Positions 1 to 52,836 of a DNA stretch of 52,836 nt are shown piece after piece (the first letter of the stretch is position 1; every line of letters begins with the position of its first letter). Origin of the DNA: Deltaproteobacteria bacterium. Lineage in GTDB: Bacteria; Myxococcota_A; UBA796; UBA9615. The stretch lies in NCBI GenBank assembly GCA_023954745.1, contig JAGSHC010000012.1, positions 1 through 52,836 of the forward strand. Reading direction: 5' to 3'. The notes beneath the pieces are model-generated. The model saw nothing but the letters and a program-made list of their open reading frames with translations, was not told the origin of the DNA and did not search any database. The position numbers and the translations under genes were made by a program.

Positions 1-1236
1 GCCGTCGACGCTGGCCAGGAGCAGCGTCCACGGCACCAGTAGAGTCGCAAGCCCCACGAGGCCCTGACGCCACCGGCGGTCGGTGATCCGGCCGAGGAGA
101 CGGCGGCCGGTGTCCCACCCGAAGCTCAGTAGGCCGCCGCCCGCAAATGCACGTAAGACCGCCTGAAATGCGCTGACACCGACCTTGCCCTCACAGGTGA
201 CCAAATATTGCGGCACCCAGCCGTCGGGGTGAAAGCGGGCCTTAAAACGCCGCAGGCCTGCGAACGCATAAAGCGGCGTGAGTCGGGCGTAACACAGCCG
301 CAGAACGCCGCGGATCATGCGATGGGGCCCCGCGCCCCCAGGCACGCCGGCGAGGGGTGCCATGCCCAACGTGGCGTAGTGATCACCGTGAATGGCAGCG
401 GACTCGAAGGCGGTATGGATGAGCAGCTCTGCGGTGCCGTTTGGGGCTTCAGGTGCCCGAATCACGTCTTCGAAAAAGAGGCCGCCGCGCGCCGGCACAG
501 GCACCGCCGCCAAAAAGCCGATGGGTCGGCCATGGCGCTCGGCCACAAAATACCGCCGGTGCTCTGGGTAGTCGAAGGGCTCCAGGTTGACCATGAACCG
601 CATGATGCTCATGCGCCGGCTCGACAACCAGCGCTCCAGCACGTCGGCGACGGCCTCCCTCAAGCGCAACGCGGCCTCGTCGTCGCCCGGCGCGACGTGC
701 CACTGGCGCACCGTCACCCCCTTATTACGCGCCCGATTGATCTGGCCTCGAAGGGTCTGTTTGGCGCCGCCGCGGGTGTTGTACTGGCGGGGGTCCCACT
801 CCGGTTGCTCGGCGATCTGAACCGCGTCGGCGGCCACACCGGCACTCGCCAGCGCATCGAGCAACGGCTGCTCAACGCCGAAAAAAGCGACCCGCTCACC
901 CTGCGCGGCGCAATCGGCCACAAATCGACCGACAACGGCGGGCAAAGCCTCGACGCTCGAGACCGGCATGCCACACACCACCCGCCAGCGGTTGATGCGC
1001 ACAAACGCCGTCACCGCATCACCACCCGCATCGAAGTGATAGGTGTAGCCCGGTTCGATGATCTGAAAGGCCGTCGCCAGCCGGCCATGGCGCATGACCA
1101 GCCCCAGGGCCCGGTCGCGCTCGCTCAGATGGGTTGCAGGACTCGGCACGGGCTCTCCGCTGGAAGTGTCGCCGCGTTGACAGCGCGCGTAGGCCGGTTT
1201 AGCTTGGCGCGTCGTAGTTGAAACGTGTGCCGCCAT
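1..1236 (-). CDS. DUF2156 / MprF C-terminal-like aminoacyl-transferase, partial, frameshifted
   Basis: Reading leftward, the translation from the ATG at 1236 gives a GNAT-like protein with RHGRLATAFQIIEPGYTYHF and, later, NRARNKGVTVRQW and LRRFKARFHPDGWVPQYLV, the pattern of DUF2156, the lysyl-transfer domain of phosphatidylglycerol lysyltransferases. A GTG at 1149 is an alternative start closer to the conserved N-terminus. Around 131-145, in a GC-rich run, the plausible reading moves by one base: the initial frame gives a Pro/Arg-rich tail, while the shifted frame gives a hydrophobic segment (LLSFGWDTGRRLLGRITDRR, then a membrane span) that fits an MprF-like protein. The gene continues past the left edge. 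Phe is mostly TTT here, unlike genes further right. Likely role is membrane lipid or small-molecule aminoacylation; the substrate cannot be told. Confidence 0.7.
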   Translation of the reverse strand, partial: MAAHVSTTTRQAKPAYARCQRGDTSSGEPVPSPATHLSERDRALGLVMRHGRLATAFQIIEPGYTYHFDAGGDAVTAFVRINRWRVVCGMPVSSVEALPAVVGRFVADCAAQGERVAFFGVEQPLLDALASAGVAADAVQIAEQPEWDPRQYNTRGGAKQTLRGQINRARNKGVTVRQWHVAPGDDEAALRLREAVADVLERWLSSRRMSIMRFMVNLEPFDYPEHRRYFVAERHGRPIGFLAAVPVPARGGLFFEDVIRAPEAPNGTAELLIHTAFESAAIHGDHYATLGMAPLAGVPGGAGPHRMIRGVLRLCYARLTPLYAFAGLRRFKARFHPDGWVPQYLVTCEGKVGVSAFQAVLRAFAGGGLLSFGWDTGRRLLGRITDRRWRQGLVGLATLLVPWTLLLASVDG

Positions 1237-1319
1237 GAGATCAAGGGGGCCGCGACCACCGGCGAGACCAGGGCGACGACAAATTGCCCCATACCGCCCA
1301 TTTTGCTCCGGGGTCCCCC

Positions 1320-2182
1320 ATGGCAACGCGCCTCCTGATCATCAATCGTGACGCGGAGTTTAGCGAACAGCTCATCCTCGCGAGCGAGCAGTTTGGCGCT
1401 CAGGTGGAGGTCGTCCGCGACGGGGCCGAAGGCATCCAGTTGGCGCGCCTCGACACGCCGTCGGCGGTGATCATCACCCTACACGAGGAAGGCGCCGGAT
1501 ACGGGCTGTGCAGCAAACTGCGCCGCCGGGTGCCCCAAGTGCCCGTGCTGATGCTCATCGAAAAGGCCGAGGTCGGCAGCGAACGCCTTGAGAAACACCA
1601 ATCTCTCAAGACCCGCGCCACCAAGTACCTCACCCGCCCGTTCACCGTAAAAACGTACTACGACACGCTCAACGACCTCCTCGATGGGGGCTTGGACGAA
1701 ACCCATCGCAGCATGAGCACCACCGTCGGCGAGTTGGACCTGCTGCCCGGCGACTCGCTGCTCGGCGCCAGCCTGTTCCAGCCCGGTGAGCTTGAAGCCA
1801 TCGAGGAAGAAGCCGATCTGGCGTTTGACGGCCTGCTGTCCGATGACAGCGGCATGGCGCCCATCCCCGACGATGTCGCCGCCCTGGATCTCGGCCTCGA
1901 CGTGGACGACGACGACGACGACGACGACGGTGCGTTTCCAGGCGACGACGACGATGATGACGGGGCCTTCCCCGGTGACGACGACGACGCAGCCAACGAC
2001 GACGACGCAGCCAACGACGACGACGCGGCCAACGACGACGACGCGGCCAACGACGACGACAGCGCGGCCTTCAGTGAGGAGCCCGTCAGCGACTTCGTCT
2101 CCGACTGCGGCTGCTCGTCAGCGGCGTCCGGCGCGAGTTGGTTCGGACTGTTCCTGGTGCCGCTCCTCCTGCGACGCCGACG

Positions 2183-2186
<4 letters not shown>
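1320..2186 (+). CDS. Degenerate receiver (FrzS-like) protein with poly-Asp tail and MYXO-CTERM-like end
   Basis: The first ~120 residues form a CheY-like receiver that starts RLLIINRDAEF and ends KYLTRPFT. The phospho-acceptor position is occupied by Thr53 (VIITLHEEG in place of LDVxLPG) and the usual Lys before Pro is Arg, so this looks like a non-phosphorylated pseudo-receiver of the FrzS type. Residues ~190-260 are acidic repeats (DDDD, AFPG, DDDAAN). The C-terminus is a CGC motif, a hydrophobic span and four Arg, a MYXO-CTERM-like sorting tail. There is no signal peptide, which conflicts with such a tail. An ATG at 1284 would add 12 residues; 1320 fits the receiver start better. The stop overlaps the next start as ATGA. 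Codon use changes inside the gene, so it may be a composite of two genes. Confidence 0.65.
1905..2051 (+). repeat. GAC tract and four 18-bp tandem repeats encoding acidic linker
   Basis: Eight GAC codons run from 1905 to 1928. Four copies of an 18-bp unit encoding DDDAAN lie at 1980-2051, the last two with GCG in place of GCA. All are in frame in the receiver gene. Such tracts can change length by slippage and can mislead sequence assembly. Confidence 0.85.
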
Positions 2187-3286
<1,100 letters not shown>

Positions 3287-3394
3287 GCGGCGGTCAGCCT
3301 CCACTTTCCGCACGGCAGGAACCGAAGGCGCGGCGCAGGTCAAGGTGGAATGCCCGCACGGCGAGCCGGCCAGGGCTTTGCTTTCTCCTCAGGC

Positions 3395-4561
3395 ATGCCC
3401 CCGAACAGCGCACCGCTGCTCCTCCTCCTCGCGCTCCCCCTCACCGCCCCTGGCTGCTTCGGCGTGGGCGCCCCCGGCAGTCCTGGCCGTGAGCCCATCC
3501 CGGTGGAGGCCCCGGACGGGGACGACGACGACGCGGGGGATGATGACGACGCGACCGCGGGAAACTGCGGAGACCTCGCCAGCCTCCTCACCGTCCTCCC
3601 CCCGCCTGACACCGAGGCCTGGAGCGACTTCGTGTCCGCCACCTGGGACGCCACCCCCATCAACCCGCAGCTGACCGTCGTCGACGCCAACGGCACCGAG
3701 ATCATCGGCACATACGTCACTGACGACGACAACGGCCGCACCATCCGTCTCACCTCGGATCAGCTGCTCCGCGGCGACACCGAGTTCGCGGTGACCGTCA
3801 CCCAGGACTGCCCCGACACCTCCGACATCTACGAGGCCTCCTGGTCCTTCTCCACCGGTCCCTTCGGAGGCCCCCTGGGCGACCCCAGCAGCCTCGATGC
3901 CAGCGTCTTCTCCGTCCAGCTCGGCTCGGCAGGGTTCGGCTCCACGACCCTCTCCACCTCCCCCGACGGCTACGAGAACCGCGTCGCGCAGCTCGCGGGC
4001 GGCGCCCTCGGGCTCATCACCCTCTACCAGCTGGATCCAGCGGGAGCCACGACGGACCTCGCGGGCGGCGTAGGGACGTTCGACAACGTGAACGGCACCA
4101 CCGAGCAGGACCTCTGCCGGCAGACCCACGCCTGGACCGCGGGCCCCGACGGCTCGAACCAGACCGAAGACGACATCCCCGCGGAGTTCACCAACCCCGA
4201 CCTCCGCATGAGCGAGGGCGCCTGGTCCCTCACCCTCGACGAGGGCTTCGCGGACTTCACCTTCACCGACCTCGAGCTCCTCTTCTCCCCTGGAGGGCAG
4301 ACCATCGTGGGAGGCAGCCTCGTCGCCACGTTCGACGCGCGCACCCTCACGCCGGCAGGTGCGTCCCTCGCCGAGTCCTGCGACCGGCTCGATGCGCTCC
4401 TCGAGCTGTCCTGCGGGCCCTGCGCCGACGGCATCGAGGCCTGCGCCGACGTGCACCTGCGGAACCTCCGAGGTGCCCGCGTCACCGTGGGATTCGTGCC
4501 CCGCGGCCTCGAAGACATCGCCAACGACCCCAACTGCAACCAACCCACGGAGAACCCATGA
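3395..4561 (+). CDS. Lipoprotein with SbsA-type Ig-like domain (paralogue 1)
   Basis: An ATG at 3395 gives a signal with a Leu-rich core and TAPGC, lipidated at Cys21; an ATG at 3350 would add 15 residues that do not resemble a signal. After a DDDDAGDDDDA linker comes a ~90-residue domain with SATWDATPINPQL, DANGTEI, DNGRT and WSFSTGPFGG, the pattern of SbsA-like Ig domains (substrate not implied). The C-terminal part is Cys-rich (CDRLD, SCGPC, ACAD) and probably disulphide-bonded. The following gene encodes a clear paralogue and overlaps by ATGA, so the two were likely duplicated in tandem and are co-translated. Function is unknown; it is expected to be anchored in the envelope. Confidence 0.8.
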   Translation: MPPNSAPLLLLLALPLTAPGCFGVGAPGSPGREPIPVEAPDGDDDDAGDDDDATAGNCGDLASLLTVLPPPDTEAWSDFVSATWDATPINPQLTVVDANGTEIIGTYVTDDDNGRTIRLTSDQLLRGDTEFAVTVTQDCPDTSDIYEASWSFSTGPFGGPLGDPSSLDASVFSVQLGSAGFGSTTLSTSPDGYENRVAQLAGGALGLITLYQLDPAGATTDLAGGVGTFDNVNGTTEQDLCRQTHAWTAGPDGSNQTEDDIPAEFTNPDLRMSEGAWSLTLDEGFADFTFTDLELLFSPGGQTIVGGSLVATFDARTLTPAGASLAESCDRLDALLELSCGPCADGIEACADVHLRNLRGARVTVGFVPRGLEDIANDPNCNQPTENP

Positions 4562-5610
4562 ACCGACTCGCTCTACTTGCCTGTGCCGCCCTGCTCACCG
4601 CCTGCCCCGAGGGCGACACCCCGTCCCCTACCGACGACGACGACGCCACCGAGGACCCCTGCGCGAATTCTGCGGGCCTGCTGAGCGTCGAGCCCGAGCA
4701 GGACGCCGAGGACCTCTACACGGACACGGTCTCCGCCACCTGGGATGCTGTCCCCCTCACGCCCACCCTCGTCGTCACCGACGCCAACGGCGACGAGATC
4801 GGCGGAGCCATCGAGGAGGCCGACAACGGCCGCACCTTGATCTTCACCGCCACCGAGGTGTTCGCAGCGTCGTCGGTCGTCACCGCCACCGCGGCGACGG
4901 AGTGCATGGAGGCCGCCTCCTGGTCCTTCTCGAGCGGCCCCTACGGCGGCAACCTCGACGCCCCCGAGGACCTCATCGACCGCGTCTTCGACATCGACCT
5001 CGGCTCCGCCGACATCGTGGAGCCCGCGGGGATCGGCGGCCTGCTCCAGGGCTTCATCGCCGACGTGTACGTGCTCTTCCAGATGATGGACGTGTCCGAC
5101 TTCACCGCCGGCGAGCTGCACGTGATGGGCGCGTTGGGTGAGCTCGGAGCCGACGGCGTGGAGCAGGACATGTGCACCGAGTCGCTCCCGCTCACCTTCG
5201 GCCAGGACGGCGAACTCGGCACCGCGGACGACGTGCTCGCCACCTGGGAGGACCCGTACCTGCGCGTGGGCCCCACGGACCTGACTCTCGAGGTCGAGGG
5301 CACCGAGGCCACCATCGAGGACCTGTTCCTGGAGATGCTCTTCCACCCCCAGGCCACCAGCTTCGTCGCCGGGCGCCTCGAGGGGATGATCGACACCCGC
5401 CCGCTGGTGGGCCTGCTGGACTCCGAAGATCCCAGCGCCATCTGCGAGCTCGCCGAGGAGACGGTAGGCATCTCCTGCATCGACTGCGGCGGTGGCGAGG
5501 AGTTCTGCCTGCGCATCGTCGCCGAGAACATCCAGGGAGAGATGCTCTCGGACACCGGCCTCGCGACGGTCACCGAAGAGGACATCGACAACAACGCCGA
5601 CTGCGACTGA
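4558..5610 (+). CDS. Lipoprotein with SbsA-type Ig-like domain (paralogue 2)
   Basis: The start ATG overlaps the upstream stop. The signal ends LLTAC with Cys16 as lipidation site, followed by DDDDATEDPC. The Ig-like segment repeats that of the upstream gene: SATWDAVPLTPTL, DANGDEIGG, DNGRT, WSFSSGPYGG. The second half also corresponds: EQDMC, a predicted beta-rich region, then a Cys-rich stretch (SCIDCGGGEEFC) and a closing DIDNNADCD like DIANDPNCN upstream. The two proteins are of similar length (388 and 350 residues). No catalytic motif is seen; a structural or binding role at the cell surface is the best guess. Confidence 0.8.
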   Translation: MNRLALLACAALLTACPEGDTPSPTDDDDATEDPCANSAGLLSVEPEQDAEDLYTDTVSATWDAVPLTPTLVVTDANGDEIGGAIEEADNGRTLIFTATEVFAASSVVTATAATECMEAASWSFSSGPYGGNLDAPEDLIDRVFDIDLGSADIVEPAGIGGLLQGFIADVYVLFQMMDVSDFTAGELHVMGALGELGADGVEQDMCTESLPLTFGQDGELGTADDVLATWEDPYLRVGPTDLTLEVEGTEATIEDLFLEMLFHPQATSFVAGRLEGMIDTRPLVGLLDSEDPSAICELAEETVGISCIDCGGGEEFCLRIVAENIQGEMLSDTGLATVTEEDIDNNADCD

Positions 5611-5679
5611 CAGTAGTCGAAGAGGAACAACGCAGGAACAGAGGAAAGGTCCACCGCTCCGGCCCGTAGACTCGGGGCG

Positions 5680-6336
5680 GTGGACATCTTCTCCTACGCG
5701 CGCCTACCTCCCACGCCGCCTCCGGGCCACGTCGCCGCCGGCGCGTGGAGTGCCGCTCTCGCGGTGTGCGCGGCCTTTGGGGGCGGCGGGTGGTTCGTCT
5801 ACGAGCAGGCCCACGTCCCCACCCTCGTCGCGATGGCCACTCTCGCCAGTGCCCTCTCGGTGGTCTCACTCTGGGCGGCGAGCCGCACGATCCGGTTGGA
5901 GCAACGGGCGTCGGACATGGCCGCGGAGTTCGCCCACTCACCGCCGGACGACCTCGCCAAGAGCCAGACCCCCCTGTTCGAGCGCCTGGTGGCGTGGCAC
6001 GACTCGAAGGAGCGCTGGCGCTACGGCCACCACGCCCTCTATGCGGCCATCGCGCTGAGCGCCCTCCCCTTCGTGGCACTGCACCCGAGCATCACCGCCA
6101 ACCCGGCCCTCGCCGTGATGGCGGCCGGCATGGGCATCTTCGCGACCTTGCTCGTGACCATGGGCGTGCTGGACCACATGGCGATCCGACCGGTGGTCGG
6201 CATCGTGGCCCGGGCTCAGCTCGCGCGACTCGAAGCCGGCTCGGCGGGAGAGACCTCAGCTCCTCGACCTGCGACTACCGAAACTCGTAGGACACGTCCC
6301 CGTCGGACTCGATTGTCATCTCGGCGCGGGTCTTGA
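5680..6336 (+). CDS. Small four-span membrane protein, function unknown
   Basis: A GTG start (VDIFSYARLPP) opens a 218-residue protein with about four hydrophobic spans near residues 20-42, 47-68, 118-135 and 142-165. A charged loop between the second and third spans (RTIRLEQRASDMAAEF, then DDLAKSQTPLFERLVAWHDS) is probably cytoplasmic. No family is recognised. The last ~20 residues are Arg/Thr-rich and lie on the opposite strand of the 3' end of the next gene, so the true C-terminal tail is uncertain. The gene stands 69 bp after the lipoprotein pair in the same direction and may be transcribed with it. Confidence 0.6.
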   Translation: MDIFSYARLPPTPPPGHVAAGAWSAALAVCAAFGGGGWFVYEQAHVPTLVAMATLASALSVVSLWAASRTIRLEQRASDMAAEFAHSPPDDLAKSQTPLFERLVAWHDSKERWRYGHHALYAAIALSALPFVALHPSITANPALAVMAAGMGIFATLLVTMGVLDHMAIRPVVGIVARAQLARLEAGSAGETSAPRPATTETRRTRPRRTRLSSRRGS

Positions 6337-6766
6337 TGTCCTTGTTCCTGCCGGGGCAGTTGGTCTCGAGCACGACCCAGTTCACGGGGCCGACCGTGTC
6401 CGAGCTGGCGGCGTCGATGGTCCAGGAGCCCGACTCGGCGCAGTCGAAGCGGTCCCCAGCCACGTCGAGGTAGGCCGTCGCCTCCCAGGTGTTGCCGGCC
6501 TTGAAGGTGAACGTCTCGTAGATGAAGGTGGCGCCGTCGTTGTCGGGCGGCTCGAACTCCACGATCTTCGAAGCGATGAGGTTCTCCCCGAAGGCCTTGC
6601 TCGTCGCGTCGCCAGGGAGCTCCGTCTTGATCTTCTTCGGAGCCGGCGCTGTGACCGGCTCCTCAGCGCCCTTCTTCTTCTTCTTCTTGCCCTTGCCGAG
6701 CGCGGGCCCCGCGAGAGCGAGGGTCGAGGCGAGGACGAGCAGCAGAACGAGGCGGATGCGGTGCAT
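6275..6766 (-). CDS. Small secreted protein with Lys-rich N-terminus
   Basis: The ATG at 6766 starts MHRIRLVLLLVLASTLALAG, a good signal peptide, with likely cleavage near PALGKG; the ATG at 6787 would precede it with seven extra residues. The mature protein begins with a Lys run (KGKKKKKKG) and a Pro/Lys segment, then a compact ~110-residue domain with FIYETFTFKAGNTWEATAYL and two Cys that could pair (DCAE, TNCP). The pattern resembles a small periplasmic beta-barrel or lipocalin-like fold, but no family is certain. It converges on and overlaps the gene at 5680-6336 by 62 bp, and is divergent from the MopE-like gene across a 75-bp gap. Confidence 0.65.
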   Translation of the reverse strand: MHRIRLVLLLVLASTLALAGPALGKGKKKKKKGAEEPVTAPAPKKIKTELPGDATSKAFGENLIASKIVEFEPPDNDGATFIYETFTFKAGNTWEATAYLDVAGDRFDCAESGSWTIDAASSDTVGPVNWVVLETNCPGRNKDIKTRAEMTIESDGDVSYEFR

Positions 6767-6841
6767 GGCGGGTCTCCCGAGGCGCAAAGTCTACGCCCAT
6801 TGCCCGTGCCACGAGGGCCGCCGTGAGCTACATGCGGGCAC

Positions 6842-10138
<3,297 letters not shown>

Positions 10139-10219
10139 GTCCCCCCGCCGCGAGAGTCACCCGGGGCAGGACCCAGCGCGCCCGTGCTCACGCGCGCGGA
10201 ATCAGGTACATCGCCGTGC

Positions 10220-13200
10220 ATGCACACGTCGCTCCGCGCTGTCCTCGCCGCAGTCACCGCCTTGTCGGTCGGCTCGGCCCTCGCTCCCGCAACGGCTGAA
10301 GCCCAGACGAACACGTTTGGCTACACGATGGCCACCGCCACGTACGACTACGTCGCGCCGCCGGCGGGCACCGCCACCCTGGGCCTCACTGACGACTCCC
10401 AGGCCCTCGTCACGCTGCCCTTCACGTTCGACTACTTCGGCGGCAGCTACACGCAGGTGGAGGTCCAGAGCAACGGCGGCGTCAACTTCGTCGCCGGCAC
10501 CTCCCTCAGCACGCTCTCGTCGTGCCTGCCGGCCAGCTTCGCGTCGGACATCCTGGTCTACTGGGACGACCTGAACCCGGCGGCTGGCGGCGACGTCTAC
10601 CACTGGTACGACGCAGCCGGAGATCGCTACATCATCTCCTGGGAGGACGTCTTTCCCTTCTCGGGCTTCGCCGGGGGCACCTGGCAGATCCAGCTCTACT
10701 CGGGCGGCACCATCGAGCTGCACTGGACCGACACGGACTTCGGCGACCCCTCCACCGACGATGGCGCCGAGGCGGTCATCGGCATCCAGGATGTGTCCGG
10801 GGGCACCCTCGACCCCCTGGAGTGGTCCTGCAACACGAGTTCGGTCCTCGAGAACACCGCAGTGTCCTTCTCGACGTGCTCCGACAGTGATGGGGACGGC
10901 TACGACGACGCGACCTGTGGCGGCGACGACTGCGACGACGCAGACAGCGCCGTCAACCCCGGCGCGACGGAGACGTGCGACAACGCCGTGGACGAAGACT
11001 GCTCCGGTGTCGCGGACGTCAGCGACGGCGACTCCGACACCTACACCAACATCGCGTGCCCCGGCGGCGATGACTGCGACGACTCCGACGCCGCCCTGAA
11101 CCCCGGCATCGACGCCGACGGCGACGGCAGCAACGTGTGCGACGACTGCAACGACTCCCCCGGCCTCGGCGCCTTCCTCTTCCCGGGCAACACCGAGGTG
11201 TGCGGCGACGGCATCGACCAGGACTGCTCCGGCGGCGACGACCTCCCCGATGTGGACGGCGACACCTACATCGCCGTGGCCTGCGGCGGCGACGACTGCG
11301 ACGACACCGACGCCACCGTGAACCCGGGCACCGACATCGACGGCGACACCTACTCGGTGTGCGATGGCGATTGCGACGACCTCGCTCCCAGCGCGTTCCC
11401 CGGCAACCCGGAGATCTGCGACAACGGCATCGACAACGACTGCGACGGCACCGCCGACGACGTCGACGCTGACGGCGATGGCGACCTCGCCATTCCCTGC
11501 GGCGGCACCGACTGCGACGACAACGACCCCACCGTGGGCGCCACCACCGACGCCGACAGCGACGGCAGCAACGCCTGCCTCGACTGCGACGACACCGACC
11601 CGACCATCTACCCGGGCGCCCCGGAGCTCTGCGACACCACGGACTCGGACTGCGATGGCCTCGACGATGCCTTCGACCTGGACGTGAACGCTGGCGGGAC
11701 CACGCTCCAGACCAGCAACAGCAACTCTCCGGGGCAGATCTTCTCGAACCTCATCGGGCCGAGCCCGTCGACGACGTTCATCACGGCTGGCGGGATCATC
11801 CAGGACCTCGACGTCACGGTGAACGTCACCTACAGCCCCCTGACTGAGATCGACATGATCATCACGTCCCCGATGGGGACCTCGGTGACGCTGTTCAACG
11901 CGGGCGGCCTGTCTGGATCCAACATCGCCTCGATGGTCTTCGACGATGAAGCCACGGACGCCATCAGCGCCGGCACCAGCCCCTACACCGGCAGCTTCAT
12001 CCCCACGAGCGCGCTCTCCGCGTTCGACGGTGAGGACTCCACCGGCCTGTGGGAGGTGCTGGCGACCTCGACCAACATCATCGGCATCGGCACGCTCGAC
12101 AGCGTGATCCTCGACATCACGGTGGGCACCGTCGATGACTCCGATGGGGACGGCGCCGTGGACTCCTGCGGAGACTGCGACGACACCGACGCCACCGTGT
12201 ACCCCGGCGCTCCCGAGACCTGCGGCGACGGCATCGACCAGGACTGCGACGGCGTGGACGCCACCGGCGACGTGGACGGCGACACCTACATCGACGCCGA
12301 CTGCGGTGGGGACGACTGCGACGACAGCGACGCGTCCATCAACCCCGGCGTGGACGGCGACGCCGACGGCAGCAATGTGTGCGACGACTGCGACGACGCC
12401 GACCCCAACAACTTCCCCGGCAACCTCGAGATCTGCGCGGACGGCATCGACCAGGACTGCTCTGGCGCCGACGACGACGGCGACTCGGACAACGACGGGT
12501 ACGTGAGCGACGTGTGCATCGGCGGCGACGACTGCGACGACACCAACGCCGCCGTGTTCCCCGGCGCCTTCGACCAGGACGGTGACGGCTACGACATCTG
12601 CGACGACTGCTACGAGATCGCTGGAGACACCGAGGCCCTCATCAACCCCGACGAGGAAGAGGTCTGCGACGGCCTCGACAATGACTGTGACGGCGTCACC
12701 GACAACCAGGACGCCGACGGCGACGGCTTCGTGAACGACGCCTGCTTCGGCGGCGAAGACTGCGACGACGCCGACCCGACCATCAACCCCCAAGCAGACG
12801 CCGACGGCGACGGCTTCCACGCATGCATCGACTGCGACGACGCCACGGACACCATCTTCCCGGGCGGCACCGAGATCTGCGGCGACGGCATCGACCAGAA
12901 CGGCACCGGCTCGGACCCCGTCGGAGACGACGACGGCGACGGCTACGACTCCGAGGTCTGCGACGGCGACGACTGCGACGACAACGACGCCAACGCCAAC
13001 CCCGGCGCCACCGAGATCTGCGACGGCGTCGACCTGGACTGCGACGAGGTCACCACCACCGTCGACAACGACGGCGACGGCTTCTTCGACGTCGCCTGTG
13101 GCGGAACCGACTGCGACGACGACGCCATCTCGGTGCACCCCGACGCCATCGAGGTCTGCGACGGCATCGACAACAACTGCGACGGCGCGCTGCTCGAGGG

Positions 13201-13630
13201 CGGTGAGCAAGACGAGGACGGCGACGGCGTGGCCATCTGCGCCGACGACTGCGACGACACCGACCCGCTGCTCTACCCCGGCGCCGACGAGGTCTGCGAC
13301 CAGGCGGACAACGACTGCGACGGCGAAGCCGACGAGGGGCTCATCACCGACGGCGACCAGGATGGCTTCATCCGCGCGGCCTGCGGCGGCGACGACTGCG
13401 ACGACCAGAACCCCGACTCGTTCCCCGGAGCGACCGAGGACTGCAGCGACGGCGGCGACAACGACTGCGACGGGCTCGAGGACTCCGAGGACGACGACTG
13501 CGACTTCGGCAACTCCGGCTGCGACTGCAGCACGGCCGCCGACGGCGGCAGCGGCTCCACCGCCGCCTTCGCCCTGCTCCTCGGCATCGTGGGTGTCGTG
13601 CGGCGACGCCGCCCCGGCGCCCGCGCCTGA
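10220..13630 (+). CDS. Secreted MopE-type repeat protein with P/Homo-B-like insert and MYXO-CTERM-like tail
   Basis: The ATG at 10220 starts MHTSLRAVLAAVTALSVG, a signal cleaved near AEA (~residue 29); the ATG at 10184 adds 12 non-signal residues. The order of parts copies the upstream gene: NIDO-like domain, four MopE repeats, an insert, eight repeats, then CDCST, a hydrophobic span and RRRR. Here the insert (~residues 490-640) is a different fold, with DLDVTVNVTYSPLTEIDMII, FDGEDSTGLWEVLA and LDSVILDITVG, typical of proprotein-convertase P domains. One repeat near 12893-12910 has lost its second Cys (GIDQNGTGSD). The stop TGA shares a base with the ATG of the phosphatase gene, so the two are likely coupled. 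Confidence 0.85.
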   Translation: MHTSLRAVLAAVTALSVGSALAPATAEAQTNTFGYTMATATYDYVAPPAGTATLGLTDDSQALVTLPFTFDYFGGSYTQVEVQSNGGVNFVAGTSLSTLSSCLPASFASDILVYWDDLNPAAGGDVYHWYDAAGDRYIISWEDVFPFSGFAGGTWQIQLYSGGTIELHWTDTDFGDPSTDDGAEAVIGIQDVSGGTLDPLEWSCNTSSVLENTAVSFSTCSDSDGDGYDDATCGGDDCDDADSAVNPGATETCDNAVDEDCSGVADVSDGDSDTYTNIACPGGDDCDDSDAALNPGIDADGDGSNVCDDCNDSPGLGAFLFPGNTEVCGDGIDQDCSGGDDLPDVDGDTYIAVACGGDDCDDTDATVNPGTDIDGDTYSVCDGDCDDLAPSAFPGNPEICDNGIDNDCDGTADDVDADGDGDLAIPCGGTDCDDNDPTVGATTDADSDGSNACLDCDDTDPTIYPGAPELCDTTDSDCDGLDDAFDLDVNAGGTTLQTSNSNSPGQIFSNLIGPSPSTTFITAGGIIQDLDVTVNVTYSPLTEIDMIITSPMGTSVTLFNAGGLSGSNIASMVFDDEATDAISAGTSPYTGSFIPTSALSAFDGEDSTGLWEVLATSTNIIGIGTLDSVILDITVGTVDDSDGDGAVDSCGDCDDTDATVYPGAPETCGDGIDQDCDGVDATGDVDGDTYIDADCGGDDCDDSDASINPGVDGDADGSNVCDDCDDADPNNFPGNLEICADGIDQDCSGADDDGDSDNDGYVSDVCIGGDDCDDTNAAVFPGAFDQDGDGYDICDDCYEIAGDTEALINPDEEEVCDGLDNDCDGVTDNQDADGDGFVNDACFGGEDCDDADPTINPQADADGDGFHACIDCDDATDTIFPGGTEICGDGIDQNGTGSDPVGDDDGDGYDSEVCDGDDCDDNDANANPGATEICDGVDLDCDEVTTTVDNDGDGFFDVACGGTDCDDDAISVHPDAIEVCDGIDNNCDGALLEGGEQDEDGDGVAICADDCDDTDPLLYPGADEVCDQADNDCDGEADEGLITDGDQDGFIRAACGGDDCDDQNPDSFPGATEDCSDGGDNDCDGLEDSEDDDCDFGNSGCDCSTAADGGSGSTAAFALLLGIVGVVRRRRPGARA

Positions 13631-14115
13631 TGGTTCGGCTCCTGATCGTCTGCCTCGGCAACATCTGCCGGTCCCCCATCGCCCACGGCGTGCTGCGCGA
13701 GCGCATCGCGGCGCGGGGATTGGACAGCCGCGTGAGCGTCGATTCCTGCGGGACGTCCAGCTACCACAACGGTGAGCAGGCCGACCCCAACACCCGGCGC
13801 GTGGCCGCGCGTCGCGGCGTGGACATCGAGTGGCACCGCTCCCGCCAGCTCCTGGACTCCGACTTCTACGAGTTCGAGGTGCTCATCGCCATGGACGGCA
13901 GCAACGAGGCCGACATCCGGGACCGACTCCCGCCCAACAGCGACGTGGTGATACGGCGATACATGGAGTTCGTTCCGGGCGCCCCCGGGCCGGACATGCC
14001 CGACCCGTACTACGGTGGTGCCTCCGGCTTCGAGCGCGTACAGGACTTCGTCGAAGCTGGTGCCGACCCGTTGATCGACTGGGCGCTGACTCTTGCCGCA
14101 GACGGATCCTCCTGA
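13630..14115 (+). CDS. Low-molecular-weight protein-tyrosine phosphatase
   Basis: The N-terminus VRLLIVCLGNICRSPIA holds the CX5R phosphate-binding loop (Cys8, Arg14) of LMW-PTPs, and the C-terminal part has MPDPYYGG with the general-acid Asp. The 161-residue length is normal. Such enzymes dephosphorylate Tyr on bacterial Tyr kinases, often in exopolysaccharide loci; others act as arsenate reductases. No Tyr kinase lies in this window. The ATG overlaps the stop of the MopE-type gene by one base (TGATG), and the 3' end overlaps the next gene by 23 bp, so it sits inside a compact operon. Confidence 0.9.
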   Translation: MVRLLIVCLGNICRSPIAHGVLRERIAARGLDSRVSVDSCGTSSYHNGEQADPNTRRVAARRGVDIEWHRSRQLLDSDFYEFEVLIAMDGSNEADIRDRLPPNSDVVIRRYMEFVPGAPGPDMPDPYYGGASGFERVQDFVEAGADPLIDWALTLAADGSS

Positions 14116-15532
14116 ATCAGCACCGACGCCAGGCTGGGCCTGGTTCGTCGCGCTGTTCGTCTCCCTCGTCGTCACCTGGCTCGTCGCGCGCGGCGCGCTG
14201 GGTCGCTCGATGCAGATGTTGTGGCCTTGGGGCTCCGACGCGGGCTACTTCCTCCAGCGTGTCTGGCAGGGAGCGCACGACGCCTTCGCCGAGCGCACGC
14301 TGATCTGGAACGAGGATGGCGCAGGAACCCACGGCGGAAAGCACCACTCCCCCATCATCTCGCTGTACGTGCCCTGGCTGGCCATGCGGCCCCGCTACGA
14401 GACGCTGCTCTGGCTCCAGGCCGCGGTGCTCGGGGCCGGCGTCCTGCCCCTGTTTGCGCTCTGTTGGCGCGTCTGCCGCGACCGGGCCACCGCCATCGCC
14501 CTCCTCATTGCGGCGGTCTCCGTCCCTGGACTGATCGCCATCGGCATTGGCGACTTCCGCCCCGTCGCGCCCGCCGTCGTGCTGGTGCCCGCCCTCGTTG
14601 GAGCCGCGGTCTTCGGTCCCTGGCCTGCCGCCTTCGCGGCCACGGTCCTCGCGTGCAGCACGCGCGAGGAGGTGGCGCCCTTCGTCCTGGCGATGCTTCC
14701 CCTGCTGGTGAGCGAGCGCACGCGCCGGGCCTCCGGCACGCCGGGCTGGGGCGCGTGGCGTGTCCCGCTGCTGGCGGTGGGTGTGCCCGCCGTCCTTTGG
14801 ATGTTCGGCACCGGCTGGCGCGCCGAGTTGCTCAATCCCATGGCGTCCATCCCCGGCCTCGAGCTTGGAGAGCGACCCCTGTGGACGGTGCCGCTCCGGC
14901 TCGGAGGCCTGCTCGTTGGCGACTTGCTGGGCAACGTCGTGGACTCGCCCCGCATGATCGTGCGCCAGGTCCAGGTCGCTGGGCTGGCGGTTCTCCTGCT
15001 CGCGCTCCGCCCCTGGGCAGCGCTCCCGATGCTCGTCATGTGGCTGGGAGGCTGCCTCGCCGCGGGTGTCGTGAACCCTGGCCAGATCCACTACTACGCC
15101 CCACTGGTCGGCCTGTCCGTCGCGCTGGTTCCCCTTGGTCTCGGTCGCGAAGGCCCGGCTGGGCAGAAGCGAGCGCGCGCGGCAGCCACGGCGATGCTGG
15201 TCCTGCACCTGGCCCTGCCGTGGTTCCAGGGCCCGGTGTCCGTACGAGAGGCGCTTTGGCTGGCCGGGCAAGAGCGCCTCCCGGAGTGGCAACTCGCAGA
15301 GGGCATCGCCGACAACGACCGCGTGCTCGCCTCGGACTGGCTCCTCCCCACGATGACCCCGCGGCAGGACGTCTGGCTCACGGGAGACCTGAACGACCGG
15401 GGCTTCGATCCGAGCGACTACGACGTCGCGCTCCTCGTGCCCGACGACCCCTGGATGGACCGCATCGCCGCCGCGGGCTTCGTGGAGGTGGACCGACGAC
15501 GCCAGGGTGTGCTCCTGCGGCGCGAGCAGTGA
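14093..15532 (+). CDS. DUF2079-type multi-span membrane protein (GT-C-like)
   Basis: About ten hydrophobic spans fill the first ~370 residues. After the first span comes SDAGYFLQRVWQGAHDAF, and further on NEDGAGTHGGKHHSP, which resemble the conserved first loop of DUF2079 membrane proteins, proposed to be GT-C-type glycosyltransferases with acidic or His residues facing outward. The C-terminal ~100 residues form a soluble domain (ADNDRVLASDWLLP, DYDVALLVPDD). A TTG at 14093 is the likely start: it overlaps the phosphatase gene and is needed to include the first span. The substrate is unknown; a lipid-linked sugar is the family's expected donor. Confidence 0.7.
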   Translation: MPQTDPPESAPTPGWAWFVALFVSLVVTWLVARGALGRSMQMLWPWGSDAGYFLQRVWQGAHDAFAERTLIWNEDGAGTHGGKHHSPIISLYVPWLAMRPRYETLLWLQAAVLGAGVLPLFALCWRVCRDRATAIALLIAAVSVPGLIAIGIGDFRPVAPAVVLVPALVGAAVFGPWPAAFAATVLACSTREEVAPFVLAMLPLLVSERTRRASGTPGWGAWRVPLLAVGVPAVLWMFGTGWRAELLNPMASIPGLELGERPLWTVPLRLGGLLVGDLLGNVVDSPRMIVRQVQVAGLAVLLLALRPWAALPMLVMWLGGCLAAGVVNPGQIHYYAPLVGLSVALVPLGLGREGPAGQKRARAAATAMLVLHLALPWFQGPVSVREALWLAGQERLPEWQLAEGIADNDRVLASDWLLPTMTPRQDVWLTGDLNDRGFDPSDYDVALLVPDDPWMDRIAAAGFVEVDRRRQGVLLRREQ

Positions 15533-15551
15533 ACTGGTGGGGGGCGGTCAC

Positions 15552-16418
15552 GTGAGCCTGCATGAGGCTCTGCGGTTGAGCGACCTCGATCGGCTCGTCC
15601 CTGTCTCCGGGGGAGACATCAACGAGGCGTTCCGCGTGGAACTCTCTGACGGCTCCCGCCTCTTCGCCAAGACCCACGCCAGCCCCCCCGCGGGCATGTT
15701 CGAGGCTGAGGCGGCCGGCCTGGCCGCGCTTCGTGACGCGAGTGACGGGCGCCTTCTCGTCCCCGAGGTCGTGTCCGTGGGTCCCTCCCACCTCGCGCTG
15801 GAGTGGATGGGGGACCGAGGCGGAGACGCGGCCTCCGGTCCCGCCGCCGAGCGCCTGGGGCGGGGACTCGCCCACATCCACCAGCAATCTCATCCCCGTG
15901 GGTTCGGCTTCGCCGAGGACAACTGGATCGGCACGCTGCCTCAGCCCAACGCGTGGGTTGCGAAGGAGTCGGGGGCCTCCACGTTCTTCGCTGAGCGTCG
16001 CCTGCTCCCGCAGCTCGAGCTCGCGACGTCGAGCAGGGTTCTCCCCGTCGGGGCCGCCGCGAGGGTGGAGGCGGTCTGCGCGCGCCTCGACGACCTCCTG
16101 CCCGAGGAGCCCTCGGGCCTCATTCACGGTGACCTCTGGGGAGGCAACTGGACCACCGACCACGCGGGCCGTCCCTGGATCTTCGACCCCGCCGTCGCCT
16201 TCGCGCCGCGCGAACAGGAGTTGGCGTTCACCCAGCTCTTCGGGGGCTTTCCTGCCTCGTTCTACGCGGCCTACCGCGAGGTCTGGCCGCTCGCGCCCGG
16301 CTTCGCCGAGCGGGTCGACCTGTGGAACCTCTACCCGCTCCTGGTCCACGCCAACCTCTTCGGAGGCTCCTACGGAACCCAGGTGGATCGCATCGCGCGG
16401 CGCTACGCCCCGGTCTAG
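15552..16418 (+). CDS. Fructosamine kinase / ketosamine-3-kinase family protein
   Basis: The protein has an aminoglycoside-kinase-like fold: VSGGDINEAFRVEL (nucleotide loop), LFAKTH (Lys), then LIHGDLWGGNW (catalytic loop) and FDPAVAFAPREQELAF (metal-binding Asp and the segment typical of FN3K relatives). The GTG at 15552 is preceded by a G-rich ribosome-binding region and gives a 288-residue protein, the usual family length; an earlier ATG at 15507 lies inside the preceding gene. Known members phosphorylate sugars attached to amines and so help reverse protein glycation. It sits 19 bp after the DUF2079 gene and 9 bp before the acyltransferase gene, in one operon. Confidence 0.88.
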   Translation: MSLHEALRLSDLDRLVPVSGGDINEAFRVELSDGSRLFAKTHASPPAGMFEAEAAGLAALRDASDGRLLVPEVVSVGPSHLALEWMGDRGGDAASGPAAERLGRGLAHIHQQSHPRGFGFAEDNWIGTLPQPNAWVAKESGASTFFAERRLLPQLELATSSRVLPVGAAARVEAVCARLDDLLPEEPSGLIHGDLWGGNWTTDHAGRPWIFDPAVAFAPREQELAFTQLFGGFPASFYAAYREVWPLAPGFAERVDLWNLYPLLVHANLFGGSYGTQVDRIARRYAPV

Positions 16419-16427
16419 GTTGGGCAG

Positions 16428-17267
16428 ATGGGCGTCCCTCTCACTTTCCGACTGATGGAGAAGCGGTATCTGACCCCCGAGCTGCGCGCGCACCTCGAGG
16501 GATTGGAGATCGCCGACACTGGCCACGGCTTCGACAGCTTTGGCCTCAACGAGGAGTGGATCCGAGCGGGGGCCGGTGTGTTCGCGCCGCTCTACGACAG
16601 CTGGTTCCGCGTCGACTCCACGGGCATCGAGCACGTCCCCACGGAGGGCGGCGCGGTCCTCGCCGCGAACCACGCCGGCACCATCCCCATCGACGGGATG
16701 ATGATCTGGAATGACGTCCTCCGAAAGACCACCCCACCGCGGGTCGTCCGCACCGTGATGGACCACTTCGTGAACCTGCTGCCGGCCATCAGCATCATCT
16801 TCGGGCGGTGCGGGGCGGTGGGCGGAAGCCGGGGCAACTTCCACGAGCTGCTCGAGCGAGGAGAGCTCATCAGCGTGTTCCCCGAGGGGCTTCCGGCCAT
16901 CGGGAAGCCATGGAGCGACCGCTACACCCTGTGCGACTGGCGACAGGGCCACGCCGAGATGGCGATTCGCCACGGGGTGCCCATCGTGCCCATCGGGGTC
17001 ATCGGGTCGGAGGAGCAGCTCCCCACCCTGATGCGCCTGCCGATTCACCTCTTCGGGCTGCCGTACCTCCCGATCCCGGCGAGCCCGGTCCCGCTGCCGA
17101 CGAAGTACCACATCTACTACGGCGAGCCGATCCCGGTGCACGAGGACTACCGACGCGACCAGGCGGACGACGCCGACGTGGTGCGAGAGGCGTCCGAGCG
17201 GGTGAAGGCCGCCGTCGCGGGCCTGCTCCAGCGGGGCCTGAGCGAGCGCACGGGGGTGTTCCGATGA
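16428..17267 (+). CDS. PlsC-like acyltransferase
   Basis: A 279-residue 1-acylglycerol-3-phosphate acyltransferase-like protein. Its catalytic block is AANHAGTIPIDGMM, with the His and Asp further apart than in the usual NHxxxxD, as in the DGAT/lysophospholipid group. Further motifs are GRCGAVGGSRGNF and SVFPEGLPAIGKP (the FPEG acceptor motif). There is no transmembrane span of the long type, so it is probably a peripheral inner-membrane enzyme. Its last bases overlap the SDR gene (ATGA). Pairs of this acyltransferase with an SDR are seen in actinobacteria and myxobacteria, suggesting joint lipid modification; the substrate is not known. Confidence 0.85.
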   Translation: MGVPLTFRLMEKRYLTPELRAHLEGLEIADTGHGFDSFGLNEEWIRAGAGVFAPLYDSWFRVDSTGIEHVPTEGGAVLAANHAGTIPIDGMMIWNDVLRKTTPPRVVRTVMDHFVNLLPAISIIFGRCGAVGGSRGNFHELLERGELISVFPEGLPAIGKPWSDRYTLCDWRQGHAEMAIRHGVPIVPIGVIGSEEQLPTLMRLPIHLFGLPYLPIPASPVPLPTKYHIYYGEPIPVHEDYRRDQADDADVVREASERVKAAVAGLLQRGLSERTGVFR

Positions 17268-18226
17268 GTCGCAGCGTCCTCGTCACCGGAGCCACCACGC
17301 CCCTGGGTGTGGCGTTCGTGAACTCCCTCCTCGCGGACCCCGAGGTCAGCAACGTGCTCGCCCTCGGCGTCGAGGAGCGGCCCGCCGCCCTCGTAGAGCA
17401 CCCGGAGCTCACCTACGCGCGCAGCGACCTTCGGCGTCCTCGCCACATCCGACGGCTGCTGTCGGGGCCGGTGCGCGAGCTGGGCATCGACACCATCGTG
17501 CACACGGCTCTGCATCGCTCCGCGCGGGACGAAGGCGGAGCCATCCACAAGCTCAACGTGGAGAGCACGCGCCTGCTGCTTCGGCTGGCGGCGGCGAGCG
17601 AGCACATCAAGCACTTCGTCTACCGGTCCGACGCCACGGTCTATCGCGTACGGGTCTCGGCCCCTCAGGTCCTGCGAGAGGACCACGCCCTCGAGCTCAC
17701 CCCCGACGCCCCTCAGTGGGTGCGCGACCGCGTCGAGGGCGACGTCATCGTGTGCACCCACATGGGCCTGGTGGACCTGCGCATCATGGTGCTGCGGTGT
17801 GCGGAGATCCTCGCGCCCAACATGGGCTCGCAGTTGGCGGACTGGCTCGGCTCGCGCATGACCCTGCGGCCCATGGGCTTCGACCCCATGGTGAACCTGC
17901 TCTCTCTGGGCGATGCATCCGAGGCCATGAGGCTGGCCGTGCATAGCGACAAGCAGGCAATCCTCAACGTGCCCGGGGCCGACACGCTGCCCATCTCCCG
18001 GGTCGCCGAGCGGAACGGTCGCCGCTGCGTCGACGTCCCCGGGCCGCTGATGGGCCCGCTGTACCGTCTTCGCGGGCGCGCCCGGAAGGGTGACTTCCGG
18101 TACGACCTGAACCACAACCGCTTCCACTTCAGCATGGTGCTCGACGGCCGACGAGCCAGCGAAGTCCTGGGCTATCAGCCCAGCCACCCCCTGCAGTGGC
18201 CCGCGGTTCCCGCGATTCGCGGGTAG
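17264..18226 (+). CDS. NAD-dependent epimerase/dehydratase-like SDR
   Basis: The protein starts MSRSVLVTGATTPLGVAFV, an extended-SDR nucleotide-binding loop (TGATTPLG). It continues with IDTIVHTALHRS (the HxA position), and HKLNVESTRLLLRLAAAS, typical of the family. The Tyr-x-x-x-Lys pair is not clear: VYRSDATVYRVR has no Lys at the expected place, so catalysis may be altered or absent. The C-terminus (RNRF and GYQPSHPL region) resembles atypical SDRs. The start overlaps the acyltransferase stop, and the two are probably co-translated. It ends 16 bp before the convergent methyltransferase gene. Confidence 0.8.
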   Translation: MSRSVLVTGATTPLGVAFVNSLLADPEVSNVLALGVEERPAALVEHPELTYARSDLRRPRHIRRLLSGPVRELGIDTIVHTALHRSARDEGGAIHKLNVESTRLLLRLAAASEHIKHFVYRSDATVYRVRVSAPQVLREDHALELTPDAPQWVRDRVEGDVIVCTHMGLVDLRIMVLRCAEILAPNMGSQLADWLGSRMTLRPMGFDPMVNLLSLGDASEAMRLAVHSDKQAILNVPGADTLPISRVAERNGRRCVDVPGPLMGPLYRLRGRARKGDFRYDLNHNRFHFSMVLDGRRASEVLGYQPSHPLQWPAVPAIRG

Positions 18227-18242
18227 AGAGCGTCGCCGGGCT

Positions 18243-20042
18243 TCAGCTCTTGCGCGCCAACTGGCGGTAGGTGTTGCTCGCGCCGGTGCTGGTGAGCAGG
18301 CCCGCCCCGTAGCGGTCGAACAGCACTCCGACGAGGAGCAGCGGTCCCCCGAGACCCCACACCATGCTGTTCCAGACCCGCCGCCCCAGCGTCGCCGGGG
18401 GGAGCCACGGGAACTCCGGGGTGGGTGAGAGGGTGGCAAGGATGGAGACCGCCCCGAGGATGCCCTCGGTGGGGAGATGCGCCTCGGCTCGCTGGTTCGC
18501 GATGGGCTCGAGGCCGCTCTCTCGCATGACCCGCTGCAGCATCTCGATCTGCACGAAGTGCTGGTGCTGAGGCTGGAACCACGGGAGCCAGAACCGCTTC
18601 GCCATGCGCCCGAACCACGAAGATGGGTCGGGCACCTCGATGAGGAGCAGGCCGCCAGGCCGCAGCACCGTCGCCGCCGCTTCCACCTCGGCCCGGGGGT
18701 CGCGGGTGTGCTCCAGGTAGTGGCTCATGGACACGACGTCGTACTGCTCGGCGAGACGCTCGGCCATCTCGGGGAAGAGCCCGGTGTGCGCGGTGTCCAG
18801 CCAGCCCCGGCGCCGCGCGTCCTCCACGCCGTCCGACATGTCCAGGCCATCGACCCGCGCATCGGGAAGCCGCTCCTTCACTGCCTGGCAGAGGTGCCCG
18901 TGCCCGCAGCCCACGTCGAGCCAGCTCGTGGGCTCCCCGTGGGCGAGCACGAACTCCGCGCGAGGACCGTAGGGCTGCCCCTCGGAGTCGAAGAGCAGCT
19001 CGATGCCGTCCTCCCCGAGCCCGTCGTAGAAGTCGCGGTAGTAGAAGTTCAGGCCCTCGATGGAGAGGCGCGGGTTCTGGAAGATGTGTCCGCAGCCATC
19101 GCAGGCGTCCAGCCGGAACGTGCCCGGCTTGCCCTGCCAGAGGTCCCCCACCTCGAGGTGCTGCTTCAGGGTCGCGGCGTCGCACATGGGGCAGCTGGTC
19201 CGCGCGGGCTCGAAGAAGTGGTCCGTCCCGTTGCGCACTGCGTCGGCGTACCAGGACCGCAGCGGGGCCGCGTCCTCGGCCATCAGCCGGCGGGGACGTT
19301 GGAGCAGGGTACGCAGCCAGCGCGCGAAGATGTCGAGCCAGCGAACGGCCCCCTCTACCAAGACGCCCGACGGCGCGGGACGCAGCGGACTCCCCACGAG
19401 GGCCAGGGGCACCGCGAGGTGCAGCATCGCCACGGCGATCCAGCCAACCACTGGCGCGAAGAACGGCCCGGCGGCGACCAGGCCCAGCATCAGGGGGATG
19501 GAGAACACCGTGTAGAGGTCCGTGCCGTAGGCCTGACCCACGGTGGCGCGGTCGTCGAAGGGGTTGTCGTCGAGGCGGGACCGCGGGGCGCGCACGTAGC
19601 CGACGCTCCCGTAGCGGGCGAGCCGGCGAGCGAGCTGCACGTGCCTGGCGGCATCGGCGCGTGCGGGCTCTACGTCCTGACGCGCGCGGTCCAGCACCTC
19701 GGAGCGCACGAGCAAGGCGAAGGCCGTGCCACCGCTCCCGCCAGAGGTCGACCCGCTGCGGAGCACTCCGTCGATGAGCTGGCCGATGGTCATGCCGTAG
19801 GACGCCGGGGCGGCGCCGGGCAGCAGGTGCACGATGTCCAAGCCTCGAGCCGTCATGTCGGAGCGCGCCGCTGCGATGTCCGCGGGGTGAATGCGCGCAT
19901 CCGGCGTCGCCACGAGGGTGGTGGCAGGAGGCTCATGGTGCAGATGAGGGAGCGGCACCGCCCGCAAACCCCGGCGCGCGCTCAGCCCGATGACGAGCAG
20001 GCGGGCAGCGACGATCGTCCAGAGGAGGAGGGCCCAGAGCAT
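18243..20042 (-). CDS. Membrane-anchored SAM methyltransferase with zinc ribbon
   Basis: The 599-residue protein has three parts. Residues 1-~265 carry an N-terminal hydrophobic span, a ~150-residue region reminiscent of a decayed family-2 glycosyltransferase (no DxD seen), and two membrane spans near 185-232. Next is a CPMC/CDGCG four-Cys zinc-ribbon, as in class I C-methyltransferases of the Methyltransf_23 type. Then the Rossmann domain: SWLDVGCGHGHL, DGLDMSDGV, SMSHYLEHTRDP, LRPGGLLLIEVPDP. A hydrophobic segment closes the protein (LLLVGVLFDRYGAG). It probably methylates a membrane-linked sugar or lipid. It converges on the SDR gene. Confidence 0.8.
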   Translation of the reverse strand: MLWALLLWTIVAARLLVIGLSARRGLRAVPLPHLHHEPPATTLVATPDARIHPADIAAARSDMTARGLDIVHLLPGAAPASYGMTIGQLIDGVLRSGSTSGGSGGTAFALLVRSEVLDRARQDVEPARADAARHVQLARRLARYGSVGYVRAPRSRLDDNPFDDRATVGQAYGTDLYTVFSIPLMLGLVAAGPFFAPVVGWIAVAMLHLAVPLALVGSPLRPAPSGVLVEGAVRWLDIFARWLRTLLQRPRRLMAEDAAPLRSWYADAVRNGTDHFFEPARTSCPMCDAATLKQHLEVGDLWQGKPGTFRLDACDGCGHIFQNPRLSIEGLNFYYRDFYDGLGEDGIELLFDSEGQPYGPRAEFVLAHGEPTSWLDVGCGHGHLCQAVKERLPDARVDGLDMSDGVEDARRRGWLDTAHTGLFPEMAERLAEQYDVVSMSHYLEHTRDPRAEVEAAATVLRPGGLLLIEVPDPSSWFGRMAKRFWLPWFQPQHQHFVQIEMLQRVMRESGLEPIANQRAEAHLPTEGILGAVSILATLSPTPEFPWLPPATLGRRVWNSMVWGLGGPLLLVGVLFDRYGAGLLTSTGASNTYRQLARKS

Positions 20043-20054
20043 GGACCCCGGATG

Positions 20055-21125
20055 CTACTCGGTCTGGCCGTCCAGTGGCTGCGCGGGCACGTGGTACTCG
20101 ATCTCGATGCGGTCTCCTGGGCGCGGCAGGGTGTCGAGCTTCGTGAAGCGAATCGTGTTGTCGACCTCGTAGTACTCCCAGTCCCACACCGTGTTGGTGT
20201 TCACCCGCACCGTCAGCGTTTCGAGATGGGGAACCTCGGTCAGCTCGAATGCGTCGAGCAGCCCAGCGGCCCGTAGGCCCACGCGGCCGAGCAAGTCGCC
20301 CCAGTCCTCCTCGCAGATGGAGCCGATCGTGCCGCCCGTCGCGAGGGCCGCCTCGAGGTAGCCGTCTCCCCGGTCTGCGCCATCGCCGCCGGCCGGGCCA
20401 CCGCCGCCACCCTCAGGCTGGTTGCAGCCTTCTGGATCGTCGAAGCCGTCGGGGCTCACGCCCACGATCACGGAGAGGTCGGCCATGCGCTGGCCGGTGG
20501 GGCCCTTGAGCTCGTTCATCCAGTCGGCGAACTCCTCCCACTCGACGACGTCCTCCCCGGCGGACTGCTCCCGCTCGGAGTAGTCGGGCTCGTCAGAGAC
20601 CACGATGACCGCGAGGTGGGCCGAGCTGCGCAGGAAGCCGGAGTTGACCGTGCCCCCCAGGACCTCGATCGCTTCGTAGGCCGCGGTGAGACCCTTCTCG
20701 TCCGAGTGGTTGTCGTCGATGCCCATCAGGGCACGGTCCACGAACAGCTGCCCAGGCTCGGGATCCGCCTCGGTGATGACCTTCGGCTCCCCCACCATCA
20801 CACCGTCGAGGCCCTGGCTGTCCTCCTCGCCGATGTTGGTCGAGGTGACCGCGAGGTTGAACGCCAGCTGCCGCTCGACGAAGAACTCGATGAACGAGGG
20901 GAAGTTCGCAGCGAGCGCTGCTTGCTCGTCCTCCATGGAGCACGAGGTGTCAATCACCCAGAGGACGTCTGCCGTGCTCGGCTCGAGCTGCTCGAAGTAC
21001 TCGATCCGCTGCGTGTCCGTGCCCCGAAAACCGCGGTTGAAGTCGTCGAGCGTGCATCCCGAAAGGAGAGAGAGAAGGAGGCTGCCCAGGAGTGCCCCGC
21101 CGATGGTCGTGCCCCGCGCGTTCAT
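20055..21125 (-). CDS. von Willebrand factor A domain lipoprotein
   Basis: The ATG at 21125 starts MNARGTTIGGALLGSLL, with lipobox LLSGC and Cys24. The vWA domain follows with VLWVIDTSCSMEDEQ, a complete MIDAS DxSxS, and VIVVSDEPDYS further along. A Gly/Asp-rich loop (GGGGGPAGGDG) interrupts the domain, and the C-terminus is beta-rich (RVNTNTVWDWEYYEVDN). It lies 12 bp downstream of nothing on its own strand; the methyltransferase gene follows at 20042 in the same direction. The role is probably protein binding at the cell surface, with a metal at the MIDAS site; the partner is unknown. Confidence 0.85.
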   Translation of the reverse strand: MNARGTTIGGALLGSLLLSLLSGCTLDDFNRGFRGTDTQRIEYFEQLEPSTADVLWVIDTSCSMEDEQAALAANFPSFIEFFVERQLAFNLAVTSTNIGEEDSQGLDGVMVGEPKVITEADPEPGQLFVDRALMGIDDNHSDEKGLTAAYEAIEVLGGTVNSGFLRSSAHLAVIVVSDEPDYSEREQSAGEDVVEWEEFADWMNELKGPTGQRMADLSVIVGVSPDGFDDPEGCNQPEGGGGGPAGGDGADRGDGYLEAALATGGTIGSICEEDWGDLLGRVGLRAAGLLDAFELTEVPHLETLTVRVNTNTVWDWEYYEVDNTIRFTKLDTLPRPGDRIEIEYHVPAQPLDGQTE

Positions 21126-21555
21126 GAGTCCAGAAGACCTCTGGTCAGCCTCGATCGCAAGGAACTTCCTCTGTTCGCCCGGGCACGTTCGTGCCCGACC
21201 GAGAGAAGCGAAGGGATGGCTGGCTCCTCGCCCCCTTTCAGAGCCTTGCAAGGGGCGACATGGGGGCGTCTGGCGAGGGCGCCGTTGACCCCGAGATGGC
21301 GTCAAGTAGTGGGGGCTGCGGCGCACCCCACGCCCGTTGACCCCGAGATGGCGTCAAGTAGTGGGGGCTGCGGCGCACCCCACGCCCGTTGACCCCGAAG
21401 TGGCGTCAAGTAGTGGGGGCTGCGGCGCACCCCACCGCCGTTGACCCCTGGGATATTGGAGCCCCCCGAAGAGCCCGGAAACAAACCTTTACGCAGGCGA
21501 AATCACCGGGAGACATCCGAGGCCCAGTCTGGATAGCGAAAGGAGCAACAACTCA
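21126..21555. other. 430-bp intergenic region with tandem repeats
   Basis: This is the only gene-free stretch over 300 bp. It lies between divergent genes, so it should carry both promoters. 21126-21282 holds no feature I can name. 21283-21438 holds three 52-bp repeats. 21439-21555 contains the start of a fourth copy and, next to the Spy-like gene, an AAAGGAG ribosome-binding site about 10 bp before the ATG. Open frames across the repeats have no sign of being real genes. Confidence 0.8.
21283..21438. repeat. Three tandem 52-bp repeats with palindromic half-sites
   Basis: Copies start at 21283, 21335 and 21387; a partial fourth begins at 21439 and fades after ~12 bp. Each unit holds TTGAC, 11 bases, GTCAA (first copy 21285-21305), then TGGGG, a GC-rich centre and CCCCA. 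The third copy differs from the others at two adjacent bases in the spacer. A 52-bp period is close to five helical turns, so the sites would fall on one face of the DNA. A cluster of regulator sites is one reading; a degenerate mobile-repeat cluster is another. Confidence 0.9.
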
Positions 21556-22026
21556 ATGCTCGGCTTCCTCTTTGGTATCGCTTTCAGCCTCTTTGTCATC
21601 AACCGCGTGCGTCGTGGGGGGTTCCGTTCGGGAGGCCGTCGCATGCGACGTCGCCGCCGCGAGTGGGTACTCGATCGACTCTCCAGCAACCTGCAGACCT
21701 CCCCCTCCCAGGACCGCGTCCTCGAAGAGGTCGTGGACGACCTCATGGACGTGATGGGTGAGGAGCGCGGCGGCTTCGCCTCGGCACGCTCCACCCTGGC
21801 GGACGTCCTGCGCGCAGACGCGTTCGACAGCAAGCCCCTCGACGAGCTGCGTGACCAGCAGGACGCGTCGGTGGGCCGGGTCCAGGACGCGGTCGCAGAT
21901 GCCCTCGCCAAGCTGCACGGAGTGCTCGATGACGAGCAGCGTCAGCGCCTGGCCCGGTTCATCTCCGAAGGCCGCCGCGGGCACCGGCGCCATCGCTGGC
22001 ACGGCCGGCACCTGCACGCCGCGTAG
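21556..22026 (+). CDS. Spy/CpxP-like envelope protein
   Basis: The 156-residue protein begins with one hydrophobic segment (LGFLFGIAFSLFVINRV) that is either a signal anchor or an inner-membrane span, then an Arg/Gly-rich patch. The remaining ~110 residues are helical, with QDRVLEEVVDDL, DELRDQQDASVGRVQDAV and LHGVLDDEQRQRLARFISEG, the last matching the LTxxQ-like repeats of Spy/CpxP and metal-sensing relatives. It ends with a His/Arg-rich tail (GHRRHRWHGRHLHAA) that could bind metal. A clear ribosome-binding site (AAAGGAG) precedes the ATG. The likely role is envelope stress or metal buffering. Confidence 0.7.
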   Translation: MLGFLFGIAFSLFVINRVRRGGFRSGGRRMRRRRREWVLDRLSSNLQTSPSQDRVLEEVVDDLMDVMGEERGGFASARSTLADVLRADAFDSKPLDELRDQQDASVGRVQDAVADALAKLHGVLDDEQRQRLARFISEGRRGHRRHRWHGRHLHAA

Positions 22027-22050
22027 TCGGTCCTCGAACGAAGGCGCAAA

Positions 22051-22080
22051 GCGCCGTCAGCGCTCAGTCGCTGGCGGCGC
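22051..22080. terminator. Bidirectional hairpin terminator
   Basis: The 12-base arms 22051-22062 and 22069-22080 pair with one G-U-type mismatch around a 6-base loop. TCTT follows on the plus strand, and AAA precedes the stem, giving TTT on the minus strand. It separates two convergent genes. Confidence 0.7.
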
Positions 22081-22097
22081 TCTTGTGCGCGCGCGAT

Positions 22098-24284
22098 TCA
22101 CGACCGGGCCGACTCCCTCCCCGAGTCAAGGACCATCAAGCACGAGCTGCGCGAGGTCTCGACCATCCTGGACACGAACGCGAAGTCCGGCCGGCGCTGC
22201 AAGCCCATCACGGCGAGGTCCGCTTCTTCGGCGGCGCCGACGCAGTCCTCGAAGCCTCCCACGAGGACCTCCATCCCGACGACCGAGAGTCGAGCGAGGT
22301 CGACGACCTCCTCGAGATACTCCCGGGCGGCGCCGACCTCGTCGTCCTCGGGCACGACCGTGATGACGCGAAGGTCCGCCCCCCACTGTTGTTGGAGGCG
22401 GTAGCCCATGAGCAGGGTCAGGTTGAGCGAGCCCACCGAGAACGCCTGGTCGACATCCCAGTCGAGTCCCTGCCAGCGCAACCACAAGTTGATGCTGCGG
22501 CGCCGACCGAGCCCTGCACGGGGGTGAAGCCCCAGCAACGTCACCCCCACGCGCGTCGCCCGGGCCTGTTCGATGAGTCGCGCGAACTCCTCGTGGCGGT
22601 CTTCGAGGTCCGGCAGCGTCAGGAAGAGCATGTTCGGGCGAAAGAAGGCGCTCTGGAGAGCCTGGAGCGCCGCGATGACGCCGTCTCCAAACTCCTCCTC
22701 CTCCACCGCCGACCACGTGCAGTTCACGCCGTCATCGCGGAAGGAGCGCCCCAGGGGAGCGACCCTCGCCTCCAGCTGCGCCAGTGAGCGCCCGCGGGTC
22801 AACGCGAGGAGCTTCACCGAGCCTTCGGGCCGCGCGACGTCGACCAGAAAGCTGTACTCGCCGCGGAGCTCGTCGGGGTCCTCCACCGGCACGAGGAAGC
22901 TCGGCTTCCAGGCGCGCACGCTCTCCCCGTTGTCGCGCTCCAACACGCGTTGGGCCGCCCACTCCGCCACGGACTGGAAGATCGAGGAGCTGACCCCCGT
23001 GCTCTGGCCCACGCCCCTGCGCTCGAAGAAGACGTAGAGCGCGAAGACCACCATCAGCGAGATGAAGCCGAACGTCGGGCTGACGATGAACATCGCCAAC
23101 AGCGTCCCCAGGAGACCGAACAGCGGCACCCAGCGGGGGATCTTCAGGGTCGGCCGGAAGCTCACCACGCCCAGCGACTGCTCCAGCAAGACGACGAAGT
23201 TCAGCGCCCCGTAGGTGATGAGGAAGAACATCGTCAACAGCGGCGCGATGGCGTTCAGGTCCCGCATCAGCAGGCACACCGCGGTGAGGCCGCCCGTGAG
23301 CAGCATCGCGTTGCGCGGCTCGCCGTCGTCGCCCACGAAGCCGACCCAGTCGCTGAACGGGAGCAGCTTGTGCTGCCCCATCGCCATGACGATGCGAGGT
23401 CCGCCGACGAGGCCCGCCAGCGCCGAGCTCGCGGTGGCGCCGAGCAAGCCGGCCAGCACCGCCCACCCCCACCGAGCCTTGTCCAGGAAGAGGTTGTAGT
23501 CCGAGACCAGCTCCTCGGGTGTCGCCACCTGCACGGCCCACAGGGTGAGCGCGAAGTAGATGACGGTGCTCACCACGATGGCCGACAAGGTGCCCACAGC
23601 GATGGCGCGGCGCGGATCGCGGAGCTCCCCGGACATGTTTGCGCCCGCGAGGATCCCGGTCGTTGCGGGGAAGAACACCGCGAACACCGCCCAGAAGTCG
23701 GTGCCCTGGAAGCCGTCCTCGGGGAAGCCCGGATAGGTGCCGAACCACTGAGCTTCGTCGATGCCCAGGATCGCGCCTTCGCTGGCCAGGATCGACACCA
23801 GGGACGCCCCGATGAGCCCCATGATCACGTACTGCACCCGGAAGGCGAACTCGGCGCTGATCCACGCAGTCCCCCAAAGCAGCACGAAGACCCCGACATC
23901 GACGAGCATCGCGTTGTGCGTGGGGAACAACCACAGCCAGCCTTCGCGGAAGCCGAAGATGTACATCGCCGTACCCAAGGGGCGGGTCAGGTACAGCGGG
24001 ATGCCGATGCTCGCGCCCACCTCGAACCCAAGGCTGCGGTTCATGATCGCGTAGGCGCCACCGTCCCCAATGCGGGTGTTCGTGGCGATGGAGGACAGCG
24101 AGAGCCCGGTCGCCGCGGTGATTCCGAGGGCGAGGGCCATGATCAGCCATGCGCCGATGAGCCCAGCGTTCCCGACAACCCAGCCCACCCGGACGTACAT
24201 GATGACGCCGAGGATGGTGAGGAGCGTCGGGACGAAGACGCCGGTGAACGTTCCGAAGCGGCGGCGGGGGTCGACGGTGGGCAC
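22098..24284 (-). CDS. SLC12-type amino acid/polyamine/cation-chloride transporter
   Basis: Twelve or so membrane spans fill residues ~10-470, beginning RRRFGTFTGVFVPTLLTILG and continuing GWVVGNAGLIGAW, the pattern of APC-superfamily cation-chloride cotransporters. A soluble C-terminal region of ~250 residues follows, with FRPNMLFLTLP and VVPEDDEVGAAREYL, like the SLC12 C-terminal domain. The GTG at 24284 is chosen because it sits just before the conserved start; an in-frame ATG at 24332 would overlap the start of the divergent gene and is less likely, although an AGGAG occurs between the two. Substrate ions cannot be inferred. The gene is divergent from a MopE-type lipoprotein gene, with their starts 46 bp apart. 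Confidence 0.85.
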   Translation of the reverse strand: MPTVDPRRRFGTFTGVFVPTLLTILGVIMYVRVGWVVGNAGLIGAWLIMALALGITAATGLSLSSIATNTRIGDGGAYAIMNRSLGFEVGASIGIPLYLTRPLGTAMYIFGFREGWLWLFPTHNAMLVDVGVFVLLWGTAWISAEFAFRVQYVIMGLIGASLVSILASEGAILGIDEAQWFGTYPGFPEDGFQGTDFWAVFAVFFPATTGILAGANMSGELRDPRRAIAVGTLSAIVVSTVIYFALTLWAVQVATPEELVSDYNLFLDKARWGWAVLAGLLGATASSALAGLVGGPRIVMAMGQHKLLPFSDWVGFVGDDGEPRNAMLLTGGLTAVCLLMRDLNAIAPLLTMFFLITYGALNFVVLLEQSLGVVSFRPTLKIPRWVPLFGLLGTLLAMFIVSPTFGFISLMVVFALYVFFERRGVGQSTGVSSSIFQSVAEWAAQRVLERDNGESVRAWKPSFLVPVEDPDELRGEYSFLVDVARPEGSVKLLALTRGRSLAQLEARVAPLGRSFRDDGVNCTWSAVEEEEFGDGVIAALQALQSAFFRPNMLFLTLPDLEDRHEEFARLIEQARATRVGVTLLGLHPRAGLGRRRSINLWLRWQGLDWDVDQAFSVGSLNLTLLMGYRLQQQWGADLRVITVVPEDDEVGAAREYLEEVVDLARLSVVGMEVLVGGFEDCVGAAEEADLAVMGLQRRPDFAFVSRMVETSRSSCLMVLDSGRESARS

Positions 24285-24330
24285 GGACGTGAGGGTAGGC
24301 CACCCACTGCTCCTTTTGTATGGTGCGCCC

Positions 24331-26586
<2,256 letters not shown>

Positions 26587-26596
26587 TCGTGCGGCG

Positions 26597-28201
26597 TCAG
26601 CGGCGGCGCTCGCTCATCACGTAGGCCCGGAGCAAGGCGCTCTTTGTGGCGGCGCAGTCCACGAAGCGCTCCCGCGGATTCTTCGACAGCAATCTGAGGC
26701 AGATGTCGTCGATCTCCGGCGGCAGGTCTTCATTGAGCTGTGACGGCGGGACCGGCTCCTCGGAGAGGTGGTTGAGCAGCAACGGCAACAGCTCTTCGTC
26801 CTCGAAGGGCGCGCGCCCAGTCATCGCCTCGTACATCACTGCCCCGAGTGAGTAGAGGTCGGCGGCGGGACCGACGGGTTGTCCGCCCTGGATCTGCTCG
26901 GGGCTCATGTAGCGCGGCGTGCCCACGCGCACCCCGGTGATGGAGATCTCCGAGCTGTCGACTGCCTTGGCGATGCCGAAGTCCATGATCTTGAGCTTGT
27001 GGTCCCCGCTACAGACAAAGAGGTTCGACGGCTTGATGTCCCGGTGCACGATGCCCTGGTCGTGTGCGTAGCCCAGGCCATCGCAGATCTGCATCAGGAG
27101 TCGGATGCGGTCCCCCAGGTCGAGTCGGTGGGTGCGCAGGTGCTCCCACAGCTCCAGCCCCTCGAGCAGCTCCATCGTGATGTAGCGCGCTCCGGCCCAG
27201 CTGCCGTACTCCAGCGTGTTCACGATGTTGTCGTGACGGAGCATGCGGTTGATCTTCATCTCGCGTCGGAAGCGCTTGAGCCGGAGCGGGTCCGGCGTGA
27301 CCACACGGAAGAGCTTGAGCGCCACGCGCTCCGTCAGTTCCTCGTCCATCACCGAGTACACGGTGGCCATGCCGCCGGAGCCGATCTCCTTCTCGACGAC
27401 GTACCGGTCACGAATGACCGTGCCGGGCCCGACATAGTGCCCAGCATCCCGGTCCTCAGGCTCAGGGGGCAACGCCTCCTGGGAGTAGGTGTAGGAGGGC
27501 GTCGCCGCCCGAACCTCTTCCTTCGATTCCTCGTCGGGATCGGGGCCCGCCGGGGGCGCGTAGGCCTGTTCGAGGACCTCGTCGGAGATGGCGGGAAACC
27601 CCGTCACCGACAACACGTCCGCCGAACCGAAGCTGGCGCGTGGACCGGCGGGCTCGAACGGATCGACGGCCGACTGGAACCCAGCAACCACCGCTTCGTA
27701 GTCTGATTTCTGTTGGACGGCGAGGTCCTGAACCCGCGAGAGCACATCGTCGGCGCTCATCAGCGGGGACACGTAGTCCTGAGGCCAGGGCGAGCCTTCG
27801 ACCGGCTCGCCGCGCATGGCTGCGACCGCCTCGCGCCTCAGTCCCGCGCGGATTAGCAGGCTCGCGGCCTTGTGGTGCTCGCCGAACGACACGAGCAGTC
27901 CCACCGCCTCAATGCGGGCGCCGGCGCGGGCGAAGCACACCGACGCATCGAGACAGATCTTCTTGCGCTCACGATCGAGCATGGCGACGTGGATCTCGCG
28001 GGGAGGGAGGTACAGCAACAGGGCCGCCCCGGCCTCGTAGAACCAACCGATGTGGTTCAGCACGCGCGCGGCGTCTGCGTACGCACCTCCGACGAGGTAG
28101 CACTCCACCGCCTCCGGAAGCCGATGCGCCCGCTCCCAGCGGAAGCCGGCCTGCTGGTCCTCGGGGGAGGCTGTGAGTGATGGGAAGTCCTTCTGGGACA
28201 C
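26597..28201 (-). CDS. Ser/Thr protein kinase with N-terminal helical domain
   Basis: The kinase domain lies at the C-terminus (~residues 260-525): IGSGGMATVY (glycine loop), VALKLF (Lys), HRDIKPSNLF (catalytic loop), DFGIAKAV and GTPRYMSPEQ. The N-terminal ~150 residues are helical and repeat-like (AVECYLVGGAYADAARVL, GARIEAVGLLVSFGEHHKAA), similar to TPR or SEL1 repeats, followed by an acidic, Pro-rich linker. In most bacterial kinases of this type the catalytic domain comes first, so the order is reversed. No transmembrane span is seen, so it is cytoplasmic. It lies 65 bp after a TPR-protein gene in the same direction. Confidence 0.92.
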   Translation of the reverse strand: MSQKDFPSLTASPEDQQAGFRWERAHRLPEAVECYLVGGAYADAARVLNHIGWFYEAGAALLLYLPPREIHVAMLDRERKKICLDASVCFARAGARIEAVGLLVSFGEHHKAASLLIRAGLRREAVAAMRGEPVEGSPWPQDYVSPLMSADDVLSRVQDLAVQQKSDYEAVVAGFQSAVDPFEPAGPRASFGSADVLSVTGFPAISDEVLEQAYAPPAGPDPDEESKEEVRAATPSYTYSQEALPPEPEDRDAGHYVGPGTVIRDRYVVEKEIGSGGMATVYSVMDEELTERVALKLFRVVTPDPLRLKRFRREMKINRMLRHDNIVNTLEYGSWAGARYITMELLEGLELWEHLRTHRLDLGDRIRLLMQICDGLGYAHDQGIVHRDIKPSNLFVCSGDHKLKIMDFGIAKAVDSSEISITGVRVGTPRYMSPEQIQGGQPVGPAADLYSLGAVMYEAMTGRAPFEDEELLPLLLNHLSEEPVPPSQLNEDLPPEIDDICLRLLSKNPRERFVDCAATKSALLRAYVMSERRR

Positions 28202-28266
28202 CGTTCTACATCCTACCTTGCCCAGAGGTGCTCCCTTGAGCGGCGACGCACGAAGTCGACGATCGG

Positions 28267-29748
28267 TCAGGTACCGACGACGCCCTTCGGACGCGGGCCC
28301 TGGAAGAGCGCCCGTCCGAGGTACTGGAGCTCGGGGGGGACCGGCACGTCCTCCATGTCCGAGTCCTCGGGCCAGCTACAACTCAGAGGAACGGTCTGGA
28401 CACCGAGGTCCGCGCGACACACTGCGAGCAGGTCCTTGTTGCCTTCTCGCCACCGAGCGAGCACCGCCCCTCCCACCGGGACTCGGCGAGCGACGGAGCC
28501 CAAGAACGCGTGCCAGGCGTCCCGATAGTCGACGATCCGATCGGCCTTCACCTGCGCCATGCCGTCGGGCTCCACCGCAGTCACGACGTCCTGGAGCAAG
28601 TACTCCTCGATGAGAGCGGCCAGAGACGGCTGATCGGTCCCCGGGACAAAGAGCGGCACGGCGTCCGCGTCCCAGGCCCGCGCATCGGGCAAGGCCTGAG
28701 TCGGGAGCTCGGAGCCATCGGGGAGCTTGCCGCTCCACACACCCACGACCTCCTGGTCGCTCGATGGAGTGATGATCCACAGGCGACGTGGCCCGAGGTG
28801 CTTCGCGGGATCCACGGTGATCACGAGGGCGGCCTTCGGCCCCAGCATCGGGAAGATCTGTTGCACCAGCCCCACCACGTGGGCAGCAGACGTGCGCTGG
28901 GGCGGAATCGAGGCGCGCGTCCCCTCGGCGTTGAGCTTCGCAAAGAGGGTCTTGCCCTTCGGGTCGACGGACCCGCCATCGACGAGCAACGCGAAGTCCT
29001 CGTTCCCCGCGGCGGCCTTCTTCATCTCCACACCGCCGCCGACCAGGAACCCGGAGACCCAGGAGTCCGCGAGATGCGCGTCCTCGGCCGAGAGAATCCC
29101 GATGAGTGAGGCGTCGTCGTGCACCCCACGCTTCGCCAGCCACGCGGCGATCTGCCCCCAGGGGGCCCCGCGATCAATGGCCCACTCCACCGTGTGCGCG
29201 AAGGTCCCGTCGCCGCCCGAGTGATGCACCGCGCGCCCCACGCTGTCGTAGAGCTCGAGGCGCTCGAGGGTGTCGAGGGGCTGATCTTCGAGCAGCTCCT
29301 CCTGGCCCACGAGACGAGGAATGCGGCCGAGACGAACCAGGTTGTGAATCGCGTGCGGCTGGGTCGGATCGCGCTGGAACGCAGCCTGGTACGAATCGAT
29401 GGCGTCGTCGCGCTTGCCGACCTGCTCCAGCGAGAAGCCGAGGTTGTAGTGCACCTCGTAGCCAGCATCCCGCTTGGTGCGGGCTTCGCGGCCGTGCTTC
29501 ACGGCCGCCTTCCAGTCCTTGCGCTGCATCGCCACGAGGGCGAGGCCACCAAGGGGGCGCGGGTCGTGGATCGAGAGCTCGGAGGCTTCGTGAAACGCGG
29601 CGGCGGCTGCGTCCAAGTCTCCGCCTTGCAGAGCTTCGGCGGCCTTTCGCAGGGCGGGATCAGCGGCCGCGGGGTCCCAGTGGGGCGGGCCCGCCTCCTT
29701 GCTGACGTCCAGGCGCCCGACTACCTCCATCTTCGGCTTCTCGGCCAT
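28267..29748 (-). CDS. TPR-repeat protein, function unknown
   Basis: The ATG at 29748 follows GGAGG; an earlier in-frame start at 29910 is poor. Residues ~30-190 hold TPR-like repeats, including ALRKAAEALQGGDLDAAAAA, DAGYEVHYNLGFSLEQVGKR and DDAIDSYQAAFQRDP. The rest (~300 residues) has no recognised domain; it has a long alpha/beta-looking part with LVDGGSVDPKGKTLF, ALVITVDPAKHLGPRRLWI and VPGTDQPSLAALIEEYLL. There is no signal peptide. The neighbour on its downstream side is the Ser/Thr kinase, so it may be a partner or substrate; that is inference. Confidence 0.75.
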   Translation of the reverse strand: MAEKPKMEVVGRLDVSKEAGPPHWDPAAADPALRKAAEALQGGDLDAAAAAFHEASELSIHDPRPLGGLALVAMQRKDWKAAVKHGREARTKRDAGYEVHYNLGFSLEQVGKRDDAIDSYQAAFQRDPTQPHAIHNLVRLGRIPRLVGQEELLEDQPLDTLERLELYDSVGRAVHHSGGDGTFAHTVEWAIDRGAPWGQIAAWLAKRGVHDDASLIGILSAEDAHLADSWVSGFLVGGGVEMKKAAAGNEDFALLVDGGSVDPKGKTLFAKLNAEGTRASIPPQRTSAAHVVGLVQQIFPMLGPKAALVITVDPAKHLGPRRLWIITPSSDQEVVGVWSGKLPDGSELPTQALPDARAWDADAVPLFVPGTDQPSLAALIEEYLLQDVVTAVEPDGMAQVKADRIVDYRDAWHAFLGSVARRVPVGGAVLARWREGNKDLLAVCRADLGVQTVPLSCSWPEDSDMEDVPVPPELQYLGRALFQGPRPKGVVGT

Positions 29749-29864
29749 GACTCCTCCATCCGGCGTGGCGCCGGAGACGGAGTTTCGCAGATTCGAAGGG
29801 GCGGGGGCCCGGTGTCGGGAACGAAGAGGACCTATCGGTGAGCCGACGGCCTCCCGTGATGGCG

Positions 29865-30299
29865 TCACGACGGCGGGTTCGGCCCCGCGAGCCCCTCGAA
29901 GATCGCCCACAGCGAGCGAAGCTCGTCGACGTCGCGCACCACGATCCGGGGGAGGGGGGAGTCCGTCGTGCGGCGCACACGCAGGTCCTGAAGCGCGGCC
30001 AGGCCTGCGGTGGAGTCCTCGACCCAGATGTCCAGTTCGCCGCAGCCGAGCGCCAACGCCCCCAACACACCGCGAGTCTGGAGCGCCGACATCAAGGACT
30101 CGTCGTCATCCGGGATGTCGGAGAGCACCACCGCCCATGCGCCAGCGGCCTGTTTCGCGCGGACTCGTGAGGCGAGGATCGGCAGGTCGACTCGAGGACC
30201 CCGCCAGGCGCCGTAGCAAAAGGGCGGGGCCAGGAGCTTCACCGGGGATCCCCCCGGCCGCTCCGCGAGCTCCCGGGCCGCTGCGACGAGGGCGTCCAT
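29865..30299 (-). CDS. Unknown small cytoplasmic protein
   Basis: A 144-residue protein begins MDALVAAARELAERPGG just 3 bp after the stop of the upstream lipoprotein gene, so both are probably read together. It shows alternating beta/alpha segments (VKLLAPPFCYGAW, AWAVVLSDIPDDDESLM, GVLGALALGCGELDIWV, PRIVVRDVDELRSLW) that suggest a small Rossmann-like or receiver-like fold. No family is recognised, and no signal peptide or membrane span is seen. It precedes the TPR-protein gene by 116 bp. Confidence 0.55.
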   Translation of the reverse strand: MDALVAAARELAERPGGSPVKLLAPPFCYGAWRGPRVDLPILASRVRAKQAAGAWAVVLSDIPDDDESLMSALQTRGVLGALALGCGELDIWVEDSTAGLAALQDLRVRRTTDSPLPRIVVRDVDELRSLWAIFEGLAGPNPPS

Positions 30300-30302
30300 T
30301 CG

Positions 30303-31106
30303 CTACTCGGTGACCCCCAGCACGGGCTCCTCGAGCAAGGTGCCCCACGCCCACGCGTACTCCTCTGCCGGCGTGTCGGGGCAGAACGTCTCCTCGTACA
30401 CCTGGCCACCCAGGTGCAAGAACGAGGTGTTCTGGAAGGAGAAGTCGTTGCCTGGCTCGACCCAGGCATCGAAGAACTGCCCATCGAGGGTCGCCATCTG
30501 CACGTACATGGGAAGGCCACGGGCGATCCCGCACTCGGTCTCCCAGGCTTCGCCGCAGCCGAAGAGGTCCGGCTCGACCCACAGCTGGAACTCGTCGCTG
30601 AGGACGGGGTCGGGGATGGCCATGTTGGCGAAGACCATGCGGACCCAGCTGGGACCGAACACCTCCACCCCGAGGATGGCGTCGGTGCCCCAGGGGGTGT
30701 TTCCCGGGGTCAGCCAATAGACCCGCCCAGGTCCGTCGCTCATGGTCTCGAGGTCCGCCTCGAAGCCAATGGAGAACTCAGTGAGGACCCCAGCCGCATC
30801 GAGCACGCGGATCGACCCCGGACTGAAGGCCAGCTCTCCCTCGTACCAGGTGCCGCCGAAGTCCAGGCCCGCGCTGGACGAGAGCTCGATCCACCCTGCG
30901 CTCGGGGCGCAGTCGACGGAGATGTCGTCATCATCATCGTCGTCGTCGTCGTCAGACATGTCGTCGTCGTCGGACATGTCGTCGTCGTCGGACATGTCGT
31001 CGTCGTCGGACGCGTCGTCGTCGTTCCCTACCGGGTTGTTGTCCAGCGTCGGCGGGCAGCCGAGCAGCAGGACCAGGAGCAGGAGGGAGGGGTGCGATGT
31101 GCGCAT
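30303..31106 (-). CDS. Lipoprotein with tandem Asp-rich linker
   Basis: The signal MRTSHPSLLLLVLLLGC gives lipid Cys17. A linker of DDDD and DDDDMS units follows, encoded by 18-bp repeats, then a ~180-residue beta-rich domain: WIELSSSAGLDFGGTWYEGE, GPGRVYWLTPG, SWVRMVFANMA, DEFQLWVEPD. It contains two Cys near the middle (FGCGEAWETECG) and one near the end. Function is not recognised. The gene is divergent from the secretion ATPase gene across a 91-bp gap. Confidence 0.8.
   Translation of the reverse strand: MRTSHPSLLLLVLLLGCPPTLDNNPVGNDDDASDDDDMSDDDDMSDDDDMSDDDDDDDDDDISVDCAPSAGWIELSSSAGLDFGGTWYEGELAFSPGSIRVLDAAGVLTEFSIGFEADLETMSDGPGRVYWLTPGNTPWGTDAILGVEVFGPSWVRMVFANMAIPDPVLSDEFQLWVEPDLFGCGEAWETECGIARGLPMYVQMATLDGQFFDAWVEPGNDFSFQNTSFLHLGGQVYEETFCPDTPAEEYAWAWGTLLEEPVLGVTE
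30955..31008 (-). repeat. Three 18-bp tandem repeats encoding DDDDMS
   Basis: Copies begin at 30955, 30973 and 30991 and match each other exactly. They lie in frame in the lipoprotein linker. The unit length matches that of the DDDAAN repeats in the receiver gene although the encoded motif differs. Confidence 0.85.
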
Positions 31107-31197
31107 GGGCCCATTCTGCCAGCGCGGCCGCCGGGCTCACCGTGCGCGGACGCGCCCCCAACCCCTCGCGACGCTATTCTCCCAAGCGGAGTCTTCC

Positions 31198-32388
31198 TTG
31201 AGTCGATCGCGCACCCCTCTGAGCACCTCCGGCCCCGATCCGGACGACATCATCCGCGTTCTGGACGACCTGATCCTGGACGCTGTCCAGGCGCGCGCCT
31301 CCGACGTGCACATCGAGCCGAAGGAGGATCGCCTCCGCATCCGCTACCGCATTGACGGCGTGATGAACGAGCAGCCGTCGATGAAGTTCCGCCTCGCCCT
31401 GCCGCTCATCTCCCGGGTCAAGGTGCTCGCGAAGATGGACATCGCCGAGCGCAGGCAGCCCCAGGACGGCACCTTCAAGACGAAGCTGGGCCGCCTCGGC
31501 CCTGTCTCGTTGCGCGCATCGACGTTCCCGTGCTTCGAGGGCGAGAAGCTGGTCATGCGGATCCTCCGCGCAGGGGACATCCTGTCGCTGGACAAGCTCG
31601 GCATGAGCACTGGGCAGGTCGTCCAGCTCCGGACGCTGGTGAACCGCACGGGCGGACTGCTGCTCGTGACCGGCCCCACCGGCTCCGGCAAGACCAGCAC
31701 CCTCTACGCCGCGCTGTCCGAGCTCGACACCAAGCGCCTCAACATCGTGACCCTCGAGGACCCCATGGAGGTCCAGATCCCCGACATCACCCAGGGCCAG
31801 GTGAATCGGCGGGCGGGCTTCACCTTCGCCTCCGGGCTCCGCGCCATCCTCCGGCAGGATCCCGACGTCATCCTGGTGGGCGAGATGCGCGACGCCGAGA
31901 CGGCCGCCATCGCGGTGCAGGCGAGCCTCACCGGGCACCTCGTGCTCAGCACGATGCACACGAACTCCGCCATCGAGACCATCACCCGACTCATCGACAT
32001 CGGGCTGGAGCCCTACGTCGTCGCCAACGCGATGATCGGGGTGCTCTCCCAACGTCTGGTGCGCGTCGTGTGCCCCCACTGCGCCGAGGAGTACACCCTC
32101 GGCCGCGACGTCAGCGAAGAAGTGGGCTTCGCCATTCCTCCCGAGTCGAAGTTTCTACGAGCCGTGGGATGCGAGCGCTGCCTGCACACCGGCTTTCGAG
32201 GTCGCACCGGCATCTTCGAGATCGTCGAGATGGGGGATCGCCTCCGCACGATGATCAAGCAGAAGGCCGAGAACCACGACATCAAAGCGCACCTGCGTGA
32301 GCGCGGCATCCCCACCCTTCGGCGGGTGGGGTTCCAGTCCGCGCTCCAAGGGCGAACCACCGCCGCTGAAGTCCTCCGGGTTACCTGA
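31198..32388 (+). CDS. Type II secretion/type IV pilus-like ATPase, short form
   Basis: A TTG start at 31198 is preceded by a GGAG six bases away; the frame is open upstream, but that region overlaps the divergent lipoprotein gene. The 396-residue protein has VLDDLILDAVQARASDVHIE, the N2 domain start, then Walker A GPTGSGKTST (~159-168), the Asp-box LEDPMEVQ, Walker B DVILVGEMRD and His-box LSTMHTNSA. A CPHC/CERC pair forms the zinc site seen in GspE and PilB. It lacks the N1 domain of full-length GspE, and no pilin, GspD or GspF gene lies nearby. The role is probably in secretion or pilus assembly. Confidence 0.85.
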   Translation: MSRSRTPLSTSGPDPDDIIRVLDDLILDAVQARASDVHIEPKEDRLRIRYRIDGVMNEQPSMKFRLALPLISRVKVLAKMDIAERRQPQDGTFKTKLGRLGPVSLRASTFPCFEGEKLVMRILRAGDILSLDKLGMSTGQVVQLRTLVNRTGGLLLVTGPTGSGKTSTLYAALSELDTKRLNIVTLEDPMEVQIPDITQGQVNRRAGFTFASGLRAILRQDPDVILVGEMRDAETAAIAVQASLTGHLVLSTMHTNSAIETITRLIDIGLEPYVVANAMIGVLSQRLVRVVCPHCAEEYTLGRDVSEEVGFAIPPESKFLRAVGCERCLHTGFRGRTGIFEIVEMGDRLRTMIKQKAENHDIKAHLRERGIPTLRRVGFQSALQGRTTAAEVLRVT

Positions 32389-34944
32389 ATGTCATCGAGC
32401 TGTCTGTGTCACTCCGGCGCCGGGGGAACCTTCTCCAGCGCCGCCGCCCAACCTCATCACGCGCCGGATCTGCGCCTCGAACCGAGGCACCTCGACCTGG
32501 ACTTGCGTCTGGATGTCGATGGGCGCCGGGCCGAGGGCGTCGTGATTCACACCGTCGTCGCCCGCACCGAGGGTCCTCGCGAGCTGGTCCTCGACGCCGT
32601 TGCGCTGGGGATCAGCGCCGTCGAAGACGCCGACGGTCACGAGCTGAGCTGGCACCACGACGGCGAGAAGCTCGGCATCACCTGGGCCGAGGGGGTTCCG
32701 CGCGGTGACGAGCGACGCGTGCGGGTGGCGTGGAGCGTGGAGAGCCCGCTGACGGGCCTGCTGTTCTCCGGCCCGGACGACGCCTACCCCAACGCCCCGC
32801 GCTGGGCAGCCACCGACCACGAGACCGAGCGCGCGCGCCACTGGCTGCCCTGCCTCGACCACCTCAGCGTGCGCACGCCGCTGGACATCGCCATCCGCGC
32901 CCACAGCGGCTTCACGATCCTCGGACCCGGTCTCCAGGTGGGCGAGGAGGCCCACGACGACGGAACGAAGACCGTGCGCTGGCGGCTTGAGCAGCCCTGC
33001 CCGTCGTACCTGCTCTGCATCGCGGTGGGCGACTTCGTGCGCGCCGACGGCGGCGAGGTGGACGGCCGGGAGATCGCGTTCTTCGCGCCGGCGCCCTTCA
33101 CCGAGGAGCAGCTGAGTCGGAGCTTCGGCATCACCGCCGAGATGATGCAGTGGATGCAGACGCGCCTCGGCGTGCCCTTCCCCTATCCGAAGTACTTCCA
33201 GTTCGCCGTCGAAGGCATCGGCGGCGCCATGGAGAACATCTCCCTCGTCTCCTGGGAGGCTCGCTTCGTGTGCGACGAGTTGCTGTCGGCGGAGTGGGGC
33301 TGGCGGGTGGACCTGGTGAACCTGCACGAGATGGCGCACAGCTACTTCGGCGACCTCGTGGTGTGTCGCGACTTCAGCCAGACGTGGCTCAAGGAGAGCT
33401 GGGCCACCTACATGCCCGTGGTGTGGCTCGGTGACACCCAGGGCGACGACGAATTGCACTTCCGGCTGCACGAGCAGCGCACCGGCTACTTCGATGAGGC
33501 AGACAACCACTACGCTCGTGCCATCGTCACCCGCACGTTCGACTCCTCGTGGGACATGTTCGACCGCCACCTGTATCCGGGCGGCTCGGTGCGATTGCAC
33601 ATGCTGCGGCGGCGACTCGGAGACCACGACTTCTGGGAGGGCGTGCGCATCTACATCGAGCGACACGCGGGCGGGACGGCGGAGACCGACGACTTCCGGC
33701 GCGCTCTCGAAGAGGCCAGCGGTCAGACGCTGACTGCGTTCTTCGACCAGTGGCTCTACTCCCCGGGCTATCCGAAGCTGAAGGCGACGAGCGGCTGGAG
33801 CGGCGAGCGCGGTGAGCTCACCCTGACCGTCGAGCAGACCCAGGCCGACGCGGGTCGAGGTATCGGCCTGTTCGAGCTGCCCCTCGAGGTGGCGCTCGAG
33901 ACCGAGGAGGGGTGGATTCGACGGCGCCTGCCCATCACGGGAGCACGGCACGTCCTCGTACTCGAGCTGGCCGCGAAGCCCACCCAGATCGTGTTGGACC
34001 CCGACGGAGACCTGGTCTTCGGTCTGGAGTTCAAGGCCGGCGAGGACTCCCTGACGCGTCAGCTGCGTGAAGGCCCCTCCATGGCCGCGCGCATGCAGGC
34101 CGCGGTGCTCCTCGGCACGAAGCCCGGCCGCAAGGCAGTGGCGACCCTCGCGGCCGTGGCACGCTCGGAGCCCTTCTGGGGCCTCCGGGTGATCATCGCG
34201 AAGGCCCTCGGTGGGGCGAAGACCACCGCGGCCGCTCAGGCCATCGCGGAGCTTCTCCTCAGTGAGAAGGACCCCCGGGCGATGCACTCCCTGACGATCG
34301 CCGCCGGCTCCGTGCGGGAGCCCGCCCTGGAGGCGGCCCTGCTCGAGTGGCTCGCGAGGCCCGACCGCCCCCACCTCGCAGCAGCCAGCGGGTACGCCTC
34401 CCTAGGTGCGCAGCGGGGAGATGAGGCAGCCAACGCGGCGGTCCTTCGCGACGGGATCGAGGACGATGGACTCCACGGCCTGCGGCGGCGCGGGGCCCTC
34501 CAGGGACTCGCGAAGCAGCGCAGCAGCGCAGGCCGGGACCTGCTGTCGGCTCGGCTCCCCTACGGCGCGGACTCCCACTACGTGCGCGGGATGGCTGCAG
34601 AAGCACTCGGCGGGTCAGCACGGTTTGGATCGACGGCGGAGCGCACCGAGGCGATGGAGTTACTCGCGGACACCACCCGTGACCCGAACTACGGGGTACG
34701 CATGGCGGCGGTGCGCGCGCTTGCTTCGCTGGGAGAGGCTCCAGCAGCGAGCGCAGTGCGCGCCGCGGTGTCGAGCTTCGCGGCCCAGGACCATCCGAGG
34801 GTCCACAAGGCGGCCTCGCGTCTCGCGAAGGCGGGGGTGGCGTCCGAGTCGGCCCGGCTCACCAAGAGCCTGGAGCGGCTTCAGGACACAGTGCGCGGAC
34901 TCAGGGAGCGTATCGAGACGCTGGAGGGACGGCAGGAGGCCTAG
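32389..34944 (+). CDS. M1 family metallopeptidase with C-terminal HEAT-like repeats
   Basis: The catalytic domain has GGAMEN (substrate-binding) and HEMAH (His313, Glu314, His317) followed by Glu336 (LKESWATY) at the exact M1 spacing. The N-terminal beta domain and a mid beta-sandwich (GWSGERGELTLTVEQTQ) precede a long helical tail from ~residue 570, with ALLEWLARPDRPHLAAASGY-like HEAT or armadillo repeats and a final coiled coil (LERLQDTVRGLRERIETLE). The start ATG directly follows the secretion-ATPase stop, so the two may be coupled. No signal peptide is seen, so it is probably cytoplasmic. Its role is peptide turnover, with a substrate that is not known. Confidence 0.9.
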   Translation: MSSSCLCHSGAGGTFSSAAAQPHHAPDLRLEPRHLDLDLRLDVDGRRAEGVVIHTVVARTEGPRELVLDAVALGISAVEDADGHELSWHHDGEKLGITWAEGVPRGDERRVRVAWSVESPLTGLLFSGPDDAYPNAPRWAATDHETERARHWLPCLDHLSVRTPLDIAIRAHSGFTILGPGLQVGEEAHDDGTKTVRWRLEQPCPSYLLCIAVGDFVRADGGEVDGREIAFFAPAPFTEEQLSRSFGITAEMMQWMQTRLGVPFPYPKYFQFAVEGIGGAMENISLVSWEARFVCDELLSAEWGWRVDLVNLHEMAHSYFGDLVVCRDFSQTWLKESWATYMPVVWLGDTQGDDELHFRLHEQRTGYFDEADNHYARAIVTRTFDSSWDMFDRHLYPGGSVRLHMLRRRLGDHDFWEGVRIYIERHAGGTAETDDFRRALEEASGQTLTAFFDQWLYSPGYPKLKATSGWSGERGELTLTVEQTQADAGRGIGLFELPLEVALETEEGWIRRRLPITGARHVLVLELAAKPTQIVLDPDGDLVFGLEFKAGEDSLTRQLREGPSMAARMQAAVLLGTKPGRKAVATLAAVARSEPFWGLRVIIAKALGGAKTTAAAQAIAELLLSEKDPRAMHSLTIAAGSVREPALEAALLEWLARPDRPHLAAASGYASLGAQRGDEAANAAVLRDGIEDDGLHGLRRRGALQGLAKQRSSAGRDLLSARLPYGADSHYVRGMAAEALGGSARFGSTAERTEAMELLADTTRDPNYGVRMAAVRALASLGEAPAASAVRAAVSSFAAQDHPRVHKAASRLAKAGVASESARLTKSLERLQDTVRGLRERIETLEGRQEA

Positions 34945-35168
34945 CGACCGTAGGTCTGCTTGCCGAGTTCCGCGTAGACGGTGCCGCCATAGCCACCGTT
35001 GTCACGGGGGTTGTGGTCGACGTCGCGGAAGAGGTCGGCGTTGGACGGGTCTTCCCAGTCACGAGAGGTGCCGACGCGCTCGGGGACGGGCACGTCCAGC
35101 TTCGGAAAGCCAACGAGTCCCAGCGTCACCGCCAGAAGGATGAAGAAAAACAGCGTCCTTGTGGGCAC
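34941..35168 (-). CDS. Small secreted or membrane-anchored protein
   Basis: A 75-residue protein begins MPTRTLFFFILLAVTLGLV, a hydrophobic signal or anchor, followed by a polar tail with RDWEDPSNADLFRDVDHNP and GGYGGTVYAEL. Its stop overlaps the stop of the convergent peptidase gene. It is not a recognised family. The clear hydrophobic start and sharp change to polar sequence support a real gene. Confidence 0.45.
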   Translation of the reverse strand: MPTRTLFFFILLAVTLGLVGFPKLDVPVPERVGTSRDWEDPSNADLFRDVDHNPRDNGGYGGTVYAELGKQTYGR

Positions 35169-35277
35169 CAGTAGTCACACCTTCCTGAGCGCAGAGATCC
35201 CTCTTCCTCGCTCCGTAGCCTCTTCCTCGCTACTTACTGTAGGGAAGTCGGGCTAGGGGGGGAAGCCGAACTCCAGT

Positions 35278-36474
35278 TTACTGCGGGACCATGCGGAAGA
35301 TCTCGCCGGCGGCGTAGTCACCGAGCAAGATCTCGCCCCGCTCGTCCTCGCCCATGGTGGCGACGAGGATGCCCACGTTGCCCTCCCACACATCGCCCAC
35401 GTCGCCGGTGGCGGTGATGGACCACAGGGGCGAGGAGGGGGCGTAGGTGAAGTCGCTGAAGAAGTACTGGCCCTGCAGGTCCGTGAAGGTGCACCCGCGG
35501 TACACGTAGCCGCCCGTGATGCTCACGCCCTGGGAGTGTCCGTACTCGAAGACGGGATCGGTGAAGTCGCCGGCGCAACCGTCGTAGGCCTCGAAGCCCT
35601 CGCGGCACGGCCAACCGAGGTTGTCTCCGGCGGACGCGACGTCGATCTCCTCGAGCTGGTTCTGTCCGACGTCAGCGATCCACATGGCGCCGGTCTGCCG
35701 GTCGAAGCTCCACTTCCACGGGTTGCGCAGTCCCCACACGTAGGTCTCGTCCAGCGGGGCCTCACCGATGAAGGGGTTGTCGCCGGGAATGCCGTACTCA
35801 CGTCCGTCGCTCGGGTTGTCGACGTCGATGCGGAGAATCTTGGCGAGCAGGGTGTCGGGGTTCTGGCCGTTCCCGAACGTGTCGCCGGCGCCGCCGCCAT
35901 CCCCCAGGCCGATGTAGAGGTACCCGTCCGGGCCAAAGTGAATGGCGCCGCCGTTGTGGTTCGACGCGGGCTGCCCCACTTCGAGGATGATCCGCTGCGA
36001 CTCCACGTCGGGCTCGCCGTCGGCCGGGTCGTCCACGGTGAACTCGGCGATGACCGTGTCCTCGCTGTTGTTGTCGTAGTGGACGTAGAACTTGCCGTTG
36101 GTACCGAAGTCCGGGTGGAAGGCCATCGCCAGGAAGCCGGTCTCGTCACCGAGGCCGCCGACGTTCGTGACGAGGTCTCCGATGTCCAGCCAGGTGCGCG
36201 CGGTGTTGTCGCCGTCGCGGAAGTAGCGGATGCGCCCGTTCTGCTCGACCACGAAGATCCGGTGGCTGCCGTCGCCCGCGTTCTGAATGTCCACGGGGCG
36301 GTCGACTCCCGCTCCCACGCTCTCGAGCTCCACATCGGCACCGGAGACCGCCGTCACGCCGTCGCAAGGGTCCACGACCGGATCGGTGGAGTCGTCGTCG
36401 TCGTCCCCCTGAGGACAGCCGGCGAGCGGCATGAGGAGGGACAGGCAGAGGGCAGTACGAAGAGTGAGATTCAT
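35278..36474 (-). CDS. GSDH/HHIP-like sugar dehydrogenase lipoprotein
   Basis: The signal MNLTLRTALCLSLLMPLAGC gives lipid Cys20, followed by DDDDDSTDP. The main domain is a six-bladed beta-propeller of the glucose/sorbosone dehydrogenase type: VDRPVDIQNAGDGSHRIFVV, GLGDETGFLAMAFHPDF, GKFYVHY, GPDGYLYIGLGDGG, NPDTLLAKILRIDVDNP, YVWGLRNPWKWSFD and WIADVGQN. Related enzymes oxidise sugars with PQQ. Here the Asp- and Gly-rich loops are kept, but whether PQQ binds cannot be judged. The gene lies after the AAA+ gene in the same direction but is 74 bp away. Confidence 0.85.
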   Translation of the reverse strand: MNLTLRTALCLSLLMPLAGCPQGDDDDDSTDPVVDPCDGVTAVSGADVELESVGAGVDRPVDIQNAGDGSHRIFVVEQNGRIRYFRDGDNTARTWLDIGDLVTNVGGLGDETGFLAMAFHPDFGTNGKFYVHYDNNSEDTVIAEFTVDDPADGEPDVESQRIILEVGQPASNHNGGAIHFGPDGYLYIGLGDGGGAGDTFGNGQNPDTLLAKILRIDVDNPSDGREYGIPGDNPFIGEAPLDETYVWGLRNPWKWSFDRQTGAMWIADVGQNQLEEIDVASAGDNLGWPCREGFEAYDGCAGDFTDPVFEYGHSQGVSITGGYVYRGCTFTDLQGQYFFSDFTYAPSSPLWSITATGDVGDVWEGNVGILVATMGEDERGEILLGDYAAGEIFRMVPQ

Positions 36475-36548
36475 GACCAGCGGTTTCTAGCACGCTGGCC
36501 GCGGACCGTCCGTCACTTTGCAGCCTTCTGACGGGGCGCTCGAGTGCC

Positions 36549-38837
36549 CTACTTGGAGCGCTTGCCCTGGGCCTCCCGTACGCGGCGAGCCTCGGCCGCG
36601 GACATCGCCACGCGGCGCCCTCGAATCGAGCGCTTGGGCACGTTCTCGTCGTCGCCCTCTTCCTTCGTCGTTCCGGCGAGCATCGAGGGGCGAAGGGCGG
36701 ACACCTCGCGCCCCAGCTTCTGGTACTCCCGGAGCACGGCGTGGGCGAGCATCGCCTTCGTGATCCTCCGCTCAGGGGTAGCCGCTGCGTCGCAGGAAGC
36801 AGCCACTGCGACACTCCAGATGTTTGCCCCGGCCAGCTTGAAGTCCGAGGCCACCGCGCGCAGGTCGACGCCTTCGGCGAGAGGGAAGGCCTCGGGCAAC
36901 ACCCGCTGCCAGATCCGCAGCCGCTGCTCGGCTTCGGGGAACGGGAAGTCCACGACGAACGTGAACCGACGCAGGAAGGCCTCGTCGATGTTCCGCTTCA
37001 GATTGGTCGTCAGGATGGCGATCCCATCGAAGGACTCGATCCGCTGGAGCAGGTAGCTCACCTCGAGGTTGGCGAAGCGGTCCTGGGCGCCCTTCACGTC
37101 GGCGCGCTTCCCGAAGAGAGCGTCCGCCTCGTCGAAGAGGAGCACGCACGGCGCTTCCTCCACCGCGTCGAACAAGCGGTTGAGGTGCTTCTCCGTCTCG
37201 CCGACCCACTTGCTCACGACGGAGGCGAGATCGACGCGGAAGAGCGGGTAGCCCAAGGCCTGAGCAATCACCTCGGCCGACAGGGTCTTGCCAGTGCCTG
37301 GTGGCCCAGAGAACAGCGCCTTGATGCCGCGCTCGCCGTCGCGGACGTTGGAGCGACCGAGGGCCTCGAGGACCTCCTCGCGGCGGTCCACCTGGGCGAC
37401 CAGCTCCTGGAGGAGCACGCCCGCTTCCTTCGGGACCACGAGATCGTCCCACCCACGACGCACGGGAATGCGCTGCGCGAGCGGCCCCATGTCCGGGAGG
37501 AAGGCGTCGGCGGCGCTGGCGATGACGTCCTCGCCCATGATGTGTGGGAGGCCCCGGGCGGCGGCGCGGTTCTTCGCGAGCTCCACCACCTGCGCCACCT
37601 GGCCGCGGCTGTACCGGTAGCGACGGGCGAGGTCGTAGGGCGTCAGCGCGAGGTCCGACAGCGCCTTCTTCTGCTTCTTGTCCTTCCGAAGGGCCTTGAG
37701 GGCGTCGGCCCACGCGGACTCCCGCTCCGCGAGGGTCATTCCGGGCAGCGACAGCGCGAGGAAACGCCGGTTGTGGCCGATGGGCTCGGCGACTCCCGGC
37801 AGGGCGTTGTGCAGCAGGATCGGCTCGGGGGCACCGACGGTGGCGAGCAACAGCGGCGCCAGCGGATCGATGCCGTCCTCGGCGGGGGGGGGATCCATCA
37901 AGAGCAGGACGGCCCCTTGCAGGCGGGTCTCCCGGGCGAGGCGCGAGGCCTGGAGCATGGTGCGCACACCGAGGCGCTCGGCGGCGGCGTAGTCAGCCAC
38001 CAACAAGGGCGCCTGGCGCGTGCGGGCGAGGTGCCGCGCGGCGACGAGAGCGTCCCGCTGGGACCGCGCGTCCAGGCGAAGAACGGGCGAGCGAGCCGAC
38101 GCGGGCAGGGCGCTCATGACGCCCTCCACAGCCGCCGCGACCGTCTTGCGTGCCGGGGGCGCCTCGGGGTCGACGGGCTCCAGCGTGGTCCAGGAGAGGA
38201 GGTCGGGATCGTGGACCTCGGCCTGAAGCAGCCAGCGAGCGATGCGCGGCGCGACCGACAGCGGGCGCGCGGGCAGCGCGGTGCGGCCATCGTTGGCGTC
38301 GCGGAAGACCACGAGCTCGTTGCGGACGAGGCGCGACTCCGGGGCGAATCGGGCCCCGAGGGCGAGGCGCTCTCCCCGATCGTCGGCGAGCATCCGGGCG
38401 GCGAGAGAGGGAGTGAGCTGCTGGGCGGAGAAGTCGTCCTGCAGGTACGCGAAGAGGCGCAAGTAGCGGGCGTTCACCTCGGGAGCCAGGCAGAGCAGGA
38501 GCAGGTCGAGGTCGGTGTCGTCGAGGTCGAACGCCGCGGCGAGCCGGGTAAGAGGCGCAGACCCTTGGGCCTCGGCCTCGGCGGCCCGTGTGGTGAGGAC
38601 CTCCTCACGGCGCGTCTCGAGGAGCTTGCGCAGTCCACCGGAGATGTCGTCGTCGACCCGGAAGGGACCGATGTCGAGGAGGTCGCCGAGGATCTCATCG
38701 ACCTCCGCCTCCCCGATGTAGGCGCCCCACGGGGCGTCCTTGGACAGCGCACGGCCGCGAGCCCGCACACGCTGGACTTCGGCGAAGATCACGAGGTCCA
38801 CCCAGGACAGGGCGGCCAGAAGGGCGTCGGAACTCAT
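36549..38837 (-). CDS. AAA+ ATPase of the type linked to contractile injection systems
   Basis: The C-terminal half holds an AAA+ module with Walker A SGPPGTGKTLS, Walker B LLFDEADALFGKRADVKG, sensor-1 TTNLKRN and the box VII arginines FLRRFTFVVDFP. The N-terminal half has the marker LLLLCLAPEVNARYLRLF and YLQDDFSAQQLTP, typical of the ATPase associated with extracellular contractile injection systems and also found singly. The ATG at 38837 is used because it begins the conserved MSSDALLAALSWVDLVIF; a GGAGGTG overlaps its start. ATGs at 38849 and 38942 are alternatives. No sheath, tube or baseplate gene is seen in the window. Confidence 0.82.
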   Translation of the reverse strand: MSSDALLAALSWVDLVIFAEVQRVRARGRALSKDAPWGAYIGEAEVDEILGDLLDIGPFRVDDDISGGLRKLLETRREEVLTTRAAEAEAQGSAPLTRLAAAFDLDDTDLDLLLLCLAPEVNARYLRLFAYLQDDFSAQQLTPSLAARMLADDRGERLALGARFAPESRLVRNELVVFRDANDGRTALPARPLSVAPRIARWLLQAEVHDPDLLSWTTLEPVDPEAPPARKTVAAAVEGVMSALPASARSPVLRLDARSQRDALVAARHLARTRQAPLLVADYAAAERLGVRTMLQASRLARETRLQGAVLLLMDPPPAEDGIDPLAPLLLATVGAPEPILLHNALPGVAEPIGHNRRFLALSLPGMTLAERESAWADALKALRKDKKQKKALSDLALTPYDLARRYRYSRGQVAQVVELAKNRAAARGLPHIMGEDVIASAADAFLPDMGPLAQRIPVRRGWDDLVVPKEAGVLLQELVAQVDRREEVLEALGRSNVRDGERGIKALFSGPPGTGKTLSAEVIAQALGYPLFRVDLASVVSKWVGETEKHLNRLFDAVEEAPCVLLFDEADALFGKRADVKGAQDRFANLEVSYLLQRIESFDGIAILTTNLKRNIDEAFLRRFTFVVDFPFPEAEQRLRIWQRVLPEAFPLAEGVDLRAVASDFKLAGANIWSVAVAASCDAAATPERRITKAMLAHAVLREYQKLGREVSALRPSMLAGTTKEEGDDENVPKRSIRGRRVAMSAAEARRVREAQGKRSK

Positions 38838-38890
38838 CACCTCCAGCATACCGGGCTCGGAGGCGAGGCCTTCCCGGTCGATGGCGCGGG

Positions 38891-38959
38891 CCCCCTGACA
38901 GAGGGTGTCAGCAGGGGGCGAAGCGCCCCGGCCTCCTGACACAACCCTGTCAGGAGGCC
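38891..38959. promoter_or_regulatory. Block of three palindromes between divergent genes
   Basis: Palindrome 1 pairs CCCCCTGACA (38891-38900) with TGTCA-GCA-GGGGG (38906-38918) with a small bulge. Palindrome 2 is GGGGCG (38915-38920), AAG, CGCCCC (38924-38929). Palindrome 3 is a perfect 12-bp pair, 38930-38941 and 38948-38959, around CAACCC. Palindromes 1 and 3 share CTGACA/TGTCAG arms. They lie between the divergent AAA+ and VOC genes, so operator sites are more plausible than a terminator. Confidence 0.6.
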
Positions 38960-39039
38960 CCCTCTAGGTTCTCTCTGTCGGCGCGGCGGTATTCGCTGCC
39001 TCGACGCAGCACATCTCTACATGAGAGCAGGAGAGAAAC

Positions 39040-39402
39040 ATGTCCTCAAAGATTGTCTGGTTCGAGGTTGTCGGTCAGGATGCTGACAAGATGCGTGCCT
39101 TCTACGGAAAGCTGTTCGGCTGGAACTTCAACGTGCTGCCGGAGATCGACTACGGGCTCACGGCATGCGAGGAGACCGGGATCCCCGGCGGCGTGGGCAA
39201 GGCCCAGGCCGGCAATGGATGGAACGCGTTCTACGTCGGAGTGGACGACCTCGATGCGACGCTCGCCATGGCGTCGGACTCGGGCGCGTCGGTCCTCCAG
39301 CCCCCCACCACTCTCCCGGACGGCACGTACCTCGCGGTGATCGCCGATCCCGAGGGCCGACCCCTGGGTCTCGTGAAGAACCAGGCCGGGACGACTACCT
39401 GA
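39040..39402 (+). CDS. VOC (glyoxalase/bleomycin-resistance-like) family protein
   Basis: The ATG has an AGGAGAG ribosome-binding site about 7 bp upstream. A 120-residue single VOC fold begins SSKIVWFEVVGQDADKMRAF and continues FYGKLFGWNF, then a second beta-alpha-beta unit with FYVGVDDLDATLAMASDSGA and ends PEGRPLGLVKNQAG. The His and Glu metal positions of glyoxalase I are not clearly kept; a Glu precedes VVG and another lies in PEGR. A neighbouring WYL regulator starts 11 bp downstream, so the two likely form an operon that responds to a small molecule. Confidence 0.85.
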   Translation: MSSKIVWFEVVGQDADKMRAFYGKLFGWNFNVLPEIDYGLTACEETGIPGGVGKAQAGNGWNAFYVGVDDLDATLAMASDSGASVLQPPTTLPDGTYLAVIADPEGRPLGLVKNQAGTTT

Positions 39403-39412
39403 CCGGAGCCTG

Positions 39413-40129
39413 ATGCGACGCGCGGACCGCCTGTTTCAACTCGTACAACTTCTGCGAGCCCGTCGCATGACGACGGCGGACGCCCTGGCGTCCGAGCTGC
39501 AGGTGAGTCCGCGCACCATCTACCGGGACATCGCGGACCTCCAGCGAAGCGGTGTCCCGGTCCGGGGTGAGGCCGGAGTTGGGTATCGCCTCGAGAAGGG
39601 ATTCGAGTTGCCGCCACTGACGTTCACCAGCGAGGAGATCGAGGCCCTCGTCATCGGCGCCCGCATGGTGGAGGCGTTCGGTGACGAGCAGCTGGCGAGC
39701 TCCGCGCGGCAGGCGATGACAAAGGTGGAGGCTGTCCTTCCAGACCCGCTGCGCCGCGTGATGCGGAACACCGCCATGTTCGCTCCGACGATGCCGTGGC
39801 ACACCGCGCGGGCGGAGGGGCTCGACGTGCTTCGGCAGGCCCTGGCGGTGAAGCGCAAGGTGCGGTTCGACTACGTGCGGGGGGACGGCACGGCGTCGGA
39901 CCGGTCGGTGACCCCGCTGGGGCTGTACTTCTGGGGGAACCGCTGGTCCATGGCGGCGTGGTGCGACCTGCGGCAGGACTACCGGAACTTCCGCCCCGAT
40001 CGCATGGGCACCATCGAGTTGCTCAAGGAGCCGGCGGCAGAGGGGCGTGACCTCGACGGCTTCCGCGAGCACATGCGCCAACAACGAGACGCCGGGGATC
40101 ATCCGGCGTTGAGCGAGGGCGAGAGCTAG
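39413..40129 (+). CDS. WYL/YafY-type transcriptional regulator
   Basis: The N-terminal winged helix is ADRLFQLVQLLRARRMTTAD plus LQVSPRTIYRDIADLQRSG, a DeoR/HTH_11 helix-turn-helix. The WYL domain follows after residue ~80; its C-terminal core includes LDVLRQALAVKRKVRFDYVR and PLGLYFWGNRWSMAAWCDLR, which replaces the usual WYL with YFWG/WSMAAW. The 238-residue length is normal for YafY proteins. It likely regulates the upstream VOC gene and its own transcription; the palindrome block upstream of the pair could be its site, but this is unproven. Confidence 0.88.
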   Translation: MRRADRLFQLVQLLRARRMTTADALASELQVSPRTIYRDIADLQRSGVPVRGEAGVGYRLEKGFELPPLTFTSEEIEALVIGARMVEAFGDEQLASSARQAMTKVEAVLPDPLRRVMRNTAMFAPTMPWHTARAEGLDVLRQALAVKRKVRFDYVRGDGTASDRSVTPLGLYFWGNRWSMAAWCDLRQDYRNFRPDRMGTIELLKEPAAEGRDLDGFREHMRQQRDAGDHPALSEGES

Positions 40130-40172
40130 CCAGAGGTAAGGCCTCCGCCAATCGGGGAGCCAGACGCGCCAA

Positions 40173-40655
40173 TCAGGGCTTCCCCGCGCCGTAGCGCACC
40201 TCGAGTACTTCGTACTCTGTCGGCCCCGCGGGGGTCTTGACCTCGACCACATCCCCGGCGGACTTCTTCATCAGCGCCCGGCCCACGGGACTCTGGATGG
40301 AGATCCGGCCCTTCTTCGGCTCGCTCTCCTCCTTGTCGACGAGGCGCCAGGTGAACACCTCCCCGTCCTCGCGCTCCACCTCCACGATGGCGCCGAACCG
40401 GATGTGGTCGGTGTGGGGCATTGCCCCCAGGTCCACCGGCGTCACCCCGTCGACCTTGCGCCGCAAGTAGCGCAGCCGGCTGTCGATGGTCCGAAGCCGC
40501 TTCTTGCCGTAGATGTACGCCGCGTTCTCCGACCGGTCGCCCAGCTCCGCCGCCGCGCTCACCTCGGCGACCACCTCGGGGCGCTCCTCGTGCCAGAGCC
40601 GGTCGATCTCCTTCTCGAGGGCATCGAAGCCCTCCCTCGTCATGTGCCGCGCCAT
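40173..40655 (-). CDS. greB: Transcription elongation factor GreB-like
   Basis: The N-terminal coiled coil has TREGFDALEKEIDRLWHEER and ELGDRSENAAYIYGKKRLRT, including the acidic tip (D and E) that GreA/GreB insert into the RNA polymerase secondary channel, and the GDRSENAxYxYxKK pattern of GreB. The C-terminal FKBP-like domain has DHIRFGAIVEVEREDGEVF and SPVGRALMKKSAGDVVEVKT. The ATG at 40655 is used, with GGAG five bases before it; the ATG at 40643 is the alternative. Its role is cleavage of backtracked transcripts. Its gene lies 32 bp after the rhomboid gene in the same direction. Confidence 0.93.
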   Translation of the reverse strand: MARHMTREGFDALEKEIDRLWHEERPEVVAEVSAAAELGDRSENAAYIYGKKRLRTIDSRLRYLRRKVDGVTPVDLGAMPHTDHIRFGAIVEVEREDGEVFTWRLVDKEESEPKKGRISIQSPVGRALMKKSAGDVVEVKTPAGPTEYEVLEVRYGAGKP

Positions 40656-40687
40656 CCGTCTCCCTGGAGTCCATCGAGCCGCTCGAC

Positions 40688-41815
40688 TCAGGCTTTGCGG
40701 CCCCACGTCCACCAGGCCGCCAGCCCCACGATGGCACCCCCGAGGTGCGCGAGGTAGGCCACCCCACCCCCGCCGGTCGCCATGCCCGCGAATGAACCCA
40801 GCAGTTGCATGCCCACCCAGAACGCCATGTAGACGACGGCGGGCAGCGTGAACCACCGGAACCAGATGACCAGGCCCAGCCGCGCCTGCGGGAAGCGCGC
40901 CCCGTACAGGATCATCACCCCGGAGATTCCTCCGCTCGCGCCCACCAGCGGAATCGACGAGGACGGGTCGGCCAGCATGTGCAGCAGCGTGCCGGCGAAC
41001 GCCGCCCCCGCGAGCACCGCCGCGAAGCGCTTGCTGCCGAGGAAGTCCTCGACGTTGTCTCCGAAGATCAGAAGGAACCACAGGTTCCCCAGCAGATGCA
41101 GCACACCGCCGTGGAGGAGGAACGAGGTCACCCAGGTGACGCCGCCCTTTCGGAAGGGCTCTGCCGGCACGAAGGCCCAGCCCTCGATGGCCGTCCCCAG
41201 GTCCCCGAACGTGAACAGCGCCACCACCACCAGCAAGACGCCCACGGTCCACGTCACCACCGGCGCGCGACTCACCGCGGGCGGATTCACCTCCACCGGC
41301 GCGAACATCGCCAGCAGGTACTTCCAGCCCGTCACGTCCTCGTAGTCGCCCGCATCACGCTGAATCCGGTCGAGGGTGTATGCGAGCTCGGCGTCCAGCA
41401 TGGGAGGCGGGCTGTCGGGACGGGGCGACTGCACGCGGATCGGCGCTGGGGGACCGCGCTTCAACCCCACGGGCTGGAGCGGGAGCTGCTCGAGCTCGTC
41501 GGCGTCGAAGAACACCACGTGACACGAAGTGCAGACATCGATGTCCACCAACGCGGGCTCCCCGACGGGGCTCTCCTCGGGCGACAACAACAGCGTGACC
41601 TCCCGCATCGCCCGGCGGCACGACGGGCAGTCCCGCCCGGGGTGGGCTCGACCGGCGCGCGCGTCCTGCCAGAGCCGGGACAACGGACCCTTCTCCAACG
41701 ACTGCTGAAGAAAGGCGAGGGTCCCCATGCGGGCGGAGCATCGGCGGCACATCCAGAAGGACCCGTCGGGTCCCTTGGTGCGGCTCATGGTGGCTTCGCA
41801 GCTGGCGCAGATCAC
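40688..41815 (-). CDS. Rhomboid family intramembrane serine protease with zinc-ribbon N-terminus
   Basis: A GTG start opens a 375-residue protein. Residues ~3-30 hold CASC and CRRC, and residues ~63-100 hold CPSC and CTSC, two zinc-ribbon-like units that may bind metal or act as redox sensors. The rhomboid domain (~residues 160-370) has GNLWFLLIFGDNVEDFLG and the catalytic GASGGISG with the nucleophilic Ser, plus AHLGGAIVG holding the His partner. About six to seven spans are seen. It cleaves membrane proteins in or near the lipid bilayer. It is divergent from a two-component response regulator gene. Confidence 0.88.
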   Translation of the reverse strand: MICASCEATMSRTKGPDGSFWMCRRCSARMGTLAFLQQSLEKGPLSRLWQDARAGRAHPGRDCPSCRRAMREVTLLLSPEESPVGEPALVDIDVCTSCHVVFFDADELEQLPLQPVGLKRGPPAPIRVQSPRPDSPPPMLDAELAYTLDRIQRDAGDYEDVTGWKYLLAMFAPVEVNPPAVSRAPVVTWTVGVLLVVVALFTFGDLGTAIEGWAFVPAEPFRKGGVTWVTSFLLHGGVLHLLGNLWFLLIFGDNVEDFLGSKRFAAVLAGAAFAGTLLHMLADPSSSIPLVGASGGISGVMILYGARFPQARLGLVIWFRWFTLPAVVYMAFWVGMQLLGSFAGMATGGGGVAYLAHLGGAIVGLAAWWTWGRKA

Positions 41816-41875
41816 GTGCTTCCTCGGGTCATCGGAGGGAGCCTACGTGCTCGGCGTGAGCCCCTTGCATCCCCG

Positions 41876-41892
41876 GGTTACGAAACGGTTAC
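41876..41892 (+). promoter_or_regulatory. GGTTAC direct repeat, likely response-regulator site
   Basis: GGTTAC occurs at 41876-41881 and 41887-41892, an 11-bp period as in PhoB/OmpR-type binding boxes. CTTGCA copies lie at 41864-41869 and 41892-41897 on either side. The pair sits 36 bp upstream of the response-regulator start, fitting autoregulation. Confidence 0.5.
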
Positions 41893-41927
41893 TTGCAAGG
41901 GACGTGGCCGCTCCGCACCCTGGAAGC

Positions 41928-42620
41928 ATGGACGCGAAGCCTCCGATTCTCGTGGTTGAAGATGAAACCGCCATCCGTGTGGGCCTGTGCGACGTGCTCG
42001 CCTACCACGGGTTCGCGCCGACGGGCGTCGACAACGGCGACGACGGCCTCGCCGAAGCCCTGTCTGGGCGGTACCGCCTGCTGGTGCTCGACGTGATGCT
42101 CCCCGGTGTCGATGGCTTCACCATCGCGCGCACCGTGCGGGACAAGCTGCCCAAGCAGGCCATCCTCATGCTCACGGCCAAGGGCGCCGAGTCCGACGTG
42201 CTCGAGGGGTTCAACTCCGGGGCCGACGACTACGTCAGCAAGCCCTTCTCCGTGCCTCAGCTCGTCGCCCGCGTCCAAGCGCTGGTGCGGCGGGCGGCCC
42301 CGGAGTCGCGGCGTCAGTTCCAGCTCGGCAGCCTCGACGTCAACGCCGACACCCTGGTCGCATCGAAGGGCGGCGCCCTCGAAGAGCTCTCCCCCCGAGA
42401 CATCGAGGTCCTGGCGTACTTCTCGGCATCGCCAGGCAAGGTCATCAGCCGTGAGGACCTGCTGCGGGATGTGTGGGGCTACGCCCGCGCCGAGGCCCTG
42501 GAGACCCGCTGCGTGGACATGCACATCGCCAAGCTGCGCAAGAAGCTCGTGCCCCTCGGGGCCGGGGGCGACTCCCTCATCGAGACCGTCCGAGGAGCCG
42601 GCTACCGCGTCCGGGTCTGA
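41928..42620 (+). CDS. OmpR/PhoB-family response regulator
   Basis: The 230-residue protein has a complete receiver domain: acidic pair Glu11-Asp12, phospho-acceptor Asp55 (LVLDVMLPGVDGF), Thr83 and Lys105. The C-terminal winged helix ends DMHIAKLRKKLVPLG, SLIETVRGAGYRVRV, the OmpR-type DNA-binding domain. The ATG at 41928 was chosen because it begins the receiver; the frame is open further upstream but would cross the divergent rhomboid gene. The cognate kinase gene starts 19 bp downstream. A GGTTAC direct repeat upstream could be its own binding site. Confidence 0.93.
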   Translation: MDAKPPILVVEDETAIRVGLCDVLAYHGFAPTGVDNGDDGLAEALSGRYRLLVLDVMLPGVDGFTIARTVRDKLPKQAILMLTAKGAESDVLEGFNSGADDYVSKPFSVPQLVARVQALVRRAAPESRRQFQLGSLDVNADTLVASKGGALEELSPRDIEVLAYFSASPGKVISREDLLRDVWGYARAEALETRCVDMHIAKLRKKLVPLGAGGDSLIETVRGAGYRVRV

Positions 42621-42638
42621 CCCGACGCCCGCCCCGTC

Positions 42639-45362
42639 ATGCGCCGCATCGGCATCCTCGTTGCCATCCTCAGTGTGCTGCTCCTGGCAGGCCTGGGCAT
42701 GCTGGTGGCGCGCGCCCTGGAGAGCGTCGAGCGCGAGCGCGCCATGCGACACGAAGTCCTCGCCGAGCGCGTGTTCGACGAGCTCGAGGAACAGCTCACC
42801 GAGCTCACCGAGCGCGAGGAAGCCCGGCCGTTCCTCCAGTACCGCTTTTTCTACGTGCCCGAGGGTCAGGTCGGGGCGAACCCGGCGCTGTCTCGCTCGC
42901 CGTTGTCCAACGTGCCCGAAGACGACTGGCTGCTCGGATGGTTCCAGCTCGATCCCGGCGGGGGGGTCACCACACCCCTCGAGCCCGACGACGACGGCCT
43001 CGCCAGCTCCATCGGCTGGGCCCGCGACCTCGCGCTGGAGACCCGCATCGCGCGACTTCGCGAGGTGGCACGCACGCTGCCCGTCCAGGCCGAGGACCGC
43101 CGCCTCGTGGCAGGGGCCGACATCGTCATCGACGAGAAGACGGCGGAGCCTCCCAAGGAGCGCAGCCTCTCCACCAAGACGCCCGCCCCGACCTCCGAGC
43201 CCGCTCCCGCCCCTCCACCTCCCCCGTCGAAGCCAGCCACCACCATCGACAAGACCACCGAGGACGGCCTCGCGGATGCGCGCACCGAGACAGGCCGGAA
43301 GAGCGGCCTGCGGGTGGCAAAGAAGGAGTCCGCTCCCGCCCCTCAGCAGAGCGCGGACCCGTACGGAATCGGATCGCTCAACAAGGGAGCCACGCGCCGC
43401 GCCGACCGACAGCAGCGCGTCACCAAGAGCAACGTCGAGAACGTGCGCAGCTACCAGTTCCCCGAGGGGAACGAGGCGATTCTGCGTGGCGACCAGGGTC
43501 TGCCGGAGGTCGCCTTCGACGCCGAGAGTGGCGACGCGGTGGTGCAGGTCGCCGACGAAGCCGCGAAGGACCAGTGGACGGTCGCCGACGGCGCCGCCTT
43601 CGCAGAGGAGGAGGAGGCCGCGGAGCGCGAGGACTCGGGCGGCTTCGCAGACCTCGACGAGCTCGACGAGGCGGTGGACGACGCTGCGGACGAGAGCCGC
43701 GAGGCTACGGTGGACTCCGTGCAGTCCGAGGTCGCCTACGCCCCGGAGAAGAAGCGCAAGGCGAAGCAGGCCCGCCGACGGAACCGTGCCGTCCCCCCGC
43801 CGGCCATCGGCGCCCGAGCCAAGAGGCAGGCAGCTCAGGGGCCCCAGGCCGCGAGCCCGGAGCCAGAGCCCGCGGCCGAGCCGGTGGCCGATGCCCCAAC
43901 CCTCGACGCTCCCGCCCCAGAGGTCACAGAGCAGCTGCCGGACCAGGACGACGACGGCCTCGACGAGCTCCGGGTGCAGGAGGCCCAGCCCCAGGACCGC
44001 CTCGGGGCAGCAGCGACCGGCGAAGCCTCCGCACTCTCGGTCGGAGCGGAGGCCGGAGGGGTGGCCTACCGCGCCACCGGCGGCCTGGTGGACAACGCCT
44101 CCGTGGCCGGCAAGGCCGACGCCGACCCCAACTCCCAGCGCGAAGCTCAGAAGGCCCAGCAGCAGAACCAGCCACGGCGAGCTCCGACATCCCGCAGCAC
44201 GAGTACGGCGGTCGTCGCCCCACCCATCGAGGACGCAGGCGACCGCGAGGTCGACGTGGAGATCTCCCCGTTCCGGGGGCACCGCGTGGACGACGACACC
44301 ATGGTGCTGTTCCGCACGGTACGCATCGGCGAGGTGGTCTACGTGCAGGGGCTCGCCCTGCTGCTCCCCAAGCTGGTCCGGTGGCTCGAGGAGGAGGCTC
44401 TCGCCGGCAGCGAGGTCGAGTCGCTGCTGCAGCTCGCCTGGAACGGAGGCGCTCCCGCCTCGTTGCGCGCGGCCCCCGACTTCACCTTCGCCCACACGTT
44501 CGCCGACCCCTTCGCTGGGCTGAGCGTGACCTCCTACCTCACCGCCCTCCCGGAGCAGCGCGGCTCGGGCCGCACCTGGATTCTCCAGCTCACCGCCCTG
44601 CTCGTGATCGTCGGGCTGCTGGGGATCATCGCGCTGTGGCGCATGGTGTCGGTCGTGGTGCACTTCGCAGAGCGGCGCAGCAACTTCGTGGCCGCGGTGT
44701 CTCACGAGCTGAAGACGCCGTTGACCGCGATCCGGATGTACGCAGAGATGCTTCGCGACGGGTACGTCCTCAACGAAGAGAAGCGCAGCGAGTACTACGA
44801 GACGATGGCGGCCGAGTCCGAGCGTCTCTCGCGGCTGATCCAGAACGTCCTCGAGCTCTCACGGCTGGAGAAGGGCGCGAGCGCGGGGAGCGAGATCATC
44901 ACCGGCGACGTGCGACCCGTGCTCGAAGAGGCCGTGCGGGTACTGGAGCGGCACGCCCGGGAGCGGGGCTTCTCCATCGTGCTTCACCTCCCCGACGACC
45001 TGCCCGCCGTGCGCTACGAGCGGGACGGCTTGCTCCAGGTGCTGATCAACCTCGTCGACAACGGCATCAAGTTCAGCAAGGCATCGGGCGCCAAGGAGGT
45101 GGAGATCGAGGCCATCCCCAAGGGCGGCGGCGTCGTACTCCAGATTCGCGACCACGGCCCTGGAGTCCCCACTCGCCAGCTGAATCGGATCTTTCAGCCC
45201 TTCTATCGAGGCGAGCGCGAGTTGACCCGGCGCACCAAGGGCACCGGAATCGGTCTCGCCCTGGTGAAGGGGATCGTCGATCGCATGGGGGGCAACGTGA
45301 GCGCCCGGAACCACCCCGATGGCGGGTTCGAGGTCCGAGTCTCCCTCAGCGCGGCCGCCTGA
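42639..45362 (+). CDS. Histidine kinase with very large disordered extracytoplasmic sensor region
   Basis: The 907-residue protein has membrane spans at ~5-27 and ~646-668, which enclose about 620 extracytoplasmic residues. The flanks of that region look folded: up to ~165 (ERVFDELEEQL, RPFLQYRFFYVPEGQ, LLGWFQLDP) and ~530-640 (MVLFRTVRIGEVVYVQGLAL). Between them lie about 365 low-complexity residues rich in Ala, Pro, Glu, Lys and Gln. The kinase core is normal: H-box SHELKTPLTAIR with His689, N-box NLVDNGIKFS, G1 DHGPGV and G2 GTGIGLALVKG. No HAMP domain is evident between the second span and the H-box. Its gene follows the response-regulator gene by 19 bp. Confidence 0.9.
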   Translation: MRRIGILVAILSVLLLAGLGMLVARALESVERERAMRHEVLAERVFDELEEQLTELTEREEARPFLQYRFFYVPEGQVGANPALSRSPLSNVPEDDWLLGWFQLDPGGGVTTPLEPDDDGLASSIGWARDLALETRIARLREVARTLPVQAEDRRLVAGADIVIDEKTAEPPKERSLSTKTPAPTSEPAPAPPPPPSKPATTIDKTTEDGLADARTETGRKSGLRVAKKESAPAPQQSADPYGIGSLNKGATRRADRQQRVTKSNVENVRSYQFPEGNEAILRGDQGLPEVAFDAESGDAVVQVADEAAKDQWTVADGAAFAEEEEAAEREDSGGFADLDELDEAVDDAADESREATVDSVQSEVAYAPEKKRKAKQARRRNRAVPPPAIGARAKRQAAQGPQAASPEPEPAAEPVADAPTLDAPAPEVTEQLPDQDDDGLDELRVQEAQPQDRLGAAATGEASALSVGAEAGGVAYRATGGLVDNASVAGKADADPNSQREAQKAQQQNQPRRAPTSRSTSTAVVAPPIEDAGDREVDVEISPFRGHRVDDDTMVLFRTVRIGEVVYVQGLALLLPKLVRWLEEEALAGSEVESLLQLAWNGGAPASLRAAPDFTFAHTFADPFAGLSVTSYLTALPEQRGSGRTWILQLTALLVIVGLLGIIALWRMVSVVVHFAERRSNFVAAVSHELKTPLTAIRMYAEMLRDGYVLNEEKRSEYYETMAAESERLSRLIQNVLELSRLEKGASAGSEIITGDVRPVLEEAVRVLERHARERGFSIVLHLPDDLPAVRYERDGLLQVLINLVDNGIKFSKASGAKEVEIEAIPKGGGVVLQIRDHGPGVPTRQLNRIFQPFYRGERELTRRTKGTGIGLALVKGIVDRMGGNVSARNHPDGGFEVRVSLSAAA

Positions 45363-45441
45363 CGCCTGACGCCCCCCGTTCTCGCCTTGAGTCGATCGGC
45401 GATCTGACGCTAGGGTTCCGACCCCCGAGGGGAGATGGGGG

Positions 45442-46128
45442 ATGGAGGACCGAGTGGATCTCAAGCTGCTGTTCGACGAGTTCGGAGCCAGCATGGCGCG
45501 TGCCAGGGATCTGGACACGTCCGAGCGCTTGTCGGACTGGAGCGCCGCGGTGAAGACGCGGCTCGTGCGTCTGGGAGACCGCCGCAAGTACGTGCCGTTT
45601 GCCACGGACGACCGCCGCAAGTCTGGCGCGTATCTGTGGGACGTCGCCTGGTGCGTCGAGGACAAGATCCGCCGAGGACAGCCCCCCAGCGGCGCCGGCA
45701 TCCCCAAGCTGCAGTTCCCCCACGCCCCGTATCGGCGCCTCGTGCTCACCGCCGAGGTCGAGTGGGGCCGGCAGGGCCAGCGCTCCGGCACCCAGGTGTA
45801 TCGCCAGAACCTCGAGGAGGTGTTCCGGGACTTCTACAAGCTGATGGACGCCCGCAGTCAGACCAAGGTGATGGTCTACACCACCTGGATGTTCCCGGAT
45901 CAGGGCGGCCTGGACGGGCTCTTCCTCAAGGGCTTCCGGCAGATCCTCCTCGACTACGAGGGCCACCTCCCCCAGGACGCGTACCTCTTCATCGAGTTCG
46001 ATGACCGGTCGCGCACGATCAACGGCTACAGCACCGAAGTGCCCCGCCGTGGCCCGCGCCCGTTCCGCCTCAAGCAGCTCGGCTCCGTCGCCTACCCGCG
46101 CAAGTGGGACCCGAAGCAGAAGTACTGA
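45442..46128 (+). CDS. Unknown protein, possible PD-(D/E)XK-like fold
   Basis: A 228-residue protein without signal peptide or membrane span. YLWDVAWCVEDK, later RRLVLTAEVEWGRQGQ and then VFRDFYKLMDARSQTKVMVY resemble, in spacing and in the Asp/Glu-x-Glu arrangement, small PD-(D/E)XK-nuclease-like proteins, but this is weak. The C-terminus is basic (RRGPRPFRLKQLG, YPRKWDPKQKY). It begins 79 bp after the histidine kinase and is followed by the M48 peptidase gene 122 bp on. Role unknown. Confidence 0.6.
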   Translation: MEDRVDLKLLFDEFGASMARARDLDTSERLSDWSAAVKTRLVRLGDRRKYVPFATDDRRKSGAYLWDVAWCVEDKIRRGQPPSGAGIPKLQFPHAPYRRLVLTAEVEWGRQGQRSGTQVYRQNLEEVFRDFYKLMDARSQTKVMVYTTWMFPDQGGLDGLFLKGFRQILLDYEGHLPQDAYLFIEFDDRSRTINGYSTEVPRRGPRPFRLKQLGSVAYPRKWDPKQKY

Positions 46129-46250
46129 GCTGAGCTCGCTCTGACCCGTCAGGGGACGTGTTCCGGGGCATCTGCTGCAATGGTGGGGTGTTCCTGTGCG
46201 TATGCACCAGCGGCTGTGCTGGCGCCGAGCCCCGCGGTCCTGGAGGTTCC

Positions 46251-47315
46251 ATGGCGAAGAAGAAGACTCCCCCGACCCCCGAGCGCGTGCGCTTTCCCGG
46301 CCTGTCCCCCCGGGCCTACGAACACCCCTCGGACCGCGCCGCCCTGGTGGCGCTGCGCAAGGTCCCCGGCTTCGACTTCGCGGTGCGCAAGCTCTTCGGC
46401 TTCATCGGTGACCGGTCACTTCGGCTCGCGACGCTCGCGTCGGCGGTGCGGGTCAGCCCCACGCAGTTCCCCAAGGTGCACACCAAGTACCTCGAGGCGT
46501 GCGCCATCCTCGACATCGTCGACCCGCCCGAGCTCTTCATCGCCCAAACCCCCATCGTCAACGCGGGAGCGGTGGGGATCGACGAGCCATTCATCGTCAT
46601 CAACAGCGGCACCGTCATGCTGATGGACGAGGACGAGCTCCAGTTCATCCTCGCCCACGAGTTGGGGCACGTGCTGTCAGAGCACGTGCTCTACAAGACG
46701 ATGATTCGATTGATGCTGCGCATGACGATCATCGCGATGGCCGTGCCCCTCGGTGGCGCTGCGCTCTTCGCGATTCTTGCGGCGCTCCTCGAGTGGGACC
46801 GCAAGTCGGAACTCAGCGCCGACCGCGCGGGCCTTCTCGTGGTCCAGGACCCCGCCGTCGCCTACCGAGCCCACATGAAGCTGGCCGGTGGCGGGCAGAT
46901 GCCGGAGATGTCCGTCGACGAGTTCCTCGCCCAGGCCGAGGAGTACCGCGAGGGCGGCACCGTGGCGGACGGCGTAGTGAAGCTGCTCAACCTCATCGGT
47001 CGCACTCACCCGTTCCCGGTCCTGCGTCTCCACGAGTTGAAAGCGTGGGCCGAGGGCGACGCCTACCAGGAGCTCATGAAGGGCGAGTACCCCCGCCGCC
47101 ACGAGGATCCCGAGACGTCGCTGTACAGCGAGATCATGAGAGGCGGCGCCCAGTACAAGGATGACTTCGAGAAGTCGCCTGACCCGCTGTTCGGCTTCGT
47201 CAAGGACCTGCGGCGCGAGGTGGTGGGGGGAGCCCAGTCCGTCGCGAGCTTCATTCGCAACAAGCGAGGGGGCGGCGACGCCGACGCGGCCAACGAGCCG
47301 GCGCCCGACGCCTGA
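46251..47315 (+). CDS. M48-type membrane metallopeptidase
   Basis: An ATG at 46251 follows GGAGG at the right distance; an earlier start at 46158 would add Cys-rich residues with no support. The zinc motif is HELGH (His136, His140), with the third ligand Glu187 in SELSADRAG, as in M48 peptidases. Near VPLGGAALFAILAALLEW is a hydrophobic span just after the active site. The N-terminal ~110 residues are soluble and Arg/Lys-rich. Its relatives such as HtpX degrade faulty inner-membrane proteins. The gene ends at the stop of the convergent SDR gene. Confidence 0.88.
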   Translation: MAKKKTPPTPERVRFPGLSPRAYEHPSDRAALVALRKVPGFDFAVRKLFGFIGDRSLRLATLASAVRVSPTQFPKVHTKYLEACAILDIVDPPELFIAQTPIVNAGAVGIDEPFIVINSGTVMLMDEDELQFILAHELGHVLSEHVLYKTMIRLMLRMTIIAMAVPLGGAALFAILAALLEWDRKSELSADRAGLLVVQDPAVAYRAHMKLAGGGQMPEMSVDEFLAQAEEYREGGTVADGVVKLLNLIGRTHPFPVLRLHELKAWAEGDAYQELMKGEYPRRHEDPETSLYSEIMRGGAQYKDDFEKSPDPLFGFVKDLRREVVGGAQSVASFIRNKRGGGDADAANEPAPDA

Positions 47316-47978
47316 TCAGCGTCCGTAGGCGGGAATCAGCGCTCCACGCACCGCGCGGCTCGCGTCATCGAGCAGGAACACGATGAGCGCGGCGAGGGCG
47401 TCGGTGGAGACCCAGTCCGACGTGTCCGCATCGGGCATCGCCTTGCGGTTCGCCGGGGTATCGATGATGGACGGCATCACGCAATTTGCGCGAATACCCT
47501 CAGCGTCGAGGCTCTCGGTGATGCGATGGACCGCGCTCTTCGCCGCGGCGTAGGCGCTCATGGCTCCGGCGCCCGTGAGACCGTTCCGAGCGCCGATGGT
47601 CACCACGGATCCGCCGCCGCGCTCCTGCATCCCGGGGACCAGGGCAGCGAGGGTGTGACGAAGAGTCGTCACGTTCATGTCCTGCATCCACTCCCAGTCG
47701 TCGGTGAGCTCGTGCGCCTCCGAGCCCATGGTGAAGCCCCCGGCGATGGCGGCCACCCCGTCCGCCTCGAAGTCGGCGAGCGACTCCTGGGCACTGAGAC
47801 CGTCGAGCAAGTCGATGCGACGCACCGTCACGCCAGGGCCGGCGAGACTCGCGAGGCGGGACTCGTTCATGTCGACGGCCACCACGCGGGCTCCCGCCGC
47901 GACGACGGCTCCCACGACGGCCTTGCCCAGAGCTCCGGCTGCGCCGGTCACCACGATCGTTCGTCCTGTCAGGGTCAT
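47316..47978 (-). CDS. Short-chain dehydrogenase/reductase
   Basis: The N-terminal cofactor motif TGAAGALGKAV and the active-site YAAAK with Ser preceding are clear for a classical SDR. The second-strand end is VDMNESRL, which favours NAD(H) because of the Asp. The length of 220 residues is a little short but includes a normal end (SRAVRGALIPAYGR). Substrate unknown. Its stop meets that of the M48 gene, and the small L7/L12-like gene lies 49 bp upstream on the same strand. Confidence 0.9.
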   Translation of the reverse strand: MTLTGRTIVVTGAAGALGKAVVGAVVAAGARVVAVDMNESRLASLAGPGVTVRRIDLLDGLSAQESLADFEADGVAAIAGGFTMGSEAHELTDDWEWMQDMNVTTLRHTLAALVPGMQERGGGSVVTIGARNGLTGAGAMSAYAAAKSAVHRITESLDAEGIRANCVMPSIIDTPANRKAMPDADTSDWVSTDALAALIVFLLDDASRAVRGALIPAYGR

Positions 47979-48027
47979 GTGTGCCTCCGGGTCGCACCTT
48001 AGCTACCCAGGCACCCTCAGCGGGGGC

Positions 48028-48366
48028 TCAGGACCCGTTCATCAGCCAGACGGTGATCGCCGCAACGACGATGCCGAGGAAAACGACTCCCCCGAGGGAC
48101 ATGCCCTCCTCCGTGGGCGGGGACGGCAGGTCGTGGGCCGGCTCGGCCTGCGGTGGTTCCGGCCAGGGACTTGCGCCTGACTGCACCGGCGCGCTCCCCT
48201 CGGCGGTGGCACCGGGCTCCGCGGAGCCGGACGCTGCGATGGCCATGACCGCCGCGGCAGAGGTCTTCAGACCCGCCCCGGTTTGCTCGCGGTAGACCTT
48301 GATGGCACCGAGCAGGTCGCCTTGCTCCATCCGGCTGCGAATCTCATCGTCGAACGCGTTGGCCAT
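48028..48366 (-). CDS. Small anchored protein with L7/L12 C-terminal-like motif
   Basis: The first ~40 residues hold GDLLGAIKVYREQTGAGLKT, which matches the AIKxxRxxTGxGLKEAK motif of the ribosomal protein L7/L12 C-terminal domain, the surface that binds translation factors. A Pro/Ala-rich linker follows, then a C-terminal hydrophobic span (GGVVFLGIVVAAITVWLMNG) that would anchor it in the membrane. The protein has 112 residues and no signal peptide, so its N-terminus would face the cytoplasm. Proteins of this combination are known from various bacteria but are not characterised. Confidence 0.65.
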   Translation of the reverse strand: MANAFDDEIRSRMEQGDLLGAIKVYREQTGAGLKTSAAAVMAIAASGSAEPGATAEGSAPVQSGASPWPEPPQAEPAHDLPSPPTEEGMSLGGVVFLGIVVAAITVWLMNGS

Positions 48367-48397
48367 GGACCCATGATAGGCCGAGCGAGGAATCGGA

Positions 48398-49390
48398 TCA
48401 GGAGACCTTCGCCAGCCGCAGCGCCGGCTGAATCGCCACCATCACCTCGCCGTGCACCCCAGCCTCGAGGGCCGCGTGCGCCTCACCGATGCGAGACAGA
48501 GGGAACGTCTGGGCGACGGTGGGCCGAACCGAGCCAGCGGCGAGCAGTTCCGCGAGGTCGGAGAGGAGCTGCTGGCTTCCCATCGCCACTCCCGCCTTGG
48601 CCTTCGGCCCTGACGAGAGCGAGGAGATCAGTCCCTGCATCAGGGTGCGCAGCTCCATGTACAGCGTCACGTAGCGACCTCCGTCGCTGAGACACGTGCG
48701 CGCGGCGCTGAAGCCGGCGCCCGTCACGGTATCGAACACCACGTCCCAGGTGGCCCCGGTCTGGGTGTAGTCGGTGGTCTTGTAGTCGATGACGTCTCGC
48801 GCTCCGAGGTCGCGGACCAGGTCGGCATCGCGTCCGCCGCAGACGGCGGTGACCGTGGCACCGAGGTGCTTTGCGATCTGGACTCCGTAGCGCCCGACTC
48901 CCCCGGCGGCACCTACCACCAGCACGCGCTCCCCGGGCTGCACCTTGGCGATGTCCCGCAGGAAGACGAGGGCGGTCACCGCCCCGTACGGAGTCGCGGC
49001 GGCAGCCTGGGTGTCGATGCCCTCGGGAATGTGGGCCACCGCAGAGCCGGCATCCACAGCAAGGAGCTCTGCATGGGCACCGTTGTCGCAGCTCCCGAAG
49101 ACGCGGTCTCCGACGGCGAATCGGGTGACTCCCTCACCGAGCTCCACCACGCGGCCGGCGAACATCGTGCCCGGCACGGGATAGCGAGGAGCGAAGACCC
49201 CAAACATGAGGCGACCAATGACTGCGCCGATGCCAGGGAAGTCGGCGGCCCGCAGGCGGCGGTCGCCGTGGGTGACGGGGCTGGCGTGCACCTCGATGAG
49301 AATCTGACCCTTGCCGACCGAGGGGCGCTCGACCTCCTGAACCTTGAGGACGCTGGGGGGACCGTAGTTGCTCTGGGATGCTGCCTTCAT
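48398..49390 (-). CDS. Medium-chain NAD(P)-dependent oxidoreductase (quinone reductase-like)
   Basis: A 330-residue MDR protein. The N-terminal GroES-like domain begins MKAASQSNYGPPSVLKVQEV and has SPVTHGDRRLR and VGDRVFGSCDNGAHAEL; there are no zinc-ligand Cys of the alcohol dehydrogenase type, so the zinc-free quinone oxidoreductase group is likely. The Rossmann part has VLVVGAAGGVGRYGVQIAKH. The end carries FPLSRIGEAHAALEAG, typical of the group. It is divergent from a LysR-type gene with a 118-bp gap holding a short palindrome, a classic regulator/target pair. Confidence 0.88.
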   Translation of the reverse strand: MKAASQSNYGPPSVLKVQEVERPSVGKGQILIEVHASPVTHGDRRLRAADFPGIGAVIGRLMFGVFAPRYPVPGTMFAGRVVELGEGVTRFAVGDRVFGSCDNGAHAELLAVDAGSAVAHIPEGIDTQAAAATPYGAVTALVFLRDIAKVQPGERVLVVGAAGGVGRYGVQIAKHLGATVTAVCGGRDADLVRDLGARDVIDYKTTDYTQTGATWDVVFDTVTGAGFSAARTCLSDGGRYVTLYMELRTLMQGLISSLSSGPKAKAGVAMGSQQLLSDLAELLAAGSVRPTVAQTFPLSRIGEAHAALEAGVHGEVMVAIQPALRLAKVS

Positions 49391-49455
49391 GGGGTGTACC
49401 TCGTGCCTGGAGTGATGGACGACCGGTTGGCCGCCGACACAGACGTTCTACCCAT

Positions 49456-49470
49456 ACGAATGTGTTTCGT
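49456..49470. promoter_or_regulatory. ACGAA-N5-TTCGT palindrome, likely LysR-type operator
   Basis: Perfect arms ACGAA (49456-49460) and TTCGT (49466-49470) flank TGTGT. The site lies between the divergent oxidoreductase and LysR genes. The surrounding 30 bp are unusually AT-rich for this window, as expected for a promoter. Confidence 0.5.
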
Positions 49471-49508
49471 TAATTCCCCAAATCGGCACTCGTGCTATGC
49501 CTTTTTGC

Positions 49509-50399
49509 ATGAATTGGCGATCCATCCGATTTGACTGGAACCGTGCGCGCGCCTTTCTCGTGGCTGCAGAAGAGGGCTCTTTCTCTGCCGCAGGACGCGC
49601 GCTGGCCCTCTCTCAACCCACGGTGGGGCGGCAGGTCGCGGCCCTCGAGCAGGAGCTCGACGTCCTCCTGTTCGACCGGGTGGGACACCGGCTGGAGCTG
49701 ACCTCGACCGGTCTCGACCTCGTGGAGCACGTCCGCGCCATGGGAGAGGCAGCCTCCCAAGTGTCGCTCGCGGCCGCCGGTCAGTCCCTCTCGCTCGCGG
49801 GCGTCGTGGTGATCTCAGCGAGCCAGTTGGACTCGGTGTTCACCTTGCCGCCGATCATCGCCGCCCTGCGGATCGACTACCCCGGGATCGAGATCGAGGT
49901 GGTGTCCACGAACCAGCAGAGCGACCTCAGCCGCCGCGAGGCCGACATCGCCCTGCGCAGTTTTCGGCCGAAGCAGCCCGACCTCGTCGCTCGCAAGGTG
50001 CGTCAATCAGCGGCACACCTCTACGCAACCCCGGAGTACCTGGCGAGCATCGGCAACCCGAGCACCCCGGACGAGCTCTCGCGCGGTGAGTTCCTCGGAT
50101 TCGACCGGGACGACACGATGATCAGGGGCCTCAACGCCATGGGCCTGTCGCTGACGCAGGCGAACTTCCCGGTGATCACAGGGGACCAGCTGCTCCAGTG
50201 GGAGCTGGCGAAGCGGGGAGTGGCCATCTGCATCATGGGGGAGCGCATTGGGGACGCCGAGCCGACGGTCCAGCGGGCGCTTCCGGACTTTCCACCGTTC
50301 CCCGTCCCGCTGTGGCTCACCACCCACCGCGAGGTGAAGACGAGTCGGCGGATCCGCGTGGTCTACGACCGGCTCTTCGAAGCACTCTCGGCGCTCTGA
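49509..50399 (+). CDS. LysR-type transcriptional regulator
   Basis: The start ATG at 49509 gives MNWRSIRFDWNRARAFLVAA, followed by the winged helix-turn-helix EEGSFSAAGRALALSQPTVG and RQVAALEQELDVLLFDR. The effector domain runs from ~residue 90 to the end (VVISASQLDSVFTLPPII, LRIDYPGIEIEVVS). An ATG at 49497 would add four residues. No strong ribosome-binding site is visible. It is divergent from the quinone-reductase-like gene, which it probably controls, with a palindrome midway; the inducing molecule is unknown. Confidence 0.92.
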   Translation: MNWRSIRFDWNRARAFLVAAEEGSFSAAGRALALSQPTVGRQVAALEQELDVLLFDRVGHRLELTSTGLDLVEHVRAMGEAASQVSLAAAGQSLSLAGVVVISASQLDSVFTLPPIIAALRIDYPGIEIEVVSTNQQSDLSRREADIALRSFRPKQPDLVARKVRQSAAHLYATPEYLASIGNPSTPDELSRGEFLGFDRDDTMIRGLNAMGLSLTQANFPVITGDQLLQWELAKRGVAICIMGERIGDAEPTVQRALPDFPPFPVPLWLTTHREVKTSRRIRVVYDRLFEALSAL

Positions 50400-50434
50400 C
50401 CCCCGGGATCAGGACGGTTCGTGGAGTCCTCGGA

Positions 50435-51073
50435 CTACAGCGGGCGCCAGCCCAGATCCCAGTCGCGCAGGTAGACCGCCTTTGCCTTGCCGCGCACAGC
50501 CACCTCGTCCACCAGGCCGAAGATGCGCCCGTCGAGGCTGTTCCCACGGTGGTCGCCCATGACGAGCAGCTTTCCTTCGGGGATGGTCTTCGGGCCGAAG
50601 TCCGGCCCTCCGCCGTTCCGCATCTCGATGGGGTGAAGCACCTCTCCGAGCTGCTCCATCATCTGGTCATGCTCCTCGTGCACGGGCTGCATCGTCCCGT
50701 TGATGAGCACCCGGCCTCGGCTGATCTTCACCGTCTGACCTTCCGTCGCGATGACCCGCTTGAGCAGCGTCGTGCCGTCGACGGGCGAGTCGAGAACCAC
50801 CACATGCCCGGGCTGGGGCGAGCCCCGGTCCATCAGTTCGCGGTCCGTGAACGGCAGCCGAAGCCCGTAGGCGGACTTCGCGACGAAGATGTAGTCCCCG
50901 GGGAGAACGGTGGGCTCCATGGAGCCGGTGGGGACCTTGTAGTGGTCCGCCAGAGAGCTTCGCGCCGACAACAGGACGAGCGCCGCCAACAAGAACGCCG
51001 CCACCTCCGGGATGGTGCGGCGAATCAGTGACGAGATGGGCTCTTTGGTCTCTGCGTCGGTCGTCTCGGGCAC
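50435..51073 (-). CDS. lepB: Signal peptidase I
   Basis: The GTG start has GGAGGAG six bases before it. The protein has one membrane span (~22-37) and the catalytic Ser51 in GSMEPTV and Lys105 in LLKRVIATEG. Further conserved boxes are FVAKSAYGLRLPF and MGDHRGNSLDGR. The 212-residue length is typical of single-span bacterial leader peptidases. It removes signal peptides from exported proteins at the outer face of the inner membrane. The lipoproteins here instead need the Lsp enzyme, which is not in the window. Confidence 0.95.
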   Translation of the reverse strand: MPETTDAETKEPISSLIRRTIPEVAAFLLAALVLLSARSSLADHYKVPTGSMEPTVLPGDYIFVAKSAYGLRLPFTDRELMDRGSPQPGHVVVLDSPVDGTTLLKRVIATEGQTVKISRGRVLINGTMQPVHEEHDQMMEQLGEVLHPIEMRNGGGPDFGPKTIPEGKLLVMGDHRGNSLDGRIFGLVDEVAVRGKAKAVYLRDWDLGWRPL

Positions 51074-51154
51074 AGCGTCTCCTCCGGGGTCCAGGGTCAG
51101 GACCCACGAACCGCCCGGAGGATTCCACGCGGCGCTCCGAAGCGCACCCGGGGT

Positions 51155-52426
51155 TCAGCGCACGACGCGAAAGCTGCTGAACACGTAGGGGTAGTGACCC
51201 TGATACCAGTTGCGGAAGCTGCGTCGGAGCAAGCGCTCGTCGGTCGCCCAGCTGCCCCCGAAGACCACGAAGTGCGCGTCGTCGAAGAAGTCCGCGCTGT
51301 AGCCGGAGTAGGTGCGGGCCCAGGCTTCGAAGCCCGGGAGGGGACGGAATGGGGTGCTCGTCCATTCCCATCCGTTACCGACCAGCTCTTGCACTCCCCA
51401 GGCGGAGGCCCCCGCAGGCCGACTGCCCACAGGCTCCGGGGACCAGGACGAGAACCCGAACACCCCATGCTCGGGGCGGGGGGTCTCGTTGCCCCATGGG
51501 TACTCGCGGCGCTCCTCGTCCGGCGACCCGTAGGCCGCGCGATGCAGCTCCGCTTCGGTGGGGAGGCGACCGCCCACCCAGGCGCAATAGGCGGCGGCCT
51601 GGGCCTGACTCACCTGCACCGGCCAACCACCGGCCTGGTCCAGAGGCACGAGTTCGAACATGGACCGCACGAACCAGGTCCCGTCCTGCTCCACCCACCC
51701 GTGGGGCCGGGTTCCGCCGTCCAGGAGGAATGCCCTCCACTGCTCCACCGTCACCGGCAAGGAGTCGATCGCAAAGGCGTCGACATGCACCTCGAGCTCT
51801 GGGAACTCGTTGTCCCAGCCAAAGGGCTGGGCCGCGAAGGAGGCGCCGATGCCGGCGGTGCCGGCGGGGACGGGGATCGACTCGGCAGATCCCTGGGCGG
51901 CGCCAGTCTTCGCCGGAGGCAGGCTGCCTCGCTGCTTTCGCTCCAGCGGCTGCTCGTTGAGCATGTAGAGCAAGGTCTCGTGGTGCATCAGCTCGTGCTC
52001 GAGCACCAGGTGGTGCACACGGAAGTGGTCGGCGAGCACGTCCCCGTCGATGTCCCCCACCAATCCAAAGCTCTCCGTCATGGCCCAGTCCCTGAGCCGA
52101 TCGCGGTAAGCGAACACCTCCTCGAGCTCCGGCCAACAGGGAATCGTGGCGTCCACCGCGCCCTGCTCCGTGAGGGGGTCGATGCCTCGCTCGAAGAGCT
52201 GGTCGAAGTCGCCGGTCTCGCTCTCCAGGCCCAGGAGGCCACCGCCCACCTGGTTCCACAAGAACGCAGGGAGGTGGCCCACGTAGAAGACGAAGGGGTG
52301 TCGGAGGCCGATGGGTCGGTCGAGTAGATACGCGTCGGGCACGGTCCCGAAGATCAGGTCGCTGCGGTTCCACGCCGCCTGCAACGCCGCCTTCAGCCCA
52401 GGGAGCTCACCGGGGTTCGCGGTCAT
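51155..52426 (-). CDS. egtB: Ergothioneine biosynthesis sulfoxide synthase EgtB
   Basis: The start is the ATG at 52426, four bases after the EgtD stop. The N-terminal DinB_2 region holds HELMHHE (about residues 144-150), the iron-binding HX3HxE motif. The C-terminal half is a formylglycine-generating-enzyme-like domain with GGRLPTEAELHRAAYG and WEWTSTPFRP, ending FSSFRVVR. Known EgtB joins hercynine with a thiol (gamma-glutamylcysteine or cysteine) using oxygen. At 423 residues it has the usual length. It is the second gene of a two-gene operon with EgtD. Confidence 0.95.
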   Translation of the reverse strand: MTANPGELPGLKAALQAAWNRSDLIFGTVPDAYLLDRPIGLRHPFVFYVGHLPAFLWNQVGGGLLGLESETGDFDQLFERGIDPLTEQGAVDATIPCWPELEEVFAYRDRLRDWAMTESFGLVGDIDGDVLADHFRVHHLVLEHELMHHETLLYMLNEQPLERKQRGSLPPAKTGAAQGSAESIPVPAGTAGIGASFAAQPFGWDNEFPELEVHVDAFAIDSLPVTVEQWRAFLLDGGTRPHGWVEQDGTWFVRSMFELVPLDQAGGWPVQVSQAQAAAYCAWVGGRLPTEAELHRAAYGSPDEERREYPWGNETPRPEHGVFGFSSWSPEPVGSRPAGASAWGVQELVGNGWEWTSTPFRPLPGFEAWARTYSGYSADFFDDAHFVVFGGSWATDERLLRRSFRNWYQGHYPYVFSSFRVVR

Positions 52427-52430
52427 GGTG

Positions 52431-52836
52431 TCACCTGGCCTTGCGGATGAGGGCGAGACCAAACAGCTCGTTGGGATCGGTCATCCAGCGCTCGATGGAC
52501 ATCCCCGCTACGTCGAGACGCGCCTGGAGGCTGTCGCGGGTGTACTTGCAACTCAGCTCGGTGCGAATGCCCTCGCCGGCCTTCAGGTCGAGGGTGACGC
52601 CGGCGCCTGGCACCTGGACGACCACGTCGCGCACGGCGTCCAGCCAGATCTCCACCCGCGCCTCCTCGGCGTTCCAGGTGGCGCGGTGAGTGAATTCCGT
52701 CTGGTGGAAGTCCGCCCCGAACTCGTCGTTGAGCACATTCAGCATGTTGAGATTGAAGCGCGCGGTGATGCCCTGACCATCGTCGTAGGCCGCCTCGAGC
52801 ACGTCGCGCTCCTTGACGATGTCCACCCCCAGGAGA
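52431..52836 (-). CDS. egtD: Histidine N-alpha-methyltransferase EgtD, C-terminal part
   Basis: The right edge cuts this gene; only about 135 C-terminal residues are visible, starting LLGVDIVKERDVLEAAYDDG and QGITARFNLNMLNVLNDEFG. The end carries GIRTELSCKYTRDSL, with the conserved KYT core of the EgtD substrate-binding end, and closes FGLALIRKAR. EgtD trimethylates histidine to hercynine, the substrate of EgtB, whose gene follows by four bases. The identification is firm because of the pairing with EgtB. Confidence 0.92.
   Translation of the reverse strand, partial: LLGVDIVKERDVLEAAYDDGQGITARFNLNMLNVLNDEFGADFHQTEFTHRATWNAEEARVEIWLDAVRDVVVQVPGAGVTLDLKAGEGIRTELSCKYTRDSLQARLDVAGMSIERWMTDPNELFGLALIRKAR

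Follow-up and report, generated by a model that had tools for sequence, protein, structure and literature searches.

The window, by which we mean the whole 52,836-nucleotide stretch of DNA that was analysed, encodes a 907-residue histidine kinase with a split extracytoplasmic sensor (42639-45362, +), which was identified from its ORF and its HisKA and HATPase_c domains and is present as a single copy per genome in relatives. By hydropathy, a first transmembrane segment (TM1, residues ~4-26, 42648-42716, +), which falls at the start of a helix modelled by AF2 over residues 2-61, and a second one (TM2, residues ~645-676, 44571-44666, +) bound an extracytoplasmic sensor of residues ~27-645. These are followed by the HisKA dimerisation/phosphoacceptor domain (residues 680-746 with His689, 44676-44876, +; PF00512, E 4.3e-22) and the HATPase_c catalytic domain (residues 795-904, 45021-45350, +; PF02518, E 4.9e-26). 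Directly upstream of the kinase lies the gene for its cognate OmpR/PhoB-type response regulator (41928-42620, +), with Response_reg (PF00072) and Trans_reg_C (PF00486) domains; the MDAKPPILVVEDE alignment makes 41928 the likely start of this regulator, while the ORF itself opens at 41727. A HisKA-HATPase_c kinase beside a REC-wHTH regulator gene places the pair among the OmpR/PhoB-type two-component systems, and the regulators found upstream of orthologous kinases are 50-77% identical to that of the window. For the window kinase, none of the NCBIfam equivalog cut-offs for PnpS, PhoR, WalK, BaeS or CpxA was reached, the best score, for PnpS, being 185 bits where 400 are required. With the envelope-stress kinases CpxA, BaeS and EnvZ it has a common HisKA/HATPase core, at NCBIfam scores below cut-off and with the match limited to the kinase part.

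Around this pair, a rhomboid with an N-terminal zinc ribbon is encoded divergently (40688-41815, -; PF01694 and PF13453), and downstream of the kinase come a 228-residue protein for which neither Pfam nor NCBIfam gave a match (45442-46128, +) and an M48 (HtpX-like) metallopeptidase (46158-47315, +; PF01435). The zinc ribbon of the rhomboid is of the TFIIB type, and a gene for a GreB-like elongation factor adjoins it at 40173-40733 (-).

Relatives of the kinase came from a related-locus search, from 20 related genomes and from a profile built on the N-terminal sensor flank (A4); this profile detected a single copy in each of 12 genomes of the class, out of 71, and 47 of the phylum, out of 284. 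Because there is a single match per genome, the family looks orthologous.

The split sensor and its inserted loop

The sensor consists of two folded flanks separated by a long insertion. The N-terminal flank (residues ~27-122, 42717-43004, +), which is captured by profile A4 and conserved in 49 loci, has a predicted long helix and the strand 'LLGWFQLDP' (residues 98-104 in the AF2 model), while the C-terminal flank (residues ~533-645, 44235-44573, +), captured by its own profile, would supply the remaining strands of a putative Cache/PAS-like sheet (AF2 strands at 540-634). Both profiles match one ORF, with a loop in between, in 33 distinct full-length loci, and in the AF2 sensor models of the window and of locus L002 the loop is preceded by the long helix together with one strand or two, and followed by the other strands. 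Judged by this co-occurrence around a loop, the folded flanks are halves of one sensor domain. The Pfam search of the window kinase returned no match to any sensor domain, and the fold search of the sensor found nothing at E <= 0.001; its top matches were the Cache/PDC proteins KinD (4jgo) and CqsR (9nj8/9nia), at E values of only 3e-3 to 0.2, and these non-significant matches hint at a Cache/PAS-like sensor. Compared by fold match only, KinD and CqsR share with it a long N-terminal helix and a mixed sheet between two transmembrane helices.

The loop between the profile-matched flanks spans 410 residues in the window (residues 123-532, 43005-44234, +), as delimited by composition, flank profiles, AF2 and codon GC. 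Depending on where its edges are set, ~370-410 low-complexity residues interrupt the sensor, the sequence being clearly low-complexity from residue ~168 to ~535-545; by composition, residues ~168-545 are rich in A, P, E and D, and order-promoting residues are scarce. AlphaFold pLDDT falls below 50 at residues 151-248 and 270-536, with a break at about 249-269, and on this model the loop is probably disordered. GC content by codon position is 0.77/0.53/0.87 in the loop and 0.79/0.45/0.89 and 0.70/0.43/0.91 in the flanks, a pattern that shows the loop to be genuine coding sequence. In the same-genus ortholog (L001), the loop lies in the same frame and measures 407 residues between the flanks, compared with 410 in the window. 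The first-pass annotation, which had described a histidine kinase with ~365 disordered residues inside its sensor and had proposed a single sensor domain divided by that insertion, thus agrees with the ORF, the domains, the low complexity and the pLDDT values, size included, and with the flanks that enclose a loop in 33 loci. It had also named loss of the loop from close homologues as a finding that would count against it, and every full-length relative examined has the loop; its length, however, which was to be checked for conservation, varies more than six-fold.

Across relatives the flank-to-flank distance ranges from 62 to 410 residues, mostly 90-310, with the longest loops in the window, L001 and the same-family locus L033 (388 residues). 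Identity between the window and L001 is 77% in the N flank, 38% in the loop and 73% in the C flank plus kinase, and the corresponding values for L033 are 48%, 29% and 56%. With loop identity this far under flank identity, the loop evolves fast while a short motif within it, described below, persists. In one relative (L032, ORF from 4087), the kinase loop contains tandem repeats of ~18 residues (ATPVEEPVQDIEQAIQQA), and such repeats may be one route of loop lengthening.

A basic motif within the loop

A single basic motif of 22 residues, Y[DE]xLxxLN[RK]GAxxRxxRxxKV, is held by most loops of the family; in the window it reads DPYGIGSLNKGATRRADRQQRV (residues 240-261, 43356-43421, +) and carries a charge of +3. 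When scored with a PWM trained on 13 loops drawn only from other families, with seeds less than 60% identical, the window motif reached 20.3, compared with -7.9 +/- 3.5 for shuffled loops, and 0 of 1000 shuffles did as well. Held-out loops ranked at <=10/1000 shuffles in 10 of 20 cases, and when the 5010 ORFs of every fetched locus were ranked, loops of this kinase family took the first 19 places among distinct matches. The loops in the window's own class have a diverged form of the motif, and none of 300 shuffles scored as high as the window loop against a profile of this form. Weak or missing motifs occur in the loops of L127, L070 and L111. In the AF2 models, the sole long helix of the low-complexity stretch coincides with the motif (residues 244-273 in the window and 188-211 in L002), predicted at a low mean pLDDT of ~50.

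We also noted a candidate short PGTT-like motif, often present ahead of the main one, which takes the form 'KPATTID' in the window (residues 198-204, 43230-43250, +); it precedes the main motif by 34-52 residues in most loops that have it, and by 90 in L001.

Divergent neighbours of the regulator

In 23 of the 49 loci, the genes that lie immediately upstream of the regulator, in the opposite orientation, encode a PspA-family and/or VWA (von Willebrand A) protein. PspA-family proteins account for 19 loci and VWA proteins for 15, and a small membrane protein family gives matches in 17. The VWA neighbours carry an N-terminal membrane or signal segment and are hence called exported; a Pfam check on examples found PspA_IM30 (PF04012) in L002 and L003, and VWA in L033 and L002. 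These neighbours support the link to envelope stress that had been suggested for the window kinase from its sequence. In the window and in L001, no PspA or VWA gene adjoins the regulator, and the position is occupied by the zinc-ribbon rhomboid and by a calcium-binding-type repeat protein, respectively. The latter (L001:460-3543, +) is a 1027-residue protein full of DCDD-type calcium-binding-like repeats. The one PspA gene of the window genome sits on another contig, a search of this genome for a close full-length VWA ortholog returned distant VWA proteins only, and the same-genus genome keeps a VWA relative elsewhere (43% identity over 434 residues). Since the window retains the motif with no VWA gene adjacent and no close VWA ortholog found elsewhere in its genome, the motif probably does not have a VWA protein as its only partner. 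Direct repeats that could form a regulator box were sought in the divergent promoters of the window, L033 and L001, and none were found.

The C-termini of the VWA proteins share a basic tail, roughly [KR]N.[LM][SG]K...RR.G[SA]K (L033:221-1684, L051:1189-2652, L099, L100, L103, L117 and L126). The idea that this tail copies the loop motif or competes with it is no more than a lead, as the similarity between kinase loop and tail from the same locus was not consistently above that between loci. Individual loci do share strings between the kinase loop and their own VWA tail, such as LRALGY[VIL]-like strings in L106, L108 and L115 and GGAL[NS]NVFG in L122, and this sharing is inconsistent over all loci.

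Candidate sensing mechanisms and known systems

Our preferred reading, to which we give a probability of about 0.5, is that the kinase is an envelope-stress (phage-shock-type) two-component sensor with a tethered docking helix in its loop. The architecture, the motif and the neighbourhood are supported by the sequence, and we infer the ligand and the mechanism. The motif would serve as a docking helix, held out by a long and flexible tether, and would bind or leave an envelope partner (some protein, the surface of the membrane or cell wall, or the sensor itself) as envelope damage changes. Altered docking would then change the split sensor and pass through TM2 to the kinase, after which the regulator would adjust genes for envelope repair, at first those of the divergent PspA/VWA operon, while loop length would set the reach of the tether and be loosely constrained. 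We put forward more tentatively, as a possibility held at less than even odds, the particular form of this scheme that we call 'fishing', in which a disordered tether as long as ~400 residues hangs from a split periplasmic sensor, and a PspA/VWA repair module is driven by whether an envelope component captures or loses the conserved docking helix on that tether.

The main alternative is an intramolecular or membrane-binding switch, with no protein partner, in which the motif would fold back against the split sensor or the inner membrane and keep the kinase autoinhibited until a small ligand or membrane disorder displaces it. The persistence of the motif in genomes without a VWA neighbour fits such a switch, as do its basic charge in the window and its predicted helicity, both suited to a membrane- or acidic-surface-binding segment; its hydrophobic content is low, however, and the AF2 helix is of such low confidence that it shows no packing on the sensor, and we regard this reading as unlikely. 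Long Ala/Pro-rich linkers are common in GC-rich genomes, and a null model that treats the loop as a low-complexity spacer, neutral and expanding, merely tolerated at a surface turn of a sensor that binds an ordinary small ligand, would account for the length range of 62-410 residues, the A/P/E-rich composition and the within-genus identity down to 38%. It is disfavoured by the conserved motif, which is kept in most loops and in many families above both shuffles and the background ORFs, and no full-length relative examined lacks the loop; we judge a neutral spacer quite improbable.

Far less probable still is the model of the first-pass annotation, in which one of the neighbouring proteases, rhomboid or M48, cuts the loop and thereby starts signalling or resets it. 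Disordered loops are protease-prone, and RsgI of Bacillus subtilis senses damage via a cleaved ectodomain (Brunet et al. 2022, as reviewed in PMC10202637). Both protease genes are real and lie near the kinase, but the M48 gene is not the next gene, because the gene for the 228-residue protein intervenes; this protein is shared by L001 alone (83% identity), and only in the window and L001 does the M48 gene come after the kinase, which is not so in L033 of the same family. For the full-length rhomboid, we found no ortholog in a 95%-complete same-genus genome (G001) that carries the same kinase, where the best rhomboid match is partial, lies elsewhere and has an E value of 6.7e-6. The coupling to either protease is not supported by these distributions, and we rejected both as kinase partners since they are not conserved with the kinase; with neither being a family-wide partner, the cleavage model is left with an adjacency in one lineage. 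Rhomboids normally cut within or beside membrane segments, and HtpX-type M48 enzymes work on membrane proteins from the cytoplasmic side; given these usual cleavage sites, neither protease is an obvious fit for a mid-periplasmic loop.

Histidine-kinase sensors are generally regarded as folded ligand-binding domains, and a search of the open-licence literature for a kinase with such a loop gave nothing matching; nor did we find there a description of a disordered, motif-bearing element inside a folded kinase sensor beside a VWA gene. The linkage of PspA genes to two-component systems is an established envelope-stress theme (PMC11237479). The Psp/Lia-type systems covered there (LiaRS- and MprAB-like) resemble the present family in combining a membrane histidine kinase and a wHTH regulator with a PspA-family gene, as at 19 of our 49 loci, whereas LiaS is presented in that survey as a transmembrane region, HAMP and kinase, in contrast to the large, split sensor with a disordered loop described here, and a divergent VWA gene is absent from the survey's main text. 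Psp-type systems have a regulator-linked PspA/IM30 gene, as those 19 loci do; in the window, PspA is not adjacent. In RsgI, defects of the wall are sensed by a disordered ectodomain (Brunet et al. 2022, cited in PMC10202637), and the likeness lies in a disordered extracytoplasmic region that reads the envelope state; as presented in that source, however, RsgI is a cleaved anti-sigma factor, while here the loop sits inside a folded sensor and bears a conserved motif. The protein does not fit the RsgI type, defined by an anti-sigma domain and site-1/site-2 proteolysis, as its cytoplasmic part is a kinase.

If true, a docking-like motif kept in a disordered intra-domain loop near PspA/VWA genes would extend the known ways of monitoring envelope integrity, in a phylum where such envelope systems are little studied, and 'fishing' would be a sensing mode for which we found no description among histidine kinases. 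The conserved 22-residue motif makes the docking idea directly testable.
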